From Tabrizicola sp. (lineage in GTDB: Bacteria > Pseudomonadota > Alphaproteobacteria > Rhodobacterales > Rhodobacteraceae): 64,000 bases of DNA. The stretch is taken from contig NZ_JAEULO010000041.1 of NCBI RefSeq assembly GCF_016793705.1, positions 124,001 to 188,000 on the forward strand, read 5' to 3'. Numbering within the stretch: position 1 is the first letter of the stretch; the number at the start of each line of letters is the position of its first letter. A model generated the notes under the pieces. The model was given only the letters and a program-made list of their open reading frames with translations. It had not been told where the DNA came from and made no database searches. Shown here piece after piece: positions 1-64,000 of the stretch. Made by a program: the position numbers and the translations under genes.

Positions 1-154
1 CCTGCGGGCGGTGGATGCCCTCCTGCCGGGCGACGCGCTGCTGATCGCGGGCAAGGGCCATGAAAGCGGTCAGGTGGTGGGGACCGACATCTACCCGTTC
101 GACGACGTGGAGCAGGCGAGCGTCGCCGTCGCCGCGCTGGACGGGGTGATCTGA
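1..154 (+). CDS. murE: MurE C-terminal fragment (UDP-MurNAc-tripeptide synthetase)
   Basis: The window opens inside a gene whose last 50 codons (in frame from base 2) read LRAVDALLPGDALLIAGKGHE and on to a TGA at 152-154. The GDALLIAGKGHE stretch and the following short tail are the characteristic end of the MurE ligase, where the GKGHE loop lies in the C-terminal domain. MurE adds the third residue (meso-diaminopimelate in Gram-negatives) to UDP-MurNAc-L-Ala-D-Glu in the cytoplasm. Its stop overlaps the murF start (TGATG), as expected for the dcw operon. Only the end is visible, so domains upstream cannot be judged. Confidence 0.85.
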   Translation, partial: LRAVDALLPGDALLIAGKGHESGQVVGTDIYPFDDVEQASVAVAALDGVI

Positions 155-1590
155 TGCTCTGGACCTCCTCCGATGCGGCACAGGCGACCGGCGGGCAAGT
201 GACGAAGGCATGGCAGGCGCATGGCGTCTCCATCGACACGCGGACCCTGGCCAGGGGCGATCTGTTCGTGGCGCTGAAGGATGTGCGGGACGGGCATGAT
301 TTCGTCGCGCAGGCGCTGGAGAAGGGGGCGGCGGCGGCACTGGTGTCCCGCGTGCCGGAAGGGGTGGCAGATGATGCGCCCCTGCTGGTCGTGCCGGACG
401 TGTTGCAGGCGCTGGCGGACCTTGGGGCCTTTGCCCGGGCGCGGACGCGGGCGAAGGTGGTGGGTGTCACCGGCTCGGTCGGCAAGACCTCGACCAAGGA
501 GATGCTGCGGGCGATCCTGTCGGGGCAGGGCAAGACCCATGCGGCCGAGGCCAGCTACAACAACCACTGGGGCGTGCCGCTGACCTTGGCGCGGATGCCG
601 GTCGACACCGATTTCGCGGTCATCGAGATCGGGATGAACCACCCGGGCGAGATCGCCCCCTTGGCCCGGCTCGCGCGGCTGGATGTGGCGATGATCACCA
701 TCGTCGCCCCCGCGCATCTGGAGGCCTTCACCAGCATCGAGGGCATCGCCGGGGAGAAGGCGGCGATCTTCGACGGGCTCATCCCCGGCGGGACGGCAGT
801 CTTCAACGCCGACATGGCGACGACGCCGATCCTGCGCGCGAAGGCGGCAGAGGTCGGCGCGGTCGCCGTGGGCTTCGGCGAAACCGAAGGCGCCGACTGG
901 CGGCTGATCGAGGCGCGGATCGGTGACGAGGCGACGGTCTGCCGCGCCAGCCACCGGGGCAGACCACTTCTCTACAAGGTCTCCTCCCCCGGCCGCCATT
1001 TCGCGCTGAATGCGCTTGGCGCACTCGCGGTGGCCGAGGCGCTGGGGGCCGACCCGATGATTGCCGCGCATGACCTGGGACGCTGGCTGCCCCCGGCGGG
1101 GCGTGGCCAGCGGGAACGGATCAACCTGGACATCGTCGAGGAAACCTATTTCGACCTGATCGACGACGCCTTCAACGCCAATCCTGCCTCGATGGCCGCC
1201 GCACTGGATGTGCTGATCGCCGCAACGCCGGTGGACGGAATCGGCCGCGTGGGCGGGGGGCGGCGCGTCGCCATCCTGGGCGACATGCTGGAACTGGGGC
1301 CGACGGAAATCGCGCTGCATGCGGCGATTGCCCGGCATCCGGGTCTTTCGGCGGTGCATGTCATCCATTGCGTCGGACCAAGGATGAAGGCCCTGCACGC
1401 GCTCTTGCCCCGAGGGCAACGCGGCGAATGGGTGGAAACGGCGGCAGAGCTTGCCCCCCGTACCCGCAGCCTGGTGGACGCGGGCGACATCCTCCTCGTC
1501 AAGGGTTCGAAGGGTGTGAAGGTCAGCCTCATCGTTGACGTCCTGCGAAAAATGGGGCAGGCCGCAGCGCCGAAAGAAGGGACCCTTTAG
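154..1590 (+). CDS. murF: UDP-MurNAc-tripeptide--D-Ala-D-Ala ligase MurF
   Basis: A 478-residue Mur ligase that adds D-Ala-D-Ala to complete the UDP-MurNAc-pentapeptide. The N-terminal domain carries GVSIDTRTLARGDLFVALK (substrate-binding fold typical of MurE/MurF). The ATP-binding P-loop is GVTGSVGKTSTKEML at about residue 106. It is followed by ASYNNHWGVPLTL and the central-domain IEIGMNHPGEI and ITIVAPAHLE motifs. The C-terminal domain has DDAFNANPASMAAAL and GDMLELG, which mark MurF rather than MurE. Length is usual for the family. The ATG shares its first base with the murE stop, and the TAG is directly followed by the mraY ATG, so the three genes are translationally coupled. Confidence 0.96.
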   Translation: MLWTSSDAAQATGGQVTKAWQAHGVSIDTRTLARGDLFVALKDVRDGHDFVAQALEKGAAAALVSRVPEGVADDAPLLVVPDVLQALADLGAFARARTRAKVVGVTGSVGKTSTKEMLRAILSGQGKTHAAEASYNNHWGVPLTLARMPVDTDFAVIEIGMNHPGEIAPLARLARLDVAMITIVAPAHLEAFTSIEGIAGEKAAIFDGLIPGGTAVFNADMATTPILRAKAAEVGAVAVGFGETEGADWRLIEARIGDEATVCRASHRGRPLLYKVSSPGRHFALNALGALAVAEALGADPMIAAHDLGRWLPPAGRGQRERINLDIVEETYFDLIDDAFNANPASMAAALDVLIAATPVDGIGRVGGGRRVAILGDMLELGPTEIALHAAIARHPGLSAVHVIHCVGPRMKALHALLPRGQRGEWVETAAELAPRTRSLVDAGDILLVKGSKGVKVSLIVDVLRKMGQAAAPKEGTL

Positions 1591-2673
1591 ATGTTTTATT
1601 GGCTTGCCGAGTTTTCCGACGGGGGTGGGGTCTTCAACCTCTTCCGCTACATCACCGTGCGGGCGGGCGGGGCTTTCGTCACTGCACTGCTTTTCGGCTT
1701 CCTGTTCGGTCGTCCCCTGATCGATCTTCTGCGCAGGAAGCAGGGCAAGGGCCAGCCGATCCGAGATGACGGGCCGCAATCGCACCTGTCGAAGGCCGGG
1801 ACGCCCACGATGGGGGGCCTTCTGATCCTGTCGGCACTGATGGTCTCGACCCTCCTCTGGGCCAGGCTCGACAATCCCTTCGTCTGGATCGTGATCCTGG
1901 TGACGCTGGCCTTCGGCCTGATCGGCTTTGCCGACGACTATGCCAAGGTCACCAAGCAGAACACCAAGGGCGTCTCGGGCAAGGTGCGGATGGGCCTTGG
2001 CCTTCTGATCGCGGCGCTGGCGGCCTATGCGGCCTCGATGTTCCACCCGACCGAGCTGACCAACATGCTGGCCTTCCCCTTCTTCAAGGACGCACTCCTT
2101 AATCTCGGCGTCTTCTTCGTGCCCTTCGGCATGGTGGTGATCGTGGGGGCAGCGAATGCGGTGAACCTGACCGACGGGCTCGATGGCCTGGCGATCATGC
2201 CGGTCATGATCGCGGGCGGGACGCTGGGGATCATCGCCTATGCCGTGGGCCGGGTCGACTATACACAGTACCTCGATGTGCACTACGTGCCGGGCACCTC
2301 CGAACTGGTGATCTTCTCCGCAGCGCTTTTCGGCGGCGGTCTGGGGTTCCTGTGGTACAACGCCCCCCCGGCGGCGGTGTTCATGGGCGATACCGGGTCG
2401 CTGGCCCTGGGTGGTGCGCTTGGGGCCATAGCGGTCTGCACCAAGCACGAGATCGTGCTGGCGATTGTCGGCGGGCTTTTCGTCGTCGAGGCGCTGAGCG
2501 TGATCATCCAGGTGCTGTATTACAAGCGCACCAAAAAACGCATCTTCCTCATGGCGCCGATCCACCACCATTTCGAGAAGAAGGGTTGGGCCGAGCCTCA
2601 GATCGTGATCCGGTTCTGGATCATCAGCGTGATCCTGGCAATGATCGGGCTGGCGACGCTGAAGGTGCGGTAA
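1591..2673 (+). CDS. mraY: Phospho-MurNAc-pentapeptide transferase MraY
   Basis: A 360-residue polytopic inner-membrane enzyme that transfers phospho-MurNAc-pentapeptide from UDP to undecaprenyl phosphate, making lipid I. Signature motifs are complete: [23 protein letters not shown], the catalytic [22 protein letters not shown] and the cytoplasmic loop [15 protein letters not shown]. About ten hydrophobic segments are evident. The start abuts the murF stop. The last 50 bases overlap the 3' end of the convergent acyltransferase gene. A degenerate copy of this gene's 3' end occurs 1.25 kb downstream (3921-4003). In a standard dcw cluster murD would follow; here two other genes intervene. Confidence 0.97.
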
Positions 2674-3661
2674 TCGGGCGCGGTTGCTCGCGCAGGATCC
2701 GCTGCCGGGCGAAGCGCTGCCAGAAGGCCTCCCAGTAGAAGGTTGAAAGATGGGCGGCAACGAGGGTCAACGACCAGCTGATCGGTCGCTTGACCAGATA
2801 GCGCACCGCCGTGCTGCCCTCGTTCATCCAGCCCCAGATCATCAGGCTGTGATAGATGTAGAGCGCATAGGATATGTGCGCGATGTAGGCTGCGGCCTTG
2901 CTGGCCAGCACGCGTTGCAGCCTCTCGGGGGCGGCAAGCAGTACCAGCCCCATCATCAGGGCGGTGGCGTAGGGGCGGACATAGTTCATCGGTCCGCCGA
3001 GCGGATGGCATGAGACCAGCCAGACGCAGACGGCCGCCCCGAGAAGCAGCCGGCTCCTTGTACCCGTCGCAAGCCAGTCGCGCAGAGCGGATGATCGGAA
3101 ATGCAGCACAAGAGCAAGGCACCCGCCCGCCAGGATTTCGTCGACTCGAAGATGGGTGGCGATGTTCGCATAGCTATGGTGGTCGATCCGGACGATGGTG
3201 ACTGCCAGCGCGGCGAACGGAATGAGATAAAGCCCGCGCACCCCCGCGATCCAGACCAGAAGCCCGATGGCGAGATAGAACTGCACCTCGACGCAGAGTG
3301 ACCAGAGAATCCCGGTTGGGCCATCGTTCAATCCGGCAACCAGATAGTTCGAGACGAAGGCCGCGTTCAGGATGGCATTCTGCCACTGCACACCAAGAAA
3401 CAAGACCAGGATCGCAAGATAGAGCCACATCGACGGCACGATCCGGAAGATGCGCTTGACCAGAAAGGGCCAGACGTCAGGCTTCTGCAACAGGGTCGAG
3501 GTAATCAGGTAGCCAGAGAGGCAGAAGAAGAGCGACATGCCCATCACGCCCGCCAAGTGGTTCACTTGCAGGATCTTCGGACCCAGCGGCAACGTGTGGG
3601 CTCCGATGACGAGAAGGATGCTGGCCGCCCGAAGGCCATCCAGACCGGGAAGATGCTTCAC
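2624..3661 (-). CDS. Acyltransferase 3 family membrane protein (OafA/YrhL-like)
   Basis: A 345-residue multi-pass membrane protein. The N-terminus [22 protein letters not shown] is the classic acyltransferase-3 start, in which the GLRA segment and the following His are conserved. [10 protein letters not shown] and [14 protein letters not shown] are the other two family signatures. About ten hydrophobic segments follow. Relatives O-acetylate lipopolysaccharide, capsule or peptidoglycan sugars; the acceptor cannot be read from sequence. It points against the surrounding cell-wall genes, overlaps the end of mraY tail-to-tail, and is flanked by two versions of the mraY 3' end, so it looks inserted into the dcw operon. 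No partner genes sit next to it. Confidence 0.88.
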
Positions 3662-3825
3662 TAAAACGTCCTTCGTACCAAACGGGAATCAAGCCGACAT
3701 CACGGTCCCAATTTGTAAACCCTAAAGGACGTCCGTCCGAAGTCCATGTTTTTCCCTTGCGGCGGAGGCCTCTCGAAACGAACCGGCCCCCGTCGTCCGC
3801 ATTGTCCCCTCAAGCTGACGGGTCG

Positions 3826-3870
3826 CCCCAGACTGGGCCGCCCCAGACTGGCCCGCCCCGGACTGGCCCG
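3826..3870 (+). repeat. Three-copy 15-bp tandem repeat
   Basis: Three consecutive 15-bp units, CCCCAGACTGGGCCG, CCCCAGACTGGCCCG and CCCCGGACTGGCCCG, lie in the non-coding region. Each differs from its neighbour by one base. This is slippage-prone simple repeat DNA without an evident role. Confidence 0.8.
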
Positions 3871-3920
3871 CCTTGCCCCGCCGCCGGGCCTTTCGCCGTG
3901 CCTGGCAGAATGGACCGGCA

Positions 3921-4003
3921 GTCAGCCGCCTTCACGTCGTCGAGGCGATGCGCGTGATCCCGGCAATGACCGGGTTGGCGGCGCTGAAGTGCGGGAATAG
4001 GCC
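3921..4003 (+). pseudogene. Degenerate remnant of the mraY 3' end
   Basis: This stretch aligns to mraY in two blocks. Bases 3921-3959 match mraY 2467-2505 at 32 of 39 positions, read as VSRLHVVEAMRVI against [13 protein letters not shown]. Bases 3960-4001 match mraY 2635-2677 at 36 of 43 positions, including the stop region, read as PAMTGLAALK against [10 protein letters not shown]. The gap corresponds to an in-frame 129-base deletion between two copies of AGCGTGATC (2497 and 2626), a typical short-repeat deletion. The alignment is by hand. The remnant lacks a start and most of the gene, so it is not functional. Confidence 0.7.
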
Positions 4004-4140
4004 GCAGCTTTCCTGTCGAGGGTCTTTGTTTCCTGATAGGGCAGAGTTCCGGGGAATCGCCCCATTTCGGCCACGAAATAGCGAAAGTTTCACCCAGTTG
4101 ACGCTGTGCATTGCGCGGGCTTCAATCGGAGGATGTACTG

Positions 4141-5235
4141 ATGTTTCGTGCCATGAAAGCCGTTTGTTGTATCAAGTTTGCCGCTGTTGCCCTTCTGGCT
4201 CCGGCTGCGGTTTCCGCGCAAGAGGCCTGCACCACCTACACCGTCCGTGAGGGCGACACGCTGGGCGGCATCGCCATGACCGCCTACGGGTCCTACAACT
4301 ATCAGATGATTTTCAACGCCAACCGCGAGGCGATCGCGGGCAATACCAACAGCCTTCCGGCGGGGCTGCAACTGATCCTGCCCTGCGAGGATGGCCGCCT
4401 GACCCCCGACAGCGAACTGAGCGCGGTGATCGAGGCGGAAACCAAGAAACAGGACGAAACGCGCGATCCGAACCGGCCCTACCTGCCGGCGCTGAAGTTC
4501 GTCACCGCGAACGACTGGAAGCCCTTCACCGACGAAAGCCTGAGCGGCGGCGGCATCTATGTCCGCATGGCCACGACCGCGATGCAGCGCGGCGGCAATG
4601 ACCGGGACTACAAGATCGCCTTCGTCGACGACTGGGGCGCGCATATCGACACGCTGCTGCCCTCGGCGGCCTATGACGTGTCGATCGCCTGGTCGAAACC
4701 GGATTGCTCCAAGATCGACATGCTGGGCGAATTCGCGGTGACCATGTGCACCGAGTTCGAGTTCTCCGACCCGATCTACGAGGTTGCCTATTCCTACCAC
4801 ACGCTCGTGGACAGCAAATACGCCGAAGCCCGTGCCTTCTCCGACTATGCCGGGGCCAAGATCTGCCGACCCGAGGGCTGGCCCACCAGCGACCTCGAGG
4901 TCGAGGGGCTTGCGGCGCCGACGGTGGAATTCGTGCGCCCGAAGACGCCGATGGAATGCGCGAAGATGCTGCTCGACGGCAAGGTCGACCTCTATTCCAT
5001 CGAGGTCGAGACCTCGACCGCCAACTTCGAGGAACTGGGCGCGACCGACAAGGTGCTGCTGAACCCGGCGCTGACCACTTTCAACACCCACCACTTCGTG
5101 ACCTCGCGGTCGAACCGGCGCGGGCAGGACTACATCGCCATGCTCAACCGCGGCCTCGCCGAGATGCGCGAGTCGGGCGAATGGTACGACATCGTCGCCA
5201 CCGGGTTGGCGGAATACAACGATCTGAAGAAATGA
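4141..5235 (+). CDS. Exported LysM / family-3 solute-binding chimera
   Basis: A 364-residue protein with a Sec signal ending VSAQEA near residue 23. A LysM domain follows at about 30-80 (YTVREGDTLGGIAMTAYGSYNYQMIFNAN, ending LPAGLQLILP). A charged linker leads to a periplasmic-binding-protein type 2 domain from about 118 to the end (KFVTANDWKPFTDESL; DYKIAFVDDWGAHIDTLLPSAAYDVSIAW; GEWYDIVATGLAEYN). LysM binds peptidoglycan glycan chains, while the second domain resembles amino-acid ABC receptors. The start at 4141 is chosen because GGAGGA lies 8 bases upstream and the signal peptide begins there. No permease is adjacent. The ligand is unknown, and its place in the dcw cluster suggests a cell-wall role (inference). 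Confidence 0.75.
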   Translation: MFRAMKAVCCIKFAAVALLAPAAVSAQEACTTYTVREGDTLGGIAMTAYGSYNYQMIFNANREAIAGNTNSLPAGLQLILPCEDGRLTPDSELSAVIEAETKKQDETRDPNRPYLPALKFVTANDWKPFTDESLSGGGIYVRMATTAMQRGGNDRDYKIAFVDDWGAHIDTLLPSAAYDVSIAWSKPDCSKIDMLGEFAVTMCTEFEFSDPIYEVAYSYHTLVDSKYAEARAFSDYAGAKICRPEGWPTSDLEVEGLAAPTVEFVRPKTPMECAKMLLDGKVDLYSIEVETSTANFEELGATDKVLLNPALTTFNTHHFVTSRSNRRGQDYIAMLNRGLAEMRESGEWYDIVATGLAEYNDLKK

Positions 5236-5342
5236 GGCGGCTGGCCCTGTAGGCGACTGACCGGCAGGCGGGGAAGGGCACCGGCTCTTCCCCTTTCGCC
5301 GATCCTCCCCTATCCCTGTCCGGGACCAATGGGGGGCAGGCG

Positions 5343-6746
5343 ATGATCCCGGTGAAGGGTTACAAGGGTGCGAAAGTGGCGGTGCTGGGGCTGGGCCGGT
5401 CGGGCTTGGCCACAGCCGCCGCGCTTCGGGCCGGAGGAGCGGAACCCCTGCTTTGGGACGACAGCCCCGAGGCGCGGGCCAAGGCGGAAGCCAAGGGGTT
5501 CACGCTGACCGACCTCACACGGAACGCGGCGCTGGAGGGGGTGGCTTGTCTGGTGACATCTCCGGGCATTCCGCACCTCTATCCCACGCCGAACCCGACC
5601 ATCGCCCGCGCGCTGGAGGCGGGTATCCCGGTCGACAACGATATCGGGCTTTTCTTCCAAAGCGCCGCCGGGCCGCAGTGGGAAGAGATGGAGACCCCGC
5701 CCAAGGTGGTGGCGGTCACCGGCTCGAACGGCAAGTCGACGACCACGGCGTTGATCCACCACATCCTTCAAGTGGCGGGCAAGCCCACGCAGATGGCCGG
5801 GAACATCGGCACCGGGGTCCTGTCCATCGACCCGCCGCAGGATGGCGAGGTGGTGGTGCTGGAGCTGTCCAGCTACCAGACCGAGTTGGCCCGCGCGCTG
5901 ACCCCGGACGTGGCGGTCTTCACCAACCTGTCGCCGGATCACCTTGATCGGCATGGCGGCATGGGCGGCTATTTCGCCGCCAAGGCGCGGCTTTTCACCC
6001 TGGGCGGGCCGGACCGCGCCGTGGTGGGGGTGGATGAAGTGGAGGGGCGCTACCTCGCCGGGGCGCTGGCGCAGGGGCCGCAGGACGACCGGGTGATCCG
6101 GGTCTCCTCTGGTCAGAAGCTTGAAGGCTTCGGCTGGTCGGTCTTCGCCCGCAAGGGATTCCTGGCCGAATGGCGGAAGGGGCGGCAGGTGGCCAGCATC
6201 GACCTGCGCGAGGTGAAGGGCCTGCCGGGCGCCCACAACCACCAGAACGCCTGCGCGGCCTATGCCGCCTGCCGGTCGCTGGGCCTGGCGCCGAAGCTGA
6301 TCGAGGGGGCGCTGCACAGTTTCGCGGGCCTGCCGCATCGCAGCCAGCTGGTCGGCGAACGGGGCGGGGTGCGGTTCGTGAATGACTCGAAGGCGACGAA
6401 CGTGGATTCGGCAGCCAAGGCGCTGCAGGCTTTCCCGAAGATCCGCTGGATTGCGGGGGGCATGGGCAAGGACGGCGGGATCGCCGCGCTGAAGCCGCAT
6501 CTCAGCTCGGTGGTGAAGGCCTATCTCATCGGCCATTCGGCGCGGGACTTCGCGTTGCAGATCGGCGAGACACCGCACGAAATCTGCGAGACGATGGAAC
6601 GCGCCGTGGCCCGGGCCGCCGAGGAAGCGCAGGCGGGAGAGGTCGTCCTCCTCGCGCCGGCCGCGGCGAGTTTCGATCAGTATCCGAACTTCGAGAAGCG
6701 GGGGGAGGATTTTTCGGCGCGGGTCAGGGCGCTGCTCGGCGGGTGA
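5343..6746 (+). CDS. murD: UDP-MurNAc-L-alanine--D-glutamate ligase MurD
   Basis: A 467-residue Mur ligase that adds D-glutamate to UDP-MurNAc-L-Ala. The N-terminus has a dinucleotide-like [13 protein letters not shown] and the region [19 protein letters not shown]. The P-loop is [21 protein letters not shown] at about residue 122, followed by [18 protein letters not shown] and [12 protein letters not shown]. The C-terminal domain has [22 protein letters not shown] and GGMGKDGG, both family hallmarks, and ends [16 protein letters not shown]. It completes the murEF-mraY-murD series but is separated from mraY by 2.7 kb of unrelated DNA. A purine-rich GGGGGGCAGG precedes the ATG. Confidence 0.97.
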
Positions 6747-6753
6747 GGTCGGC

Positions 6754-7371
6754 ATGATCGCGTCGTTCCTTTTGCCGCTGGCAGATTTCAAGACCATCAC
6801 GGTCGACGCATCGACCACCCCGTCGGTATCGACGGTGGGAACCGAGATTGCCTGGGCGCTCGGGCTTCTGGGTCTGCTCCTGATCCTTTTCCTGCTCCCG
6901 CGCCTCTGGTGCGCGGTTCGGCCTGTCCCCAAGGCCGCGCCGGAGAACTGGATCCTGGTCGACGGGTCGAACGTGATGCACTGGCAGGACAACAGCCCCA
7001 GCATAGAGCCGGTGCGGAAGGTCATCGCCCGGTTGCGCGACCTCGGCTATGTGCCGGGCGTCGTGTTCGATGCCAACGCAGGCTGGAAGCTGGCCGGGCG
7101 CTATCTGCATGACGATGATTTTGCGCGGATGCTGAAGATGGAGCCGCGTCAGGTGATGGTGGTGGCGAAGGGGACGCAGGCCGACCCCTACCTGTTGGAA
7201 ACCGCCCGCGAATTCGGCGCGCGGATCGTGAGCAACGACCGCTTCCGCGATTGGGCCGAAAAACACCCCGAGGTCACGCAGCCGGGTTTCCTGATCCGGG
7301 GGAACCTGCGGGACGGCGCTGTCCGGTTGGCGGGGCTGGAGCAGGCAGAGCCGGTCGCGTCAGGGGCCTGA
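6754..7371 (+). CDS. Membrane-anchored NYN-domain ribonuclease-like protein
   Basis: A 205-residue protein. Residues about 30-50 form one transmembrane segment (EIAWALGLLGLLLILFLLPRL), so the rest is probably cytoplasmic. From residue 67 (NWILVDGSNVMHW) to about 175 it matches the NYN/PIN-like nuclease fold of the Zc3h12a type. The first acidic residue sits in VDGSNVMHW, further acids in GVVFDANAGWK and LHDDDF, a later acid in KGTQADPYLLETA, and the last pair in IVSNDRFRDW. Such acids bind the catalytic metal in PIN-like RNases. The start lies 8 bases behind murD, implying co-transcription. The target RNA is unknown. Confidence 0.78.
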   Translation: MIASFLLPLADFKTITVDASTTPSVSTVGTEIAWALGLLGLLLILFLLPRLWCAVRPVPKAAPENWILVDGSNVMHWQDNSPSIEPVRKVIARLRDLGYVPGVVFDANAGWKLAGRYLHDDDFARMLKMEPRQVMVVAKGTQADPYLLETAREFGARIVSNDRFRDWAEKHPEVTQPGFLIRGNLRDGAVRLAGLEQAEPVASGA

Positions 7372-7385
7372 CGCCTCGTCGATAT

Positions 7386-7433
7386 CCTTCGGACACTCCT
7401 CGGAGGGGGACCCCGGCGATGAGTGCCCGAAGG
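7386..7433. terminator. Long stem-loop between convergent NYN and thuB genes
   Basis: CCTTCGGACACTC (7386-7398) pairs with GAGTGCCCGAAGG (7421-7433), 12 of 13 positions, around a 22-base loop. It sits between two genes that end toward each other. There is no long T-run, so it may act as an mRNA 3' stabiliser or a weak bidirectional terminator. Confidence 0.5.
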
Positions 7434-7449
7434 GCTCGAAGAGCGCCAG

Positions 7450-8505
7450 TCACACCGCCAGCAGCTTCCCGCCTTCTCCCGCCGAGGCCTCAGCCTTATC
7501 GAGCAGCACCTGCAGCGCGGCGCCACGGGCAAAGTCGGGCTCGGCCGGGCCTTCGCCGCGGATCGCGGCGATGAAGCGCTGGTAGACGGTGGGGACATCG
7601 GGGCACTCGACATCGTGCCAGATGCCTTCCTTGATGTCGTCGCCAAGGCAGGCCCGCAGCGCACTGATGCCCTTTTCGTAGCGCACCTCCAGCCCGCCGG
7701 TCAGCCCGTAAAGCCGAAGCCGCAGGTCGTTCAGGTGGCCGGTCGCGAAGCGGGTCGCGGCGACGGTGCCGAGCGCCCCGTTCGACAGGCGGACCTGCAT
7801 CGTCGCGCTGTCGTTCGCGTCCAGCACATATTCGCCGATCTGCCCGCCCGGCGCCTTGTCGAAGGTCTGCAGGAGGCAGGAGATCTGCGTGGCATCCATC
7901 CCGGCGATGAAGGTCGCGAAGTCGAGGATGTGGATGCCCACGTCGCCCAGCACGCCCTTGGACCCGTGCTTGGTCGACAGCCGCCAGAGCCACTGCGATT
8001 CCTTGTCCCAATGGCCCCAGGCGGACTGGGTGAGCCAGCTTTGCAGGTAGGAGGCCTCGAAATGCCGGATCGTGCCGATGGCGCCGTCGCGCACCATCTG
8101 CGCGGCCTTCTGCAGCGCGGGCACGTTGCGGTAGGTCAGGTTGACCATGTTCACAACGCCAGCCTTGGCGGCGGCTGCGGCCATCTCCTCGGCATGGGCG
8201 GCGTTGGTGGCCAGGGGCTTTTCGCACAGCACATGCTTGCCCGCCGCAAGGAAGGGCAGGGTCGTCGCATAATGCGCGGCGTCCGGGGTGACGTTGGTCA
8301 CCGCGTCGAATTCACCCCAGGCAACGGCATCCTGCACGGAAGCAAAGCCGTGCGGGATGTTGTGCGCCTGCTGGAAGGCGGCAAGCTGCTCGGGCCGCGT
8401 GTCGATCCCGGCGACGATGGCGACGCCGGGGATCGCGGCAAAATGCTCGGCATGGTTCTTCGCCATGCCGCCGGTGCCGAGGATAAGAAGGCGGACGGGT
8501 TGCAT
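7450..8505 (-). CDS. thuB: ThuB-type Gfo/Idh/MocA oxidoreductase
   Basis: A 351-residue NAD(P)-dependent oxidoreductase. The Rossmann fold starts at residue 4 with RLLILGTGGMAKNHAEHF. NVTPDAAHY and the conserved ADLVXXEKP-type motif VLCEKPLATNAAHAEEM follow. The C-terminal part has the GDVGIHILDFATF segment with the catalytic Asp/His pair of the family. It overlaps thuA by one base (stop and start share a base), so it is the last gene of the cluster. In Sinorhizobium, ThuB with ThuA oxidises trehalose and related disaccharides to 3-keto sugars. The assignment rests on gene order plus family; substrate is inferred. Confidence 0.8.
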   Translation of the reverse strand: MQPVRLLILGTGGMAKNHAEHFAAIPGVAIVAGIDTRPEQLAAFQQAHNIPHGFASVQDAVAWGEFDAVTNVTPDAAHYATTLPFLAAGKHVLCEKPLATNAAHAEEMAAAAAKAGVVNMVNLTYRNVPALQKAAQMVRDGAIGTIRHFEASYLQSWLTQSAWGHWDKESQWLWRLSTKHGSKGVLGDVGIHILDFATFIAGMDATQISCLLQTFDKAPGGQIGEYVLDANDSATMQVRLSNGALGTVAATRFATGHLNDLRLRLYGLTGGLEVRYEKGISALRACLGDDIKEGIWHDVECPDVPTVYQRFIAAIRGEGPAEPDFARGAALQVLLDKAEASAGEGGKLLAV

Positions 8506-9290
8506 CAGCGGTATCCCGCCTCGCCGTCGTGGTGCAGGCGCGGCCCGCGCTCCACGATGGGTTCCAGCGTCTTGCCCACCGGCGTGTTCGGGGCGTCGGT
8601 CGGATTGGCCAGCCTGGCCTCGGGGTTGAAGGCCCAGCGGACGCCGTTCGCGATCACTTTCTGCACCAGCGGCTGATGGTAGGTCGGATAGGTCTCATGC
8701 CCCGGCCGGAAGTAGAAGATGTTGCCCGCACCGCGCCGATAGGTGAGGCCCGAGCGGAACACCTCGCCACCCTGGAACCAACTGACGAAGACGGTTTCCA
8801 AGGGCTCCGGCACACCAAAGGGCTCGCCATACATCTCTTCGTATTCGATCTCGAAATGGTCGGGGATGCCCCGCGCGATGGGGTGCTGGCGCGACGTAAC
8901 CCAGAGGCGTTCGCGCTCCCCGGCCTCGCGCCAGGACAGGTTGCAGGGCGCGCCCATCAGCCGCTTGAAGGGTTTCGAGAAATGGGCGGAATGCAGGAAG
9001 ATCACCCCCATGCCGGACCAGACGGCCTCGGCCACGCGCTCGACGATCTCGTCCTGCACGTCACCATGGGCCGCGTGGCCCCACCAGATCAGCACATCGG
9101 TTTCCGCGAGCTTCTTCGCGGTCATCCCGTGCTCCTTGTCCTGAAGCGTGACGGTGGTCGCGGTGATGCCGTCCTCCTTGTTCAGGAACTCGGCAATCGT
9201 ACCGTGCATGGTCTTCGGGTAGACCTCGGCCACCACCTTGTTCTTCTGTTCATGGACGTTCTCGCCCCACACGGTGACGCGGATGGTCAT
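8505..9290 (-). CDS. thuA: ThuA-like protein, trehalose/disaccharide utilization
   Basis: A 261-residue ThuA-family protein (class I glutamine-amidotransferase-like fold without the usual catalytic Cys). It opens [17 protein letters not shown], continues with [13 protein letters not shown] and has [14 protein letters not shown], then [15 protein letters not shown] and [15 protein letters not shown], all typical of the family. No signal peptide is seen, so it is cytoplasmic. Known homologues act with ThuB in making 3-keto disaccharides. It is followed without a gap by thuB and preceded after 62 bases by the transporter ATPase gene. Confidence 0.88.
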
Positions 9291-9352
9291 GGGTCTTCTC
9301 CTTGAAATGACTGCGCGCCCCGACCTCGGGAAGCGGCGCGCGCGGGGTAGGG

Positions 9353-10354
9353 TCAGCGGATCGGTTTACCGTCCGCGTCGAAGCGGTGAAGGTTCGCGGC
9401 CTGGGGCTTGAGCGAGACTTTGGTGCCAACGGCAACGGTCGCCTTGCCGGGACGGCGGACGATGACGGGCTCGTCGCTGCCGATCTCGACAAAGAGATAG
9501 TGGTCGGAGCCCAGATCCTCGACGTGCAGGACTTCGCCCGACCAGGGACCGTTTTCCACCACGTCGATATGTTCCGACCGGGCACCGAGGGTGGTGCAGT
9601 CATGGTCGGCGGCGAATTTGCCGGTCAGGAAGTTCATCTTCGGGCTGCCGATGAAACCCGCGACGAAGATCGAGTTCGGCCGCTCGTAAAGCTCCGCCGG
9701 GCTGCCCGCCTGTTCCAGCCGTCCGTCGCGCAGCACGGCGATCCGGTCGGCCAGCGTCATCGCCTCGACCTGATCATGGGTCACGTAGATCATCGTCACG
9801 TTCGACATCGAATGGTGCAGTTTGGCGATCTCCAGCCGGGTCTGCACCCGAAGGGCCGCGTCGAGGTTCGATAGCGGTTCGTCGAACAGGAACACCCGCG
9901 GGTCACGCACGATGGCGCGGCCGATGGCAACACGCTGGCGCTGGCCGCCCGACAACTGCTTCGGCAGGCGGTCGAGCAGGTGGTCGATCTGGAGAAGCTT
10001 GGCCGCGTTCTCCACCCGCTTCCGGATCTCGGCCTCGCTGGTCTTGTCCAGCTTCATCCCGAAGGCCATGTTGTCGTAGACCTTCATGTGCGGATAAAGC
10101 GCATAGCTCTGGAACACCATGGCGATGCCGCGCCTGGATGGGATCAGGTTGTTAACCCTTTCCCCGTCGAAAAGCATGTCGCCGGTTGTGATCTCCTCCA
10201 GCCCCGAGATCAGCCGCAGAAGCGTGGACTTGCCGCAGCCCGAGGGCCCGACGAAGACCATGAACTCGCCCTTCTCGATGGTCAGGTCGATGCCCTTGAT
10301 CACCTGCACGGCGCCATAGGACTTGGTGACGTTCTTCAGTTCGATCTTTGCCAT
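9353..10354 (-). CDS. thuK: Sugar ABC transporter ATP-binding protein (MalK/UgpC type)
   Basis: A 333-residue ATPase with Walker [10 protein letters not shown] at about residue 37, Q-loop SYALYPHM, signature LSGGQRQR, Walker [13 protein letters not shown] and switch histidine [14 protein letters not shown]. The region after about residue 235 is a shortened TOBE/regulatory domain ([13 protein letters not shown]). It powers the ThuF/ThuG permease pair, whose genes lie 4 bases upstream. MalK-type ATPases of this class are often shared between importers, but the position here fits the dedicated thu order. Confidence 0.9.
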
Positions 10355-10358
10355 GATG

Positions 10359-11188
<830 letters not shown>

Positions 11189-11192
<4 letters not shown>

Positions 11193-12139
11193 CTCTGTCC
11201 CTCCCCGGAAAGGTCGACCTTGCCCAGCCAGATGTAGAGGCTGACGAAGATGGCGATGATCGCGAAGAGAAGCGTCGACTGCGCCGCGCCATAGGCGAAC
11301 TTGTCGAAGTCGATCATGTTCTCGCGGCTGATCACCGACATGGTCTTGGTGGCCTTGGAATTTGGCGTCAGCACATAGACCAGGTCGAAGATGCGCAGTG
11401 CGTCGAGCATGCGGAAGATGATCGCCACCGCCAGCGCCGGGCGGATCAGCGGCAGGGTGATCCTGAAGAACACCTTGACCGGGTTGATCCCGTCCAGCTT
11501 CGCCGCCTCGTAGATGTCGCGCGGCACCATCTGCAGGCCGGCAAGGATCAGAAGTGCCATGAAGGGCGTGGTCTTCCAGACATCGACCATCAGCACGGCA
11601 TACATCGCGGTATCGACCGAGGCGGTCCAGGCGATCTTCTGGTCGATGAGGCCCAGATTCAGCGCGATGTCGTTCAGGATGCCGAACTGGTCATTCAGCA
11701 TCCAGGCCCACATCTTGGCCGAAACGATGGTCGGGATCGCCCAGGGGATCAGGATCGCCGCGCGCACCAGCCCGCGGCCCTTGAATTCTGCATTCAGCAC
11801 CAGAGCCACGATCAGGCCCAGCACCGTCTCGAAGAAGACCGAGACGAAGGCGAAGCGCACCGTGTTCCAGACGGCGTTCCACCAGTCGGCGTCGACCAGG
11901 GTGCCGCGCCAGATCCAGCGTCCGCTGTCCAGCACACGCAGCGACAGGTAATTGTCGAAGCCGATCCATTCGCCGCCGTACAGGTCGGACAGCGCGGTGT
12001 CGGTCAGCGAGAACCAGATCGTGCGCAGAAGCGGCCAGGCGGCCACGAAAAACAAGGCTGCCAGCATCGGCGCGATGAACCAGAAGGCTGCGCGCTGGCG
12101 TTGCTGCGAGAGGCTGAGCCCCCCGTCGTTGATTGCCAT
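11189..12139 (-). CDS. thuF: Sugar ABC permease, MalF type
   Basis: A 316-residue permease with six transmembrane segments. The start at 12139 (MAINDGGLSLSQQ) is preferred because GGGAGGGT lies just upstream; the frame stays open a further 19 codons without a better site. The EAA loop is IYEAAKLDGINPVKVFFRITLPLIRPALAVAI. A large periplasmic loop around DTALSDLYGGEWIGFDNYLS fits MalF-type subunits. It pairs with thuG through a 4-base overlap. The solute-binding protein gene lies 108 bases upstream. Confidence 0.9.
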
Positions 12140-12247
12140 GATACCCTCCCCTGTCGGGCCCCCCTCCGAGGCCCGTGAAGATGAGACGGGCGGCAACTGC
12201 TGGGGTCAGCGCCGCCCGTCGGTGGGGTCAGTCAGGTCCGGGAGGAC

Positions 12248-13525
12248 TTACCAGCCCGACCCCTTGATGTCCGTCAGCTCCACTTCAAGAAGCTCCAGGT
12301 TCTCGGCGGCCGAACCCTCACCCGAAAGAGTGTTGTGGACGGCGGACCAGAACTTTGCCGAAACCTCGTTGTACTTGCCGAGCGTGGGCGCCGAGGGGCG
12401 CGGCACGGCGTTCAGGAACACGTCCTTCCACTGCGGGATGATCGGCTGCTTTTCGGCGATCTCGGGATCGTCATACAGCGCGACGATCGTTGGCAGGTTC
12501 GAGGCGATGAGCGCACGCGTCTTCTGCGCCTCCGGCCCCGCAAGATACAGCGCCAGGCTGACCGCGGCGTCCTGCTTGGTCGAGTATTTCGACACCGCGA
12601 CGTTCCAGCCGCCAAGCGTGGCCGCCGAGCTGTCGCCGTCCTTCCCGACCGGCAGGGTGGTCACGCCGAACAGGCCCTTGACCGCCGAGTCGTCGCCGTT
12701 GCCCAAAGTATAGGCATAGGGCCAGTTGCGCATGAAGACCGCATTGCCGGTCTGCCAGACGCCGCGGGCTTCCTCTTCCTGGTAGGCGAGGACCCCATCC
12801 GGGCTGATCGTGCCGACCCAGGACTTCGCGGCCTCCAGCGCGGCGACGGCGTTCTCGTTGTTGATCGAGATCGTGCCGTCGGCCTCGACGATCTGGCCGC
12901 CACCGAAGGACTTCACCCATTCCAGCGCGTTGCAGGTCAGGCCTTCATAGGCGTTGCCCTGCCAGACGAAGCCCCACATGTCGGCCTTGCCCTCGGCGCG
13001 CTCGCCGTCCTGGATGGCCTTGGCGGTTTCAGCCAGCTCGGCCCAGGTCTTCGGCGGGGTCTTGCCGTATTTCTCCAGCAGATCCGTGCGGTAGTAGAGC
13101 GCAGGCGCATCGGTGAAGAGCGGCAGCGCGACCAGCTTGCCGTTCACGGTCTGCGATTCGATGATCGACGGGAAGTGCGTCGGTGCCAGGTCCTTGGCGG
13201 CCTCGGTCAGGTCGACGAAGTGGTCGGCGAGCTGCGGTGCCCAGATCACGTCGGTCTGGTACAGGTCGATGTCGGTCGCCCCAGCGGCAAGCCACAGGCG
13301 GTACTGGCCGAACTGGTCGGTGGTCGAGGCCGGCATCGGGACGATGGTCACGGTGTTGCCGGTGGCTTCTTCCCAGGGCTTCACGATGGTCTTGAAGTCC
13401 TCGACCGCGTTGCCGACGGCGCCCGAAACATAGAACAACTCTTCAGCCATGACGGGAGCGCCGAACACGGCAAGCATGGCTGCGGTTGCGGTCGCGCGAA
13501 CTGCGCGGCCTTTCATGATCATCAT
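12248..13525 (-). CDS. thuE: Periplasmic disaccharide-binding protein (trehalose/maltose type)
   Basis: A 425-residue family-1 solute-binding protein. GGAGG ends about 7 bases before the ATG at 13525, giving MMIMKGRAVRATATAAMLAVFGAPVMAEE, a Sec signal cleaved near APVMA-EE. The mature part begins ELFYVSGAVGNAVEDFKTIVKPWEEATG. Landmarks are DLYQTDVIWAPQLADHF, ALYYRTDLLEKYG, TWAELAETAKAIQDGER and GKAAFMRNWPY-like VFMRNWPYAYTLG, as in trehalose/maltose receptors. It is the first structural gene after its regulator and behind an operator-bearing promoter. Exact sugar specificity is inferred from gene order. Confidence 0.87.
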   Translation of the reverse strand: MMIMKGRAVRATATAAMLAVFGAPVMAEELFYVSGAVGNAVEDFKTIVKPWEEATGNTVTIVPMPASTTDQFGQYRLWLAAGATDIDLYQTDVIWAPQLADHFVDLTEAAKDLAPTHFPSIIESQTVNGKLVALPLFTDAPALYYRTDLLEKYGKTPPKTWAELAETAKAIQDGERAEGKADMWGFVWQGNAYEGLTCNALEWVKSFGGGQIVEADGTISINNENAVAALEAAKSWVGTISPDGVLAYQEEEARGVWQTGNAVFMRNWPYAYTLGNGDDSAVKGLFGVTTLPVGKDGDSSAATLGGWNVAVSKYSTKQDAAVSLALYLAGPEAQKTRALIASNLPTIVALYDDPEIAEKQPIIPQWKDVFLNAVPRPSAPTLGKYNEVSAKFWSAVHNTLSGEGSAAENLELLEVELTDIKGSGW

Positions 13526-13588
13526 AGGTTTTCCTCCCATTGGACGCCGCTGTGGCGCGCCATCTCCGTGGCAAAACGCCCGAAAAAA

Positions 13589-13634
13589 TCCGAAACGTTT
13601 CGGAAAAGATAGTCTCCAAAGCGCTTTCGGTCAA
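13589..13634 (-). promoter_or_regulatory. thuE promoter with two LacI-type operators
   Basis: On the minus strand TTGACC (13629-13634) and TATCTT (13606-13611) are separated by exactly 17 bases, a sigma-70-like promoter. A perfect 10-bp palindrome AAAGCGCTTT (13618-13627) lies in the spacer, and a perfect 16-bp palindrome TCCGAAACGTTTCGGA (13589-13604) lies immediately after the -10 box. Both look like LacI-family operators, and the adjacent upstream gene encodes such a regulator. This is an arrangement for direct repression of the thu genes. Confidence 0.78.
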
Positions 13635-13648
13635 CGATTCGATGCAGT

Positions 13649-14680
13649 TCATGCCATCGCGGCGTCGGCTACCGAATTGCGCTCGATGAAGGTGTAGCTG
13701 CCGATCCGTTGCAGCGTTGCAAGCGGCTTTCCCTCGATGGCTCCGGTCAGGCAGTCCACCAGAGGCTCCCAACTGTCGCGAAGCGGCGCCTTGGTGACAG
13801 TAAGGGCCGGGAAGAATGCCGAGGCGCGCAGGCTTGGCAATTCATCATCATGCGCAACGACCGAGACATCGGTCGGCACCCGGAGACCAAGCGCTGCCAG
13901 CGCCTGATAGACGCCGCGTGCCAGACGGACGTTTCCGCAGACGATCGCCGTAGGGCGCGGAGCGTCGCCACTGAACAGACGGATGGTATGGGTCAGGCCG
14001 TTTGCTTCGTCCATCTCGCCGCCCAGGTGCAGATGCGGCAACTCCTCGGCGCCCGCATCCCGCAGGGCACGGCAGTATCCCTGTTTGCGCACCGTGACAT
14101 AGCTGCGCCCGGAAATCCCGTTCAGCAACGCGATGCATCGATGGCCACGAGCTGTCAGATGCGACGTGAGGTCATAGGCAAGCTGTTCATTCTCAATGTC
14201 AAAATAGGGATAGTCGATGGCTTTCCCCACCCGGCCGTGCACGACAAAGGCGATGCCGGCCTTCTTCAGGAAGTCGATCCTGGGGTCATGGTCCAGCGGG
14301 TCGATCAGCACGAAGCCGTCCAGCATCGCCTTGCCGATAAGCCGTTGATAAACCGGCAGCACCGGCTCGTGCTCGGCCATGATGTGCAGGACGAATTGCA
14401 TGCCCCGGCCGGAAAACTGCGCCGAGAGACCGGCCACGGCTTCGATGAAGATGCCGTCCTGGCCGATGTTGCGGTGCTGTGGCACGACGAGCCCGACCAT
14501 GCCCGACCGGCCCGAGACCAGTTTGCGGGCCGAGGCGTTCGGGTGGTAGTTCATCGCCTGCGCCATCTCCTTGACCCGGAGACGGGTTTCCTCGCTCACA
14601 TCGGAGTGATCGTTCAGCGCCCGGCTGACCTGGGTGATCGACAGGTCGAGAGTCCGCGCGATGTCCTTCAGCGTCGCCAT
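13649..14680 (-). CDS. thuR: LacI-family repressor of the thu operon
   Basis: A 343-residue regulator. The start at 14680 (MATLKDIARTLDLSITQVSRALNDHSDVS) is the family's standard helix-turn-helix beginning; the frame is open further upstream but that part has no family match. The hinge-helix region follows at about residue 45-60 (NYHPNASARKLVSGRSG), and then a periplasmic-binding-like effector domain (GLVVPQHRNIGQDGIFIEAVAGLSAQF; DVSVVAHDDELPSL). It precedes thuE on the same strand with the operator promoter between them. A near-copy of the operator sits just upstream of its own start, so autoregulation is likely. Confidence 0.88.
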   Translation of the reverse strand: MATLKDIARTLDLSITQVSRALNDHSDVSEETRLRVKEMAQAMNYHPNASARKLVSGRSGMVGLVVPQHRNIGQDGIFIEAVAGLSAQFSGRGMQFVLHIMAEHEPVLPVYQRLIGKAMLDGFVLIDPLDHDPRIDFLKKAGIAFVVHGRVGKAIDYPYFDIENEQLAYDLTSHLTARGHRCIALLNGISGRSYVTVRKQGYCRALRDAGAEELPHLHLGGEMDEANGLTHTIRLFSGDAPRPTAIVCGNVRLARGVYQALAALGLRVPTDVSVVAHDDELPSLRASAFFPALTVTKAPLRDSWEPLVDCLTGAIEGKPLATLQRIGSYTFIERNSVADAAMA

Positions 14681-14703
14681 GACCCAAACCCCTTTGGAAC
14701 CAA

Positions 14704-14719
14704 TCCGAAACATTTCGGA
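14704..14719 (-). promoter_or_regulatory. Putative autoregulatory LacI operator
   Basis: TCCGAAACATTTCGGA differs by one central base from the perfect operator upstream of thuE. It lies 24 bases before the thuR start codon, where binding would block its own transcription. Confidence 0.7.
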
Positions 14720-14905
14720 TGCAAAAAAGCAACGAAAAAAGGTCCGGACCTTCCGGTGATTTCCGCGCGGATTCGAACATCGCGGGATCCGCCTGATTCT
14801 CCTGTCGTTCGGACATTCTCGGCGGTCGTTCCGGTCCCGATGCGCGATTCTGCGCCGCCGACGCGTCGCCGCGCGCACCCTTGGTTGTGCGCCCGCATTG
14901 CGTCG

Positions 14906-14939
14906 TTGACAGGATCATGGTCTGCGGGAGTAATCTCCC
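14906..14939 (+). promoter_or_regulatory. Candidate promoter of the polyamine-type ABC operon
   Basis: TTGACA (14906-14911) is followed after 17 bases by AGTAAT (14929-14934). The latter lies in a perfect inverted repeat, GGGAG-TAAT-CTCCC (14926-14939), that could be an operator. The gene start is 135 bases downstream. The rest of the 393-base gap between thuR and this operon (14681-15073) shows only the thuR operator and no gene. Confidence 0.5.
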
Positions 14940-15073
14940 GTCACCGGGCGCGCGCCCGTCGATCGACACGGTCCCGTTCTGTGGGAACTGCCAGTCAGAC
15001 CGGCCTGCGTCTGCACGAATGATAACAAACGGGACGGCTCGCGCCCCGCATCCAATAAACCAGGGAGACTACC

Positions 15074-16201
15074 GTGAAACACACCGCCTCCGCCTTCAGC
15101 CGCCGCCGGTTCCTGCAAGGGTCCGCCGCCGGCCTCGGCGCTCTCGCCGCTCCGGCGATCATCTCGTCCAAGGCCTTGGCCTCGTCGGGCGAGGTCAACT
15201 TCACCGGCTGGGCCGGCTATCCCGCTCTGGCCGAGAAGGTGTTCCCCGCCTTCACCGCCGCGACCGGCATCACCGTGAACTTCAAGGAACTGCCCGACCA
15301 GGACACCATGTATGCCGACGCCAAGGTCGCGCTGGAAGCCGGCGGCATCGACGTGATCGAGCCGACGATCGACCGCGTCGGCGCCTGGGATTCGAACGGG
15401 CTCCTGGGGGCTTGGGACGAATCGAAACTGGCGATGGACAACTACCTGCCCGGCCTCGCCGATGGCGCCGCGGGGGAACGTTCGCGTCCCGGCGGCGTGC
15501 TGAAGTATGTCCCGTCGAACTGGGGCACGGAATCGCTGGTGGTGAACACCGCCAACGCCAAGCTCTCCTCACCCCCCTCGCTGGGCGATCTCTTCAACCC
15601 GGAGAACCCCGCCACCGTCCGCCCGCACTCGGCGCTCGCCGCGATGGGCCGCTGGCTCGACGCCACCGGCAAGCTGCCGCGCCCGTGGATGGACGGCTAC
15701 AGCGACATGGCCGCGATGACCGAGCTGTGGGACATCGCGCTGGCCGAGGCGATCAAGGCCAAGGGCAACATCGTGCAGTGGTGGTCGGGCGAGAACGAGG
15801 CGAACGCCGGCTTCACCGCCAACGGCGCGACCGTCGGCCTGTGCTGGGATTCCACCGGCTACAACCTGCGCAATGATGGCTATGCCTATGTCGCCCCGGC
15901 GGAAGGCGCCTTCGCCTGGCACCAGGGCTTCGTCCTGATGAAGAACGCCGCCAACGTCGAGCAGGCGCATGAGTTCGCCAAATACATCTCGACGCCGGAA
16001 GGGGCGGCGGGCTGGGCCTCGGCCTTCTCGTCCAACCCGGTGGGCAAGGGCGCGTCCGAACTGCTGAACCCGGATGTCTCGGCCTATTACAACGGCACTT
16101 TCAACGAAGACGCGCTGTCGAAGCTGTGGTGGTGGCCCGACCAGTCGGCCGACTTCCTCGCCAAGCGCGCGGAATACGCCGACAAGTACAAGGCCGCCTG
16201 A
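15074..16201 (+). CDS. Tat-exported solute-binding protein, polyamine (PotD) type
   Basis: A 375-residue periplasmic receptor. It starts with GTG (CAGGGAG 6-7 bases upstream). The N-terminus SRRRFLQGSAAGLGALAAPAI is a twin-arginine signal, so it is exported folded. The mature part (GEVNFTGWAGYPALAEKVFPAFTAATGITV) and DVIEPTIDRVGAWDSNGLL follow the spermidine/putrescine-binding pattern, with aromatic residues in NIVQWWSGENEA and GLCWDSTGYNLRNDGYAYV. It heads a transporter operon with a PotA-type ATPase and two permeases. A terminator separates it from them. The ligand may be a polyamine or a related small cation. Confidence 0.82.
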   Translation: MKHTASAFSRRRFLQGSAAGLGALAAPAIISSKALASSGEVNFTGWAGYPALAEKVFPAFTAATGITVNFKELPDQDTMYADAKVALEAGGIDVIEPTIDRVGAWDSNGLLGAWDESKLAMDNYLPGLADGAAGERSRPGGVLKYVPSNWGTESLVVNTANAKLSSPPSLGDLFNPENPATVRPHSALAAMGRWLDATGKLPRPWMDGYSDMAAMTELWDIALAEAIKAKGNIVQWWSGENEANAGFTANGATVGLCWDSTGYNLRNDGYAYVAPAEGAFAWHQGFVLMKNAANVEQAHEFAKYISTPEGAAGWASAFSSNPVGKGASELLNPDVSAYYNGTFNEDALSKLWWWPDQSADFLAKRAEYADKYKAA

Positions 16202-16231
16202 TCAGGGCCGCCCCAGTGCACAACTGAAGCG

Positions 16232-16270
16232 GGGACGCCGGGCTTGTTTGGGCTCGGCGTGCCTTTTTTT
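16232..16270 (+). terminator. Rho-independent terminator behind the binding-protein gene
   Basis: GGGACGCCGGGCTT (from 16232) and GGGCTCGGCGTGCC (to 16263) form a G+C-rich stem with a short TGTTT-type loop, counting G-U pairs. The run of seven T (16264-16270) follows immediately. It lies inside the operon, 144 bases before the ATPase gene, so it would lower expression of ATPase and permeases relative to the binding protein. Confidence 0.8.
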
Positions 16271-16413
16271 GGGCAAGGCAACGGCGGCCTGGACCGAATG
16301 TCGCGCCGAATCTGGCGATACCCATTGATCGGCCGGGGCTGCCTGCTAGCCTGCAACAAAAAGACCGCAAGCCTGAAATAAGAAGACTGACTGTCAGGGG
16401 GACCACGCCGACC

Positions 16414-17496
16414 ATGAGCGCGGGAATTGATCTGGAAAATGTCTGCTGCGACTTCGGCACCTTCCGGGCCGTGGACAATGCCAATGTCTCGATAAAGCCG
16501 GGCGAGTTCTTCTCGTTCCTCGGGCCCTCGGGCTGCGGCAAGACCACGATCCTGCGCATGGTCTCGGGCTTCATCGAGCCGACGCAGGGCGCAATAAAGA
16601 TTGGCGGCAAGGACATGCGGGGAAGTCGCCCGAACCAGCGGCCCACCGCGCTCATCTTCCAGAACCTCGCGCTGTTTCCGCTGATGCCGATCTGGGAGAA
16701 CATCTCCTTCGGGCTGGAGGTTCGTGGCGTCGACAAGGCCACGCGACGGAAGAAGGCCGAGGATCTCTTGAAACTGGTCGACCTGCCGGGGGCCGCTGAC
16801 AAGATGGTCAGCCAGCTTTCCGGCGGCCAGAAGCAGCGCGTCGCCATCGCCCGCGCCCTGGCGGTGGAGCCTTCGGTCATGCTTCTGGACGAACCGCTCT
16901 CGGCCCTTGACCTCAAGCTCCGCCAGCACATGCGGGCCGAGCTGCGCGCCATCCAGAAGCGCACCGGCGTGACCTTCATCTACATCACACACGACCAGGG
17001 CGAGGCGCTGGCCATGTCCGACCGGGTGGGCGTCATGTCCCAGGGCCGCATCCAGCAGATCGCCGCCCCGCGCGACATCTATGACAATCCGGTCAACGGT
17101 TTCGTCGCCTCTTTCGTGGGCGAAAACAACATCTTCGAGGGCGATATCAGCCCGGTCGCCGACGGCATGGCCTCCCTCAGCGGTCCGCACGGCAACTTCC
17201 GGGCCCGCATCCTCCCGGATGCGCAGGGCAAGGCGCTGAAGCTTTACGTCCGGCCGGAACATACGAAGCTGTCGAAGACCGCCGCAGCCGAAAACTCGGT
17301 CGAGATGGAAGTGACCGAAGTGGCCTTCGAGGGCGCCTTCATCTCGGTCCATGGCCTGGCCTCCGGGGGCAAGCGCATCCAGGCCGAAGTCAAGAACGAC
17401 GGGGTCACGCAGGCTCCGGCGGTAGGCGAGAAAGTCTTCGCCACCTTCGACGCGGCGCGGGCCCTGCTGTTGCCCGACGCAAACGTGAGGGGGTAG
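16414..17496 (+). CDS. ABC transporter ATP-binding protein, PotA type
   Basis: A 360-residue ATPase with Walker A GPSGCGKTT near residue 41, signature LSGGQKQR, Walker B VMLLDEPLSALDLKLR and switch YITHDQGEALAMSD. A C-terminal TOBE_2 domain (residues about 280-355, YVRPEHTKLSKTAAAENSVEM) is typical of polyamine/iron-type importers. It is followed after 4 bases by the first permease gene, with GAGGGGG before that start. The binding protein is encoded upstream across the terminator. Confidence 0.9.
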   Translation: MSAGIDLENVCCDFGTFRAVDNANVSIKPGEFFSFLGPSGCGKTTILRMVSGFIEPTQGAIKIGGKDMRGSRPNQRPTALIFQNLALFPLMPIWENISFGLEVRGVDKATRRKKAEDLLKLVDLPGAADKMVSQLSGGQKQRVAIARALAVEPSVMLLDEPLSALDLKLRQHMRAELRAIQKRTGVTFIYITHDQGEALAMSDRVGVMSQGRIQQIAAPRDIYDNPVNGFVASFVGENNIFEGDISPVADGMASLSGPHGNFRARILPDAQGKALKLYVRPEHTKLSKTAAAENSVEMEVTEVAFEGAFISVHGLASGGKRIQAEVKNDGVTQAPAVGEKVFATFDAARALLLPDANVRG

Positions 17497-17500
17497 GCCG

Positions 17501-18436
17501 ATGGAGGACCTGATCCGCCGCTACGGAACCGGGCTGACTGCGGTCTTCTGCCTGCTGGTCGCCTTCTGGATCCTCGTGCTGGTGATCCTGCCGAACTTCG
17601 CGATGTTCGAGCAAAGCTTCCGGCCCTATCTGCCGGTGGTCGACATCGGCGGGCCGAAGGATGTCTTCACGATGGGGAACTACGAGAAGATCCTGGCCAA
17701 CCCGGTCGAGACGTCGTGGTTCGGTATCCCGATCACCATCCCGATCCACATCAGCACATTCGTCGATACGGTGTTCTTCTCGGCCCTCGTGACGCTGATG
17801 ACGCTGATCCTGGCCTATCCGCTCGCCTATTTCCTGGCCAAGGTTGCGAACCCCCGGTCGATCCCGACACTGCTTCTCCTCCTCTTCATCCCGATGTGGG
17901 TTTCCGAGGCGCTTCGCGCCTTCGCCTGGTACATCATCCTGACCTTCAACGGGCCGCTGAACGCGCTTCTGAAGGCATTGGGGATCATCGACCAGGGGGT
18001 ACGCTGGCAGAACGGGGTCGTCACCTCCTACGACGCCATCGTGATCGTGCTGACCTATTGCTACGTCCTGTTCATGCTGTTCCCGATCTACACCGCGATC
18101 ACCTCGCTCGACACCAACCAGATCGAGGCGGCAGAGGACCTCGGCTCGCCCTGGTGGCGGACGCATTGGCGGGTGGTGATCCCGCACGCGAAACCGGGCA
18201 TCGCCTCGGGCTGCGTCATGGTCTTCATGCTGTCCGCAGGGTCGCTGCTCGTGCCCACCGTCGTCGGCTCGACCAAGGCCAACTGGTTCCCGCAGACGAT
18301 CTACACCTGGTTCAACGACGCGCTCGACTGGAACACCGGGGCGGCCTATTCGATGATCTTCCTTCTGGTCTGCATCCTCTTCGTCATCGTGATGATGCGG
18401 GTCTTCAAGGTCAAACTGTCGGACATCGCCAAATGA
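17501..18436 (+). CDS. ABC transporter permease, PotB type
   Basis: A 311-residue inner-membrane permease. Six transmembrane segments are visible, the first at about 14-36 (GLTAVFCLLVAFWILVLVIL). The EAA loop is IEAAEDLGSPWWRTHWRVVIPHAKPGI, a PotB-like sequence. A periplasmic segment containing SWFGIPITIPIHISTFVDT precedes the core. The TGA overlaps the next gene's ATG by 4 bases, so both permeases are made in equal amounts. Confidence 0.9.
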   Translation: MEDLIRRYGTGLTAVFCLLVAFWILVLVILPNFAMFEQSFRPYLPVVDIGGPKDVFTMGNYEKILANPVETSWFGIPITIPIHISTFVDTVFFSALVTLMTLILAYPLAYFLAKVANPRSIPTLLLLLFIPMWVSEALRAFAWYIILTFNGPLNALLKALGIIDQGVRWQNGVVTSYDAIVIVLTYCYVLFMLFPIYTAITSLDTNQIEAAEDLGSPWWRTHWRVVIPHAKPGIASGCVMVFMLSAGSLLVPTVVGSTKANWFPQTIYTWFNDALDWNTGAAYSMIFLLVCILFVIVMMRVFKVKLSDIAK

Positions 18437-19299
18437 GCCGGAACCGCGCCATCCTCGGGCAGCTCTACTTCGCGCTGTTCATCCTCTATCTGCTCGTGCC
18501 CCTTGCCGTGATGGCTGGCGCTGCGTTCAACGACAGCAAGCTGCCCACCATCGCGCCGTGGAAGGGCTTCACCTGGACCTGGTTCCGCGAGCTTTGGGCA
18601 GACCAGACCATGTGGGGCGCCTTCCTCAACTCGATCCTCGTCGCGCTGGCCGTCGTCGCGCTTGCGGTGCCGATCGGGACGGCGGCGGCGATACTGCTGA
18701 ACTCGATCTCGGGCAAGGTCCGCGCCACGCTCTACGGCTTCATGGTCGCGCCCGTGCTGGCGCCGGGTCTGGTGATCGGCATCTCGACCGTGCTGTTCTG
18801 GAACCAGCTGGGCCGATCGGTCGGGGCGGATGACTTCTTCCTGTTTGGTCGCGGGCTGCATCTGTCGACCCTGGGCCAGGTCAGCTACATCTCGGCCTAT
18901 GTGATGCTGCTGGTGCTGGCGCGGCTGCAAAGCTTCGATCCCGGCCTGGAAGAGGCGGCTCTGGACCTGGGCGCGAACCATGGTCAGGTCCTGCGGCGCA
19001 TCCTCCTGCCGCATCTCTACCCCGCCATCGCCGCCTCGGCCGCCATCGCCTTCTTCCAGTCGATGGAGAACTTCAACGTCACCCTCTTCACCAAGGCGAA
19101 CGAGACGACGCTGACGGTCTATGTCTTCAGCCAGGTCCGGTCCGGGATCACGCCCAAGATCAACGCGCTGGCCTTCCTCTTGATCCTGCTGACCCTGGCC
19201 CTGGCGCTGGTCTACGAAGTCAACCGCCGTCGCCGCGCCCGGATCGAGGCCGTCCGCGAGGCCGAAGCGCGGCGGGCGGAAGAGGCGATGCTGCTCTGA
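18433..19299 (+). CDS. ABC transporter permease, PotC type
   Basis: A 288-residue permease that begins at the ATGA overlap with the previous gene (MSRNRAILGQLYFALFILYLL). The frame is open upstream, but that part is a shadow of the PotB-type gene. It has six hydrophobic segments and the EAA loop LEEAALDLGANHGQVLRRILLPHLYPAIAA. It ends in a charged, probably cytoplasmic tail (NRRRRARIEAVREAEARRAEE). It completes the importer with the upstream permease. Confidence 0.9.
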   Translation: MSRNRAILGQLYFALFILYLLVPLAVMAGAAFNDSKLPTIAPWKGFTWTWFRELWADQTMWGAFLNSILVALAVVALAVPIGTAAAILLNSISGKVRATLYGFMVAPVLAPGLVIGISTVLFWNQLGRSVGADDFFLFGRGLHLSTLGQVSYISAYVMLLVLARLQSFDPGLEEAALDLGANHGQVLRRILLPHLYPAIAASAAIAFFQSMENFNVTLFTKANETTLTVYVFSQVRSGITPKINALAFLLILLTLALALVYEVNRRRRARIEAVREAEARRAEEAMLL

Positions 19300-19304
19300 C
19301 GGGG

Positions 19305-19377
19305 CCGCTCGTCGTGCGCCTTCGGCTTCTTCTCGCGGCGCGTCGGCGAGGAGTGACGAAGTCCAACGACGAGCGGT
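19305..19377. repeat. REP-like hairpin, copy 1 of 2
   Basis: CCGCTCGTCGT (19305-19315) pairs perfectly with ACGACGAGCGG (19366-19376). The enclosed sequence includes GAGGAGTGACGAAGTCC, which recurs in reverse orientation at 42884-42939. It lies between convergent genes and may terminate or protect transcripts. Confidence 0.7.
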
Positions 19378-19387
19378 GCAGGGAGGC

Positions 19388-19459
19388 TTAACAAACACCT
19401 AACGTCCACGGGCAAGCCATTGGGCCGGAAGGAAAATCCGGAAATGTCTACCGTGGACA
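19388..19459 (-). repeat. 72-nt palindrome/CtrA-like element, copy A
   Basis: Read on the minus strand: TGTCCACGGTAGACA (19459-19445), 42 bases, then TTAG-N7-TTAA (19402-19388). Element length and internal spacing are identical to the copies at 24084 and 47539. It starts 8 bases behind the stop of the minus-strand hydrolase gene. The right half fits the TTAA-N7-TTAA pattern bound by the cell-cycle regulator CtrA in alphaproteobacteria. The protein binding the palindrome is unknown. Confidence 0.7.
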
Positions 19460-19467
19460 AGCCCGGC

Positions 19468-20271
19468 TCAAAGCCCCTTCAGCAGCACCTCGCACAGGGC
19501 GGATCCGGGGTCGGCGAGCCCCTCGATCACGCTGAAATGGTGGTGCCCCGGATCGGCCGTCCAGGGGCAGCCCCATTCCTCGGACAGGACCCGCGCCTGC
19601 CACAGGAAGGCCGGCCGCTCCTCCGCCCCCACCCAGACATGCGCCGTCACCCCGTCCCGCAAGGCGTGTCGCGCCGGGCTCTCCGCCGATGCCTCGCCTT
19701 CGTCGATCCTCAGGGTCGCATTCATCCCGGTCTCGATCAGCGGCCCCAGTTCCGAAAGCGGAGAAATCGGCACCACCCGCGTCACCGGCACCGCCAGGTC
19801 GGCATTCCCCATCCGCGCCGCGAGGTGCCCCCCGGCGGAATGCCCCGTCACCACCATCGGCCCCGCGACGCGGGTGCCGACGAACCAGCAGGCCCGCGCG
19901 ATCTCGGCGGTGATCTCGGCCAGCCGCGCGGCGGGGGCGAGCGTATAGCTCGGCATCGCCACCGCATAGCCCTGCGCCAACGGCCCCGCGGCCAGATGCG
20001 ACCAGTGCGCCTTGGAAAAGAGGTGCCAGTAACCGCCGTGGACGAAGACGACCGCCCCCTTGGGCGTGCCTGCAGGCAGGAAGAGGTCCAGCTTCTCGCG
20101 CGGCGACGGTCCGTAGGCGAGATCAAGGTCCGCGCGCTTCCCCGACGCACTGCGAAAGTCGGTGGCCTTGGCGGCCCAGCGGGCCGGATAATCGGCGGCC
20201 CCGGCGATGAAATCACCGTTGGCGTAGTCGCGGTCGGGATCGGGCCAGCGGTAGGGCGGGGTAGGGGTCAA
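19468..20271 (-). CDS. Alpha/beta hydrolase, kynurenine-formamidase-like
   Basis: About 267 residues. The oxyanion-hole motif VFVHGGYWHLF is followed by the nucleophile elbow VTGHSAGGHLAARM. An Asp is plausible in a later strand, and His lies in DPGHHHFSVIEGL. HGGYW is characteristic of the formamidase-like branch of the esterase superfamily. There is no ATG; the TTG at 20271 with GGAG 8 bases upstream is the best start, while another TTG at 20328 would add 19 non-conserved-looking residues. The start is uncertain. The gene diverges from the mutarotase/ribokinase pair. Substrate is unproven. Confidence 0.72.
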   Translation of the reverse strand: MTPTPPYRWPDPDRDYANGDFIAGAADYPARWAAKATDFRSASGKRADLDLAYGPSPREKLDLFLPAGTPKGAVVFVHGGYWHLFSKAHWSHLAAGPLAQGYAVAMPSYTLAPAARLAEITAEIARACWFVGTRVAGPMVVTGHSAGGHLAARMGNADLAVPVTRVVPISPLSELGPLIETGMNATLRIDEGEASAESPARHALRDGVTAHVWVGAEERPAFLWQARVLSEEWGCPWTADPGHHHFSVIEGLADPGSALCEVLLKGL

Positions 20272-20404
20272 GGGGAAACTCCGGTCTGGGTCGCAGGGAG
20301 AGTGCGACGTACCCCCAGGGCGCTGCAAGAGGTCTCGCGCGTTCCTTGCCTAAACCGGGCAAGCCGGGCATATCCTTGACCAAAGCGACAAGAGGAGCGC
20401 CGAG

Positions 20405-20857
20405 GTGCTGAAGGGGATCGACAACCGGCTGAACGCCGAGGTGCTGGGCACGCTCCGCGCCATGGGCCATGGCGACTGCTTGGTCGTCGTGGACACCAAC
20501 TTCCCGGCGGAATCCGTGGCCCGCGCGACCGTAACCGGCAGGCTCCTGCGGATGGAGAACCTGACCGCCGCCGAGGCGATGAACGCGATCCTTTCCGTCC
20601 TGCCGCTGGACACTTTCGTCGAGGATTTCGCGGGCCGGATGGAGGTGGTCGGCCACCCCGAGGAGGTGCCGCCGGTGCAGGTCGAGGTCCAGGCCGAAAT
20701 CGACCGCGCCGAGGGCCGCTTCCGGCCCTTGCCCGGCATCGAACGCTTCGCCTTCTACGACATGGCCCGCCAGTCCTTCGCGGTGATCCAGACCGGGGAG
20801 CGGCGCTTCTACGGCTGTTTCATGCTGCGCAAGGGCGTGATCCCTCCGGAGGCCTGA
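20405..20857 (+). CDS. RbsD/FucU-family sugar mutarotase
   Basis: A 150-residue protein starting with GTG behind AGAGGAG. MLKGIDNRLNAEVLGTLRAMGHGD matches the start of RbsD/FucU pyranases, with the conserved GHGD and VVVDTNFPA and a C-terminal YGCFMLRKGV (the aromatic YGC.L segment). These enzymes interconvert ring or anomeric forms of ribose or fucose so that kinases can use them. It is 2 bases from the ribokinase-family gene. Length (150) and the N-terminus are nearer FucU than RbsD, while the partner kinase suggests ribose; I leave the symbol open. Confidence 0.83.
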   Translation: MLKGIDNRLNAEVLGTLRAMGHGDCLVVVDTNFPAESVARATVTGRLLRMENLTAAEAMNAILSVLPLDTFVEDFAGRMEVVGHPEEVPPVQVEVQAEIDRAEGRFRPLPGIERFAFYDMARQSFAVIQTGERRFYGCFMLRKGVIPPEA

Positions 20858-20859
20858 GC

Positions 20860-21780
20860 ATGAAACCCGTCGTGATCCTCGGCATCTTCAACGCCGACAC
20901 CTCCTACCGCGCCGACCGGCTGCCGAAGATCGGCGAGACGATCCTCGGCCAGCATTTCGCGCTGGGGCCGGGGGGCAAGGGCTCGAACCAGGCCGTCGCG
21001 GCGGCCAAGGCAGGGGGACGGACGCATTTCATCACCCGCCTCGGCGCCGACGATTTCGCCAAGGTGGCCCGGCAAGTCTGGGAAGCGGCCGGAGTCATCC
21101 CCGAAGTGACAGTGGACGCCGAAAGCCACACCGGCGCCGCCTTCATCTTCCTGGAGGCGGCCACCGGCAACAACGCGATCATCGTCGCCTCGGGCGCCGG
21201 GGGGCGGATCGCGCCGGAGGATCTTGACGCCAATGCTGTCCTCATCCGCAGTGCGGCGGTCTTCGTCACCCAGCTGGAACAGCCGATCCCGGCGGCCCGG
21301 CGGGGGCTGGAAATCGCGCGGGCGGCGCGGGTCACAACGATCCTGAACCCGGCCCCGGCGGCGGCGCTGGACGATGCGATGCTGGCTTTGTGCGACTACA
21401 TCACCCCGAACGAGACCGAGGCCGAGACGCTGACCGGCCTGCCGGTGACGACCCTGGCCGAGGCGGAGAAGGCCGCCGATGCGCTGATGGCGCGGGGCGT
21501 CGGGGCGGTGATCGTGACGCTGGGCGCGAACGGGGCGCTCTATCGCGACCGGACCCGGTCGGTGCATGTGCCGGTGATCAGCGCCGGGACGGTGGTGGAG
21601 ACCACGGGCGCGGGCGATGCCTTCAACGGCGGCTTCGCGGTGGCGCTGTCCGAAGGCCGCGACGTGATCGAGGCGGTGCGCTTCGGCGCGGCCACGGCGG
21701 GGATTTCCGTGACCCGCGCCGGAGCGGCTGCCGCCATGCCGTCGCGGGCCGAGATCGACACGCTGCTGGCGCGCCCCTGA
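20860..21780 (+). CDS. rbsK: Ribokinase (PfkB family)
   Basis: A 306-residue PfkB-family kinase. The N-terminal signature region is GPGGKGSNQAVAAAKAGG at about residues 40-57, and the C-terminal signature is ETTGAGDAFNGGFAVALSEG near residue 245, whose Asp is the catalytic base. TRLGADDFAKVA and LNPAPAAALDDAML are as in ribokinases. It would phosphorylate D-ribose (or a similar sugar) at O5. It is translationally linked with the mutarotase gene and followed by the Pho box of the next operon. Confidence 0.87.
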   Translation: MKPVVILGIFNADTSYRADRLPKIGETILGQHFALGPGGKGSNQAVAAAKAGGRTHFITRLGADDFAKVARQVWEAAGVIPEVTVDAESHTGAAFIFLEAATGNNAIIVASGAGGRIAPEDLDANAVLIRSAAVFVTQLEQPIPAARRGLEIARAARVTTILNPAPAAALDDAMLALCDYITPNETEAETLTGLPVTTLAEAEKAADALMARGVGAVIVTLGANGALYRDRTRSVHVPVISAGTVVETTGAGDAFNGGFAVALSEGRDVIEAVRFGAATAGISVTRAGAAAAMPSRAEIDTLLARP

Positions 21781-21801
21781 TCTTGGGCCGGCGTCATTCA
21801 C

Positions 21802-21830
21802 CTGTTACATATCCGTCGCATATGCGTCAC
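21802..21830 (+). promoter_or_regulatory. Pho box (three PhoB half-sites) before pstB
   Basis: Three 7-base units CTGTTAC, CCGTCGC and GCGTCAC are spaced by ATAT and ATAT, giving the 11-bp period of PhoB direct repeats. A candidate -10, TAGATC, follows 10 bases later, and the pstB start is 48 bases downstream. Because phoB is the last gene of this operon, this is an autoregulated, phosphate-starvation promoter. Confidence 0.8.
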
Positions 21831-21877
21831 GAAACCGGCCTAGATCGTCTGGGCGCGGCAGCTCGTGAGGAAGACGG

Positions 21878-22675
<798 letters not shown>

Positions 22676-22685
22676 GGAGCAGACC

Positions 22686-23387
22686 ATGAGCACCGCGCAT
22701 ATCGTTTCTGCCTTTGATCGTGACCTCGAAGCCGCGCAGGCCCGGGTGATGCGGATGGGCGGGCTGGTCGAAGCCGCGCTTCTGGATGCCGCCGAGGCAC
22801 TGGACCGGCGGGACGAGGACCTCGCCGCGCGGGTCCGGACCGGGGACCAGGCCATCGACGCGCTGGAAGAGCAGATCAACACGCAATGCGCCCAGCTTCT
22901 GGCGCTGCGCGGCCCCACGGCGGGCGACCTGCGGACGGTGCTGACCGTGATGAAGATCGCCGCCGCGCTGGAGCGGTCGGGGGATTATGCGAAGAACCTG
23001 GCAAAACGGACGGCGGTGCTGGCGCAGATGACACCGGTTCCGGGCGCCTCGGGCGCGATCCGGCGGCTGGCGAAGGCGGTGGTGCAGATGCTGACCGACG
23101 CGCTGGACGCCTATATCCGCCGCGACGTGAAGCTGGCCGAGGATGTGCGAACCCGCGACCGCGACGTGGACCAGATGTACAACTCGATCTTCCGCGAGTT
23201 CCTGACCCACATGATGGAGGATCCCCGCACCATCGGACCCTGCATGCACCTGCATTTCATCGCCAAGAACATCGAGCGGGTGGGCGACCACGCCACCTCG
23301 GTCGCCGAGCAGGTGATCTATCTCGTGACCGGCGAGATGCCGGGGGATGACCGGCCCAAGGTCGATAGCACCGGAACGAGGGACTGA
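22686..23387 (+). CDS. phoU: Phosphate-signalling protein PhoU
   Basis: A 233-residue all-helical protein made of two PhoU repeats (about 15-110 and 118-220). The metal-binding acidic motifs show in RVRTGDQAIDALEEQIN and DVRTRDRDVDQMYNSIFREF. The helical segments KIAAALERSGDYAKNLAKR and FIAKNIERVGDHATSVAEQ are highly typical. PhoU links PstB to the PhoR kinase and shuts the Pho response down when phosphate is plentiful. It sits between pstB and phoB with 10- and 2-base gaps. Confidence 0.96.
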   Translation: MSTAHIVSAFDRDLEAAQARVMRMGGLVEAALLDAAEALDRRDEDLAARVRTGDQAIDALEEQINTQCAQLLALRGPTAGDLRTVLTVMKIAAALERSGDYAKNLAKRTAVLAQMTPVPGASGAIRRLAKAVVQMLTDALDAYIRRDVKLAEDVRTRDRDVDQMYNSIFREFLTHMMEDPRTIGPCMHLHFIAKNIERVGDHATSVAEQVIYLVTGEMPGDDRPKVDSTGTRD

Positions 23388-23389
23388 GC

Positions 23390-24082
23390 ATGGGCAAGGG
23401 CGGGCAGCCGCGGGTTCTGCTGGTCGAGGACGAGCCCGCGCAGCGGACGGTGCTGGCTTACAACCTGGAAGCCGAGGGCTTCGCCGTGACCCAGGCCGAC
23501 AACGGCGAGGACGCGATGGTGCTGGTCGACGAGGAGGAGCCCGACATCATCATCCTGGACTGGATGATGCCGAAAGTCAGCGGCATCGAGGTCTGCCGGC
23601 GGTTGAAGATGCGGCCCGAGACGCGGGGCATTCCGATCATCATGCTCTCGGCGCGGGCCGAGGAGGTGGACCGGGTGCGGGGGCTGGAGACGGGTGCCGA
23701 CGACTATGTGGTGAAGCCCTATTCGGTGCTGGAGCTGATGGCCCGCGCCAGGGCGCAGCTTCGGCGGGTCCGGCCCTCGACCGCGGGGGTGGTGCTGGAG
23801 CACGAGGATATCCGGCTGGATCCCGAGAGCCACCGGGTTTACCGGGCGGACAAGGTGCTGAAGCTGGGGCCGACCGAGTTCAAGCTCTTGGTCACGCTGA
23901 TGGAGCGGCCGGGGCGGGTGTTTTCACGCGAGCAGCTCTTGGACCTGGTCTGGGGGCGGGACATCTATGTCGATACAAGGACGGTGGACGTGCATGTGGG
24001 GCGGCTGCGGAAGAGCCTGATGCAGTTCGGGGGGGCGGACCCGGTGCGGACGGTGCGGGGGGCGGGGTATTCTCTGGGATAG
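23390..24082 (+). CDS. phoB: Phosphate response regulator PhoB (OmpR type)
   Basis: A 230-residue response regulator. Receiver domain 1-125: VLLVEDEPAQ (acidic pocket), phospho-acceptor Asp in DIIILDWMMPKVSG, ALSAR-type LSARAEEVDR and Lys in YVVKPYSVLEL. The winged-helix DNA-binding domain is at about 135-228 (GPTEFKLLVTLMERPGRVFSREQLLDLVWG; DTRTVDVHVGRLRKSL). The sequence DWMMPKVSGIE is PhoB-like. The histidine kinase PhoR is not in the window. A 72-nt element begins 2 bases behind the stop. Confidence 0.93.
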   Translation: MGKGGQPRVLLVEDEPAQRTVLAYNLEAEGFAVTQADNGEDAMVLVDEEEPDIIILDWMMPKVSGIEVCRRLKMRPETRGIPIIMLSARAEEVDRVRGLETGADDYVVKPYSVLELMARARAQLRRVRPSTAGVVLEHEDIRLDPESHRVYRADKVLKLGPTEFKLLVTLMERPGRVFSREQLLDLVWGRDIYVDTRTVDVHVGRLRKSLMQFGGADPVRTVRGAGYSLG

Positions 24083-24083
24083 G

Positions 24084-24155
24084 TGTCCACGGTGGACAAA
24101 TTCGGTATTATATTTAAACTCAATGAGTTCCCGGTTTGCGTTAGCCATTTCTTAA
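24084..24155 (+). repeat. 72-nt palindrome/CtrA-like element, copy B
   Basis: TGTCCACGGTGGACA (24084-24098, perfect palindrome apart from its centre) is followed by 42 bases and TTAG-N7-TTAA (24141-24155). It starts immediately behind the phoB stop. The internal 42 bases differ from the other copies except for CG just before the TTA, which argues that the two end motifs and their spacing, and not the middle, are under selection. Confidence 0.75.
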
Positions 24156-24179
24156 CCTGCGGACGGTGGTGCGGGTTGG

Positions 24180-24357
24180 GGCGGTTTTCGAAAGGAGCGC
24201 TGACGCGCAAGGCTTTCCTCTCGTCGTCGGGACTTCGCCCTCCTCCTCGGCTGATGGGGGTTTCACCCCCAAACCCCCAGGATATTTGCACCGGTATGAA
24301 AACACGGATTCCTGGAGGACGCGTGCCTCCGACGGGGATCTTTGGGCAAAGGTGAAG
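24180..24357 (+). repeat. Composite intergenic repeat (modules A, B, C)
   Basis: Three modules occur in order. A (24180 onward) contains GAGCGCTGACGCGCAAGGC. B (24253-24287) contains TGGGGGTTTCACCCCCA with inverted symmetry. C (24325-24357) is related to GCCTCCGGCGGGGATATTT. The same order A-B-C recurs at 28757-28939. The 282-base gap between phoB and the convergent aminotransferase gene holds only this repeat and the 72-nt element. Confidence 0.75.
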
Positions 24358-24364
24358 GGCGGGT

Positions 24365-25678
24365 CTAGATCGTCGGCAGCAGGCGGTCGAGGGTGGTGAG
24401 GACCTGATCCACGTTTGCAAGGCTGAAGGGAAGCGGCGGGCGGATCTTCAGGCTGTCGCCCTGCCGGCCGGTGGAGCTGATCAGGATACGGTTGTCGCGG
24501 AGCGCGTTCACCAGGCGGGCGGTGCGGGCGGGGTCGGGCTGGCCATCGGTCTGGATGGTCTGGCCGATGAAGAGACCGGCGGCGCGGGTTTCGCCAAGGG
24601 CCTCGTGGCGTCGGGCCAAGGTGCGGAGGCCGTCAGCCAGCGCCGTGCCGACCGTGGCGGCGTTCTGTTGCAGGGCTTCGTCGCGGATCACGTCGAGCAC
24701 GGCAAGGCCGACGGCGGCGGCAACGGCATTGCCGCCGAAGGTATTGAAATAGCGTGCTTTTGCGCCGAAGTCGGCGATGACCTGCGGTTGCAGGGCAAGG
24801 CCCGCGAGCGGGTAGCCATTGCCCATCGGCTTGCCCATCGAGACCATGTCGGGGATCAGGTCGTGGCGCTTGAAGCCCCAGAACTGGCTGCCGGTGCGGC
24901 CGAAGCCGGGCTGCACCTCGTCGGCGAGGAAGAGACCCCCCGCCTTGCGGATCGCGGCGGCGGCGGGGGCGAGGAAACCGGCGGGGTCGGCGTAGACGCC
25001 ATCGGAGGAGAAGATCGTGTCGACGATCAGGAGGGCGGGCCTGATGCCCTGCGCGGCCATCCGGTCGCAGGCGTTGGTCACGGCCTCGGCGAAGCCTTCG
25101 GCGATGCCCTGCGGGTAGTTCGCGGCGGAGGGCGCGGGGATCGGGAAGACCGCGGGCCCGGGGGCGACGGCGGGGCCGATCGACATCGACATCTCGGCGG
25201 TGGCGAGCGTGACGCCGTGATAGGCGTTGTCGGTGACGACGATCCCGGTGCCGTCGGTCGCAGCGCGGGCGATGCGGAGCGCGAGGTCGTTCGCCTCGCT
25301 CCCCGTGCAGGTGAACATGACGTGGGAGAGGTCGGGCGGGAAAAGCGCGAGAAGACGCTCGGCATAGGTCAGGATCGTCTCGTGCAGGTAGCGGGTATGG
25401 GTGGCGAGCGTCGCGGCCTGGTTCGCCATCGCCTGCACCACGCGGGGATGGCAATGTCCGACCGAGGCGACGTTGTTGTAGCAGTCGAGGTAGGCGGTGC
25501 CGTCGGGTGCGTGGAGATGGACGCCCTGGCCGCGGACCAGATGCACCGGAGTTTCATAGAAGAGCCGGTAGGCGGGGCCGAGGGCCTGGGCGCGGCGGTT
25601 GGCGAGGGCTTCATCCTCGGCAGAAAGGTGGCCTGCGCCGGGGGTATAGGCATTCAGCATCGCGGTCTGGCGGGTCAT
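24365..25678 (-). CDS. Class III aminotransferase-fold enzyme, probable amino-alcohol phosphate phospho-lyase
   Basis: A 437-residue PLP enzyme. The start at 25678 (MTRQTAMLNAYTPG) overlaps the upstream kinase stop by 4 bases; the frame is open far upstream without real signal. Motifs are VFTCTGSEAND-type HVMFTCTGSEANDLALRIAR, cofactor Asp in LFLADEVQPGFGRTG, and PLP Lys in DMVSMGKPMGNGYPLAG. ARYFNTFGGNAVAAA is typical of the AGXT2-like branch that includes ethanolamine-phosphate and 5-phosphohydroxylysine phospho-lyases. The overlap with an APH-type kinase supports a phospho-lyase acting on that kinase's product. A plain omega-aminotransferase is the alternative. Confidence 0.78.
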   Translation of the reverse strand: MTRQTAMLNAYTPGAGHLSAEDEALANRRAQALGPAYRLFYETPVHLVRGQGVHLHAPDGTAYLDCYNNVASVGHCHPRVVQAMANQAATLATHTRYLHETILTYAERLLALFPPDLSHVMFTCTGSEANDLALRIARAATDGTGIVVTDNAYHGVTLATAEMSMSIGPAVAPGPAVFPIPAPSAANYPQGIAEGFAEAVTNACDRMAAQGIRPALLIVDTIFSSDGVYADPAGFLAPAAAAIRKAGGLFLADEVQPGFGRTGSQFWGFKRHDLIPDMVSMGKPMGNGYPLAGLALQPQVIADFGAKARYFNTFGGNAVAAAVGLAVLDVIRDEALQQNAATVGTALADGLRTLARRHEALGETRAAGLFIGQTIQTDGQPDPARTARLVNALRDNRILISSTGRQGDSLKIRPPLPFSLANVDQVLTTLDRLLPTI

Positions 25679-26700
25679 GTCGTGAGCCTTTCGCAGGCAT
25701 GGAGGAGCGCAGGGCCAAGTGTGGCGGGGTCGGTCAGCGCATCGAGGCCTGCGCGCGAGGTCGCCGCGTTTCGCAGGATATAGGGCGCGTTCTCCGGGTA
25801 GCGGGCGGCGCGCCAGGCGGTGATCGTCAGCGTGGTGACGAGGCGGGTGGTGATCAGGTCGGGGAGGATAAGAATCTCTTTCTTTGTCAATGGGTTGGCA
25901 TGGCTGTAGGCTTGGGTCAGGGGAAGCAGCAGCGCCGTCGGATCGGCGGGGTCGATCAGGTAGGAAGCGGCGACGGCGAGATCGCAGATGCGGTGCGAGA
26001 GTGTCATGTCGCCAAAATCGAGGATGCCGGTGAGGCGGTTCGGCTCGGCAGGATCGGCGAGGAGGTTGTGCGGGTTGAAATCGCCGTGGATCACCTGGCG
26101 CGGCAGGGTTTCGAGGGCCGGGGCGATGTGGCTGGCGAAGCGGGCGAGGACGGCGGTGATGCGGGGCTTGAGGTCGGGGACGAGCGCGGGGGTAAGCGGG
26201 ATGAGGTCCGTCGCGTTCTGGATGTCCCAGAGGAGGTGATGCCGTGACGCCGGGTGGTGGAAGCTGGCAAACGCGGCGTCGAGGCGGCCGAGCGCGGTGC
26301 CGATGGAGCGGGCGAGGTCCGGAGTGCGGGGCAGGTGGGCGAGGGGCGTGCCGGGAAGCCAGGTGAGAAGACGCAGGGCGCCGTCCGGGGTGGCGATGAT
26401 GCTGCGACCATCCATTGCGGGAATCACGCGGGGGATGGGGAGATCGGGCGCCGCGACCGCGGCATGCTGGAGGGCCTCGGTCTGGAATGCAGTCAGGGCG
26501 GCGGGCTCGGCAGGGTTGGCGAGCTTCAGGGTGAACGGACCGGTAGCAGCGTCTAGTCGGTGGTTCTGGTCGCGTTCCGAGGTGAGCGGGTGAAGTGTGC
26601 CCGTGAGGCTCCAATGGGTTTCCGCAAGCCTTTCCAGCGCCTGCGTGGCGAGGCGGGGCGGGGGGAGGGAGAGGAGGCTTCCTGCGGGGTCCTGGGTCAT
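25675..26700 (-). CDS. Aminoglycoside-phosphotransferase-fold kinase (hydroxylysine-kinase-like)
   Basis: About 341 residues from the ATG at 26700 (MTQDPAGSLLSLPPP); an ATG 11 codons earlier (26733) is possible, and neither has a strong ribosome site. The N-lobe has ERDQNHRLDAATGPFTLKLANP (ATP-binding Lys). The catalytic loop is VIHGDFNPHNLLAD and the metal site ILDFGDMTLSHRICDLAVA. These features place it with the hydroxylysine/ethanolamine/homoserine-type kinases of the APH fold. Its 4-base overlap with the phospho-lyase-like gene suggests sequential phosphorylation and elimination of an amino alcohol. Substrate is not proven. Confidence 0.75.
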   Translation of the reverse strand: MTQDPAGSLLSLPPPRLATQALERLAETHWSLTGTLHPLTSERDQNHRLDAATGPFTLKLANPAEPAALTAFQTEALQHAAVAAPDLPIPRVIPAMDGRSIIATPDGALRLLTWLPGTPLAHLPRTPDLARSIGTALGRLDAAFASFHHPASRHHLLWDIQNATDLIPLTPALVPDLKPRITAVLARFASHIAPALETLPRQVIHGDFNPHNLLADPAEPNRLTGILDFGDMTLSHRICDLAVAASYLIDPADPTALLLPLTQAYSHANPLTKKEILILPDLITTRLVTTLTITAWRAARYPENAPYILRNAATSRAGLDALTDPATLGPALLHACERLTT

Positions 26701-26759
26701 GGCTCTGGTCCGGGGGGCAGGATAGCGACTCATGCGGCGGGGGCCAGCGGAATGTAGGC

Positions 26760-26793
26760 TTGACATGGTTGACTGTTTTAGTAGGGATATAAT
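26760..26793 (+). promoter_or_regulatory. Possible hemP promoter region
   Basis: TTGACA (26760-26765) and TTGACT (26769-26774) form a 9-base direct repeat, and a perfect TATAAT lies at 26788-26793. Neither -35 candidate has the ideal spacing (22 and 13 bases), so the site may need an activator. The stretch is AT-richer than its surroundings. No clear Fur or Irr box is seen. Confidence 0.4.
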
Positions 26794-26854
26794 CAGAAAC
26801 CCAGCCAGCCCGGATCGGGCACGCCCGGTGTCCTTCAAACAGGTGGAGTTCACC

Positions 26855-26977
26855 ATGCCCGACCGTGATGCTGCCCCGCGTGCCGATTTTTTGGACCTGT
26901 TGCTGATCGCCGTGACCGGAATGATGCCCGGCGCGGCGCTGAAAGCGTTGATCGCACGGCTGGAGGCGTCGAAATGA
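26855..26977 (+). CDS. Small 40-residue protein coupled to hemP
   Basis: MPDRDAAPRADFLDLLLIAV begins the 40-residue product, which has a hydrophobic centre (FLDLLLIAVTGMMPGAAL) and a basic end. GGTGGAG lies 7 bases before the ATG at 26855. The stop overlaps the hemP start (ATGA), so hemP translation is probably coupled to it. I do not recognise a family. It may be a genuine micro-protein or a leader that controls hemP. Confidence 0.55.
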   Translation: MPDRDAAPRADFLDLLLIAVTGMMPGAALKALIARLEASK

Positions 26978-27132
26978 ACGCCTATGTCGAACCCTGGCTC
27001 ACGGCGGATGCGACCCCGGTGCATGATGCCCGCGCGCTGACCGAGGGCGGCAGCCTGGCGCGGATCGTGCTGGACGGGCAGATCTACGCCCTGCGGATCA
27101 CCCGGGCGGGCAAGCTGATCCTGACGAAATAG
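26974..27132 (+). CDS. hemP: Hemin uptake protein HemP
   Basis: A 52-residue protein whose second half, ARIVLDGQIYALRITRAGKL followed by ILTK, is the HemP signature (a short basic strand pair ending GKLILTK). HemP/HmuP proteins are found with haem-uptake genes and in some rhizobia and betaproteobacteria activate haem receptor expression; the mechanism is not general knowledge for this family. Here no haem receptor or hmu genes are adjacent. It overlaps the preceding 40-residue gene by 4 bases and is followed by a perfect palindrome that probably ends the transcript. Confidence 0.88.
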   Translation: MNAYVEPWLTADATPVHDARALTEGGSLARIVLDGQIYALRITRAGKLILTK

Positions 27133-27154
27133 GGCGTGGCGTTCGGGCCGGGGC

Positions 27155-27176
27155 AAATTCCTTACTTAAGGAATTT
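27155..27176. terminator. Perfect hairpin between hemP and moaA
   Basis: AAATTCCTTA (27155-27164) and TAAGGAATTT (27167-27176) form a perfect 10-bp stem around two bases, between convergent genes. The stem is A+T-rich with a T-run built into the arm on either strand, so bidirectional termination is possible, or protein binding. Confidence 0.6.
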
Positions 27177-27182
27177 GAGTCC

Positions 27183-28184
27183 TCAGCCGCCGGTATGGCT
27201 CATGTGGCGGGTGATCTGGCCCGCGACCTGCTGGCGGCTGTAGTCGAAGTCGTGGCCCTTGGGTTTGCGCGCGATGGCGGCGCGGATCGCCTGTTCGACC
27301 ACGGCGTCGTCGGGGCTGGCGCGAAGGGGCGCGCGGAGGTCGGCCATGTCCTCCTGCCCGAGGCACATGTAGAGCTGGCCGGTGCAGGTCAGCCGCACGC
27401 GGTTGCAGCTTTCGCAGAAATTGTGGGTGAGCGGCGTGATGAAGCCGATCTTCTGGCCGGTTTCCTCGACGCGGACATAGCGGGCGGGGCCGCCGGTGCG
27501 TTCGGCCAGGTCGGTGAGGGTGAGCCGTTCCGCCAGGCGGGCGCGCAGATCCTTCAGCGGCCAGTACTGGTCGAGGCGGGTGGCGGTCATGTCCTCGCCC
27601 ATCGGCATGACCTCGATGAAGGTGAGGTCGTGGCCTTCCCGCGCGCACCAGTCGAGGAGGGGGAAAAGCTCGTCCTCGTTGAAGCCTTTCAGGGCGACGG
27701 CGTTGATCTTGACCTTGAGGCCTGCGGATCCGGCGGCGGCGATGCCTTCCAGCACCTGCGGCAGGCGGCCCCAGCGGGTGACTTCGGCGAATTTCGCGGG
27801 GTCGAGCGTGTCGAGCGAGACGTTGACGCGTTTAACGCCGAGGTCGGCGAGGGGCTGCGCGAAGCGCGCGAGCTGGCTGCCGTTGGTGGTGAGGGTGAGT
27901 TCCTTGAGCGCACCGGTTTCGAGGTGGCGGCTCATCGCCTCGAAATAGGTGAGGATGCCCTTGCGGACCAGCGGCTCGCCCCCGGTGATGCGGAGTTTCG
28001 AGACACCCAACTGGATGAAGGCGGAGGAGAGGCGGTCAAGTTCTTCCAGCGAGAGGAGGTCGGCCTTGGGCAGGAAGGTCATGTGTTCCGACATGCAGTA
28101 GGTGCAGCGGAAATCGCAACGGTCGGTGACCGAGACGCGCAGGTAGCTGATGGCGCGGGCGAAGGGGTCGATGAGCGGGGCCAT
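27183..28184 (-). CDS. moaA: GTP 3',8-cyclase MoaA (molybdenum cofactor biosynthesis)
   Basis: A 333-residue radical-SAM enzyme from the ATG at 28184 ([23 protein letters not shown]); an in-frame ATG 11 codons upstream is less likely. The SAM cluster motif [13 protein letters not shown] is at about residue 25. [11 protein letters not shown] and NGSQLARFA follow. The second cluster is [21 protein letters not shown] (C-x2-C-x13-C). The end HMSHTGG has the conserved double glycine. MoaA converts GTP to the cyclised precursor used by MoaC to make cPMP. No other moa gene is adjacent. Confidence 0.96.
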
Positions 28185-28270
28185 GGCCGAAAGGTAGGCC
28201 TCAGCGGGGGGCTGCACAAGACTGGATGCGACGATTGCGGGGCGGGGGGCGGCAGGCTAGGCTGCGGCGC

Positions 28271-28744
28271 ATGAAACAGTTCGTGCTCCTGTCGCTTGTC
28301 GCCCTGGCCCTGTCGGGCTGTGCCCTGTTCCAGAAGGCCGGGGGACCGACCGCCGCGACCGGGCCGGTCGAGCCGCAACCGGCGACGGAGTTCGCGCCTG
28401 CGGTGTCGACCGCCGTGCTGGGGACCGGCGCGGTGAGCGCGGAGGTGCTGGACAAGACCACCGCCGAGGAGAAGGCGGCGGCGCTGGCGGCCCCGGCGGC
28501 GGGGGGCGAGCGCGAACTCGGCCGCGTGGTCGTGGCGCTGGGTCCGCCGGCGGAGCAGGGGATCTGGCTGTCGTCCGCGCTGGTGAAGGAGAAGGCGCAG
28601 GGGCGGATCGTGACGGCGGCGGGCAAGAGCCTGGCCGTCGAATTGCGACCGGGAACGGGCGGGGCGCTTCTGTCGCTGGCGGCGTTCCAGGCTTTGGGGT
28701 TGCCCTTGACGGAGCTGCCGGAGATGACGGTCTACGGGCCGTGA
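28271..28744 (+). CDS. Lipoprotein of unknown function
   Basis: A 157-residue protein. The start at 28271 gives MKQFVLLSLVALALSGCALF, a lipoprotein signal with lipobox LSGC at residues 15-18. A Pro/Ala-rich linker is followed by a compact domain from about 85: ERELGRVVVALGPPAEQGIW to LPLTELPEMTVYGP. The closing LSLAAFQALGLPLTELPEMTVYG recalls the end of RlpA-like double-psi beta barrels, but the resemblance is weak and by eye. Similar Rhodobacteraceae proteins are often mislabelled as sugar-acid dehydratases. Nothing around it suggests a partner. Confidence 0.7.
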   Translation: MKQFVLLSLVALALSGCALFQKAGGPTAATGPVEPQPATEFAPAVSTAVLGTGAVSAEVLDKTTAEEKAAALAAPAAGGERELGRVVVALGPPAEQGIWLSSALVKEKAQGRIVTAAGKSLAVELRPGTGGALLSLAAFQALGLPLTELPEMTVYGP

Positions 28745-28756
28745 CAGCCGGCGACG

Positions 28757-28939
28757 GGCGGTTCTCGAATTGAGCGCTGACGCGCGAGGCTTTTGTCTCG
28801 TCGTCGGGGCTTGCGCCCTCCTCCTCGGCGGATGGGGGTTTCACCCCCAAACCCCCAGGATATTTCTGCCAGTATGAAAGGTCCTGGTCCGGTGCCGGGC
28901 AGGTGCCTCCGGCGGGGATATTTGGGCAAAGATGAAAGG
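28757..28939 (+). repeat. Composite intergenic repeat (modules A, B, C)
   Basis: Same A-B-C order as at 24180-24357. Module A has GAGCGCTGACGCGCGAGGC, module B (28831-28865) has TGGGGGTTTCACCCCCA, and module C (28905-28939) has GCCTCCGGCGGGGATATTT followed by GGGCAAAGATGAAAGG. It fills almost all of the gap between the lipoprotein gene and the convergent end of nagA. Confidence 0.8.
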
Positions 28940-28947
28940 CTGCGGGC

Positions 28948-30102
28948 TCAGGCGGGCTGGGCTTCGAGGAGGTCGGCGACGGTGCCGTTGACGGTCCAGT
29001 CCGGGGCGAGGAGCAGGAGGTCGGCTGCGTCGCGGTGTTCGGGGCTGGCGAGGTCGGGACGGGCGAGGAGGCGGGCGGGGGCGGCCACGGCCATGTCGAG
29101 GGCGGTTTCGGGCGGGGTGCCGACGATGGTGATCAGGCGGTGGAGGCCTTCGGCCATGGTGACATGCGCCCCGGCGAGGGAGCCTTCCGCGTTGACCAGG
29201 CGGCCGTCCTTCAGCCAGACGTCGCGGCCGTAAAGGCGCAGGTGGCCGGAGCCGCCGACGGTGCTCATCGCGTCGGAGACGAGGAACATCCGGCCGGGGA
29301 GGGGCCGCGCGCGGATGGCGAGGCCGACCATCTCGTCGGCGACATGGATACCGTCGCAGATGATGCCCGCGTAAGCCGAGGAGTTGATGCAGGCGCCGGT
29401 CACGCCAGGGGCGCGGTTCAGCATCGGCGACATGGCGTTGAAGAGATGGGTGAAGCAGGTGGCGCCTGCGTCGAGGAGGGTGCGGACCTCATCTGCCGTG
29501 GCGTCGGAATGGCCGATGGAGACGACGGCCCCGAGGCCTGCGAGGCGGGCCACGTCCTGCGGGGTGGTGCTTTCCGGCGCGACGGTGATCTTGACGAAGA
29601 GGCCTGCGGCGCGGAGGAGCTGGACATGGGCCAGCGTGCTGGCGTCGAAGGGGCGGACCCATTCCGGCGCATGGGTACCGCGGCGGGGGATCGAAAGATG
29701 CGGGCCCTCGATATGGAGGCCGAGGAGGCTGCGGTCGGGCTGCGGCTCGGCCTGGGCGGCAAGGGTGGCGTCGACGGCGCGGGCCAGGACTTCGGGGGCG
29801 TCGGTGATGACGGTGGGCAGGATGCCGACGGTGCCGAAGCGGCGGTGGGCGGCGGCCATGCGGTGCAGGGCCTCGGGCGACTGGTCGTTGTTCAGGAGCG
29901 CGTCGCCGCCGCCGTTGACTTGCAGGTCGAGGAAGCCGGGGGTCAGGATGCCGCTGATGCGACGGACCGGGGCGCCGGGGGGCGGAGCTTCAGCGATCTG
30001 GAGGCTGCGACCCTGGGCGATGCCGAGGGCCGCGCCGGGGCGGAGGCGGCTGCCGTCGAAGATCGCGTCGGGAAGGAGCCAGAGGTCGGGTGTTGCGGTC
30101 AT
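28948..30102 (-). CDS. nagA: N-acetylglucosamine/galactosamine-6-phosphate deacetylase
   Basis: A 384-residue amidohydrolase. GFLDLQVNGGGDALLNNDQSP opens the TIM barrel. The metal-ligand Glu lies in LLGLHIEGPHLSIPRRGTHAP, the His residues in VVSIGHSDATADE and CFTHLFNAMSPMLNRAPG, and the catalytic Asp in FLVSDAMSTVGG. It removes acetyl from GlcNAc-6-P or GalNAc-6-P. It is the last gene of a ten-gene operon and overlaps agaZ by 4 bases. In an aga context it could be called agaA; sequence alone does not separate the two. Confidence 0.93.
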   Translation of the reverse strand: MTATPDLWLLPDAIFDGSRLRPGAALGIAQGRSLQIAEAPPPGAPVRRISGILTPGFLDLQVNGGGDALLNNDQSPEALHRMAAAHRRFGTVGILPTVITDAPEVLARAVDATLAAQAEPQPDRSLLGLHIEGPHLSIPRRGTHAPEWVRPFDASTLAHVQLLRAAGLFVKITVAPESTTPQDVARLAGLGAVVSIGHSDATADEVRTLLDAGATCFTHLFNAMSPMLNRAPGVTGACINSSAYAGIICDGIHVADEMVGLAIRARPLPGRMFLVSDAMSTVGGSGHLRLYGRDVWLKDGRLVNAEGSLAGAHVTMAEGLHRLITIVGTPPETALDMAVAAPARLLARPDLASPEHRDAADLLLLAPDWTVNGTVADLLEAQPA

Positions 30103-31364
30103 GACCGGGGTCCCGTGAAGAAATAGGGGCGGAGAGCGGTTTGCACGCGGGCGAGCGCCAGCGCGCGGGGCAGGGGATAGGCGTTGGCGCGGGCGGTGGC
30201 AATCTCGTCTTCGCGGAAATGCGCGTGGAGCATCGGGTCGGGCAGGCGTTTGTCGGCGAGGTCGGTCATCAGGCGCTGGACGGCCTCTCGCGCCTTCGGG
30301 TCGGGCCAGTAGTAGCGGATGCGGTCGGCGAGGCCGAAGTGGCGCTCGCTGCGCGGATCAGCGGTTTGCCCGTGGATATGCGCCTGCCAGTGGGCGGGGT
30401 TCGCCAGCATCACCTGTTCCATCGTGTCCGCAAGAGAGGGGCCGCTGGCCCAGCCGTTCTGGGAACGCAGGGCATCGAGGGCATAGAGCGCCTCGCGCCA
30501 GGCGAAGGTCAGGGCGGGGCCGACCTTCTGGAAGGCGAAGCCAAGCTCGGCGAGACGGGGGTAGGCGGCGGCGTGCTGGTAGTCGGTGGAATGGGCTTCG
30601 AGGCAGAGGCCGGGCCAGTCTTTCAGGGCGTCGAGAAGGTGGGGCTTGCGGGCGAGGGGAAGGTGGTGAACCTCCATCGGAGAGAACTCGACGCCGGGCT
30701 GGACGACGAGGCCGCCGATCTGGTCGAGGGGAAGATTGAGGGCGCGGAAGGCTTCGGCATGGGCGGCGAGGGTGGCGCTGGCGGAGGCGGGTGTTGTCGG
30801 CGGGATATCGCCATGGTCGTCGGTCCGCGCGCCGCCGGGGGGAGGGACTTCGGTGCCGATGACGAAGAGGAGGGCGGCGGGGTCGGGCGCGTGTCGAAGG
30901 GCGGTGGCGGCCAGTGCGGCGGAGCGGCTGGCGGTGATTTCGTCGGTGAGCTGGGCGGGCTCTCCGGCACAGCCTTCTGAGCAGTCGAGGTGGATCTTGG
31001 TGAAGCCTGCGGCGGCGTAGTCCGCGACCATGCGGTGCGCCTTGTCCATCGCTTGCGTCGCCGGAAGCTTGCGCCAGGCTTGCGGGCCGAGATGGTCGCC
31101 GCCGAAGAGGATGCGGGCGGGGTCGACCCCAGCGCGGGTGGCGATGTCGGCGACGAAGCGGATGAAGGCGGCGGGCATCAGGCCGGTATAGCCGCCGTCC
31201 TGGTTGACCTGGTTCGAGGTGGCTTCGACCACGATCGGCTGGTCGAGGGTTTCGGCGAGGGTGAGCGAGGCTTCCAGGGCGTCGGGGTGGGCGGTGCAGA
31301 CCGAGGGGATGGCGATGGGCTCCCCGGCGCGGTTCCGGGCGATGATCTGGCGGAGGTCAGGCAT
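30099..31364 (-). CDS. agaZ: AgaZ/GatZ/KbaZ-family protein (tagatose-6-phosphate branch)
   Basis: A 421-residue protein of the GatZ/KbaZ family. IVVEATSNQVNQDGGYTGL, LFGGDHLGPQAWRKLPATQAM, IHLDCSEGCAGEPAQLTDE and the later LEAHSTDYQHAAAYPRL are hallmark stretches of this TIM-barrel family. Classically called the non-catalytic subunit of tagatose-bisphosphate aldolase; comparative work on GalNAc pathways assigns AgaZ as tagatose-6-phosphate kinase. No class II aldolase (AgaY/KbaY) gene is in the window. It overlaps the ROK kinase by 8 bases and nagA by 4. Confidence 0.85.
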   Translation of the reverse strand: MPDLRQIIARNRAGEPIAIPSVCTAHPDALEASLTLAETLDQPIVVEATSNQVNQDGGYTGLMPAAFIRFVADIATRAGVDPARILFGGDHLGPQAWRKLPATQAMDKAHRMVADYAAAGFTKIHLDCSEGCAGEPAQLTDEITASRSAALAATALRHAPDPAALLFVIGTEVPPPGGARTDDHGDIPPTTPASASATLAAHAEAFRALNLPLDQIGGLVVQPGVEFSPMEVHHLPLARKPHLLDALKDWPGLCLEAHSTDYQHAAAYPRLAELGFAFQKVGPALTFAWREALYALDALRSQNGWASGPSLADTMEQVMLANPAHWQAHIHGQTADPRSERHFGLADRIRYYWPDPKAREAVQRLMTDLADKRLPDPMLHAHFREDEIATARANAYPLPRALALARVQTALRPYFFTGPRS

Positions 31365-32265
31365 GTTCGGCCTCGTTCAGGGCGTGGAGGGCGGCGCCGC
31401 GCGCCCCGCTGGCATCCCCGCCCTCGGCGAGGCGGATGGCGGGGATCGGGAAGGTTTTCAGGGTGGCTTGGGCGAGGCGTCTCGTCAGGTCCGCGGTCAG
31501 GCCGGGGGCGCGGGAGAGGCCGCCGCCGATGACGATGACCTCGGGGTCGAGGGTGAAGCAGAGGGTCACGAGGAATTCGGTCGCCAGGTCGAGCCAGATG
31601 TCCCAGGCCATGGCGAAGCAGGGAGTGGTGGCGCGACCGGCGACCACGGTTTCGGGAGCGTGGGTCTGGCCGGTCAGGTGGGCGGCGATGCGGGAAAGGC
31701 CGGGGGCGGAGAGATAGGTCTCGACGCAGCCGAGGCGACCGCAGCCGCAGGTGAGGAGGGGGAGGTTGTGGGCGGTGACGGGACCGGCGGCGAGGGGGAA
31801 GTGGCCGAACTCGCCCCCGGTGGCGGCGGGCGAGGGGAGGAGACGGCCGCCTGTCACCACGCCTCCGGCGACGCCGGTGCCGAGGATCAGGCCGACGGCG
31901 GGGTCGGCGCCCCTTGCCGCTCCGAGGGTGGCCTCGGAGAGGGTGAGGGCGCGGCAGTCGTTGATCCAGGCGATCTTGCGGCCTGCTGCGGTGGCGATGT
32001 CGGCGGGGAAGGGCTTGCCGGTGGCGGAGAGGTTGGAGGTTAGGGCAAGGCCGGTTTCGGGGTGGACGAGGCCCGCGGCGGAGATGCCGATGGGGAGGTT
32101 GGTGCCATGCGTTTCGCACCAGCGGATCGCCTCGGCCATCGCGGCGACGAGGACGGGGTAGTCCTTTGGCGTGGGCCAGCGGTGGCGGGCGGCGAGCGAC
32201 CAGTCGGGGGCGAAGACCTGCGCCTCGATCTTGGTGCCGCCGAGGTCGATGCCCGCCGCGATCAT
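31357..32265 (-). CDS. ROK-family N-acetylhexosamine kinase
   Basis: A 302-residue sugar kinase. Phosphate-1 motif AGIDLGGTKIEAQVF at residue 3, catalytic Asp in KIAWINDCRALTLSEATLGA, and GLILGTGVAGGVV. The ROK zinc site is CGCGRLGCVETYLSAPGL near residue 170 (with the upstream GGEFGHFPL His). In this operon it would phosphorylate imported GlcNAc or GalNAc at C6 (NagK/AgaK role). It overlaps agaS by 4 bases (ATGA) and agaZ by 8 bases. Confidence 0.9.
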   Translation of the reverse strand: MIAAGIDLGGTKIEAQVFAPDWSLAARHRWPTPKDYPVLVAAMAEAIRWCETHGTNLPIGISAAGLVHPETGLALTSNLSATGKPFPADIATAAGRKIAWINDCRALTLSEATLGAARGADPAVGLILGTGVAGGVVTGGRLLPSPAATGGEFGHFPLAAGPVTAHNLPLLTCGCGRLGCVETYLSAPGLSRIAAHLTGQTHAPETVVAGRATTPCFAMAWDIWLDLATEFLVTLCFTLDPEVIVIGGGLSRAPGLTADLTRRLAQATLKTFPIPAIRLAEGGDASGARGAALHALNEAEHA

Positions 32266-33335
32266 GGCGTCACCGGGTGGAGTTTCACGCCGGAGACGAC
32301 GCGGGTGAGGGTGCCCTGGCCTGCGAAGGGATCGTCGACATTGAGTCCAAGCGCGTCGGACCAGGTGACGGCGAGGATCTGGGCGAGGGCGACGTAGAGG
32401 GGGGCAGACCAGAGATCGCCGAACGGGTGCGGGATGTCGGGAGTGGTGACGGTGCTGCCGGGGAATTGGGTGCAAAGCTCGGCCAGGAGGTCGTCGTCAT
32501 AGGCGCGGGTGTTGGGGTCGGCGGAACGGAAAAGCCAGAGGTCGGTGTCGGGTGTGGTGAAGCTTTTCGGGCCGTGGCGGAAGCCGAGTGTCGAATCCCA
32601 GAGCGCGGGGATTTGTCCGGCGGACAGCTCCATCACCTTGAGCGCGGCTTCGCGGGCGGCGAAGGAGAGGGGGCCGGAGCCGAGGAAGACGGCGCGGGCA
32701 GGAAGGCGGGCGGATCCGGCCTGGGCGGTGAAGGCGGGGAGGAGGGTTGCGAGGGCGTCGGCGAGGGTCTGGAAGCGGTTTGCGGCTTGATCGGCTGGAA
32801 GGGTCGTGTCGAAGAGGGCGGCGGCGGTCAGGAGCATGGTGGAGAAGCTGGAGGTCATCGCGAAGCCTTGGTCATGGGTGGCTTCGGGCAGGGTGATGAC
32901 CCTGGCGCCGGGCCTCGTGGCCAGCGCCGAGGCGGCGTTGCAGGTGATGTTGAGGCGGGGCCAGTGCGGGGCGAAGGCGTCGGCTGAGTCGAGGAGTCCG
33001 AGGGATTCGGCGGAGTTGCCGGAGCGGCCGAAGCTGACGATGAGTTTCGGTTGGCCGGTGAGGTAGGCGCGGGGGCGGGCGACGATGTCGGTGGTGGGGA
33101 CGGAACGCAGGCGGGGGCCTGTTCTTCCATCAACCTGCTGGCCTTCTAGGCCCGCGGCGAGGATGTCGCCGATATAGGCGGAGGTTCCAGCGCCGCAGAG
33201 CCAGACTTCGTCGGTGTCGGTCTGGGCTATCCACCGGCGAAGGTCGGCGACGGGCAGGCGGGCTCCCCAGTCGCGCCAGATCGCGGGCTGGGAAAGGATT
33301 TCGCGGAAGGTGGCGTGGCGGGTGAGGTCGGTCAT
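32262..33335 (-). CDS. agaS: SIS-domain galactosamine-6-phosphate deaminase/isomerase AgaS
   Basis: A 357-residue double-SIS protein. First SIS: EVWLCGAGTSAYIGDILA and LIVSFGRSGNSAESLGLLD. Second SIS: AVFLGSGPLSFAAREAALKVMELSAGQIPALWDSTLGFRHGPKSF, a sequence typical of AgaS. The enzyme deaminates galactosamine-6-P to tagatose-6-P. A second SIS gene (33508-34515) looks like the GlcN-6-P enzyme, so both hexosamine epimers appear to be covered. A repeat-filled gap of 172 bases separates the two. Confidence 0.87.
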   Translation of the reverse strand: MTDLTRHATFREILSQPAIWRDWGARLPVADLRRWIAQTDTDEVWLCGAGTSAYIGDILAAGLEGQQVDGRTGPRLRSVPTTDIVARPRAYLTGQPKLIVSFGRSGNSAESLGLLDSADAFAPHWPRLNITCNAASALATRPGARVITLPEATHDQGFAMTSSFSTMLLTAAALFDTTLPADQAANRFQTLADALATLLPAFTAQAGSARLPARAVFLGSGPLSFAAREAALKVMELSAGQIPALWDSTLGFRHGPKSFTTPDTDLWLFRSADPNTRAYDDDLLAELCTQFPGSTVTTPDIPHPFGDLWSAPLYVALAQILAVTWSDALGLNVDDPFAGQGTLTRVVSGVKLHPVTP

Positions 33336-33363
33336 CGGGCTTTCGCTTCGTGGATCGGTCGGG

Positions 33364-33497
33364 TGCCCCCCACCCCATCCCTCCCCACGAGGGGGAGGGG
33401 GGCGCTTGTGGCAGGCCTTGGTGCGGTGCGGTGGTAGACAGCGCCTCTGGCTGCGGAGGCTGCCTCCGGCGGGGATATTTGGGCAAAGAGGGAAGGT
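33364..33497 (-). repeat. Intergenic repeats between nagB-II and agaS
   Basis: One hairpin repeat CCCTCCCCACGAGGGGGAGG (33379-33398, part of a longer motif starting CCCCCCACCCCA and ending GGCGCTTG) is followed by module C (33462-33497, GCCTCCGGCGGGGATATTT). The same pair recurs in the next gap at 34567-34699. Strand is nominal. Both gaps are inside an operon, so the hairpins may set differential mRNA stability. Confidence 0.75.
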
Positions 33498-33507
33498 GAG
33501 GGGCGGG

Positions 33508-34515
33508 TCATCGGGTTTGCGTCACCTTGGCAAGCGTCGTCGGACGGTCCGGGTCGAGCCCCAGCGCGAGGGCGGTTTGCAGGACAAGCGGGTAGGTGAG
33601 GCAAAGGAGCGCGGCGGCGGCGGCGGCCGGGGTGAGGCCGGTCGCGCCCGCGTCGGAGGGGCGGAGGCGAACCACGGTTCCGCCAGCGGCGCGGAAGCGG
33701 GCTTCGGCGGTGTCGAGGCTGTCCTGAACCTGCGGCGCTTCGGTGTCGAGGATCAGGATCAGGAGCGGGTTCGTCACCAGTTGCAGGGGCCCGTGCAGGA
33801 CTTCGCTGCTGGAATAGGCCTCGGCGTGAAGGGCGCAGCATTCCTTGAGCTTCAGCGCCAGTTCCTGCGCCGCGCCGAAGCCGGTGTCGCGGCCGATGAC
33901 ATAGACATGGGAGGCGCGCAGGAGCGCGGCGAGGATCGCGCGGGTCTGCGGCAGGGTTTTGCCGTGCAGGGCCGCGAAGGCCTGCGCGGAGGCTTTCGCG
34001 CGGGAGGCATAGGCCGGGGCGAGTGCGGAGAGCAGCGCCATGCCGCCCGCGATCGCGCCGATCACCGATTTGGTGGCGGGCACGGCGAGTTCCGGGCCTG
34101 CGCCGATGCGGAGGATGAGGTCGGCTGCGGCCTCGACCGGGCTTTCGGGTGCGTTGGTCAGTGCGAGGACGGTGGCCCCGTTCGCGCGCGCACCTTGGGC
34201 GGAGCGGACTAGGTCGGGCGAAGCGCCGGATTGAGAGACGACGAGGACGGCGGCGCCGGTCAGGCGGACGCCTTCCCCGAGCGAGAAGATCGAAGGGGGG
34301 AGCGAGGTCACGGGCAGGCCGGTTTCGCGCATGATCTCGTAGGAGAGGACGTTGGCGGCGGCGTCGGAGGAGCCGCGGGCAACGGTGTAGATCGCGCGGA
34401 GTTCGGTCAGGTCCGGGAGGGCGACGGGTTGCGCGACGGAGGCGGCGAAGACGGCCGGGGCCTCGGCGATCTCGCGGGCCATGTGCTGCCCGGCGTCGGG
34501 GGGAAGGTCGATCAT
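33508..34515 (-). CDS. nagB-II: SIS-domain glucosamine-6-phosphate deaminase, NagB-II type
   Basis: About 335 residues, homologous to the isomerase half of GlmS but without the glutaminase domain. The start MIDLPPDAGQHMAREIAEAP at 34515 is followed by AIYTVARGSSDAAANVLSYEIM and VVSQSGASPDLVRSAQGAR. The second SIS reads VYVIGRDTGFGAAQELALKLKE, CCALHAEAYSSSEVLHGPL. The MAREI beginning and the EYSSxEVLHGP motif mark the NagB-II family, which deaminates GlcN-6-P to fructose-6-P in chitin/GlcNAc pathways without a classical NagB. No classical NagB is seen in the window. Confidence 0.85.
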   Translation of the reverse strand: MIDLPPDAGQHMAREIAEAPAVFAASVAQPVALPDLTELRAIYTVARGSSDAAANVLSYEIMRETGLPVTSLPPSIFSLGEGVRLTGAAVLVVSQSGASPDLVRSAQGARANGATVLALTNAPESPVEAAADLILRIGAGPELAVPATKSVIGAIAGGMALLSALAPAYASRAKASAQAFAALHGKTLPQTRAILAALLRASHVYVIGRDTGFGAAQELALKLKECCALHAEAYSSSEVLHGPLQLVTNPLLILILDTEAPQVQDSLDTAEARFRAAGGTVVRLRPSDAGATGLTPAAAAAALLCLTYPLVLQTALALGLDPDRPTTLAKVTQTR

Positions 34516-34566
34516 CTTGCGGCCCGGATGCGGGAGGGGGGACAGGTGCGGCTTTCGGGACGACGG

Positions 34567-34699
34567 AGCCCCCCACCCCCGGCCCCTCCCCACGAGGGGG
34601 AGGGGAGGCGCTTGCGGTTGGCGTCGTGTACGGCGGAAACGGTTGCGCGGGGGGTGGTCGCGGAGCCTCCGGCGGGGATATTTGGGCCAGTATGAAAGA
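34567..34699 (-). repeat. Intergenic repeats between Gfo/Idh gene and nagB-II
   Basis: A hairpin repeat containing CCCTCCCCACGAGGGGGAGG (34584-34603) within 34567-34616 and module C (34665-34699). Order and spacing resemble 33364-33497, so the gap was probably duplicated or both gaps were hit by the same elements. Confidence 0.75.
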
Positions 34700-34708
34700 C
34701 CGGGTGGG

Positions 34709-35851
34709 TCATTGGCGCAGGCCGTGTCTGTCGAGCGCGGCCCAGGTGTCGGTGAGGTCGACCACCTGGCCGGTCACACGGGCCTGGTCCAGCGCAATTG
34801 CGGCGATGCCCGCCTCCATCGCGTCGAGGATGGAGACGGGAAGCGCGCCGGATTGCCCGCGCAGGTAGGCGGTGATGTCGCGGCACATGAGCTGGTCGGC
34901 GCCGTAGTGTGCGCCCTTCATCGCCGTTCCTTGCGTGTAGTCGTGGTCGGCAAGGCGGCGGCCGTCGCGGGCGGTGACTTTCAGGAAGCCGCGCACGAAG
35001 TCGCCCTCGGCCATGCCATGCGTGCCGATCACGCAGAAGCGGCGGTGTTCGTCGGGGACGTTCAGGTTGGTGTGGAAGGCGAGGGAGGCACCGGTCTCGT
35101 ACTCAAGGATCGCGGTCTGGTAGTCGATGATGTCGCCGTCGGACAGGAAGGGATCGTCGGTCGATTCCCAGACGGATTTCTTGACGTGGAAGATTTCGGC
35201 CTCGGCATTCGACTTCGGCGCGTTGGCGGGGACGAAGCTTTTGCGCCCGCCGAAACTGGCGACGCGAGCGGGGCGCGAGCCGGTGACCATGTTGTAGATG
35301 TCGAGGTCGTGGCAGCATTTCTCCAGCATGAAGCCACCGGCGAGGCCGGTCTTGCGGCGCCAGTCGCGCATGAAGAAAGCGCCGTGGTAGGGGCCGATGT
35401 GTTCGTTGGCTTCAAGGCTGGTGACATCGCCGAGCCAGCCCTGCGACTGGGCGGCGCGGAGGTCGACCATGTGCTGCGAGTAGCGCAGGACGAGGCCGAC
35501 CATGACGCGGTTGGTACCGCCGTGTTTTGCAAGGAGGCGCGCGAGTTCGAGGGTTTCCTCGATGGAGACGACGACGGGCTTTTCGGTGAAGATCTGCACG
35601 CCTGCCTCCAGCCCCAGGCGGATCTGGTCGAGGTGGAAGACGTTCGGGGAGAAGACGCAGTAGAGGTCCGGCCGCGCGTCGGAGAGCATTGCCTCGACGG
35701 AAGGGTAGCGCGGGGTGTCCTCGCCGATCATCGAAAGATGGGTGGGCTGGGGGTCGTAGTAGCCGACGATCTCGGCTTCCGGCATCTCTTCCTTGAGTGT
35801 GGTCAAGACATGACCGGCCCGCAGACCGATGCCTGACGTGACAATACGCAT
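34709..35851 (-). CDS. Gfo/Idh/MocA-family oxidoreductase in amino-sugar operon
   Basis: A 380-residue NAD(P)-dependent oxidoreductase. The N-terminus RIVTSGIGLRAGHVLTTLKEEMP carries a modified glycine-rich loop. IFTEKPVVVSIEETLELARLL is the EKP motif, and GGFMLEKCCHDLDIYNMVTGS carries the family's C-terminal-domain Asp/His region. Its reaction is unknown; in this operon it may oxidise, epimerise or deglycosylate an imported amino sugar or uronic derivative. It follows the transporter ATPase gene after 12 bases. Confidence 0.82.
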   Translation of the reverse strand: MRIVTSGIGLRAGHVLTTLKEEMPEAEIVGYYDPQPTHLSMIGEDTPRYPSVEAMLSDARPDLYCVFSPNVFHLDQIRLGLEAGVQIFTEKPVVVSIEETLELARLLAKHGGTNRVMVGLVLRYSQHMVDLRAAQSQGWLGDVTSLEANEHIGPYHGAFFMRDWRRKTGLAGGFMLEKCCHDLDIYNMVTGSRPARVASFGGRKSFVPANAPKSNAEAEIFHVKKSVWESTDDPFLSDGDIIDYQTAILEYETGASLAFHTNLNVPDEHRRFCVIGTHGMAEGDFVRGFLKVTARDGRRLADHDYTQGTAMKGAHYGADQLMCRDITAYLRGQSGALPVSILDAMEAGIAAIALDQARVTGQVVDLTDTWAALDRHGLRQ

Positions 35852-35863
35852 TGTGGTCTCCTT

Positions 35864-36961
<1,098 letters not shown>

Positions 36962-37026
36962 GGACGCGTCCTTGGAGAGGAAGGGCGGAAGGGTGGGGGC
37001 GCGATTGGCCGCGCCCCCGGTTCTGA

Positions 37027-38235
37027 TCAGCGGACGGCGGCGAGTTCGACACCCGCTTGCGTCACCAGCTCGTCCACGGTGCCTTCGCCCAGCATGATGC
37101 CCTGGATCATGTTGGTGAAGACGGCCTGCAGGGCCTTGAAGTCCTCGACCATCGGCTCCGGCCCGCCGGTCGAGATGCCCGCGACGAAGACCGGCCAGTT
37201 GCCCTTGGTGTAGAAGACATCCGTCATGCCGAGCTTCTCGTAGTCGAGGATCGGCGTCAGACCCCAGGTCATGTCGAGGTCATACTGCGCCTCGCCCGAG
37301 GTCAGCGCCTTGGCAAGCTTGGTCGCCAGTTCCTCGTTCCCGGTGCCCTTGAAGACGGCGAGCGAGTCGGTGATCAGGATCGTGCCGTTGGTGCCCGAGG
37401 GGCCGTGCGGGACGGGGACGATGATCTGGTTCGGAACCTTTTCCTTGTGCTGGCCTTCACCCCAGGGTCCGTTCACGTACATGGCGATCTGCCGGTCGTT
37501 GAAGAGGTCCTTCATCTGGTCGCGTTCCCATTCGGTCGGGCCCGATTCCATGTAGGGCAGGAGGTCTGCATAGAGTTGCAGGGTTTCGCGGGTTTCCTTG
37601 CTGTCAAGCGCCGGGGTGCCGTCGTCGTTGTAGACCTTGCCGCCGTTGGAATAGAGGAAGTCGAGGAACATGTGCATCGTGTTGTCGAAATCCTTGCCCG
37701 CGATGCCGATGCCTGCGGCGTCGGTGTTGTCGGTCACGGTCTTCGCCAGAGCCACAAGCTCGGTCCAGTCGGCGGGCGCCTTGCATTCGGCCCCGGCGGC
37801 TTCGACCACGGTGCAGTTGATGTAGAGCGCCTTGGTCGAGAAGGCGTGCGGGATGCCCCAGTACTGGCCGCCGTTGGTCACGGTCTTCAGCACGCCGGGC
37901 TGGAACACGGCCTCTTCCTCGGGGGTGAAGGTGACGGGAACGATCAGGTCGTTCTTCGCCAACTGGCGCAGGGTGCGGGACCCCATGTAGGCCACGTCCG
38001 GCGGGTCGCCCGCGGCGGCGAGCTGCATCGACTTGTCCTGGCAGGTGCCCCATTCCACCGCTTCCATCTTCACGGTGACGCCGGGATTGTCGGCCTGGAA
38101 CTTGTCGATCACCACCTGGTCGGCGGGGCGCACTTCGCCGCCGCACATGATGAAATGCAGCTCCTGCGCCTGGGCCGAGAGCGCCGTTCCGGCCATCAGG
38201 CCTGCGGCGACCGTCAGGGTCTTGAGATGGGTCAT
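37027..38235 (-). CDS. Periplasmic sugar-binding protein of the amino-sugar transporter
   Basis: A 402-residue family-1 solute-binding protein. The start at 38235 is preferred: AGGGAGA lies 6 bases upstream and MTHLKTLTVAAGLMAGTALSAQAQE is a Sec signal. The frame happens to be open far upstream into the permease genes, but that part is a shadow. Mature features: ELHFIMCGGEVRPADQVVIDKFQADNPGV, DVAYMGSRTLRQLAKNDLI, MYVNGPWGEGQHKEKV and LDMTWGLTPILDYEKLG. It is the third gene of the operon, behind the permeases, an uncommon order. Ligand inferred from the pathway genes. Confidence 0.87.
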   Translation of the reverse strand: MTHLKTLTVAAGLMAGTALSAQAQELHFIMCGGEVRPADQVVIDKFQADNPGVTVKMEAVEWGTCQDKSMQLAAAGDPPDVAYMGSRTLRQLAKNDLIVPVTFTPEEEAVFQPGVLKTVTNGGQYWGIPHAFSTKALYINCTVVEAAGAECKAPADWTELVALAKTVTDNTDAAGIGIAGKDFDNTMHMFLDFLYSNGGKVYNDDGTPALDSKETRETLQLYADLLPYMESGPTEWERDQMKDLFNDRQIAMYVNGPWGEGQHKEKVPNQIIVPVPHGPSGTNGTILITDSLAVFKGTGNEELATKLAKALTSGEAQYDLDMTWGLTPILDYEKLGMTDVFYTKGNWPVFVAGISTGGPEPMVEDFKALQAVFTNMIQGIMLGEGTVDELVTQAGVELAAVR

Positions 38236-38267
38236 TCGTAGTCTCCCTTGTTGGTGGTCTTGGTTGG

Positions 38268-39113
38268 TCATTCTTTCACCGCGCCGGCGGTGAGGCCCGC
38301 GACGAGGAACTTCTGGAGGAACAGAAACACGATCATCACCGGGGTGATGCCGGTCAGGGCGGCGGCCATCAGCTCGTTCCAGGTGGTGTCCTGGTAGCCG
38401 ACAAACTCGAACAGGCCGGCGGGAAGCGGCTGGATTTCGCGGACGTTGTTGAAGGTGATGGCGAACAGGAACTGCTGGGCATAGGCGCCGATGTAGACGG
38501 CGGTGCCGACGACGATCAGGCCGGGGACGGCGAGCGGGATCACCACCCGGCGCAGGGTGTAAAGCCGCGAGGCACCGTCGACGAAGGCGGCCTCCTCCAG
38601 TTCGCGCGGGATCTTCTCCAGGTACGACCGGAGAAGCCAGATGCCCGTCGGGATCAGGAAGGCCACGCCGGGGATGATCATCGCCCAGTAGGTGTTGAGC
38701 ATCCCGAGCGAGCGCAGCACCCGGTAGAGCGGGATCAGCAGCACCGCCCCGGTGAACATGTTCACGGCCAGGAACCCGCCCAGCGACAGCGACTTGAACG
38801 GAAAGTCGAGACGGGCATAGGCGTAGGCAGCGGGTATGACCACGATCATGGTGATCACGGTCACGGCCGAGGCGACGAAGATCGAGTTGAAGATGTAGCG
38901 CCCCAGAAGCGGCACCGTGTTCCACATATCGCGGTAGGCTTGCAGGCTGAAATCCTCGGACCACCAGGAGAATTCGGCGGTCATCAGGTGGCTCATGGGG
39001 CGGAGCGAGACGCGGATCATCTCGATGAAGGGCATCAGGATGAAGAGGAGGAAGAAGAAGGTGGCGATGTAGACGCCGATCTTCTGGAGGAACGAGAGCT
39101 TGTCGATCTGCAT
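38268..39113 (-). CDS. Sugar ABC permease, MalG type
   Basis: A 281-residue permease: six transmembrane segments starting KIGVYIATFFFLLFILMPF. The EAA loop is ELEEAAFVDGASRLYTLRRVVIPLAVPGLI near residue 185. It ends FLQKFLVAGLTAGAVKE, typical of MalG-type subunits. It pairs with the permease encoded 15 bases upstream. Confidence 0.9.
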   Translation of the reverse strand: MQIDKLSFLQKIGVYIATFFFLLFILMPFIEMIRVSLRPMSHLMTAEFSWWSEDFSLQAYRDMWNTVPLLGRYIFNSIFVASAVTVITMIVVIPAAYAYARLDFPFKSLSLGGFLAVNMFTGAVLLIPLYRVLRSLGMLNTYWAMIIPGVAFLIPTGIWLLRSYLEKIPRELEEAAFVDGASRLYTLRRVVIPLAVPGLIVVGTAVYIGAYAQQFLFAITFNNVREIQPLPAGLFEFVGYQDTTWNELMAAALTGITPVMIVFLFLQKFLVAGLTAGAVKE

Positions 39114-39128
39114 GATTTCGCCCCTCTC

Positions 39129-40055
39129 TTACTTGGCGCCGTAACGGCGGTTCACGCGGTTCAGGAACCACAGGTAGAAGAGCGAGAAGGACGCCAGCAG
39201 CACCACGATCACCACCGCCCGCGCCGCGCCCTCGCCGAAACGCTGGGCGGAAATCGCGACCTTGTAGGTGTCGATGATCAGGGTGGTCGTCGCCCCGCGC
39301 GGGCCGCCTTCGGTGAGAATCCAGATGATCTCGAAGCTGTTGAAGGTCCAGATCGCGGAGAGGAGCGCCATCGAGACAATGACTGGCATGATCTGGGGAA
39401 TGGTGATGCGGCGGAAACGATACCAGCGCCCGGCGCCGTCGACCCAGGCGGCCTCGTAAAGGTCCTTGCTGACGCCCTGCATCGCGGCGAGGAAGAACAG
39501 CGTCACCATCGGGGTGCCGACCCAGACATCGGTGACGATGGCCGAGTAGAAGGCCGAGGTCTTGGTGGCGAGGAGGGCGACGCGGTCCTGCACCAGGCCG
39601 AATTCCTGCAACAGGCCCGAGATCAGCCCGAAATAGCCGTTGTACATCCATTTCCAGCCGATGACCCCGATGGCGACCGGGATCACCCAGGGCGGCATGA
39701 CCAGCACGCGGAACAGCGCCTTGCCCGGAATGGCGGCGTTCAAAAGCGTGGCGCCGATCAGCCCGACCACCAGCTTCAGGCTGACGGCGAGGACCATCCA
39801 GTAGAAGGTGCGCCCCACGGTCTGCCAGAATTTCGGGTCGCCGAAGAGGACGGTGTAGTTTGCCGCGCCGACCCAGTTCTCGCCGCCGAGCGTGGCGTCG
39901 GTGAAGGAGAGGCGGATCGTCTCGATCAGCGGCCAGACCACGATGACGGCGATGAACAGCAATGCGGGCGCAATCAGGAGCCAGGCAAAGGCGCGGTCGG
40001 ACAGCTCGCGGCGCTGCATCCGTTCCGGCGCGGCGGTTTCGACGGCAAGCGTCAT
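39129..40055 (-). CDS. Sugar ABC permease, MalF/UgpA type
   Basis: A 308-residue permease with six transmembrane segments. The N-terminus ERMQRRELSDRAFAWLLIAPALLFIAVIVVWPLIETIRLSF is typical of the family. The EAA loop is LYEAAWVDGAGRWYRFRRITIPQIMPVIV. It is the first gene of the ten-gene amino-sugar operon, divergent from the gntR gene across a 229-base control region. Confidence 0.9.
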   Translation of the reverse strand: MTLAVETAAPERMQRRELSDRAFAWLLIAPALLFIAVIVVWPLIETIRLSFTDATLGGENWVGAANYTVLFGDPKFWQTVGRTFYWMVLAVSLKLVVGLIGATLLNAAIPGKALFRVLVMPPWVIPVAIGVIGWKWMYNGYFGLISGLLQEFGLVQDRVALLATKTSAFYSAIVTDVWVGTPMVTLFFLAAMQGVSKDLYEAAWVDGAGRWYRFRRITIPQIMPVIVSMALLSAIWTFNSFEIIWILTEGGPRGATTTLIIDTYKVAISAQRFGEGAARAVVIVVLLASFSLFYLWFLNRVNRRYGAK

Positions 40056-40125
40056 GCGGTTCCCCCTGTCCAGCCTGGGCCGCCTGGCAGGGCGGCGCGG
40101 GTCGAATCATCTTGTTGTCCTGACG

Positions 40126-40270
40126 ATACCAAAAAACATCTGATTTGCTACCATCATAATACCAAGTTACCGAAAAAATCGGAAGCGGCGCGATTTTCCC
40201 TTGTTTTCGCGCCGAAAATCGGCCCTTCTGGCAAGAAGCGATGGAATTGGTTCCGTCAAAACAATACCAA
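40126..40270. promoter_or_regulatory. Divergent control region with repeated ATACCAA sites
   Basis: The heptamer ATACCAA occurs three times on the plus strand (40126-40132, 40159-40165, 40264-40270), and a CTACCAT variant lies at 40148-40154. All are in the AT-rich 229-base gap between the transporter operon and gntR. The last copy lies 14 bases before the gntR start, where it could mediate autorepression. These are the best candidates for operator half-sites of the adjacent GntR regulator. The -10/-35 boxes are not clear. Confidence 0.55.
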
Positions 40271-40284
40271 TTCGGGGGCTTCCG

Positions 40285-41046
40285 ATGGAAGACGATCAGG
40301 CGCTCTACCGCCCCGAAGCGTGGTTTCGCGCCGCGCGCGGGCCGCGGTACGAGCAGCTTTACCGCCATCTCTCGGCGGCCATCGCGGGCGGTGAACTGCC
40401 GCCGGACAGCCAGCTTCCGCCGGAACGCGAGCTGGCTCTGATCGCCGATGTCTCCCGCGTGACGGTGAGGAAGGCGGTCAGCCAGCTGGTCGAGGACGGC
40501 GTGCTGGAACAGCGGCGCGGCGCAGGTACTTTCGTCAAACCCGCGCGGTCGCGGATCGAGCAGTCGCTCTCGGCGCTTCTGTCCTTCACCGACTACATGC
40601 GCCAGCGTGGCAAGACTTCGTCCAGCCGCATCCTGCGCCGGGGGCTGTTCCTGCCCACGCCGGACGAAACCATCGCGCTGGGGCTTCCGGCCGGGGATCG
40701 GGTGGCGCGGGTGGAGCGGTTGCGCTTTGCCGACGAGACAGCGCTGGCGCTGGAATGGTCCTCGCTGCCGACCGATGTGCTGCCCAACCCCGAAGTGGTG
40801 GAAACCTCGCTATATGACGTGCTGCGGGCATCGGGGAAGGCACCGACGCGGGCGGTGCAGCGGATCACGGCGGTGAACCTGACGGCGGCGGATGCCAAGC
40901 TGTTGCTCCTGCCGGAAGGGGCGGCGGTGCTGCGGATCGACCGGACGGCCTATCTGCCCTCGGGGCGGCCGATCGAGTTCACGCGGGGGCTATACCGCAG
41001 CGACATCTATGATTTCATTGCCGAATTGAGGCTGGACGCGCCATGA
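40285..41046 (+). CDS. GntR/HutC-family regulator of the amino-sugar locus
   Basis: A 253-residue regulator starting at 40285 (MEDDQALYRPEAWFRAARG) behind GGGGG; the frame is open upstream through AT-rich control DNA. The N-terminal winged helix is at about 18-85 (LPPERELALIADVSRVTVRKAVSQLVEDG; QRRGAGTFV). A UTRA effector domain follows (about 100-245, LGLPAGDRVARVERLRFADETALALEWSSLP; FTRGLYRSDIYDFIAEL). UTRA proteins of the NagR/DasR group sense phosphorylated amino sugars. The stop overlaps the hexosaminidase start by 4 bases. Confidence 0.9.
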   Translation: MEDDQALYRPEAWFRAARGPRYEQLYRHLSAAIAGGELPPDSQLPPERELALIADVSRVTVRKAVSQLVEDGVLEQRRGAGTFVKPARSRIEQSLSALLSFTDYMRQRGKTSSSRILRRGLFLPTPDETIALGLPAGDRVARVERLRFADETALALEWSSLPTDVLPNPEVVETSLYDVLRASGKAPTRAVQRITAVNLTAADAKLLLLPEGAAVLRIDRTAYLPSGRPIEFTRGLYRSDIYDFIAELRLDAP

Positions 41047-42878
41047 CCCTGAGCTTTTCCGCCCGGATCGAGGGGCGGCAGATCCTGTGCGCCATCGGCA
41101 CGGATCGCCCGCTTGCCGCGCCGGTCTTCTGCTTCTCGCTGATGGCCGCGCCGACGGTGGTCTCAGGCGGCACGCTCGTCCGGCGGGTGGCGGGCTATGC
41201 CGAGGTCGCCTTGCCGGACCTTGCGGCAGGCGCGGTGCATGAGGTGGTGCTGGAGCACGCCAACGCAGATTACTTCCCGCGCAACCGGGCCTGGCTGCCG
41301 CTGGGGCCGTATCTGCGGGTGGGGAAGGAGTGCCTGCCGCTGCCGCCGGGCGCCGGCCTCGGCCTGCGGGAGGCGGAGGGGCCACCTGCGCCTGCACTGG
41401 AGGCCGGGCGTTTGCCGCTGGTCCCGCAGCCGACAGAGTGGCGCGCTTCGGGCGGGGAGATCGGTTTCGCCGCGCTGTCTCCGGTCGAGGGGCTGGAGGG
41501 CGTGGCGGACCTGGCAGAGAGGCTGGGGCTGGCGCCGCTGGTTGTGCCGGGGGGGCTGCCACTGGCGGTGACGGAGGAGGCAGCACTTAGGCCAGAGGGC
41601 TATCGCCTGACCATCGCACCGGCGGGCCTGTCGGTCGCGGTGGGCGGACCTGCGGGGCTGCACTACACCGGGATCACGCTCCTGACCTTGCGCGAGACCT
41701 GTGGCGGCAAGCTTCCCTGCGGCGTGATCGAAGACCAGCCGCGCTTCGGCTGGCGTGGGCAACATCTTGATTGCGCGCGGCATTTCTTCGGCGTCGATTT
41801 CATCCTGCGCCTCCTCGACCTGATGGCGCTCCTCAAGCTGAACCGCTTCCACTGGCATCTCTCTGACGACGAGGCCTTCCGGCTGGAGGTCGAGACCCAG
41901 CCCCTCCTCTGGCAACGCACCGCCTTCCGGGGCGAGGGCGAGCTGGTGCCGGGCGTCTTCGGCGGCGGCATACGGGCGGGGGGTAGCTATTCGAAGGCCG
42001 ACGTGGCGCTTGTGCTGGCGCGGGCCAAGGCGCTGCACATCGAGGTGCTGCCGGAGATCGAGGTCCCCGCCCATTCGCACGGCATGGTCAAGGCGATCCC
42101 CGGCCTGCGCGACCCCGGCGACAATGGCGAGGAGGCCTCGGTCCAGGGTTATATCGACAACATCGTGAATCCCGCGATGCCCGCGACCTGGGAGCTGTTG
42201 CAACCCCTGGTACAGGAAGTGGCAGGGCTGTTCCCCTTCGGCATGATCCACCTTGGCGCGGACGAGGCGCCGCACGGGGCCTGGGACGGTTCGCCCGCCG
42301 TGGCGGCGCTGAAGGCGCGCGAGGAGCTTCGGACTTCGGATGACCTGCAGGGCTGGATGCTGGCGAAGCTGGCGGAGGGGCTGGTGGCGCAGGGCATCCG
42401 CGTCGCGGCCTGGGAGGAGGCGGCGAAGGGGGTGCAGGGCGGCATCGGCAACGGCGCGCTTCTGTTCAGCTGGACGGGGCAGGGGCCGGGGGTGGAAGCC
42501 GCGCGGCGGGGGCATGACGTGGTGATGTGCCCGGCGCGGACCGCCTATTTCGACCTCGCCCATTCGGACGATCCGGACGACTGGGGCGCGGCCTGGGCGG
42601 GGTTCGTTCCGCTGGAAAAGACCGTCGACTGGAACCCGGTGCCGAAGGGGGCCGAGGACATCGCCCCGCGCATCGCCGGGGTGCAGGCCTGCTTCTGGGG
42701 CGAGTTCACCACCGAGGACTCACAGGCGGAGGGGATGATTGCCCCCCGTATCCTCGGGATCGCCACGAAGGCGTGGGAGCCCGCCTGGCGGACCGATGGG
42801 CATGGTATCCGGGCGCTGGCGGGGATCTACGGGCCGCTCTTCGACCGGATCGGCTGGAGGCGGTACCGCGGGGCGTGA
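41043..42878 (+). CDS. Beta-N-acetylhexosaminidase, GH20
   Basis: A 611-residue glycosidase. The N-terminal part (1-210) includes a GH20b-like domain (FAALSPVEGLEGVADLAERLG; GYRLTIAPAGLSVAVGGPAGLHYTGITLL). The catalytic barrel starts FGWRGQHLDCARHFFGVDFI and contains LNRFHWHLSDDEAFRLEV, EIEVPAHSHGMVKAIPGL and the catalytic Asp-Glu pair in MIHLGADEAPHGAW. Conserved tryptophans are in AAWEEAAKG and VQACFWGEF. No signal peptide is obvious, so it may be cytoplasmic and act on imported oligosaccharides. It is translationally coupled to the regulator. Confidence 0.92.
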   Translation: MTLSFSARIEGRQILCAIGTDRPLAAPVFCFSLMAAPTVVSGGTLVRRVAGYAEVALPDLAAGAVHEVVLEHANADYFPRNRAWLPLGPYLRVGKECLPLPPGAGLGLREAEGPPAPALEAGRLPLVPQPTEWRASGGEIGFAALSPVEGLEGVADLAERLGLAPLVVPGGLPLAVTEEAALRPEGYRLTIAPAGLSVAVGGPAGLHYTGITLLTLRETCGGKLPCGVIEDQPRFGWRGQHLDCARHFFGVDFILRLLDLMALLKLNRFHWHLSDDEAFRLEVETQPLLWQRTAFRGEGELVPGVFGGGIRAGGSYSKADVALVLARAKALHIEVLPEIEVPAHSHGMVKAIPGLRDPGDNGEEASVQGYIDNIVNPAMPATWELLQPLVQEVAGLFPFGMIHLGADEAPHGAWDGSPAVAALKAREELRTSDDLQGWMLAKLAEGLVAQGIRVAAWEEAAKGVQGGIGNGALLFSWTGQGPGVEAARRGHDVVMCPARTAYFDLAHSDDPDDWGAAWAGFVPLEKTVDWNPVPKGAEDIAPRIAGVQACFWGEFTTEDSQAEGMIAPRILGIATKAWEPAWRTDGHGIRALAGIYGPLFDRIGWRRYRGA

Positions 42879-42883
42879 GGATG

Positions 42884-42939
42884 GCTCGTCGTGGACTTCG
42901 TCACTCCTCGCGACGAGAAGACGAAGTCGCACGAGGAGG
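42884..42939. repeat. REP-like hairpin, copy 2 of 2
   Basis: Reverse-orientation relative of 19305-19377, sharing GGACTTCGTCACTCCTCG and flanks. TCGTGGACTTCGT pairs with ACGAAGTCGCACGA. It exactly fills the space between the GH20 stop and the convergent alkD stop, so it probably works as a bidirectional 3' end. Confidence 0.7.
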
Positions 42940-43623
42940 TCAGGTAAGATGCCGCGCAGCCTCTTTCCGGGCGAAGGGTTTCAGCATCTCGCCATGCGCG
43001 GCGAGGAAGGCCCGCGTCGCCGCCGCATCGTGCTTCGACAGGTCGCGCAGCCACCAGGCCACGGCCTTCTGGATGAACCAGTCGCGGTCCGGGGCCAGTT
43101 GGGCGCACCAGCCCAGCACGCGCTGCCGGATCGCAAGGTCCTGATCCGTCGGGAAATTCTGCTTGGTCCAAGGCAGGGTCATCACCAAAGCCGCGCGGCG
43201 GGTCCACATATGCGGGCTTGTCACCCAGCCCTCCACCTGGTCCAGCCGCGACGGATCGGCCACCAGCCGCCGGGCGCCGGCATCGGAGGCGTGGTCGGCC
43301 AAGGCCCAGCCGTCGAACTGGGGCACCCAGCTGGCGATCAGGTCCCAGACGCCCTGGTCCGGACGCAACCGCGCCTGGGTCAGCAGCTTCGCCGCCGCCA
43401 CCCTTGCGTCGTGGATGTCCGAGCGCCAGAGGCCGTCGGCCAGCGCCACGCGCTCTTCCACCGACAAACCCTCGCGCCAGGCCGTCGCCAGTTCGGTGAT
43501 CCGCGGCACCCGCAGGCCCAGCACGCGACGGGGCGACTTGAGATAGGCCGCCTCGGCGACCGCGCGTTCGGGGTCGGCTTCGGCCTCGAGCGCCGCCAGC
43601 GCGTCCTGAAGGGTGATGGTCAT
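42940..43623 (-). CDS. AlkD-like DNA alkylation repair protein
   Basis: A 227-residue helical-repeat protein of the AlkD/HEAT-like family. PRRVLGLRVPRITELATAWREG, LWRSDIHDARVAAAKLL and WVTSPHMWTRRAALVMTLPW are typical, the last carrying the Trp/Arg cluster that flips alkylated bases. The later DRDWFIQKAVAWWLRDLSKHD also fits. AlkD excises bulky or N7/N3-alkylated purines. It overlaps glmS by 4 bases (ATGA), so repair and amino-sugar biosynthesis genes share a transcript with no obvious functional link. Confidence 0.85.
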   Translation of the reverse strand: MTITLQDALAALEAEADPERAVAEAAYLKSPRRVLGLRVPRITELATAWREGLSVEERVALADGLWRSDIHDARVAAAKLLTQARLRPDQGVWDLIASWVPQFDGWALADHASDAGARRLVADPSRLDQVEGWVTSPHMWTRRAALVMTLPWTKQNFPTDQDLAIRQRVLGWCAQLAPDRDWFIQKAVAWWLRDLSKHDAAATRAFLAAHGEMLKPFARKEAARHLT

Positions 43624-45437
43624 TCCACCGTCACCGATTTCGCCAGGTTTCGCGGCTGGTCCACATCGGTGCCCTTGGCGATGGCGGTGTGATAGGCCAA
43701 CAGCTGCGCCGGGACGGCATAGAGGATCGGCGCCCAGAGTGGATCGACGGTGGGAAGCGCCAGCGTCTTCCAGGTGCCCTGTCCCGCCGCCGCGATCCCG
43801 GCGGCATCGGAGAGGAGCAGCACCTTGCCGTGCCGCGCCATCACCTCCTGCATGTTCGAGACGGTCTTGTCGAAAAGCGCGTCCTTGGGCGCCAGGACGA
43901 TCACCGGGACCGCTGCGTCTATCAGCGCGATGGGGCCGTGCTTCAGTTCACCAGACGCATAACCTTCGGCGTGGATGTAGCTGATTTCCTTGAGTTTCAG
44001 CGCACCTTCAAGCGCCAGCGGGAACATTGACCCGCGACCGAGGAACAGGATGTCCTGCGCCCTGGCCAGATCTTCGGCCACCCTGGATATGGGGTCCGAC
44101 AGCGACAAGGCGGCATTCATCAGTCCGGGCAGGGCGGAAAGCGAAGTGAGCCGCGTCTTGAGCGTTGACGCATCGATCCGGCCGCGATCGCTGGCGGCCT
44201 TCAGCGCCATGAGGGCGAGGACCGTCAGCTGGCAGGTAAAGGCCTTGGTCGAGGCGACACCGACCTCCACCCCCGCCAGGATCGGTAGCGCCAGATCGCT
44301 TTCGCGGGCGATGGAGGAGGTGGGCACGTTGACGACCGAAACCACCCTGGCCACCTTGCCCGTCGCGTGGCGGAGGGCGGCCAGCGTGTCGGCGGTTTCG
44401 CCCGACTGGCTGACGAAGATCGCCATCGAGGCCGGTGACAGGACCGGCTCGCGGTAGCGGAACTCGGAGGCGATGTCGATGTCGGCTGGCAGGCCCGCGA
44501 TCTGCTCGAACCAGTATTTCGCGACATGGCAGGCATAGGAAGCCGTACCGCAGGCGACCAGCGTGACACGGGCGATACCCTTGAAATCAATGCCTTTCGG
44601 CAGGTTGAGGGCGCCCTCTGGGGTGCAGTAGTGCTTCAGCGCATCGGCAATGACCACCGGCTGTTCGGCGATTTCCTTGGACATGAAATGTTTGTAGCCC
44701 GCCTTCTCGATCCGCGTCGCGTCCAGCGCGATGTGGGTCTCGGCCCGATTGGCGCGGCGGTTCTGTGCGTCGAAGATCTCGGCCCCGGCGCGGGTGACGA
44801 CGGCCCAGTCGCCCTCTTCCAGATAGGTGATCCTGTCGGTCATCGGTGCCAGCGCGATGGCGTCACTGCCCACGAACATCTCGCCGTCGCCCCAGCCGAT
44901 GGCCAGCGGGCTGCCCTTGCGGGCGGCGATCAGCAGATCGTCCTCGCCATCAAAGAGGAAGCAGAGCGCGAAGGCCCCATGCAGGCGGGCGAGTGTGTCC
45001 TGCGCGGCGTCCACGGGTGAGGCGCCGCGGTCCATCGCACGCTTCACGAGGAGGACGACCGTCTCGGTGTCGGTCTCGGATTCCTGGCGGTAGCCGTCGG
45101 CGACCAGTTCGGCGCGCAGCTCGCGGAAGTTCTCGATAATGCCGTTGTGGACGACCGCGACCCCGCCCGCGCGGTGCGGATGGGCGTTCTTCTCCGTCGC
45201 CGCGCCATGGGTGGCCCAGCGGGTATGGCCGATTCCGGCTTTTCCGGCCAACGGGTTATGGACCAAAAGGTCGGACAGGTTGACGAGTTTTCCCACCGCA
45301 CGGCGCCGGTCCAGCTTGCCCGCATTCACGGTGGCGATCCCGGCAGAGTCGTAGCCCCGATATTCCAACCGCTTCAGCGCCTCGACCAGCAGCGGGGCAG
45401 CCTCATGGTTCCCCAGTACCCCTACAATACCGCACAT
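43620..45437 (-). CDS. glmS: Glutamine--fructose-6-phosphate aminotransferase GlmS
   Basis: A 605-residue enzyme making glucosamine-6-phosphate for cell-wall synthesis. N-terminal glutaminase domain: catalytic Cys2 in MCGIVGVLGNHEAAP, RLEYRGYDSAGIA, HTRWATHGAATEKNAHPH. The two SIS isomerase domains begin at about 285 (VACGTASYACHVAKYWFE; SQSGETADTLAALRHA) and about 455 (LFLGRGSMFPLALEGALKLKEISYIHAEGYASGELKHGPIAL). It ends with the conserved DQPRNLAKSVTVE. The gene lies 2 bases after glmU. No glmS ribozyme-like leader is expected or seen. Confidence 0.97.
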   Translation of the reverse strand: MCGIVGVLGNHEAAPLLVEALKRLEYRGYDSAGIATVNAGKLDRRRAVGKLVNLSDLLVHNPLAGKAGIGHTRWATHGAATEKNAHPHRAGGVAVVHNGIIENFRELRAELVADGYRQESETDTETVVLLVKRAMDRGASPVDAAQDTLARLHGAFALCFLFDGEDDLLIAARKGSPLAIGWGDGEMFVGSDAIALAPMTDRITYLEEGDWAVVTRAGAEIFDAQNRRANRAETHIALDATRIEKAGYKHFMSKEIAEQPVVIADALKHYCTPEGALNLPKGIDFKGIARVTLVACGTASYACHVAKYWFEQIAGLPADIDIASEFRYREPVLSPASMAIFVSQSGETADTLAALRHATGKVARVVSVVNVPTSSIARESDLALPILAGVEVGVASTKAFTCQLTVLALMALKAASDRGRIDASTLKTRLTSLSALPGLMNAALSLSDPISRVAEDLARAQDILFLGRGSMFPLALEGALKLKEISYIHAEGYASGELKHGPIALIDAAVPVIVLAPKDALFDKTVSNMQEVMARHGKVLLLSDAAGIAAAGQGTWKTLALPTVDPLWAPILYAVPAQLLAYHTAIAKGTDVDQPRNLAKSVTVE

Positions 45438-45439
45438 TT

Positions 45440-46792
45440 CTAATGCCCTTTTGCCTTTGAAACCTTGACGGCTTTCAACTTTTCGAACATCCGCGTCGCC
45501 AAGCCTGGCTTCGTGACCTGCCGCGCCCGGCCGATCGCCACGGCTTCGGGCGGAACATCCTCGGTGATGACCGAACCGGAAGCGGTCAGCGCTCCATCGC
45601 CCACTGTCACGGGCGCAACAAGCATCGTGTCGGACCCGATGAAGGCGCGCTTGCCGATTGTGGTCCGGTGCTTCATCACCCCGTCATAATTGCAGGTCAC
45701 GGTGCCGGCGCCGATATTGGTATGCTCGCCCACCTGCGCGTCGCCGAGATAGGTCAGGTGGCCGACCTTCACGCCCTCGTCCAGGATCGCATTCTTGATT
45801 TCGACAAAGTTGCCGACGTGCACGTCCTCGGCCAGTTCCGCGCCGGGGCGGAGGCGGGCGAAGGGGCCGACGGTGGCGCCGCGGCTGATGTGGCAGCCTT
45901 CGAGATGGCAGAATGCCTTGATCTCGGCCCCGGATTCCACGGTGACGCCGGGGCCGAAGATCACGTTCGGGCCGATGATCGCGTCGCGGCCGATATGGGT
46001 GTCCAGCGCGAAGAACACGGTTTCCGGGGCGGTCAGGGTGACGCCGTTCTCCAGCGCTTCGGCGCGGGCGCGGGCCTGGAAGGCGGCTTCGGCTTCGGCG
46101 AGTTGCTGCCTTGTGTTGACGCCCAGCGTCTCGGTCTCGGCGCAAAGGACGACCCCGGCGGAGAGGCCGCGCTTGCGGGCGAGTTCGACGATGTCGGTCA
46201 GGTAGTATTCGCCCGCGGCGTTGTCGTTCTTCACCTCGGCGATAAGAGAGAAGAGGGTGTGCGCCTCGGCGCAGACGACGCCGGAGTTGCAGAGGGTGAG
46301 GCTGTATTCCTCGGGCGTCGCGTCCTTGTATTCGCGGATCGCCAGAAGCTCGTCGCCCTGGGTCAGCAGACGGCCGTAGCGGCCAGGGTCACGCGCGTGG
46401 AAGCCGAGGACGACGACGGCGTGTTTCGCCCGTGCGTCGAGCATCGCACGGAGGGTTTCCTCGCGGATCAGCGGCGTGTCGGCATAGAGGACAATGGCCT
46501 CGCCCGGTTCGTCGGAAAGCAGCGGCGCGGCCTGGGCGACGGCATGGGCGGTGCCGAGCTGCGGGTCCTGGACGACGGTTTCGATCACCTCGCTGTAAGC
46601 CGTCGCGGAGGCGGCGACGGCCTCGCCCCCGTGGCCGGTGACGGTGACGATGCGCGACGGTTCCAGCGACTGGGCGGTCGCAAGCGCGTGGTGGAGGAGG
46701 GGGGCGGCGGCGACCTGGTGCAGGACCTTGGGCAGGTCGGAGTTCATCCGCGTGCCCTGACCGGCTGCCAGAACGATGACTGAAACCTGCAT
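45440..46792 (-). CDS. glmU: Bifunctional UDP-GlcNAc pyrophosphorylase / GlcN-1-P acetyltransferase GlmU
   Basis: A 450-residue two-domain enzyme. Uridyltransferase domain 1-230: VIVLAAGQGTRMNSDLPKVLH, QLGTAHAVAQA, LYADTPLI and AAGEYYLTDIVELAR. Left-handed beta-helix acetyltransferase domain from about 250: hexapeptide repeats, FARLRPGAELAEDVHVGNFVEIKNA, HLTYLGDAQVGEHTNIGAGTVTCNYDG and KRAFIGSDTMLVAPVTVGDGA. Together they convert GlcN-1-P to UDP-GlcNAc, the product after GlmS and GlmM. It diverges from gph across a 94-base promoter region. Confidence 0.97.
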   Translation of the reverse strand: MQVSVIVLAAGQGTRMNSDLPKVLHQVAAAPLLHHALATAQSLEPSRIVTVTGHGGEAVAASATAYSEVIETVVQDPQLGTAHAVAQAAPLLSDEPGEAIVLYADTPLIREETLRAMLDARAKHAVVVLGFHARDPGRYGRLLTQGDELLAIREYKDATPEEYSLTLCNSGVVCAEAHTLFSLIAEVKNDNAAGEYYLTDIVELARKRGLSAGVVLCAETETLGVNTRQQLAEAEAAFQARARAEALENGVTLTAPETVFFALDTHIGRDAIIGPNVIFGPGVTVESGAEIKAFCHLEGCHISRGATVGPFARLRPGAELAEDVHVGNFVEIKNAILDEGVKVGHLTYLGDAQVGEHTNIGAGTVTCNYDGVMKHRTTIGKRAFIGSDTMLVAPVTVGDGALTASGSVITEDVPPEAVAIGRARQVTKPGLATRMFEKLKAVKVSKAKGH

Positions 46793-46886
46793 TCTGCCCC
46801 TTCCTTTATCGTCGCGCCCGTTTTACCCCCCTTGGATCGGGTGGCAAGGGGGCGGGGCCTCACACCACGTTACAGGATTGCCAAGA

Positions 46887-47537
46887 ATGCGCTGCGTAGT
46901 CTTCGATCTGGACGGAACTTTGGCGGACACCTCGACCGACCTGCTGGCGGCGGCGAATGCCTGCCTGCCGCGGGCCTGCCTGGGGCCGGGGGATTCGCTG
47001 ACGGCGTTCCATGGCGGGCGGGCGATGCTGCGGCTGGGGTTCTCGCGGCTGCGGATGGACTGGTCGGAGGCCGATGTGGATGCGGCCTATCCGGTGCTGC
47101 TGGAGGCCTACCGGGGCGGGATCGCCACCCATACCCGGCTTTATCCCGGCGCGATGGAGGCGGTCGAGCAGCTCAAGGGGGCGGGCTTCGCGGTGTCGGT
47201 CTGCACGAACAAGCCGGAGGGGTTGGCGGAGCTTCTGCTGACGGCGTTGGGGGTGCGGGGGGCCTTTGGGGCGCTGGTCGGGGCGGATACCTTTCCGGTG
47301 AGGAAGCCCGATCCCATGCCCTACCGGGCGGCCGTGGAGCGGGCCGGAGGGGACGTTGGCCGGTCGATGCTGGTGGGCGACACCGAAACCGACGCGAAGA
47401 CCGGGGTGGCGGCGGGGGTGCCGGTCGTGCTGGTCACCTTCGGGCCGGAGGGGGCGGGAGTGGGGCGGTTCAACCCGGCGGCGCTTTTGGACCGGTTCGA
47501 GGATCTGCCAGGGCTGGCGGGGCGGCTGCTGGCCTGA
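46887..47537 (+). CDS. gph: HAD-family phosphatase, phosphoglycolate-phosphatase-like
   Basis: A 216-residue HAD hydrolase from the ATG at 46887 (MRCVVFDLDGTLADTS); the upstream open frame covers the glmU promoter. Motif I nucleophile Asp in VFDLDGTLADT, motif II Thr in VSVCTNKPEGLAELL, motif III Lys in PVRKPDPMPYRAAVE, and motif IV in SMLVGDTETDAKTGVAAGV. The helical cap lies between about 18 and 85. This is the Gph/PGP subfamily, which dephosphorylates 2-phosphoglycolate, though relatives act on other small phosphates. A 72-nt element follows 1 base after the stop. Confidence 0.87.
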   Translation: MRCVVFDLDGTLADTSTDLLAAANACLPRACLGPGDSLTAFHGGRAMLRLGFSRLRMDWSEADVDAAYPVLLEAYRGGIATHTRLYPGAMEAVEQLKGAGFAVSVCTNKPEGLAELLLTALGVRGAFGALVGADTFPVRKPDPMPYRAAVERAGGDVGRSMLVGDTETDAKTGVAAGVPVVLVTFGPEGAGVGRFNPAALLDRFEDLPGLAGRLLA

Positions 47538-47538
47538 G

Positions 47539-47610
47539 TGTCCACGGTGGACAAAAGTCGAGAACACAATCAGATCAGATAGATAGTCACGGGCGTTAAG
47601 GATTTCGTAA
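47539..47610 (+). repeat. 72-nt palindrome/CtrA-like element, copy C
   Basis: TGTCCACGGTGGACA (47539-47553), 42 bases, then TTAA-N7-GTAA (47596-47610), beginning 1 base behind the gph stop. Length and spacing are identical to copies A and B. The rest of the 368-base gap before the MFS gene holds a composite repeat and otherwise nothing I can recognise. Confidence 0.75.
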
Positions 47611-47699
47611 TCTCTGCGCAGGTGGCTCCGGGCGCGCGCTCGCTGCCTGACCACATGGGACGGGAAGTGCTTTTGGTGCTGGCCAATCCGCAGCGAAGC

Positions 47700-47810
47700 G
47701 GCGGTTTTCAGATCGAGCGCTGGCGCGCAAGCCTTCTGTCTCGCCTCTGGCCTGCGGCCAACCGGCTCGGGATTGCCTCCGGCGGGGATATTTGGAGCCA
47801 GGTGAAAGGG
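47700..47810 (+). repeat. Composite intergenic repeat (modules A and C)
   Basis: Module A (GAGCGCTGGCGCGCAAGCC from about 47715) and module C (47775-47810, GCCTCCGGCGGGGATATTT then GGAGCCAGGTGAAAGG), with module B missing. It lies between gph and the MFS gene. Confidence 0.75.
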
Positions 47811-47905
47811 CTTTGCAAGGGTGGTCCCGGCCTGGGCGGGCGAGCTTCGGGGCAAGACCCACGCCGGTTTGACAGTATCAACCGCGACCCATAGGGTCGC
47901 GCGTC

Positions 47906-49153
47906 ATGAGCACCATCAGTGAAACCAGTGTCGGCGCCCTGAAGCCGGTCAGCCGCCATGCGGTGACGTTCGTCCTGATCACCGTCTTTCTGGACATGGT
48001 GGGCTTCGGCCTGATCATGCCGGTCCTGCCGAAGCTGATCGAGGATGTGGGCCATGTCACCATCGACAGGGCGGCGATCATCGGCGGCTGGATGTTCGCG
48101 GCCTTCAGCCTGGCGCAGTTCGTCTTCGCACCGCTGATGGGCAATCTGGCCGACCGCTACGGGCGTAGGCCGCTGCTGCTGCTGGCGATCTTCGGGCTGG
48201 GGATGGACTTCATCCTGATGGCCCTGGCGCCCACGCTGGAGTGGCTGTTTGCCGGGCGGATCATTGCCGGGATCTGCGGAGCCAGTTGGATCATCGCCAG
48301 TGCCTACATCGCCGATGTCACCGCCCCAGATGACCGGGCCAGGGCCTTCGGCTACATGGGGGCGGCCTTTGGCGTCGGCTTCGTCATCGGCCCGGCCATC
48401 GGCGGATTGCTGGGAGAGTTGGGCCCGCGGGTGCCGTTCTGGGTGGCGGCGGGTATCTCGCTGATCAACTTCCTGTATGGCTTGCTCGTGCTGCCCGAAT
48501 CCCTGTCGCCCGAGAACCGCCGCAAGTTCGAGCTATGGCGGGCCAATCCCTTCGGCGCCTTCCGGGTTTTCGCGACCTATCGCGGCGTCCTGCCGATGGT
48601 GCTGGTGCTGGGTCTCTTCTTCTTCTCGACCTCGGTCTATCCGGCGATCTGGACCTTCTGGGGCATCGCCAAGTTCGGTTGGTCCGAGGCGATGGTGGGC
48701 GTCACGCTGGCGATGTTCGGGCTGATCGCGGGGGCCTTCCAGGGGTTCCTGACCGGACCGGCGACGGCGCGGTTCGGGGAATGGCGGGTGGCGCTGTTCG
48801 GGATGGTCTGCGCGACGCTTGTGGTTCTGGGCTACGGCTTCGTCTGGTCGGTGCTTGGCGTCTTCGTGCTGATGATCCTGCACGGGCCGGAAGGCTTCGT
48901 GCATCCGCTGCTGACCGCGCTTCTGACCAAGCGGGTGCCGGAGGATGCACAGGGTGAATTGCAGGGCGGGCTGTCGGCGGTGATGAACCTGGCGATGTTG
49001 TTCGGCACGGTGTTCTTCGCGTTGATCTTCGGGCATTTCTGGGCCGAGGGCCGCGCCTGGCGGTCGACCGACGTGGCCTTCTGGATCGCGGCGGGCTGCC
49101 TTGCGCTGACGACCGTGCTGTTCCTGCTGCTGAAGAGGTCCGAGAAGGCATGA
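47906..49153 (+). CDS. MFS transporter, TetA/TCR-type
   Basis: A 415-residue proton-driven transporter with twelve predicted transmembrane segments. [21 protein letters not shown] opens the first helix. The conserved loop 2-3 motif is [17 protein letters not shown], and motif C-like [22 protein letters not shown] in helix 5 marks the drug:H+ antiporter 12-TMS group. [20 protein letters not shown] is as in TetA-like exporters. Cargo is unknown. The stop overlaps the DegT-family gene by 4 bases. Confidence 0.87.
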
Positions 49154-50382
49154 GCGAGAAGTTCAAGGGCAGCTTTACCCAACAGGAGCCGATCCCCGAG
49201 GCGGGCATCGAGGCGGCGATGGCCGTGCTGCGGCACGGGCGGTTGCACCGCTACAACACGGTTGCCGTGGAAGTGGCCGAGACGGCGCTGCTGGAAGAGG
49301 AATTCGCAGCCTATGTCGGGGCGAAATACTGCGTCGCGCTGGCTTCGGGCGGGGCGGCGATGGCCTGCGCCTTGCGCGCTTGTCAGGTGAAGCCGGGCGA
49401 TCCGGTGCTGTCGAATGCCTTCACGCTGGCGCCGGTGCCGGGGGCGATTGCCTCGCTGGGGGCAAGGCCGGTCTTCGTCGAGGTGACGAAGGATCTGACC
49501 ATCGACCTTGACCATCTCGAGGAGCAGGCGAAGGCCTCCGGCGCGAAGGTACTGCTCCTGTCGCACATGCGGGGGCATGTCGGCGACATGGAGGCGCTGA
49601 TGGCCTTGTGCGACCGGCTGGGGCTGCGGGTGATCGAGGATTGCGCGCATACGATGGGGGCGAAGTGGAAGGGCGTGGCCTCGGGCAGGCACGGCGCCAT
49701 CGGCTGCTATTCGACGCAGACCTACAAGCACATGAACTCGGGCGAGGGCGGGTTGCTGGTCACGGACGACCCGGAACTGGCGGCGCGGGCGGTGCTTCTG
49801 TCGGGGTCCTACATGCTGTTCGCCCGCCACCGGGCGGCACCTCCGGCGGAGGTGTTCGAGGCGCTGAAGCTGGACGTGCCGAACGTGTCCTCCCGGATGG
49901 ACAACCTGCGGGCGGCGATCCTGCGGCCGCAAATCGGGATGTTGGACGACAGGCGCGCGCGGTGGCGGGCGCTTTATCAGGGGATGGAGCGGGGGCTTGA
50001 GGGCGTGGCCGGGGTTCAGTTGATCCCGCGCCCGCAGCATGAGGATTATGTCGGCTCGTCCTTCCAGTTCCTCTTGCCGGGTTGGGAGCCTGCGCGGGTG
50101 GCCGCCTTCGTCGCCGGGGCAGCGGCGCGGGGGGTGGAGCTGAAATGGTTTGGCGCGGCGGACCCGCAGGGGTTCACCAGCCGCTATGCGCATTGGCGTT
50201 ATGCCGCGCCCGAGGTTTTGCCGCAGACCGACCGGGTGCTGGCCGGGCTGATCGACATGCGGTTGCCCCTGACCTTTGCCGCTGAGGACGTGGTCCAGAT
50301 CGCCCGGATCATCGGTCAGGAGGTCGGGGTTGCCGCATCGGCGCGCGACCTGGCTTCGGTCGCGGCCCCGGCGGCGGACTGA
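49150..50382 (+). CDS. DegT/DnrJ/EryC1-family PLP aminotransferase
   Basis: A 410-residue enzyme of the sugar-aminotransferase family. VALASGGAAMACALRACQVKPGDPVLSNAFTLAPVPGAI is the cofactor/substrate part. LLLSHMRGHVGDMEAL and VIEDCAHTMGAKWKG hold the PLP-ring Asp. The Schiff-base Lys is in GCYSTQTYKHMNSGEGGLLV. Relatives convert 3- or 4-keto sugars to amino sugars for surface glycans or antibiotics. No nucleotide-sugar dehydratase or glycosyltransferase is adjacent, so the substrate is open. It overlaps the MFS gene before it and shares one base with the nuclease gene after it. Confidence 0.83.
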   Translation: MSEKFKGSFTQQEPIPEAGIEAAMAVLRHGRLHRYNTVAVEVAETALLEEEFAAYVGAKYCVALASGGAAMACALRACQVKPGDPVLSNAFTLAPVPGAIASLGARPVFVEVTKDLTIDLDHLEEQAKASGAKVLLLSHMRGHVGDMEALMALCDRLGLRVIEDCAHTMGAKWKGVASGRHGAIGCYSTQTYKHMNSGEGGLLVTDDPELAARAVLLSGSYMLFARHRAAPPAEVFEALKLDVPNVSSRMDNLRAAILRPQIGMLDDRRARWRALYQGMERGLEGVAGVQLIPRPQHEDYVGSSFQFLLPGWEPARVAAFVAGAAARGVELKWFGAADPQGFTSRYAHWRYAAPEVLPQTDRVLAGLIDMRLPLTFAAEDVVQIARIIGQEVGVAASARDLASVAAPAAD

Positions 50383-50897
50383 TGGGCTGGCTTCTCCGCC
50401 CGGCGCGGCCCGCCGGGCCGGTGGTGCGGGGGCTTCGGCGGCTGGCTGATCCTCGTTTCTACCTGAAGCTGGCGATCGGGCTGGCCGTGGCGGGGCTGGT
50501 GCTGGTGCCGACCATCGCCGACCTGGTGAACGCGGCGATGAAGCCCGTGTCGAGCGATCAGGGCGATTGCCGGGTCCTGCGTGTTGTGGACGGCGACACG
50601 CTGTCGCTGATCTGCCCGGAGGACGGGATGGTCAGCGCGCGGCTTCTCGGTTTCGACACGCCCGAGAAATACGCACCGAAATGCCTGGGCGAGTTCCTGG
50701 CTGCGGAACGCGCGTCCTGGCATCTGCGGGCGCTGATCCAGCGCGCGGACCGGATGGTGCTGGTGCATCAGGGGACCGACCAGTATGGCCGGGCGCTGGT
50801 GCGGCTGGAGATAGACGGCGTGGACGTGGCCCGGCTGATGATCCGCGGGGGCCATGCGCGGCAGTATGGTGGCGGGCTGCGGGGGAGTTGGTGCTGA
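50382..50897 (+). CDS. Thermonuclease-like (SNase) protein, membrane-anchored
   Basis: A 171-residue protein. One hydrophobic segment at about 26-44 (YLKLAIGLAVAGLVLVPTIADLV) anchors or exports it. The nuclease domain follows: RVLRVVDGDTLSLICPED, ARLLGFDTPEKYAPKCLGEF (catalytic Arg and Glu), DQYGRALVRLEIDGVDVARLMI (second catalytic Arg) and GHARQYGGG. The three catalytic positions of staphylococcal-type nucleases are therefore present. Its ATG shares its A with the DegT stop, and its stop overlaps the next ATG (TGATG), so four genes form one coupled string. Confidence 0.85.
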   Translation: MGWLLRPARPAGPVVRGLRRLADPRFYLKLAIGLAVAGLVLVPTIADLVNAAMKPVSSDQGDCRVLRVVDGDTLSLICPEDGMVSARLLGFDTPEKYAPKCLGEFLAAERASWHLRALIQRADRMVLVHQGTDQYGRALVRLEIDGVDVARLMIRGGHARQYGGGLRGSWC

Positions 50898-51706
50898 TGC
50901 GGGTATTGCGGCGGGGTCGCTTGTCGATGGAGGTGGAACTGGGCGACACCCGGGTCACCGTGCTGTCCGACGGCGAGACGGCGATGCCGGTGAGCCATCT
51001 GCGCGGCCCGGATGGTGCGCCGCTGCCTGACGGTGATCTGGCCGGCGCCGATGTCGTCGGCGGCAAGTTGCGGCTGCCGGTGCGCTGCTTCCTGGTCCGG
51101 GGGCGGGACGGCTGCCTGATGATCGACACCGGGGCGGCCAATGCCTGGCATCCCGTTCTGGGGCGGCTGCCCGAGGCGATGGTCGAGGCGGGGGTCGGGG
51201 CGCGCGAGGTGACGGTGGTTGCCCTGACCCATACCCATGTCGATCACCTGAGCGGGCTGGTCGGACCCGAAGGCGCGGCCTTCCCCGATGCCGAGCGGGT
51301 TCTGGTCGCGACCGAAGAGTTGCTGGCTTTTCGCGCGGAGCCCCGGATGCTGCCGGTCCTGCCGCGCCTTGTGCCGCTGGAGCAGGGGGACGGGCTGATC
51401 GCGGGTGTGACGGCGATCAACGCGCCGGGCCATTCGCCGGGGCACATGGCCTTTCTGGTCGAGGGGCGGCTGCTGATCTGGGGCGATCTGGTGCACCACG
51501 CGGCGGTGCAGTTTGCCCGGCCGGAGGTGACCTGGGCCTTCGACGAAGACCAGGATCGGGCCCGCGCCACGCGGCTGAGGCTGATGGCGCAGGCCGAGAG
51601 GGACGGCTGGCTGGTTGCCGGGGCGCATCTGCCCGACCCCGGCATCGGCTGGATCGCGCGGGCGGGGACGGGCTATGCCTTCGTTCCGGTCGGGTCGGGC
51701 GGCTGA
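50897..51706 (+). CDS. Metallo-beta-lactamase-fold hydrolase
   Basis: About 269 residues from the ATG at 50897 (MRVLRRGRLSMEVELGD), which shares its A with the nuclease stop; a later ATG at MEVELGD is possible. Metal-binding motif VALTHTHVDHLSGLVG (HxHxDH), Asp in LIDTGAANAW, a His in INAPGHSPGHMAFLVE, Asp in LLIWGDLVHHAAVQF and a late His in VAGAHLPDPGIGW. This arrangement resembles the lactonase/quorum-quenching and phosphodiesterase-like MBL groups; substrate unknown. It ends the MFS-DegT-nuclease-MBL operon. Confidence 0.85.
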   Translation: MRVLRRGRLSMEVELGDTRVTVLSDGETAMPVSHLRGPDGAPLPDGDLAGADVVGGKLRLPVRCFLVRGRDGCLMIDTGAANAWHPVLGRLPEAMVEAGVGAREVTVVALTHTHVDHLSGLVGPEGAAFPDAERVLVATEELLAFRAEPRMLPVLPRLVPLEQGDGLIAGVTAINAPGHSPGHMAFLVEGRLLIWGDLVHHAAVQFARPEVTWAFDEDQDRARATRLRLMAQAERDGWLVAGAHLPDPGIGWIARAGTGYAFVPVGSGG

Positions 51707-51716
51707 GGCCTGCCTG

Positions 51717-52124
51717 TTACTGCGGATAGGGAGAAGTGCCGCCGAGGCTGGCGTTGGTGTGCTCGATGAGCGTCTCGCAGAGGCAGGTCGCGTCGGTGCA
51801 GGCATCGCGGGTGGCGATGAAACTGTCGTCGCGGGGCGGGTTGGCCGGGTCGACCTGTTGGCCGGTGGCGTTTTCCACCGCGTAGAGCCAGGCGAGATCG
51901 TCGAGCCGGCCCATGCGCCAAAGCGTCGCGTCGGCTGCGTTGGCGTCGTTGCACATCAGGATGTGGGCGGGATTGGTCGGCGCGTCGCAGGAGATGTCGG
52001 AGAGGACGAGGCCGTAGGAGGGTTCAAGTCCGGCGATGCGCGTCTCGACGGCGGAAAGGTCGATTTCGCAGGTCTGGGCGCTGGCGGTGCTGGCGGTGAG
52101 GGCGAGTAGAAGGGCGAAGCGCAT
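51717..52124 (-). CDS. Small secreted protein, LprI/DUF1311-like
   Basis: A 135-residue protein with a Sec signal MRFALLLALTASTASAQTCE, cleaved after ASA. The mature part has seven Cys residues (around CEIDL, ISCDAP, LMCNDANA, DACTDATCLCE), which may form disulfides in the periplasm. CNDANAADATLWRMGRLDDLAWLY loosely resembles the Cys-Ser-leading repeat of LprI/DUF1311 proteins. It converges on the MBL gene with a 10-base gap and is divergent from the nuo operon. Function unknown. Confidence 0.65.
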   Translation of the reverse strand: MRFALLLALTASTASAQTCEIDLSAVETRIAGLEPSYGLVLSDISCDAPTNPAHILMCNDANAADATLWRMGRLDDLAWLYAVENATGQQVDPANPPRDDSFIATRDACTDATCLCETLIEHTNASLGGTSPYPQ

Positions 52125-52270
52125 GGGGGTCCTTTCGTGCTTGCGGGCAGGAAAGGCCCTCTGGGGCAGGGGGTCAAGGTAGGGGGAACCTGTCCATTAA
52201 ATCCCGACAAAAAGCCTTGGTTTTCAGGATTTTCTGCACGCGCAAAGCCCTGAATCTGCCCCGCCTTCGG

Positions 52271-52299
52271 TTGACCCCGGAAAGGGCGCAGAGTAAAGC
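52271..52299 (+). promoter_or_regulatory. Candidate nuo operon promoter
   Basis: TTGACC (52271-52276) and TAAAGC (52294-52299) are 17 bases apart, 64 bases before the GTG start of nuoA. The -35 matches well and the -10 only moderately. The preceding stretch 52180-52240 is notably AT-rich. The 238-base gap 52125-52362 holds no gene. Confidence 0.45.
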
Positions 52300-52362
52300 C
52301 GGAGGGACCAACGGGCGGTGACGCCCGCTTGCACGCGCGCCGCCAGCACCAGGGAGCCCCTC

Positions 52363-53333
<971 letters not shown>

Positions 53334-53335
53334 TC

Positions 53336-53938
53336 ATGTCCGAGGCTTTGCAGGAACTGGCCGCAATCATCGAGTTGAAGCAGGCGGATGCGGTGCAATC
53401 GGCGACCGTCGCCTTTGGCGAGCTGACGCTGGTCGCGAACCTTGCCCATCTGGAATCGCTGGTGGAATATCTGCGCGATGATGCCTCGTGCCGGTTCTCG
53501 ACCCTGGTCGACATCACCGCCGTCGACCACCCGGAACGCGCCCAGCGGTTCGACATGGTCTACCACTTGCTGTCGATGTACCGGAACCAGCGCATCCGCG
53601 TGAAGGTCGCGGTGCGCGAGGAGGAGATGGTGCCTTCGCTGGTCGCCATCCACCCCAGCGCCAACTGGTTCGAGCGCGAGGTGTTCGACATGTTCGGCAT
53701 CCTCTTCTCGGGCCACCCGGACCTGCGGCGCATCCTGACCGACTACGGCTTCCGGGGCTATCCTCTGCGCAAGGACTTCCCGACCACGGGCTACACTGAG
53801 GTTCGCTATGACGAGGCCTTGAAGCGTGTGGTCTATGAGCCGGTGAAGCTGGTGCAGGAATACCGGCAGTTCGATTTCATGAGCCCTTGGGAAGGGGCCG
53901 AATACATCCTTCCCGGTGACCAGAAGGGCGGTAAGTGA
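53336..53938 (+). CDS. nuoC: NADH-quinone oxidoreductase subunit C
   Basis: A 200-residue peripheral-arm subunit starting at 53336 with GTGAGG 5 bases upstream. Motifs: [55 protein letters not shown] and HPLRKDFP-like [18 protein letters not shown]. It is separate from NuoD, unlike the NuoCD fusion of enterobacteria. Its stop overlaps the start of an unrelated, AT-richer membrane gene. Confidence 0.95.
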
Positions 53939-54273
53939 TGGATTTTATCCTGGGGTTGCTTCTGGTCTATGGACTGCCGTTGGTGATCGTACCGCTTTTC
54001 AGCTCTCGCTCGATTTTGTACGCGGGACTGGCTGGCTTCTTCTATCCAGGCTCGAAAGGACTCTTGCTTGGGGTAGTCGCCAGTTTCGTGACATACATCG
54101 TGCCCTATTTGCTGTTTGGCGCATTTATGGCTTCACCGGGATTACCGTTTTCTTGGACGATGATGTTCAACACTCCGCTCGTGGTTGTGATGACCATTTG
54201 TGCGATCTTGCACGCATACCTCGGCCAGCGTTTTGCCGTGTATGTGGCAAACAGGAATAGGGGCATCGCATGA
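53938..54273 (+). CDS. Small membrane protein of foreign composition inside the nuo operon
   Basis: A 111-residue protein with three or four transmembrane segments ([72 protein letters not shown]). G+C counted over 53941-54240 is 156 of 300 (52%), against about 73% in a sample of neighbouring nuoD. Its start overlaps the nuoC stop (TGATG) and its stop overlaps the nuoD start, so it is perfectly fitted into the operon. I recognise no family. Confidence 0.7.
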
Positions 54274-55508
54274 TGGACGGGGATATCCGCCGAAACACCT
54301 ATAACGACGGCTCGAGTGATTTCGAGACCGGCGAGCAGCGCATCCGCAACTTCAACATCAACTTCGGGCCGCAGCACCCGGCGGCACACGGCGTGCTGCG
54401 TCTGGTGCTGGAGCTGGACGGCGAAATCGTCGAACGCTGCGACCCGCATATCGGCCTCTTGCACCGAGGGACCGAGAAGCTGATGGAGTCTCGGACCTAT
54501 CTCCAGAACCTGCCGTATTTCGACCGCCTCGACTATGTGGCGCCGATGAACCAGGAACATGCCTGGTGTCTGGCGATCGAGCGGCTGACCGGGACGGTGG
54601 TGCCGCGCCGGGCAAGCCTGATCCGGGTGCTGTATTCGGAAATCGGGCGCGTCCTGAACCACCTCCTGAACGTGACCACTCAGGCCATGGACGTGGGCGC
54701 GCTGACCCCGCCGCTCTGGGGCTTCGAGGAGCGCGAGAAGCTGATGGTCTTCTACGAACGCGCCTGCGGGGCACGTTTGCACGCGGCCTACTTCCGCCCG
54801 GGTGGGGTGCACCAGGACCTGACGCCGCAGCTGATCGACGACATCGACGCCTGGGCGGATGCCTTCCCCAAGGTGCTGGACGACATCGACGGCCTTCTCA
54901 CCGAGAACCGCATCTTCAAGCAGCGCAATGCCGATATCGGTATCGTGACCGAGAAGGACATTCAGGACTGGGGCTATTCGGGCGTGATGGTCCGCGGCTC
55001 GGGCCTCGCCTGGGACCTGCGCCGCGCGCAGCCTTACGAATGCTACGACGAGTTCGACTTCAAGATCCCCGTGGGCAAGAACGGCGACTGCTATGACCGC
55101 TATCTCTGCCGCATGGCCGAGATGCGCGAGTCGACCAAGATCATCAAGCAGGCCATCGCCAAGCTGCGGGTCGAGAAGGGTGACATCCTGGCGCGCGGCA
55201 AGATCACGCCGCCGAAGCGCGGCGAGATGAAGACCTCGATGGAGGCCTTGATCCACCACTTCAAGCTTTACACCGAGGGCTTCCACGTCCCGGCCGGCGA
55301 GGTCTATGCCGCCGTCGAAGCGCCGAAGGGCGAGTTCGGGGTCTATCTGGTGGCGGACGGGTCGAACAAACCCTACCGCGCCAAGATCCGCGCCCCGGGT
55401 TATCCGCACCTGCAGTCGCTGGACTTCCTGTGCAAGGGCCACCAGCTGGCCGACGTCTCGGCCATCATCGGCACGCTCGACATCGTGTTCGGGGAGGTCG
55501 ACCGGTGA
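54270..55508 (+). CDS. nuoD: NADH-quinone oxidoreductase subunit D
   Basis: A 412-residue subunit that with NuoB forms the quinone-reduction site. [25 protein letters not shown] and [21 protein letters not shown] are the conserved N-terminal motifs. [19 protein letters not shown] and [18 protein letters not shown] follow. The C-terminus ([30 protein letters not shown]) is complete. The start chosen is the ATG overlapping the preceding small gene. Confidence 0.97.
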
Positions 55509-55603
55509 TCGCCCTTGGCGTTGCTCCGTTTCTTCTGCTTGGGCTTCTGACCCTGCCGGTCGGCATGGTCGCGGCCCCCGCTCTTATCGCTGGAATCCTC
55601 TGA
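55505..55603 (+). CDS. 32-residue hydrophobic micro-protein between nuoD and nuoE
   Basis: GTG at 55505 overlaps the nuoD stop, and the TGA at 55601-55603 overlaps the nuoE ATG. The product, starting [20 protein letters not shown], is essentially one transmembrane helix. Overlaps on both sides argue that it is translated as a coupling peptide or a tiny complex I accessory. No homologue is known to me, and such short frames can arise by chance. Confidence 0.45.
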
Positions 55604-56778
55604 TGCTGCGTCGCCTTCACCCCCACCAGCCCGCCTCATTCGCCTTCACTCCGGCGAACCTGGAATGGGCCAAGGGCCAGATCACCAAGTATCCGGCGGG
55701 CCGTCAGGCCAGCGCGATCATCCCGCTTCTGTGGCGTGCGCAGGAGCAGGAGGGCTGGCTCAGCCGCCCCGCCATCGAGCATGTCGCGGATATGCTGGGG
55801 ATGGCCTACATCCGGGCGCTGGAAGTGGCGACCTTCTACTTCATGTTCCAGCTGCAGCCGGTGGGGTCCGTCGCGCATGTGCAGATCTGCGGCACGACGT
55901 CCTGCATGATCTGCGGGGCCGAGGACCTGGTGGCGGTGGCGAAGGAGCTGATCGCCTCCACCCCGCACACGCTGTCGGCGGACGGGAAGTTCTCCTGGGA
56001 AGAGGTCGAGTGCATGGGGGCCTGTGCCAATGCTCCGATGGCGCAGATCGGCAAGGACTACTACGAGGACCTGACGGCTGCGAAGCTGCGCGAGTTGATC
56101 GGGCGCTTCTCGAAGGGTGAGGTGCCGGTGCCGGGGCCGCAGAACGGGCGCTATGCGGCAGAACCCATCGGGGGGCTGACCAGCCTGAAGGAGTTTGAAT
56201 CGGGCCGGAAGCAGTACAACGCCTCGGCGCAGCTGGCGGTGGACATCAAGGACACGGTGAAGCGGATCGACGGGACGGAAGTGCCGCTCTCGACCCCGTG
56301 GCTGGGCGTGGCAGCGCCGGTGAAGCCCGCGCGGGGCAAGCCGGTGGAACCGAAGCCCGGCGCGGGCGCGCCAGCGGATGCGACGGGCGCGACGGTGCAG
56401 GAGGCGAAGGCTTCGTCCAAGGGCAAGCCGAAGACGGACGGCAACGCGCCGAACGCGACGCCCCTGGCCACACCGGAGGCCAAGGCCCCGGCAGGTGCTG
56501 GCAAGAAGCCCAAGGCCCTGAAGGCCGCGCGGAAGGGCAAGGCGGACGATCTGAAGCTGATCCTCGGGATCGGGCCGAAGCTGGAGCTGCTGTGTCACAG
56601 TCTCGGCTTCTTCCACTTTGACCAGATCGCGGAATGGACCCCGGCCGAGATCGCCTGGGTCGACGAGAACCTGGAAGGCTTCAAGGGCCGCGTGACCCGT
56701 GACCGCTGGGTGGCGCAGGCGAAGATCCTGGCGGCGGGCGGCACGGTGGCCGAGGCGGAAGCGGCGGCGAAGGCATAG
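55603..56778 (+). CDS. nuoE: NADH-quinone oxidoreductase subunit E with C-terminal HhH extension
   Basis: A 391-residue protein, far longer than the usual 160-240. Residues 1-185 are Nuo[23 protein letters not shown], then the [2Fe-2S] ligands in [11 protein letters not shown] (Cys-x4-Cys) and [10 protein letters not shown] (Cys-x3-Cys). An Ala/Pro/Lys-rich linker (about 220-305) leads to a helix-hairpin-helix-like domain at 308-375 ([58 protein letters not shown]). The same domain ends the next gene. Its role is unknown. Confidence 0.93.
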
Positions 56779-56824
56779 GCGGACGGAAAAGAGGGCGGCT
56801 GGTCAGGTTCGGGAGTGAGGCAGG

Positions 56825-57715
56825 ATGCGCGACGGGGAGTATGAAACGACGATCGGCATCGGCGGCTGGGTCCTGGTGGGTCTTTCCGGGATCGTGGCCT
56901 TTGCCGTCCTGCGCGGCGTCATGAACTACCTTTTGTTCCCGGCGGTGGTCTTTGCGCTGGCCCTCGCCCTCATGGTCCTGCTGGTGCTCTACTGGCTGGC
57001 GGCAAAGATGACCCGCGACGAGGATGCAGAGGCGGCCCAGCGGGTGCGCCGGATCGTCCCGGGCTCGGGCGAGGGGCGGATCGAAGGGGTCGAGGGGGCA
57101 GGGGTTCCGGCAGTGAAGGCGGTTCCGGTGCGGCCCGAGGCGCTGAAGGCGCGCGTTGCCTCTTCGGTGGTGACGCCGCTGGCCGAGGTCGAGCCTGCGC
57201 CGATCATGGCGTCTCCGGTGCCGGCGGGTTCGGCTGCCGTGACTGAAGCTGTTCCGCCGATGTCTGATATCGCCCCGTTGGCCAAGGCGAAACCGAAGGC
57301 GAAACCGGCGGCGAAGCCGAGAGCGGCAACGAAGCCGAAGGCAGAGGCCGGGGCCGAAAAGGTTGCGGTGAAAGCCAAGGCCGAACCGAAGCCCAAGGCC
57401 GCCAAGCCCAAGGCCGAGAAAGCGGCGAAGCCTGCCGGTCTTGTCCGGCTGAAGGCACCGCGCAAGGGCAAGGCGGACGATCTGAAAGAGATCGAGGGCA
57501 TTGGCCCGGCGCTGGAGAAACTGGTCAATGGCATGGGCTTTTACCATTTCGACCAGATCGCCGCCTGGACCGACGCCGATGTCGCGCTGGTCGATGCCGA
57601 GATGAAGACCTTCAAGGGCCGCATCACCCGCGACAAATGGGTGGAACAGGCCCGGATCATCGTCACCGAAGGGCTTGAGGCCTTCCGCGAGCGCGCCCGG
57701 ACCAACGAGTATTGA
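56825..57715 (+). CDS. Membrane protein with Ala/Lys-rich linker and NuoE-like HhH domain
   Basis: A 296-residue protein. Two transmembrane helices at about 13-55 (GGWVLVGLSGIVAFAVLRG; LLFPAVVFALALALMVLLVLYWLAA) are followed by a low-complexity Ala/Pro/Lys linker (about 90-215, KAKPKAKPAAKPRAATKPK). The C-terminal domain is at about 216-285 ([58 protein letters not shown]) and is clearly paralogous to the NuoE tail. It may tether or organise complex I at the membrane (inference). Confidence 0.8.
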   Translation: MRDGEYETTIGIGGWVLVGLSGIVAFAVLRGVMNYLLFPAVVFALALALMVLLVLYWLAAKMTRDEDAEAAQRVRRIVPGSGEGRIEGVEGAGVPAVKAVPVRPEALKARVASSVVTPLAEVEPAPIMASPVPAGSAAVTEAVPPMSDIAPLAKAKPKAKPAAKPRAATKPKAEAGAEKVAVKAKAEPKPKAAKPKAEKAAKPAGLVRLKAPRKGKADDLKEIEGIGPALEKLVNGMGFYHFDQIAAWTDADVALVDAEMKTFKGRITRDKWVEQARIIVTEGLEAFRERARTNEY

Positions 57716-57720
57716 GAGAC

Positions 57721-57948
57721 ATGGCCGAGACCCGCCCCGATCCCGCCGACCTGAAACGCGCCCGACAGACGCGTCTGGTGGCCATCGTGCTGGCGGCGAC
57801 CATGATCCTGTGGATGGGCGCTCAGTTCGTGGGCGGACAACTGGGGTGGGAGACGCGGTTCGCGTTCCTCTTCGACCTTGCCGCCATCGCCGGCTTCGTC
57901 TGGGCGATGGTGGTGACGTATCAGATCTGGCGCGGACGCCGGGGTTAG
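57721..57948 (+). CDS. Small two-helix membrane protein (DUF5337-like)
   Basis: A 75-residue protein, [20 protein letters not shown] then two transmembrane helices ([41 protein letters not shown]) and a basic end. GAGAGA lies just upstream of the ATG. It matches my memory of DUF5337 proteins found before nuoF in Rhodobacteraceae. The location implies a complex I accessory or assembly role, unproven. Confidence 0.7.
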
Positions 57949-57958
57949 GAAGACCAAG

Positions 57959-59254
57959 ATGCTCAAGGATCAGGACCGCATTTTCACCAACCTCTACGGG
58001 ATGCATGACCGCAGCCTGAAGGGCGCGATGAAGCGCGGGCATTGGAACGGCACCGCCGACATCATCAAGCGCGGGCGTGACACGATCGTCGAGCAGGTCA
58101 AGGCCTCGGGTCTGCGGGGCCGGGGCGGCGCGGGCTTCCCGACGGGCCTCAAGTGGTCGTTCATGCCGAAGCAGTCGGACGGGCGGCCGTCCTATCTGGT
58201 GATCAACGCCGACGAGTCCGAGCCGGGCACCTGCAAGGACCGGGAGATCATGCGGCACGACCCGCATACGCTGATCGAGGGGGCGCTGATCGCCAGTTTC
58301 GCGATGGGGGCGAACACCTGCTACATCTACATCCGCGGCGAATACATCCGCGAGCGCGAGGCGCTGCAGGCGGCCATCGACGAATGCTATGACGCGGGCC
58401 TTCTGGGCAAGAATGCCGCCAAGTCGGGCTGGGACTTCGACCTGTACCTGCACCACGGGGCCGGGGCCTATATCTGCGGCGAGGAGACGGCCCTTCTGGA
58501 AAGCCTGGAAGGCAAGAAGGGCATGCCCCGGATGAAGCCGCCGTTCCCGGCGGGATCGGGGCTTTACGGCTGCCCGACCACGGTGAACAACGTGGAGTCG
58601 ATTGCCGTGGTGCCGACGATCCTGCGGCGCGGCTCGGACTGGTTCGCAAGCTTCGGGCGGCCGAACAACACGGGGACCAAGCTTTTCGGCATCTCGGGCC
58701 ATGTGATGCAGCCCTGCGTCGTGGAAGAGGCGATGTCGATCCCGCTGAAAGAGCTTCTGGACCGGCATTGCGGCGGTGTGCGCGGCGGCTGGAAGAACAT
58801 CAAGGCGGTGATCCCCGGCGGGTCCTCGGTGCCGCTCTTGACCCAGTCGCAATGCGACGACGCGATCATGGATTTCGACTGGCTGCGCGAGCAGCGCTCG
58901 GGCCTTGGGACGGCGGCAGTCATCGTGATGGACCAGTCGACCGACGTCATCAAGGCGATCTGGCGGCTGTCGAAGTTCTACAAGCACGAAAGCTGCGGCC
59001 AGTGCACCCCCTGCCGCGAGGGCACCGGCTGGATGATGCGGGTCATGGATCGGCTGGTCAGGGGCGAGGCGGAGGTCGAGGAGATCGACATGCTGCTGTC
59101 GGTGACGAAGCAGGTCGAGGGCCACACGATCTGCGCGCTCGGCGATGCGGCGGCCTGGCCGATCCAGGGTTTGATCCGCGCCTTCCGCGACGAGATCGAG
59201 GACCGGATCAAGGCCAAGCGCACCGGCCGGGTCACGGCGGTCGCGGCGGAGTGA
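57959..59254 (+). CDS. nuoF: NADH-quinone oxidoreductase subunit F (NADH/FMN site)
   Basis: A 431-residue subunit that oxidises NADH. The FMN/NADH loop is [16 protein letters not shown] near residue 60 with [30 protein letters not shown] and [20 protein letters not shown] follow. The N3 [4Fe-4S] ligands are in [15 protein letters not shown] and the distant [16 protein letters not shown]. All catalytic features are present. Its stop overlaps a small secreted-protein gene by one base. Confidence 0.97.
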
Positions 59255-59499
59255 TGCGGATGGCGCTGGCCCTTTCGGTGACTTTGGCGCAGGCCGCCTG
59301 CGTGGGAACGGCAGCACCCGTCCCCGCCTCGCGCGAGCCTGTGCGCGTCACCAACAACGGCCAGCCGTTCCAGATGTGGGAAGGGGCGGCTGCCCGCAAG
59401 GCGGCGGATGCGGCTTGCGGCGGGAAGGTCAGGGTCTCGATCTACGACCGCTTCGACCGGGCGACCGGCGAATGGGTCTATCCGGAGGGTTGCGCATGA
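59254..59499 (+). CDS. Small exported protein in the nuo operon
   Basis: An 81-residue product starting at the ATG that shares a base with the nuoF stop. [20 protein letters not shown] is a signal sequence. The Cys at residue 16 could be lipidated, but its -3 position (Gln) is not a good lipobox. The mature part (VRVTNNGQPFQMWEGAAARKAADAACGGKVRVSIYDRFDR) is soluble with further Cys residues. No family recognised. Confidence 0.6.
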   Translation: MRMALALSVTLAQAACVGTAAPVPASREPVRVTNNGQPFQMWEGAAARKAADAACGGKVRVSIYDRFDRATGEWVYPEGCA

Positions 59500-59604
59500 C
59501 ATCTGCCGTCATCCCCGGTCACAAACCGCTGATAACGCGGGTTTGTCATGGCATATCAAGGGGCTTTACCCCCATCTCCGCGGCACGAGCAGCAGTCGGT
59601 CGTC

Positions 59605-59621
59605 GGCTGCTAAAAGCAGCC
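59605..59621 (+). promoter_or_regulatory. Hairpin abutting the ribosome site of the next gene
   Basis: GGCTGC (59605-59610) pairs perfectly with GCAGCC (59616-59621) around TAAAA. The strong Shine-Dalgarno AAGGAGG starts at the next base (59622). A second imperfect hairpin with arms ACAAACCGC and GCGGGTTTGT lies at about 59521-59548. The 134-base spacing (59500-59633) is long for this tightly packed operon. Confidence 0.5.
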
Positions 59622-59633
59622 AAGGAGGCCAAC

Positions 59634-60041
59634 ATGCTTCGCACCATCAAGACCATCGCCCTGACCCTTGCCGTCAGCGCCACGCCCGCACTGGCACTGG
59701 TGCCGATCAACGAAGAGCCGGTGATCCGCGACAAGCTTCTGCAGGGGTTCATCGGCGACGCCATCGCCGACAACTGCCCGACGATGGAGGCCCGCAAGCT
59801 GCGCGCCCTGGGCGAGTTGAACTCCTTGCGCGACTACGCGTTGAAGCAGGGCTATGAGGCGGACGTGGTGCGGGAATTCGTCACCTCGAAGGAAGAGAAG
59901 AAGAAGTTCAAGGCCGAGGCGGCCGAGTGGCTGAAGGCCAAGGGCGCCGAGCCGGGGAACCCCGACGCCTATTGCCGGATCGGCGAAGAGGAAATCTCCA
60001 AGGAAAGCCTGATCGGCTATCTGTTGAGGTCGAAGAAGTGA
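59634..60041 (+). CDS. Exported protein, DUF5333-like
   Basis: A 135-residue protein with Sec signal MLRTIKTIALTLAVSATPALA and AAGGAGG 5 bases before the ATG. The mature part is helical and charged (DKLLQGFIGDAIADNCPTME; ELNSLRDYALKQGYEADVV; SKEEKKKFKAEAAEWLKAK; AYCRIGEEEISKESLIGYLL) with two Cys residues. It resembles DUF5333 proteins of Rhodobacteraceae nuo operons. A periplasmic location suggests a role outside electron transfer. Confidence 0.72.
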   Translation: MLRTIKTIALTLAVSATPALALVPINEEPVIRDKLLQGFIGDAIADNCPTMEARKLRALGELNSLRDYALKQGYEADVVREFVTSKEEKKKFKAEAAEWLKAKGAEPGNPDAYCRIGEEEISKESLIGYLLRSKK

Positions 60042-60541
60042 ACCAGTCGTCCGGCATGCATCTGGCCGAGTTGAACGTGGGGCGCCTTCTGGCCCCCACC
60101 GACGACCCGCGCGTGGCCGAGTTCATGGCTGCGCTCGACCGGGTGAACGGGATGGGCAAGCGGATGCCCGGGTTCGTCTGGATGATGGAAGGCTCGGGCG
60201 AGCCCGGCACCGGGAACACCGAAACCAAGATCGGCGGCGACCCGCAGTTCGTGTCGAACCTCACGGTCTGGGAAAGCGTGGAAACGCTGGAGCATTTCGT
60301 CTTCAACACCGTCCATCGCGCCTTCTATGAGCGGCGGGCTGAGTGGTTCGAGGTGCTGGGCCGGATGCATTTCGTCATGTGGTGGGTGCCTGCGGGGCAC
60401 CGTCCCACGCTGGACGAGGCGCTGGAGCGGCTGGCGCATCTGGAGGCGCAGGGCGACAGCGACCATGCCTTCGGCTGGAAATATCTGAAAGAAGCGCAGG
60501 CGTGGAAGACCCACGGCTGCGCGCAAGTGGCGGCGGAGTAG
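60038..60541 (+). CDS. DUF3291-domain protein
   Basis: A 167-residue cytoplasmic protein. GTG at 60038 overlaps the previous stop (GTGA); an ATG at 60056 is an alternative. It reads HLAELNVGRLLAPTDDPRVAEFMAALDRVN, MPGFVWMMEGSG, NLTVWESVETLEHFVFNTVHRAFYERRAEWFE and MHFVMWWVPAGHRPTLDEALERLAHLE, the typical DUF3291 (monooxygenase-like ferredoxin-fold) sequence. A role in complex I is not established. Confidence 0.82.
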   Translation: MNQSSGMHLAELNVGRLLAPTDDPRVAEFMAALDRVNGMGKRMPGFVWMMEGSGEPGTGNTETKIGGDPQFVSNLTVWESVETLEHFVFNTVHRAFYERRAEWFEVLGRMHFVMWWVPAGHRPTLDEALERLAHLEAQGDSDHAFGWKYLKEAQAWKTHGCAQVAAE

Positions 60542-60545
60542 GGCG

Positions 60546-60797
60546 ATGGCAGAGTTGGAAGACAATGTCGTGCTGCGGCTCCTGCGGGAGATCCGCGGGC
60601 AGCAAGTTGACGACGGTCGCCGGTTGCAGCGCGTCGAGCGCCACATCGAAGAAATGCGGGATCAGGTTGCTACCGCCATAGGCATGGCTGGAATGGCCTC
60701 GGCTGCGACAGAGCAGCATGGCGAGGGCATGGACGAAATCCGCGACGAGATTGCGGCGTTGAAGCGCCGGGTGCAGGAACTGGAAGCACGGAAATGA
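60546..60797 (+). CDS. Small coiled-coil protein
   Basis: An 83-residue, strongly helical protein. [20 protein letters not shown] and [20 protein letters not shown] suggest a first coiled coil, and [28 protein letters not shown] a second. A slightly hydrophobic centre (GMAGMASAA) separates them. The stop overlaps nuoG by 4 bases. Family unknown to me; similar small coiled coils occur widely as regulators or scaffolds. Confidence 0.65.
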
Positions 60798-62815
60798 CCA
60801 ACCTCAAGAAAATCAGCATCGACGGGATCGAGGTCGAGGTCGATGGCGCGATGACCATCATCCAGGCGGCGGAAGCGGCCGGGGTGGAGATCCCGCGCTT
60901 CTGCTACCATGAGCGGCTGTCGATCGCCGGGAACTGCCGGATGTGCCTTGTGGAAGTCGTCGGCGGCCCGCCGAAGCCTGCTGCGAGCTGTGCGATGCAG
61001 GTGCGCGACCTGCGGCCCGGGCCGAACGGCGAGGCGCCGGTGGTGAAGACCACCTCGCCGATGGTGAAGAAGGCGCGTGAGGGGGTGATGGAGTTCCTGC
61101 TCATCAACCACCCGCTCGATTGCCCGATCTGCGACCAGGGTGGCGAGTGTGATCTTCAGGATCAGGCGATGGCCTATGGCGTCGACTTCAGCCGCTACCG
61201 CGAGCCGAAGCGTGCGTCGGAAGACCTGAACCTCGGCCCGCTGGTCGAGACGAAGATGACGCGCTGCATCTCCTGTACCCGCTGCGTGCGCTTCACGACC
61301 GAGGTCGCCGGGATCACCCAGATGGGCCAGACGGGCCGGGGGGAAGACAGCGAGATCACCAGCTACCTGAACATGACGCTGGATTCGAACCTGCAGGGCA
61401 ACATCATCGACCTGTGCCCGGTGGGGGCGCTGACCTCGAAGCCCTATGCCTTCACGGCGCGGCCCTGGGAGCTGACGAAGACCGAGAGCATCGACGTGAT
61501 GGATGCGCTGGGGTCGAACATCCGCATCGACACCAAGGGCCGCGAAGTCATGCGCTTCCTGCCGCGCAACCATGACGGCGTGAACGAGGAATGGATCAGC
61601 GACAAGACCCGCTTCGTCTGGGATGGCCTCCGCCGTCAGCGGCTGGACACGCCTTATGTGCGCGAGAACGGGCGCCTGCGGAAAGCCTCGTGGGGTGAGG
61701 CGCTGACCAAGGCGGCGGCCGCCATGAAGGGCAAGAAGGTCGCCGGTCTCGTGGGCGATCTGGTGTCGACGGAAGCGGCATATTCGTTGAAAACGCTGAT
61801 CGAAGGGATCGGCGGCCATGTCGAGTGCCGCACCGATGGGGCGAAGCTGCCGGTCGGCAACCGCTCGGCCTATGTCGGCACGGCGAAGATCGAGGACATC
61901 GACAGCGCCAAGGTGATCCTGTTGATCGGGACCAACCCGCGGGTGGAAAGCCCGGTGCTGAACGCCCGCATCCGCAAGGCCTGGACCAATGGCGCGATGG
62001 TGGGGCTCTTCGGTGAAAAGGTCGACCTGACCTATGACTACAAGCACATGGGCACCGACCGGGCCGCGCTGGTCGATCTGGTGGGCCGCGTGACCCAGAA
62101 GGGCAACACGCTGGTCATCATCGGCCAGGGCGCGATCAACGAGGCCGATGGCGAGGCGGTTCTGAGCCAGGCGATGGCCTATGCTCAAGGTGCGGGCGGC
62201 AAGCTTCTGGTGCTGCACACGGCGGCGGGCCGGGTCGGCGCGATGGACGTGGGCGCCGTGACGGAGGGCGGGCTGTCGAAGGCGACCGAAGGCGCGCAGG
62301 TGATCTACAACCTTGGCGCCGATGAGGTCGAGATCAGCCGCGACGGGGCGGATGCGCCTTTCGTGATCTATCAGGGGTCGCATGGCGACCGGGGCGCGAA
62401 CCGGGCGGACATCATCCTGCCGGGCGCGGCCTATACCGAGGAAAACGGGCTGTTCGTCAACACCGAGGGGCGGCCGCAACTGGCCTTCCGCGCCGGGTTT
62501 GCCCCCGGCGAGGCGAAGGAAAACTGGGCGATCCTGCGGGCGCTGTCGGCCGAGGTTGGCCAGCAACTGCCGTGGGATTCGCTGGCGGGCCTGCGGTCGG
62601 CGCTGGTCAAGGCGCATCCGCACCTGGGCCGGATCGACGAGGTGCCGGAGAACCAGTGGCAACCGCTGGAGGTCAAGCTTCCGGCCAAGGCCACCTTCCG
62701 CAATGCGATCAAGGACTTCTACCTGACCAATCCCATCGCGCGGGCGTCCACGGTGATGGCGGAACTGAGCGCGCTGGCCAAGGCCCGCGCCGTGGCCCCG
62801 ATTGCGGCGGAGTAA
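60794..62815 (+). CDS. nuoG: NADH-quinone oxidoreductase subunit G
   Basis: A 673-residue iron-sulfur subunit. N-terminal [2Fe-2S]: [20 protein letters not shown] with a later Cys in PAASCAMQV. The His-coordinated cluster is in [22 protein letters not shown], and the next [4Fe-4S] in [15 protein letters not shown] plus [14 protein letters not shown]. From about 240 a molybdopterin-oxidoreductase-like domain without cofactor follows ([47 protein letters not shown]). Length fits the shorter alphaproteobacterial/mitochondrial type and not the E. coli one. Confidence 0.97.
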
Positions 62816-62816
62816 G

Positions 62817-63224
62817 ATGACACAGCGCCTCTCCCTTCTGGCCACCCTTGGCACCGCGACAGCGGCGCTGGGGGCTTGCGCGCCCGCCGGAGAGGTGCCA
62901 GAGGAGCGCGGGCAGACGGCGGTCTATCAGGGGGTCTCGACCATCCTGCTCGACACCGACATGGTCAGCTTCAGCGTCGCCATGCAGGGCGCGAAGGACC
63001 GGGCCGATGTCGAGGCCTATGGCCGCTGCGCGGCGGCGCAATATGCGCTGGATCAAGGCTTTGGCTTCGCACGGCAAGTGCGAACCATCGTGAAGAAGCA
63101 AGGGCAGACGTGGTACGGAGATGCGGTTTACCTCATCTCGGCTGGGCTGCCCGAGGGCCTGCGCACCGTGGACGCCGAAGTGGTGGCGGGCGAGTGCGTC
63201 GAGCTTGGAATACCGACCCGGTAG
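62817..63224 (+). CDS. Small lipoprotein between nuoG and nuoH
   Basis: A 135-residue protein starting 1 base after the nuoG stop. MTQRLSLLATLGTATAALGACAPAG has a lipobox LGAC. The mature part (TAVYQGVSTILLDTDMVSFSVAMQGAKDRADVEAYGRCAAAQYAL; FGFARQVRTIVKKQG; TWYGDAVYLISAGLPEGLRTVDAEVV) is soluble with two Cys residues. Family not recognised; similarly placed lipoproteins occur in related nuo operons as far as I recall. Confidence 0.7.
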   Translation: MTQRLSLLATLGTATAALGACAPAGEVPEERGQTAVYQGVSTILLDTDMVSFSVAMQGAKDRADVEAYGRCAAAQYALDQGFGFARQVRTIVKKQGQTWYGDAVYLISAGLPEGLRTVDAEVVAGECVELGIPTR

Positions 63225-63253
63225 GGATGGCGGTTTGAGGATGAGGGACTGAG

Positions 63254-64000
63254 ATGGACGGGTTCTTTTCCACGGGGTTCGGGACGGCGGTGCTGATCGC
63301 GGCACAGTCGCTGCTGATCGTGGCCTTCGTGATGATCAGCCTTCTGTTCCTCGTCTACGGCGACCGTAAGATCTGGGCGGCGGTGCAGATGCGGCGGGGC
63401 CCGAACGTGGTGGGGCCGTTCGGCCTGCTGCAATCGGTGGCCGATGCGCTGAAATACGTCGTCAAGGAAATCGTCGTCCCCGCCGGGGTGGACCGCCCGG
63501 TCTTCTTCCTGGCGCCGATGCTGTCCTTCGTGCTGGCGATCCTGGCCTGGGCGGTGATCCCCTTCGATGACGGCTGGGTGCTGGCCAACATCAACGTCGC
63601 GATCCTGTTCGTCTTCGCCGTGTCCTCGCTGGAGGTCTACGGCGTGATCATGGGCGGCTGGGCCTCGAACTCGAAATACGCCTTCCTCGGGAGCCTGAGG
63701 TCGGCCGCGCAGATGATCTCCTACGAGGTGTCGCTGGGCCTGATCATCATCGGGGTGATCATCTCGACCGGCGGGATGAGCTTTTCCTCCATCGTGGCGG
63801 CGCAGGAGGGCGACTGGGGCCTGTTCAACTGGTACTGGCTGCCGCATCTGCCGATGGTGGTGCTGTTCTTCGTCAGCGCCCTGGCCGAGACCAACCGCCC
63901 ACCCTTCGACCTGCCCGAGGCGGAGTCCGAGCTGGTTGCCGGTTTCATGGTGGAATATTCCTCGACGCCCTATCTCCTCTTCATGGCGGGCGAATACATC
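63254..64000 (+). CDS. nuoH: NADH-quinone oxidoreductase subunit H (5' part)
   Basis: The first 249 codons of NuoH, cut by the window end. The start ATG at 63254 gives [20 protein letters not shown] and the first helix [41 protein letters not shown]. The family's [23 protein letters not shown] and the quinone-site loop [29 protein letters not shown] are present. It is the membrane subunit next to NuoBD and forms the quinone chamber entrance. About 90 residues are missing at the C-terminus. Confidence 0.95.

Follow-up and report, generated by a model that had tools for sequence, protein, structure and literature searches.

A composite element with a palindrome and an IHF-like site dispersed at gene ends in Tabrizicola-group Rhodobacteraceae and its candidate ParB-type reader

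Three copies of a composite element downstream of genes

The window analyzed here, a 64,000-nucleotide stretch of the Tabrizicola sp. contig NZ_JAEULO010000041.1 (positions 124,001 to 188,000), holds three copies of an element of roughly 78 bp. Copy 1 (24084..24161, plus strand) lies behind a response regulator gene with a C-terminal DNA-binding domain (open reading frame at 23390..24082, plus strand; Pfam PF00072 and PF00486), which stops 1 nt before it. From left to right, this copy contains the 15-bp palindrome TGTCCACGGTGGACA (24084..24098), a putative site for a ParB-like dimer; an imperfect match to an IHF site, ACTCAATGAGTTC (24118..24130, columns 34 to 46 of the element); and a right-hand dyad, GTTAGCCATTTCTTAAC (24140..24156), all on the plus strand. 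Copy 2 (47539..47616, plus strand) follows a HAD-like hydrolase gene (open reading frame at 46776..47537, plus strand; PF00702/PF13419), again with 1 nt between the stop and the element, and repeats the palindrome TGTCCACGGTGGACA (47539..47553, plus strand) ahead of an imperfect IHF-like site, GATCAGATAGATA (47573..47585, plus strand), and the dyad GTTAAGGATTTCGTAAT (47595..47611, plus strand). Copy 3 (19382..19459, minus strand) starts 8 nt after the stop of an alpha/beta hydrolase fold gene (open reading frame at 19468..20328, minus strand; PF20434/PF07859); its palindrome, TGTCCACGGTAGACA (19445..19459), carries one change and is followed, likewise on the minus strand, by an imperfect IHF-like site, GCCCAATGGCTTG (19413..19425), and the dyad GTTAGGTGTTTGTTAAG (19387..19403). 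The positions and strands that a first-pass annotation had given for these copies were thus confirmed in the window sequence.

When the window was scanned unfiltered and at full sensitivity with R1, a sequence-only model of the element, copies 1, 2, and 3 scored 56.8 bits (E = 1.1e-16; model match at 24083-24161), 51.7 bits (E = 4.2e-15), and 57.3 bits (E = 7.6e-17), respectively, and the remaining matches were partial (E of at least 0.2); the scores of the three copies are favorable by construction, since all three are among the 62 copies from which R1 was built. With as many as three mismatches allowed, the palindrome had nine matches in the window, compared with a shuffle mean of 1.85 and a shuffle maximum of 5, six of the nine being the three palindromes counted on both strands.

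Copy number and anatomy in the source genome

In the genome that contains the window (G000, from the Tabrizicola/Rhodobacter group; other G numbers denote compared genomes, and L numbers denote loci), the palindrome occurs at 99 places with at most one mismatch and the full bipartite pattern occurs at 81 places with at most three, compared with none for the reversed-pattern control in either case. The right half was present at all 50 of the 99 palindrome places that were checked, none of which was free-standing: 36 fit the full bipartite pattern, three (L004, L006, and L011) have a spacing of 40 to 41, and 11 were assigned by individual reading, including L337, where the right half is poor. 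Neither random distances nor a control-level frequency, the two outcomes named as refuting the first-pass annotation, was seen. The 42-base spacing, there described as fixed, is the commonest (62 of the 70 oriented copies), but 41 bases were found in seven copies and 40 in one. The 62 copies with a spacing of 42, aligned without gaps, were used to build R1.

Across these 62 copies, conservation begins abruptly at the palindrome and fades near column 77. The initial picture of a 72-nt bipartite element stopped short of the outer limit and overlooked a third part between the two ends, as well as the copy number and, as described below, the polarity toward stop codons, the dialects, and a candidate reader protein. 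The 42-base middle, taken to be free, is in fact constrained: columns 34 to 46 resemble WATCAANNNNTTR, the IHF consensus, and columns 15 to 17, 21 to 25, and 33 to 36 are biased. In its three parts, then, the ~78-bp element comprises the palindrome, the IHF-like site, and the right block. The pattern CARNNNNTTR is present at the IHF-like site in 57 of the 62 copies, WWTCARNNNNTTR in 35, and the strict WATCAANNNNTTR in 16; as background, the window contains 62 CARNNNNTTR sites and four WWTCARNNNNTTR sites in 128,000 positions. Columns 34 to 46 thus form a candidate IHF site at the level of the family consensus, with the copies in the window being imperfect instances. The right block, whose inverted repeat reads approximately GTTARGG-N4-STTAAC, is looser than the TTAR-N7-KTAA first proposed, with TTAG (26 copies), TTAA (12), TTCA (10), and TTTA (8) as the leading first quartets among the 62.

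A subtype in the same genome (L007, L104 to L107, and others) has an extended palindrome, often CTGTCCACGGTGGACAG, and a spacer that is one base shorter. Separately, in six copies, each located at a contig end, the sequence beyond the TTAA of the right block is foreign and common to all six (CTCAAGTTCCAASTGCAAC); the junctions are located in G000 (L007:117-133 and L060:1575-1591), G003 (L145:1564-1580 and L157:1565-1581), and T. thermarum (L206:57-73 and L306:56-72). A blastn search with the tail of L007 returned plasmid regions, with an IS30-family transposase annotated in two of the 10 matches listed, and an IS30-type element appears to target the right dyad.

Placement relative to genes and along the chromosome

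For 265 copies with 420 nt on both sides, and with genes called by an open reading frame rule, a stop codon lay at most 5 nt from the palindrome side in 123 cases and at most 5 nt from the other side in five; for gene ends within 12 nt, the corresponding counts were 153 and 12. Some copies lie past intrinsic terminators or tRNA genes, as judged by eye; at L017, L244, L269, and L370, the copy is downstream of a tRNA gene rather than a protein gene (recognized visually by the 3' end of the tRNA). The gene-end position may be due to the freedom of such DNA from coding and promoter constraint.

With the replication origin inferred from parB, copy orientation agreed with the direction of replication for 15 of 18 copies in G060 and for 26 of 35 copies of at least 35 bits on contig 1 of G010, although this perhaps merely follows gene orientation. 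Regular spacing of copies along G010 was not significant (P = 0.08 to 0.22). Three of the 18 G060 copies lie within ~0.15 Mb of the antipode of the inferred origin; in this sample of only 18, no exclusion from the terminus was seen.

Palindrome dialects among relatives

Matches to R1 were found in all 32 genus genomes, at 1 to 129 copies each. The exact TGTCCACNGTGGACA, however, is absent from seven of these genomes, and where it is rare or missing, the IHF-like site and right block stand behind different palindromes. We refer to these as dialects: GCGCCGCGCGCGGCGC accounts for eight of 13 dyads in G003 and nine of 18 in G031, TGTCCACGCGTGGACA accounts for eight of 11 in G020, and TGTCCCGGGCRGGGACA is found in G005, while G011, G019, and G030 have mixed TGCCCRCGCGYGGGCA-type palindromes and G007, G019, G022, and G030 are mixed in dialect. 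Outside the genus, GCGTCCGAGCTCGGACGC makes up 12 of 13 dyads in G060, and GCGTCCCACNGTGGGACGC-type and CCCCCTGTGTTACAGGGGG-type palindromes were read in five copies of G186 and three copies of G153, respectively. The palindrome sequence reported as shared is therefore shared within one dialect only. The palindrome of the source genome has an odd length (15 bp), and several genomes contain palindromes of both odd and even length.

The geometry is retained as the sequence changes. In a search that allowed 16 to 42 bp, the distance from palindrome center to the TCAA of the IHF-like site was 27.5 to 28.5 bp in 276 of 299 copies (those of 365 right-block matches that had a detectable palindrome), and the center-to-IHF-like-site distance is kept in other genera, with a value of 24.5 in the single measurable copy of G153. 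A further alignment (A3) comprised 85 of 128 stretches. The proposal of two DNA-binding events at a set distance is borne out to the extent that this spacing is found again across the genome and in other genera, despite changes in the palindrome sequence. Positions are partly shared as well: G000 has a copy at 16 of 25 G010 gene ends, and four of 11 G060 gene ends have a copy common to the genus, several of them with clearly different palindromes. Since the bases adjoining the palindrome vary between copies while the palindromes agree, homogenization by copying is unlikely, and selection by a trans-acting reader fits the uniformity of the palindromes better.

An orphan ParB-type protein as candidate reader

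Two protein families, ParB_N and the Y1 REP transposase family (PF01797), were searched for. A high-scoring ParB was found by the ParB_N search in 12 of 12 genomes, including element-free ones; besides it, there was a second ParB_N protein of ~275 amino acids. In the source genome, this candidate reader, P0001, is encoded outside the window (G000:C19:41932-42753) and comprises 273 amino acids with the chosen start, in an open frame of 286. A gene of this kind is present in 21 of the 32 genus genomes, in two of them (G009 and G018) as an N-terminal fragment; this count omits G028, whose homolog is only 33% identical and which brings the automatic tally to 22 of 32. Genomes with the gene have 40 to 129 element copies, compared with 1 to 127 in those without (Mann-Whitney P = 0.0037 for the 32 genus genomes; P = 0.031 for the 23 better genomes). 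Three copy-rich genomes lack a close homolog, namely, G022 (119 copies), G026 (83 copies), and G028 (127 copies, with the 33% homolog), possibly through gaps in metagenome bins, and the gene was also not found in G014 (48 copies) or G006 (40 copies). Orthologs are present in the element-bearing members of other genera, G060, G153, and G186. Against the family profile, none of the ParB_N frames read from the element-free genomes G034, G043, and G071 and from one G039 plasmid exceeded 42 bits; the ParB-type frames read from element-free genomes are not orthologs.

The predicted structure of P0001 (pLDDT 83.7) matched Noc best, followed by ParB and KorB, and a predicted helix at residues 140 to 156 qualifies as part of a helix-turn-helix. 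The motifs GxRRxxA and ENxxR, the nucleotide motifs of ParB-family CTPases, occur in all 21 P0001-family proteins; by its sequence features, the family thus belongs with the ParB-family CTPases and may bind CTP. None of the 21 proteins, as cut by their chosen starts, contains the ParA-binding motif [LFI]G[KR]G[LFI], as defined in PMC12704722. The first ParB strand of P0001 begins at residue 4, and the G000 frame permits at most 13 extra residues upstream (286 versus 273), compared with the ~26 residues that precede this part in Noc according to PMC8429893. P0001 thus has no room for a Noc-type N-terminal membrane-targeting amphipathic helix, and because its N-terminal extension is shorter than that of Noc, we do not class P0001 as Noc. 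Plasmid relatives are 34 to 37% identical among the 15 listed of 183 records.

A second ParB-like protein, 32 to 33% identical and encoded by open frames of 361 to 366 amino acids, is present in four genus genomes, at G011:C43, G016:C49, G018:C154, and G028:C52; G028 has this protein without a close P0001 ortholog, yet carries its 127 elements. Furthermore, the genes between the element at the end of a slyX-like gene and the ParB-like gene differ between L488 (G000) and L489 (G010): the former stretch holds an XRE/ImmA-type protein and the latter holds other genes (names assigned from translations); this region is apparently a hot spot for insertions.

Divergence of the recognition helix and the palindrome

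For 18 genus proteins, the divergence of each 13-residue segment was regressed on that of the rest of the protein, and pairs from different dialects, labeled manually, were compared with pairs from the same dialect (alignment A4, without G012, in which the N terminus is disrupted near a contig edge). The segment at residues 139 to 151, at the predicted recognition helix, ranked first of 261 for dialect-linked divergence. In label permutations, one of 5,000 reached the value of this segment, and likewise for the maximum (P = 0.0002); permutation breaks the phylogeny, which helix and dialect share, and the regression corrects for common ancestry only partly. The helix RIRNHVSV is found in 10 genomes in which 34 to 84% of R1 copies have the exact TGTCCACNGTGGACA, whereas a different helix is found in nine genomes in which 0 to 30% do. 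Two exceptions were seen: G029 has the helix RLRAHVQV, yet TGTCCACGGTGGACA in four of 15 copies, and G023 has RIRNHVSV, yet GTCCCGGGCAGGGAC in two of four dyads. In a manual alignment of the helix, residues 142, 147, and 148 of P0001 correspond to residues 173, 178, and 179 of Caulobacter ParB, of which 173 and 179 are described as specificity positions and 178 as a DNA contact in PMC7383237.

Comparison with known systems

In Bacillus subtilis, the nucleation sites of Noc are 16-bp NBS sequences found dispersed over the chromosome (PMC8429893). The system proposed here would share with it an orphan ParB-family protein, many short palindromic sites dispersed over the chromosome, and a predicted fold nearest to solved Noc structures. 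It differs in that an IHF-like site and a second dyad make each site a composite of ~78 bp, that species of one genus have different palindrome dialects, that the sites abut stop codons, and that no Noc-type N-terminal helix fits; furthermore, both NBS and parS have an even length. Noc sites are depleted near the terminus.

P1 parS, a site of about 80 bp, is similar in length to the element, in which an IHF-like consensus stands between two dyads that may be contacted by protein. The ParB boxes of P1 parS lie asymmetrically on either side of an IHF site, and bending at this site promotes the binding of ParB (PMC5016525). The element, however, is chromosomal, with many dispersed copies rather than a single plasmid centromere; it has one palindrome and a different dyad; and the P0001 family lacks the ParA-binding motif. 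P1 parS is a close functional precedent, and the element combines the layouts of P1 parS and Noc/NBS. Because both the Noc N-terminal helix and the ParA-binding motif are absent, we class the proposed system as one that would work like the Noc and P1 systems rather than as a member of either.

Chromosomal ParB-parS pairs a ParB-family protein with a palindromic site of 15 to 18 bp, as proposed here, but a separate high-scoring ParB is present in all 12 genomes searched, element-free ones included, and the elements are spread along the chromosome. The repABC parS sites are palindromes read by plasmid-type ParB proteins, and P0001 has plasmid relatives; their consensus, given as GTTNNCNGCNGNNAAC in PMC9040568, is, by eye, not matched by the element dialects. 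A description of this layout was not found in the literature searched.

Alternative explanations

The palindrome could instead be read by another dimeric DNA-binding protein, such as a TetR-, LacI-, or XRE-type regulator, with the ParB-like gene merely co-inherited. ParB_N was the sole candidate regulator family tested, a close homolog is missing from three element-rich assemblies, and odd-length palindromes are unusual for ParB and Noc. However, the peak of dialect-linked divergence on the recognition helix of this very protein and the right half accompanying every palindrome place checked (if poorly at L337) make such a reader unlikely.

Similarly doubtful, if slightly more so, is a REP-type repeat that lacks a dedicated ParB-type reader. 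In this case, a transposase would have spread the palindromes, an IHF site would have been co-opted where transcription units end, and the main effect would be on mRNA 3' ends or on supercoiling. The RIB/RIP elements of E. coli (BIME-1) are repeats that contain an IHF site and are found at the 3' ends of transcription units in tens of copies; the IHF-like site, the gene-end position, and the copy number of our element resemble them, and the IS30-type insertions recall the targeting of REPs by insertion sequences. The Tabrizicola element, though, has dialects, a geometry that is kept even in other genera, and a ParB-type candidate reader, and the Y1 REP-associated transposase was found in none of seven genomes searched (controls were positive in five of 14). 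Moreover, spacers differ between copies though palindromes agree, and some copies lie, by eye, past terminators or tRNA genes.

A transcription terminator, or an RNA hairpin in the 3' untranslated region that acts immediately behind the stop codon, would account for the strong polarity toward stop codons, 0 to 5 nt from the palindrome in 123 of the 265 copies, and the dialect palindromes could form hairpins. RNAalifold, however, returned only a 5-bp stem with a covariation term of 0.01, the stem being nearly invariant within G000, and the strongest mutual information was between neighboring columns; these results favor a DNA rather than an RNA readout. Since column 15, just past the stem, has A (0.47) as often as T (0.40), some copies lie, by eye, beyond intrinsic terminators, and the distance to the IHF-like DNA site is fixed, we consider this explanation very improbable. 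Least credible is a cell-cycle element with CtrA reading the TTAA-type half alongside a partner: the right dyad resembles TTAA-N7-TTAA, as the first-pass annotation had held, and a putative CtrA site, CTAA-N7-TTAAC, is reported upstream of a Paracoccus repABC operon in PMC9040568, but the strict box is present in only one of 62 copies, TTAG is commoner than TTAA, and the element sits behind gene 3' ends, not at promoters.

Proposed role and significance

We therefore favor, with a probability of roughly 0.65, the reading that each copy is a loading site of a chromosome-wide ParB/Noc-type system. A dimer of the orphan protein P0001 would read the palindrome through its recognition helix, and bending of the DNA by IHF would allow the bound dimer or a second protein to contact the right block as well, as at P1 parS; a ParB-type clamp would then load and spread onto nearby DNA. 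More speculatively, the many dispersed loading sites might serve nucleoid occlusion or chromosome organization, much as Noc acts from scattered NBS, and nucleoid occlusion, chromosome organization, and transcription control are all possible cellular roles for the orphan protein. The full picture, to which we give somewhat less than even odds, is that Tabrizicola-group Rhodobacteraceae carry about 100 P1-parS-like, IHF-bent loading sites of an orphan ParB-type clamp, that the specificity of its recognition helix and that of the sites changed jointly, more than once, inside a single genus, and that the system amounts to a dispersed centromere or to a counterpart of nucleoid occlusion in alphaproteobacteria.

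If this reading is correct, it would join two arrangements known apart, IHF-assisted plasmid ParB sites and an orphan ParB relative with its sites dispersed over the chromosome, and would place such a system in a clade for which our literature search found none. The dialects provide a natural series for studying how the specificity of a DNA-binding protein can shift jointly with that of ~100 unlinked sites, and with several dialects and mixed genomes, which may be intermediates, in a single genus, the rules relating helix to site become directly testable. Many gene ends in each genome would then belong to a single nucleoprotein system instead of being idle intergenic DNA.
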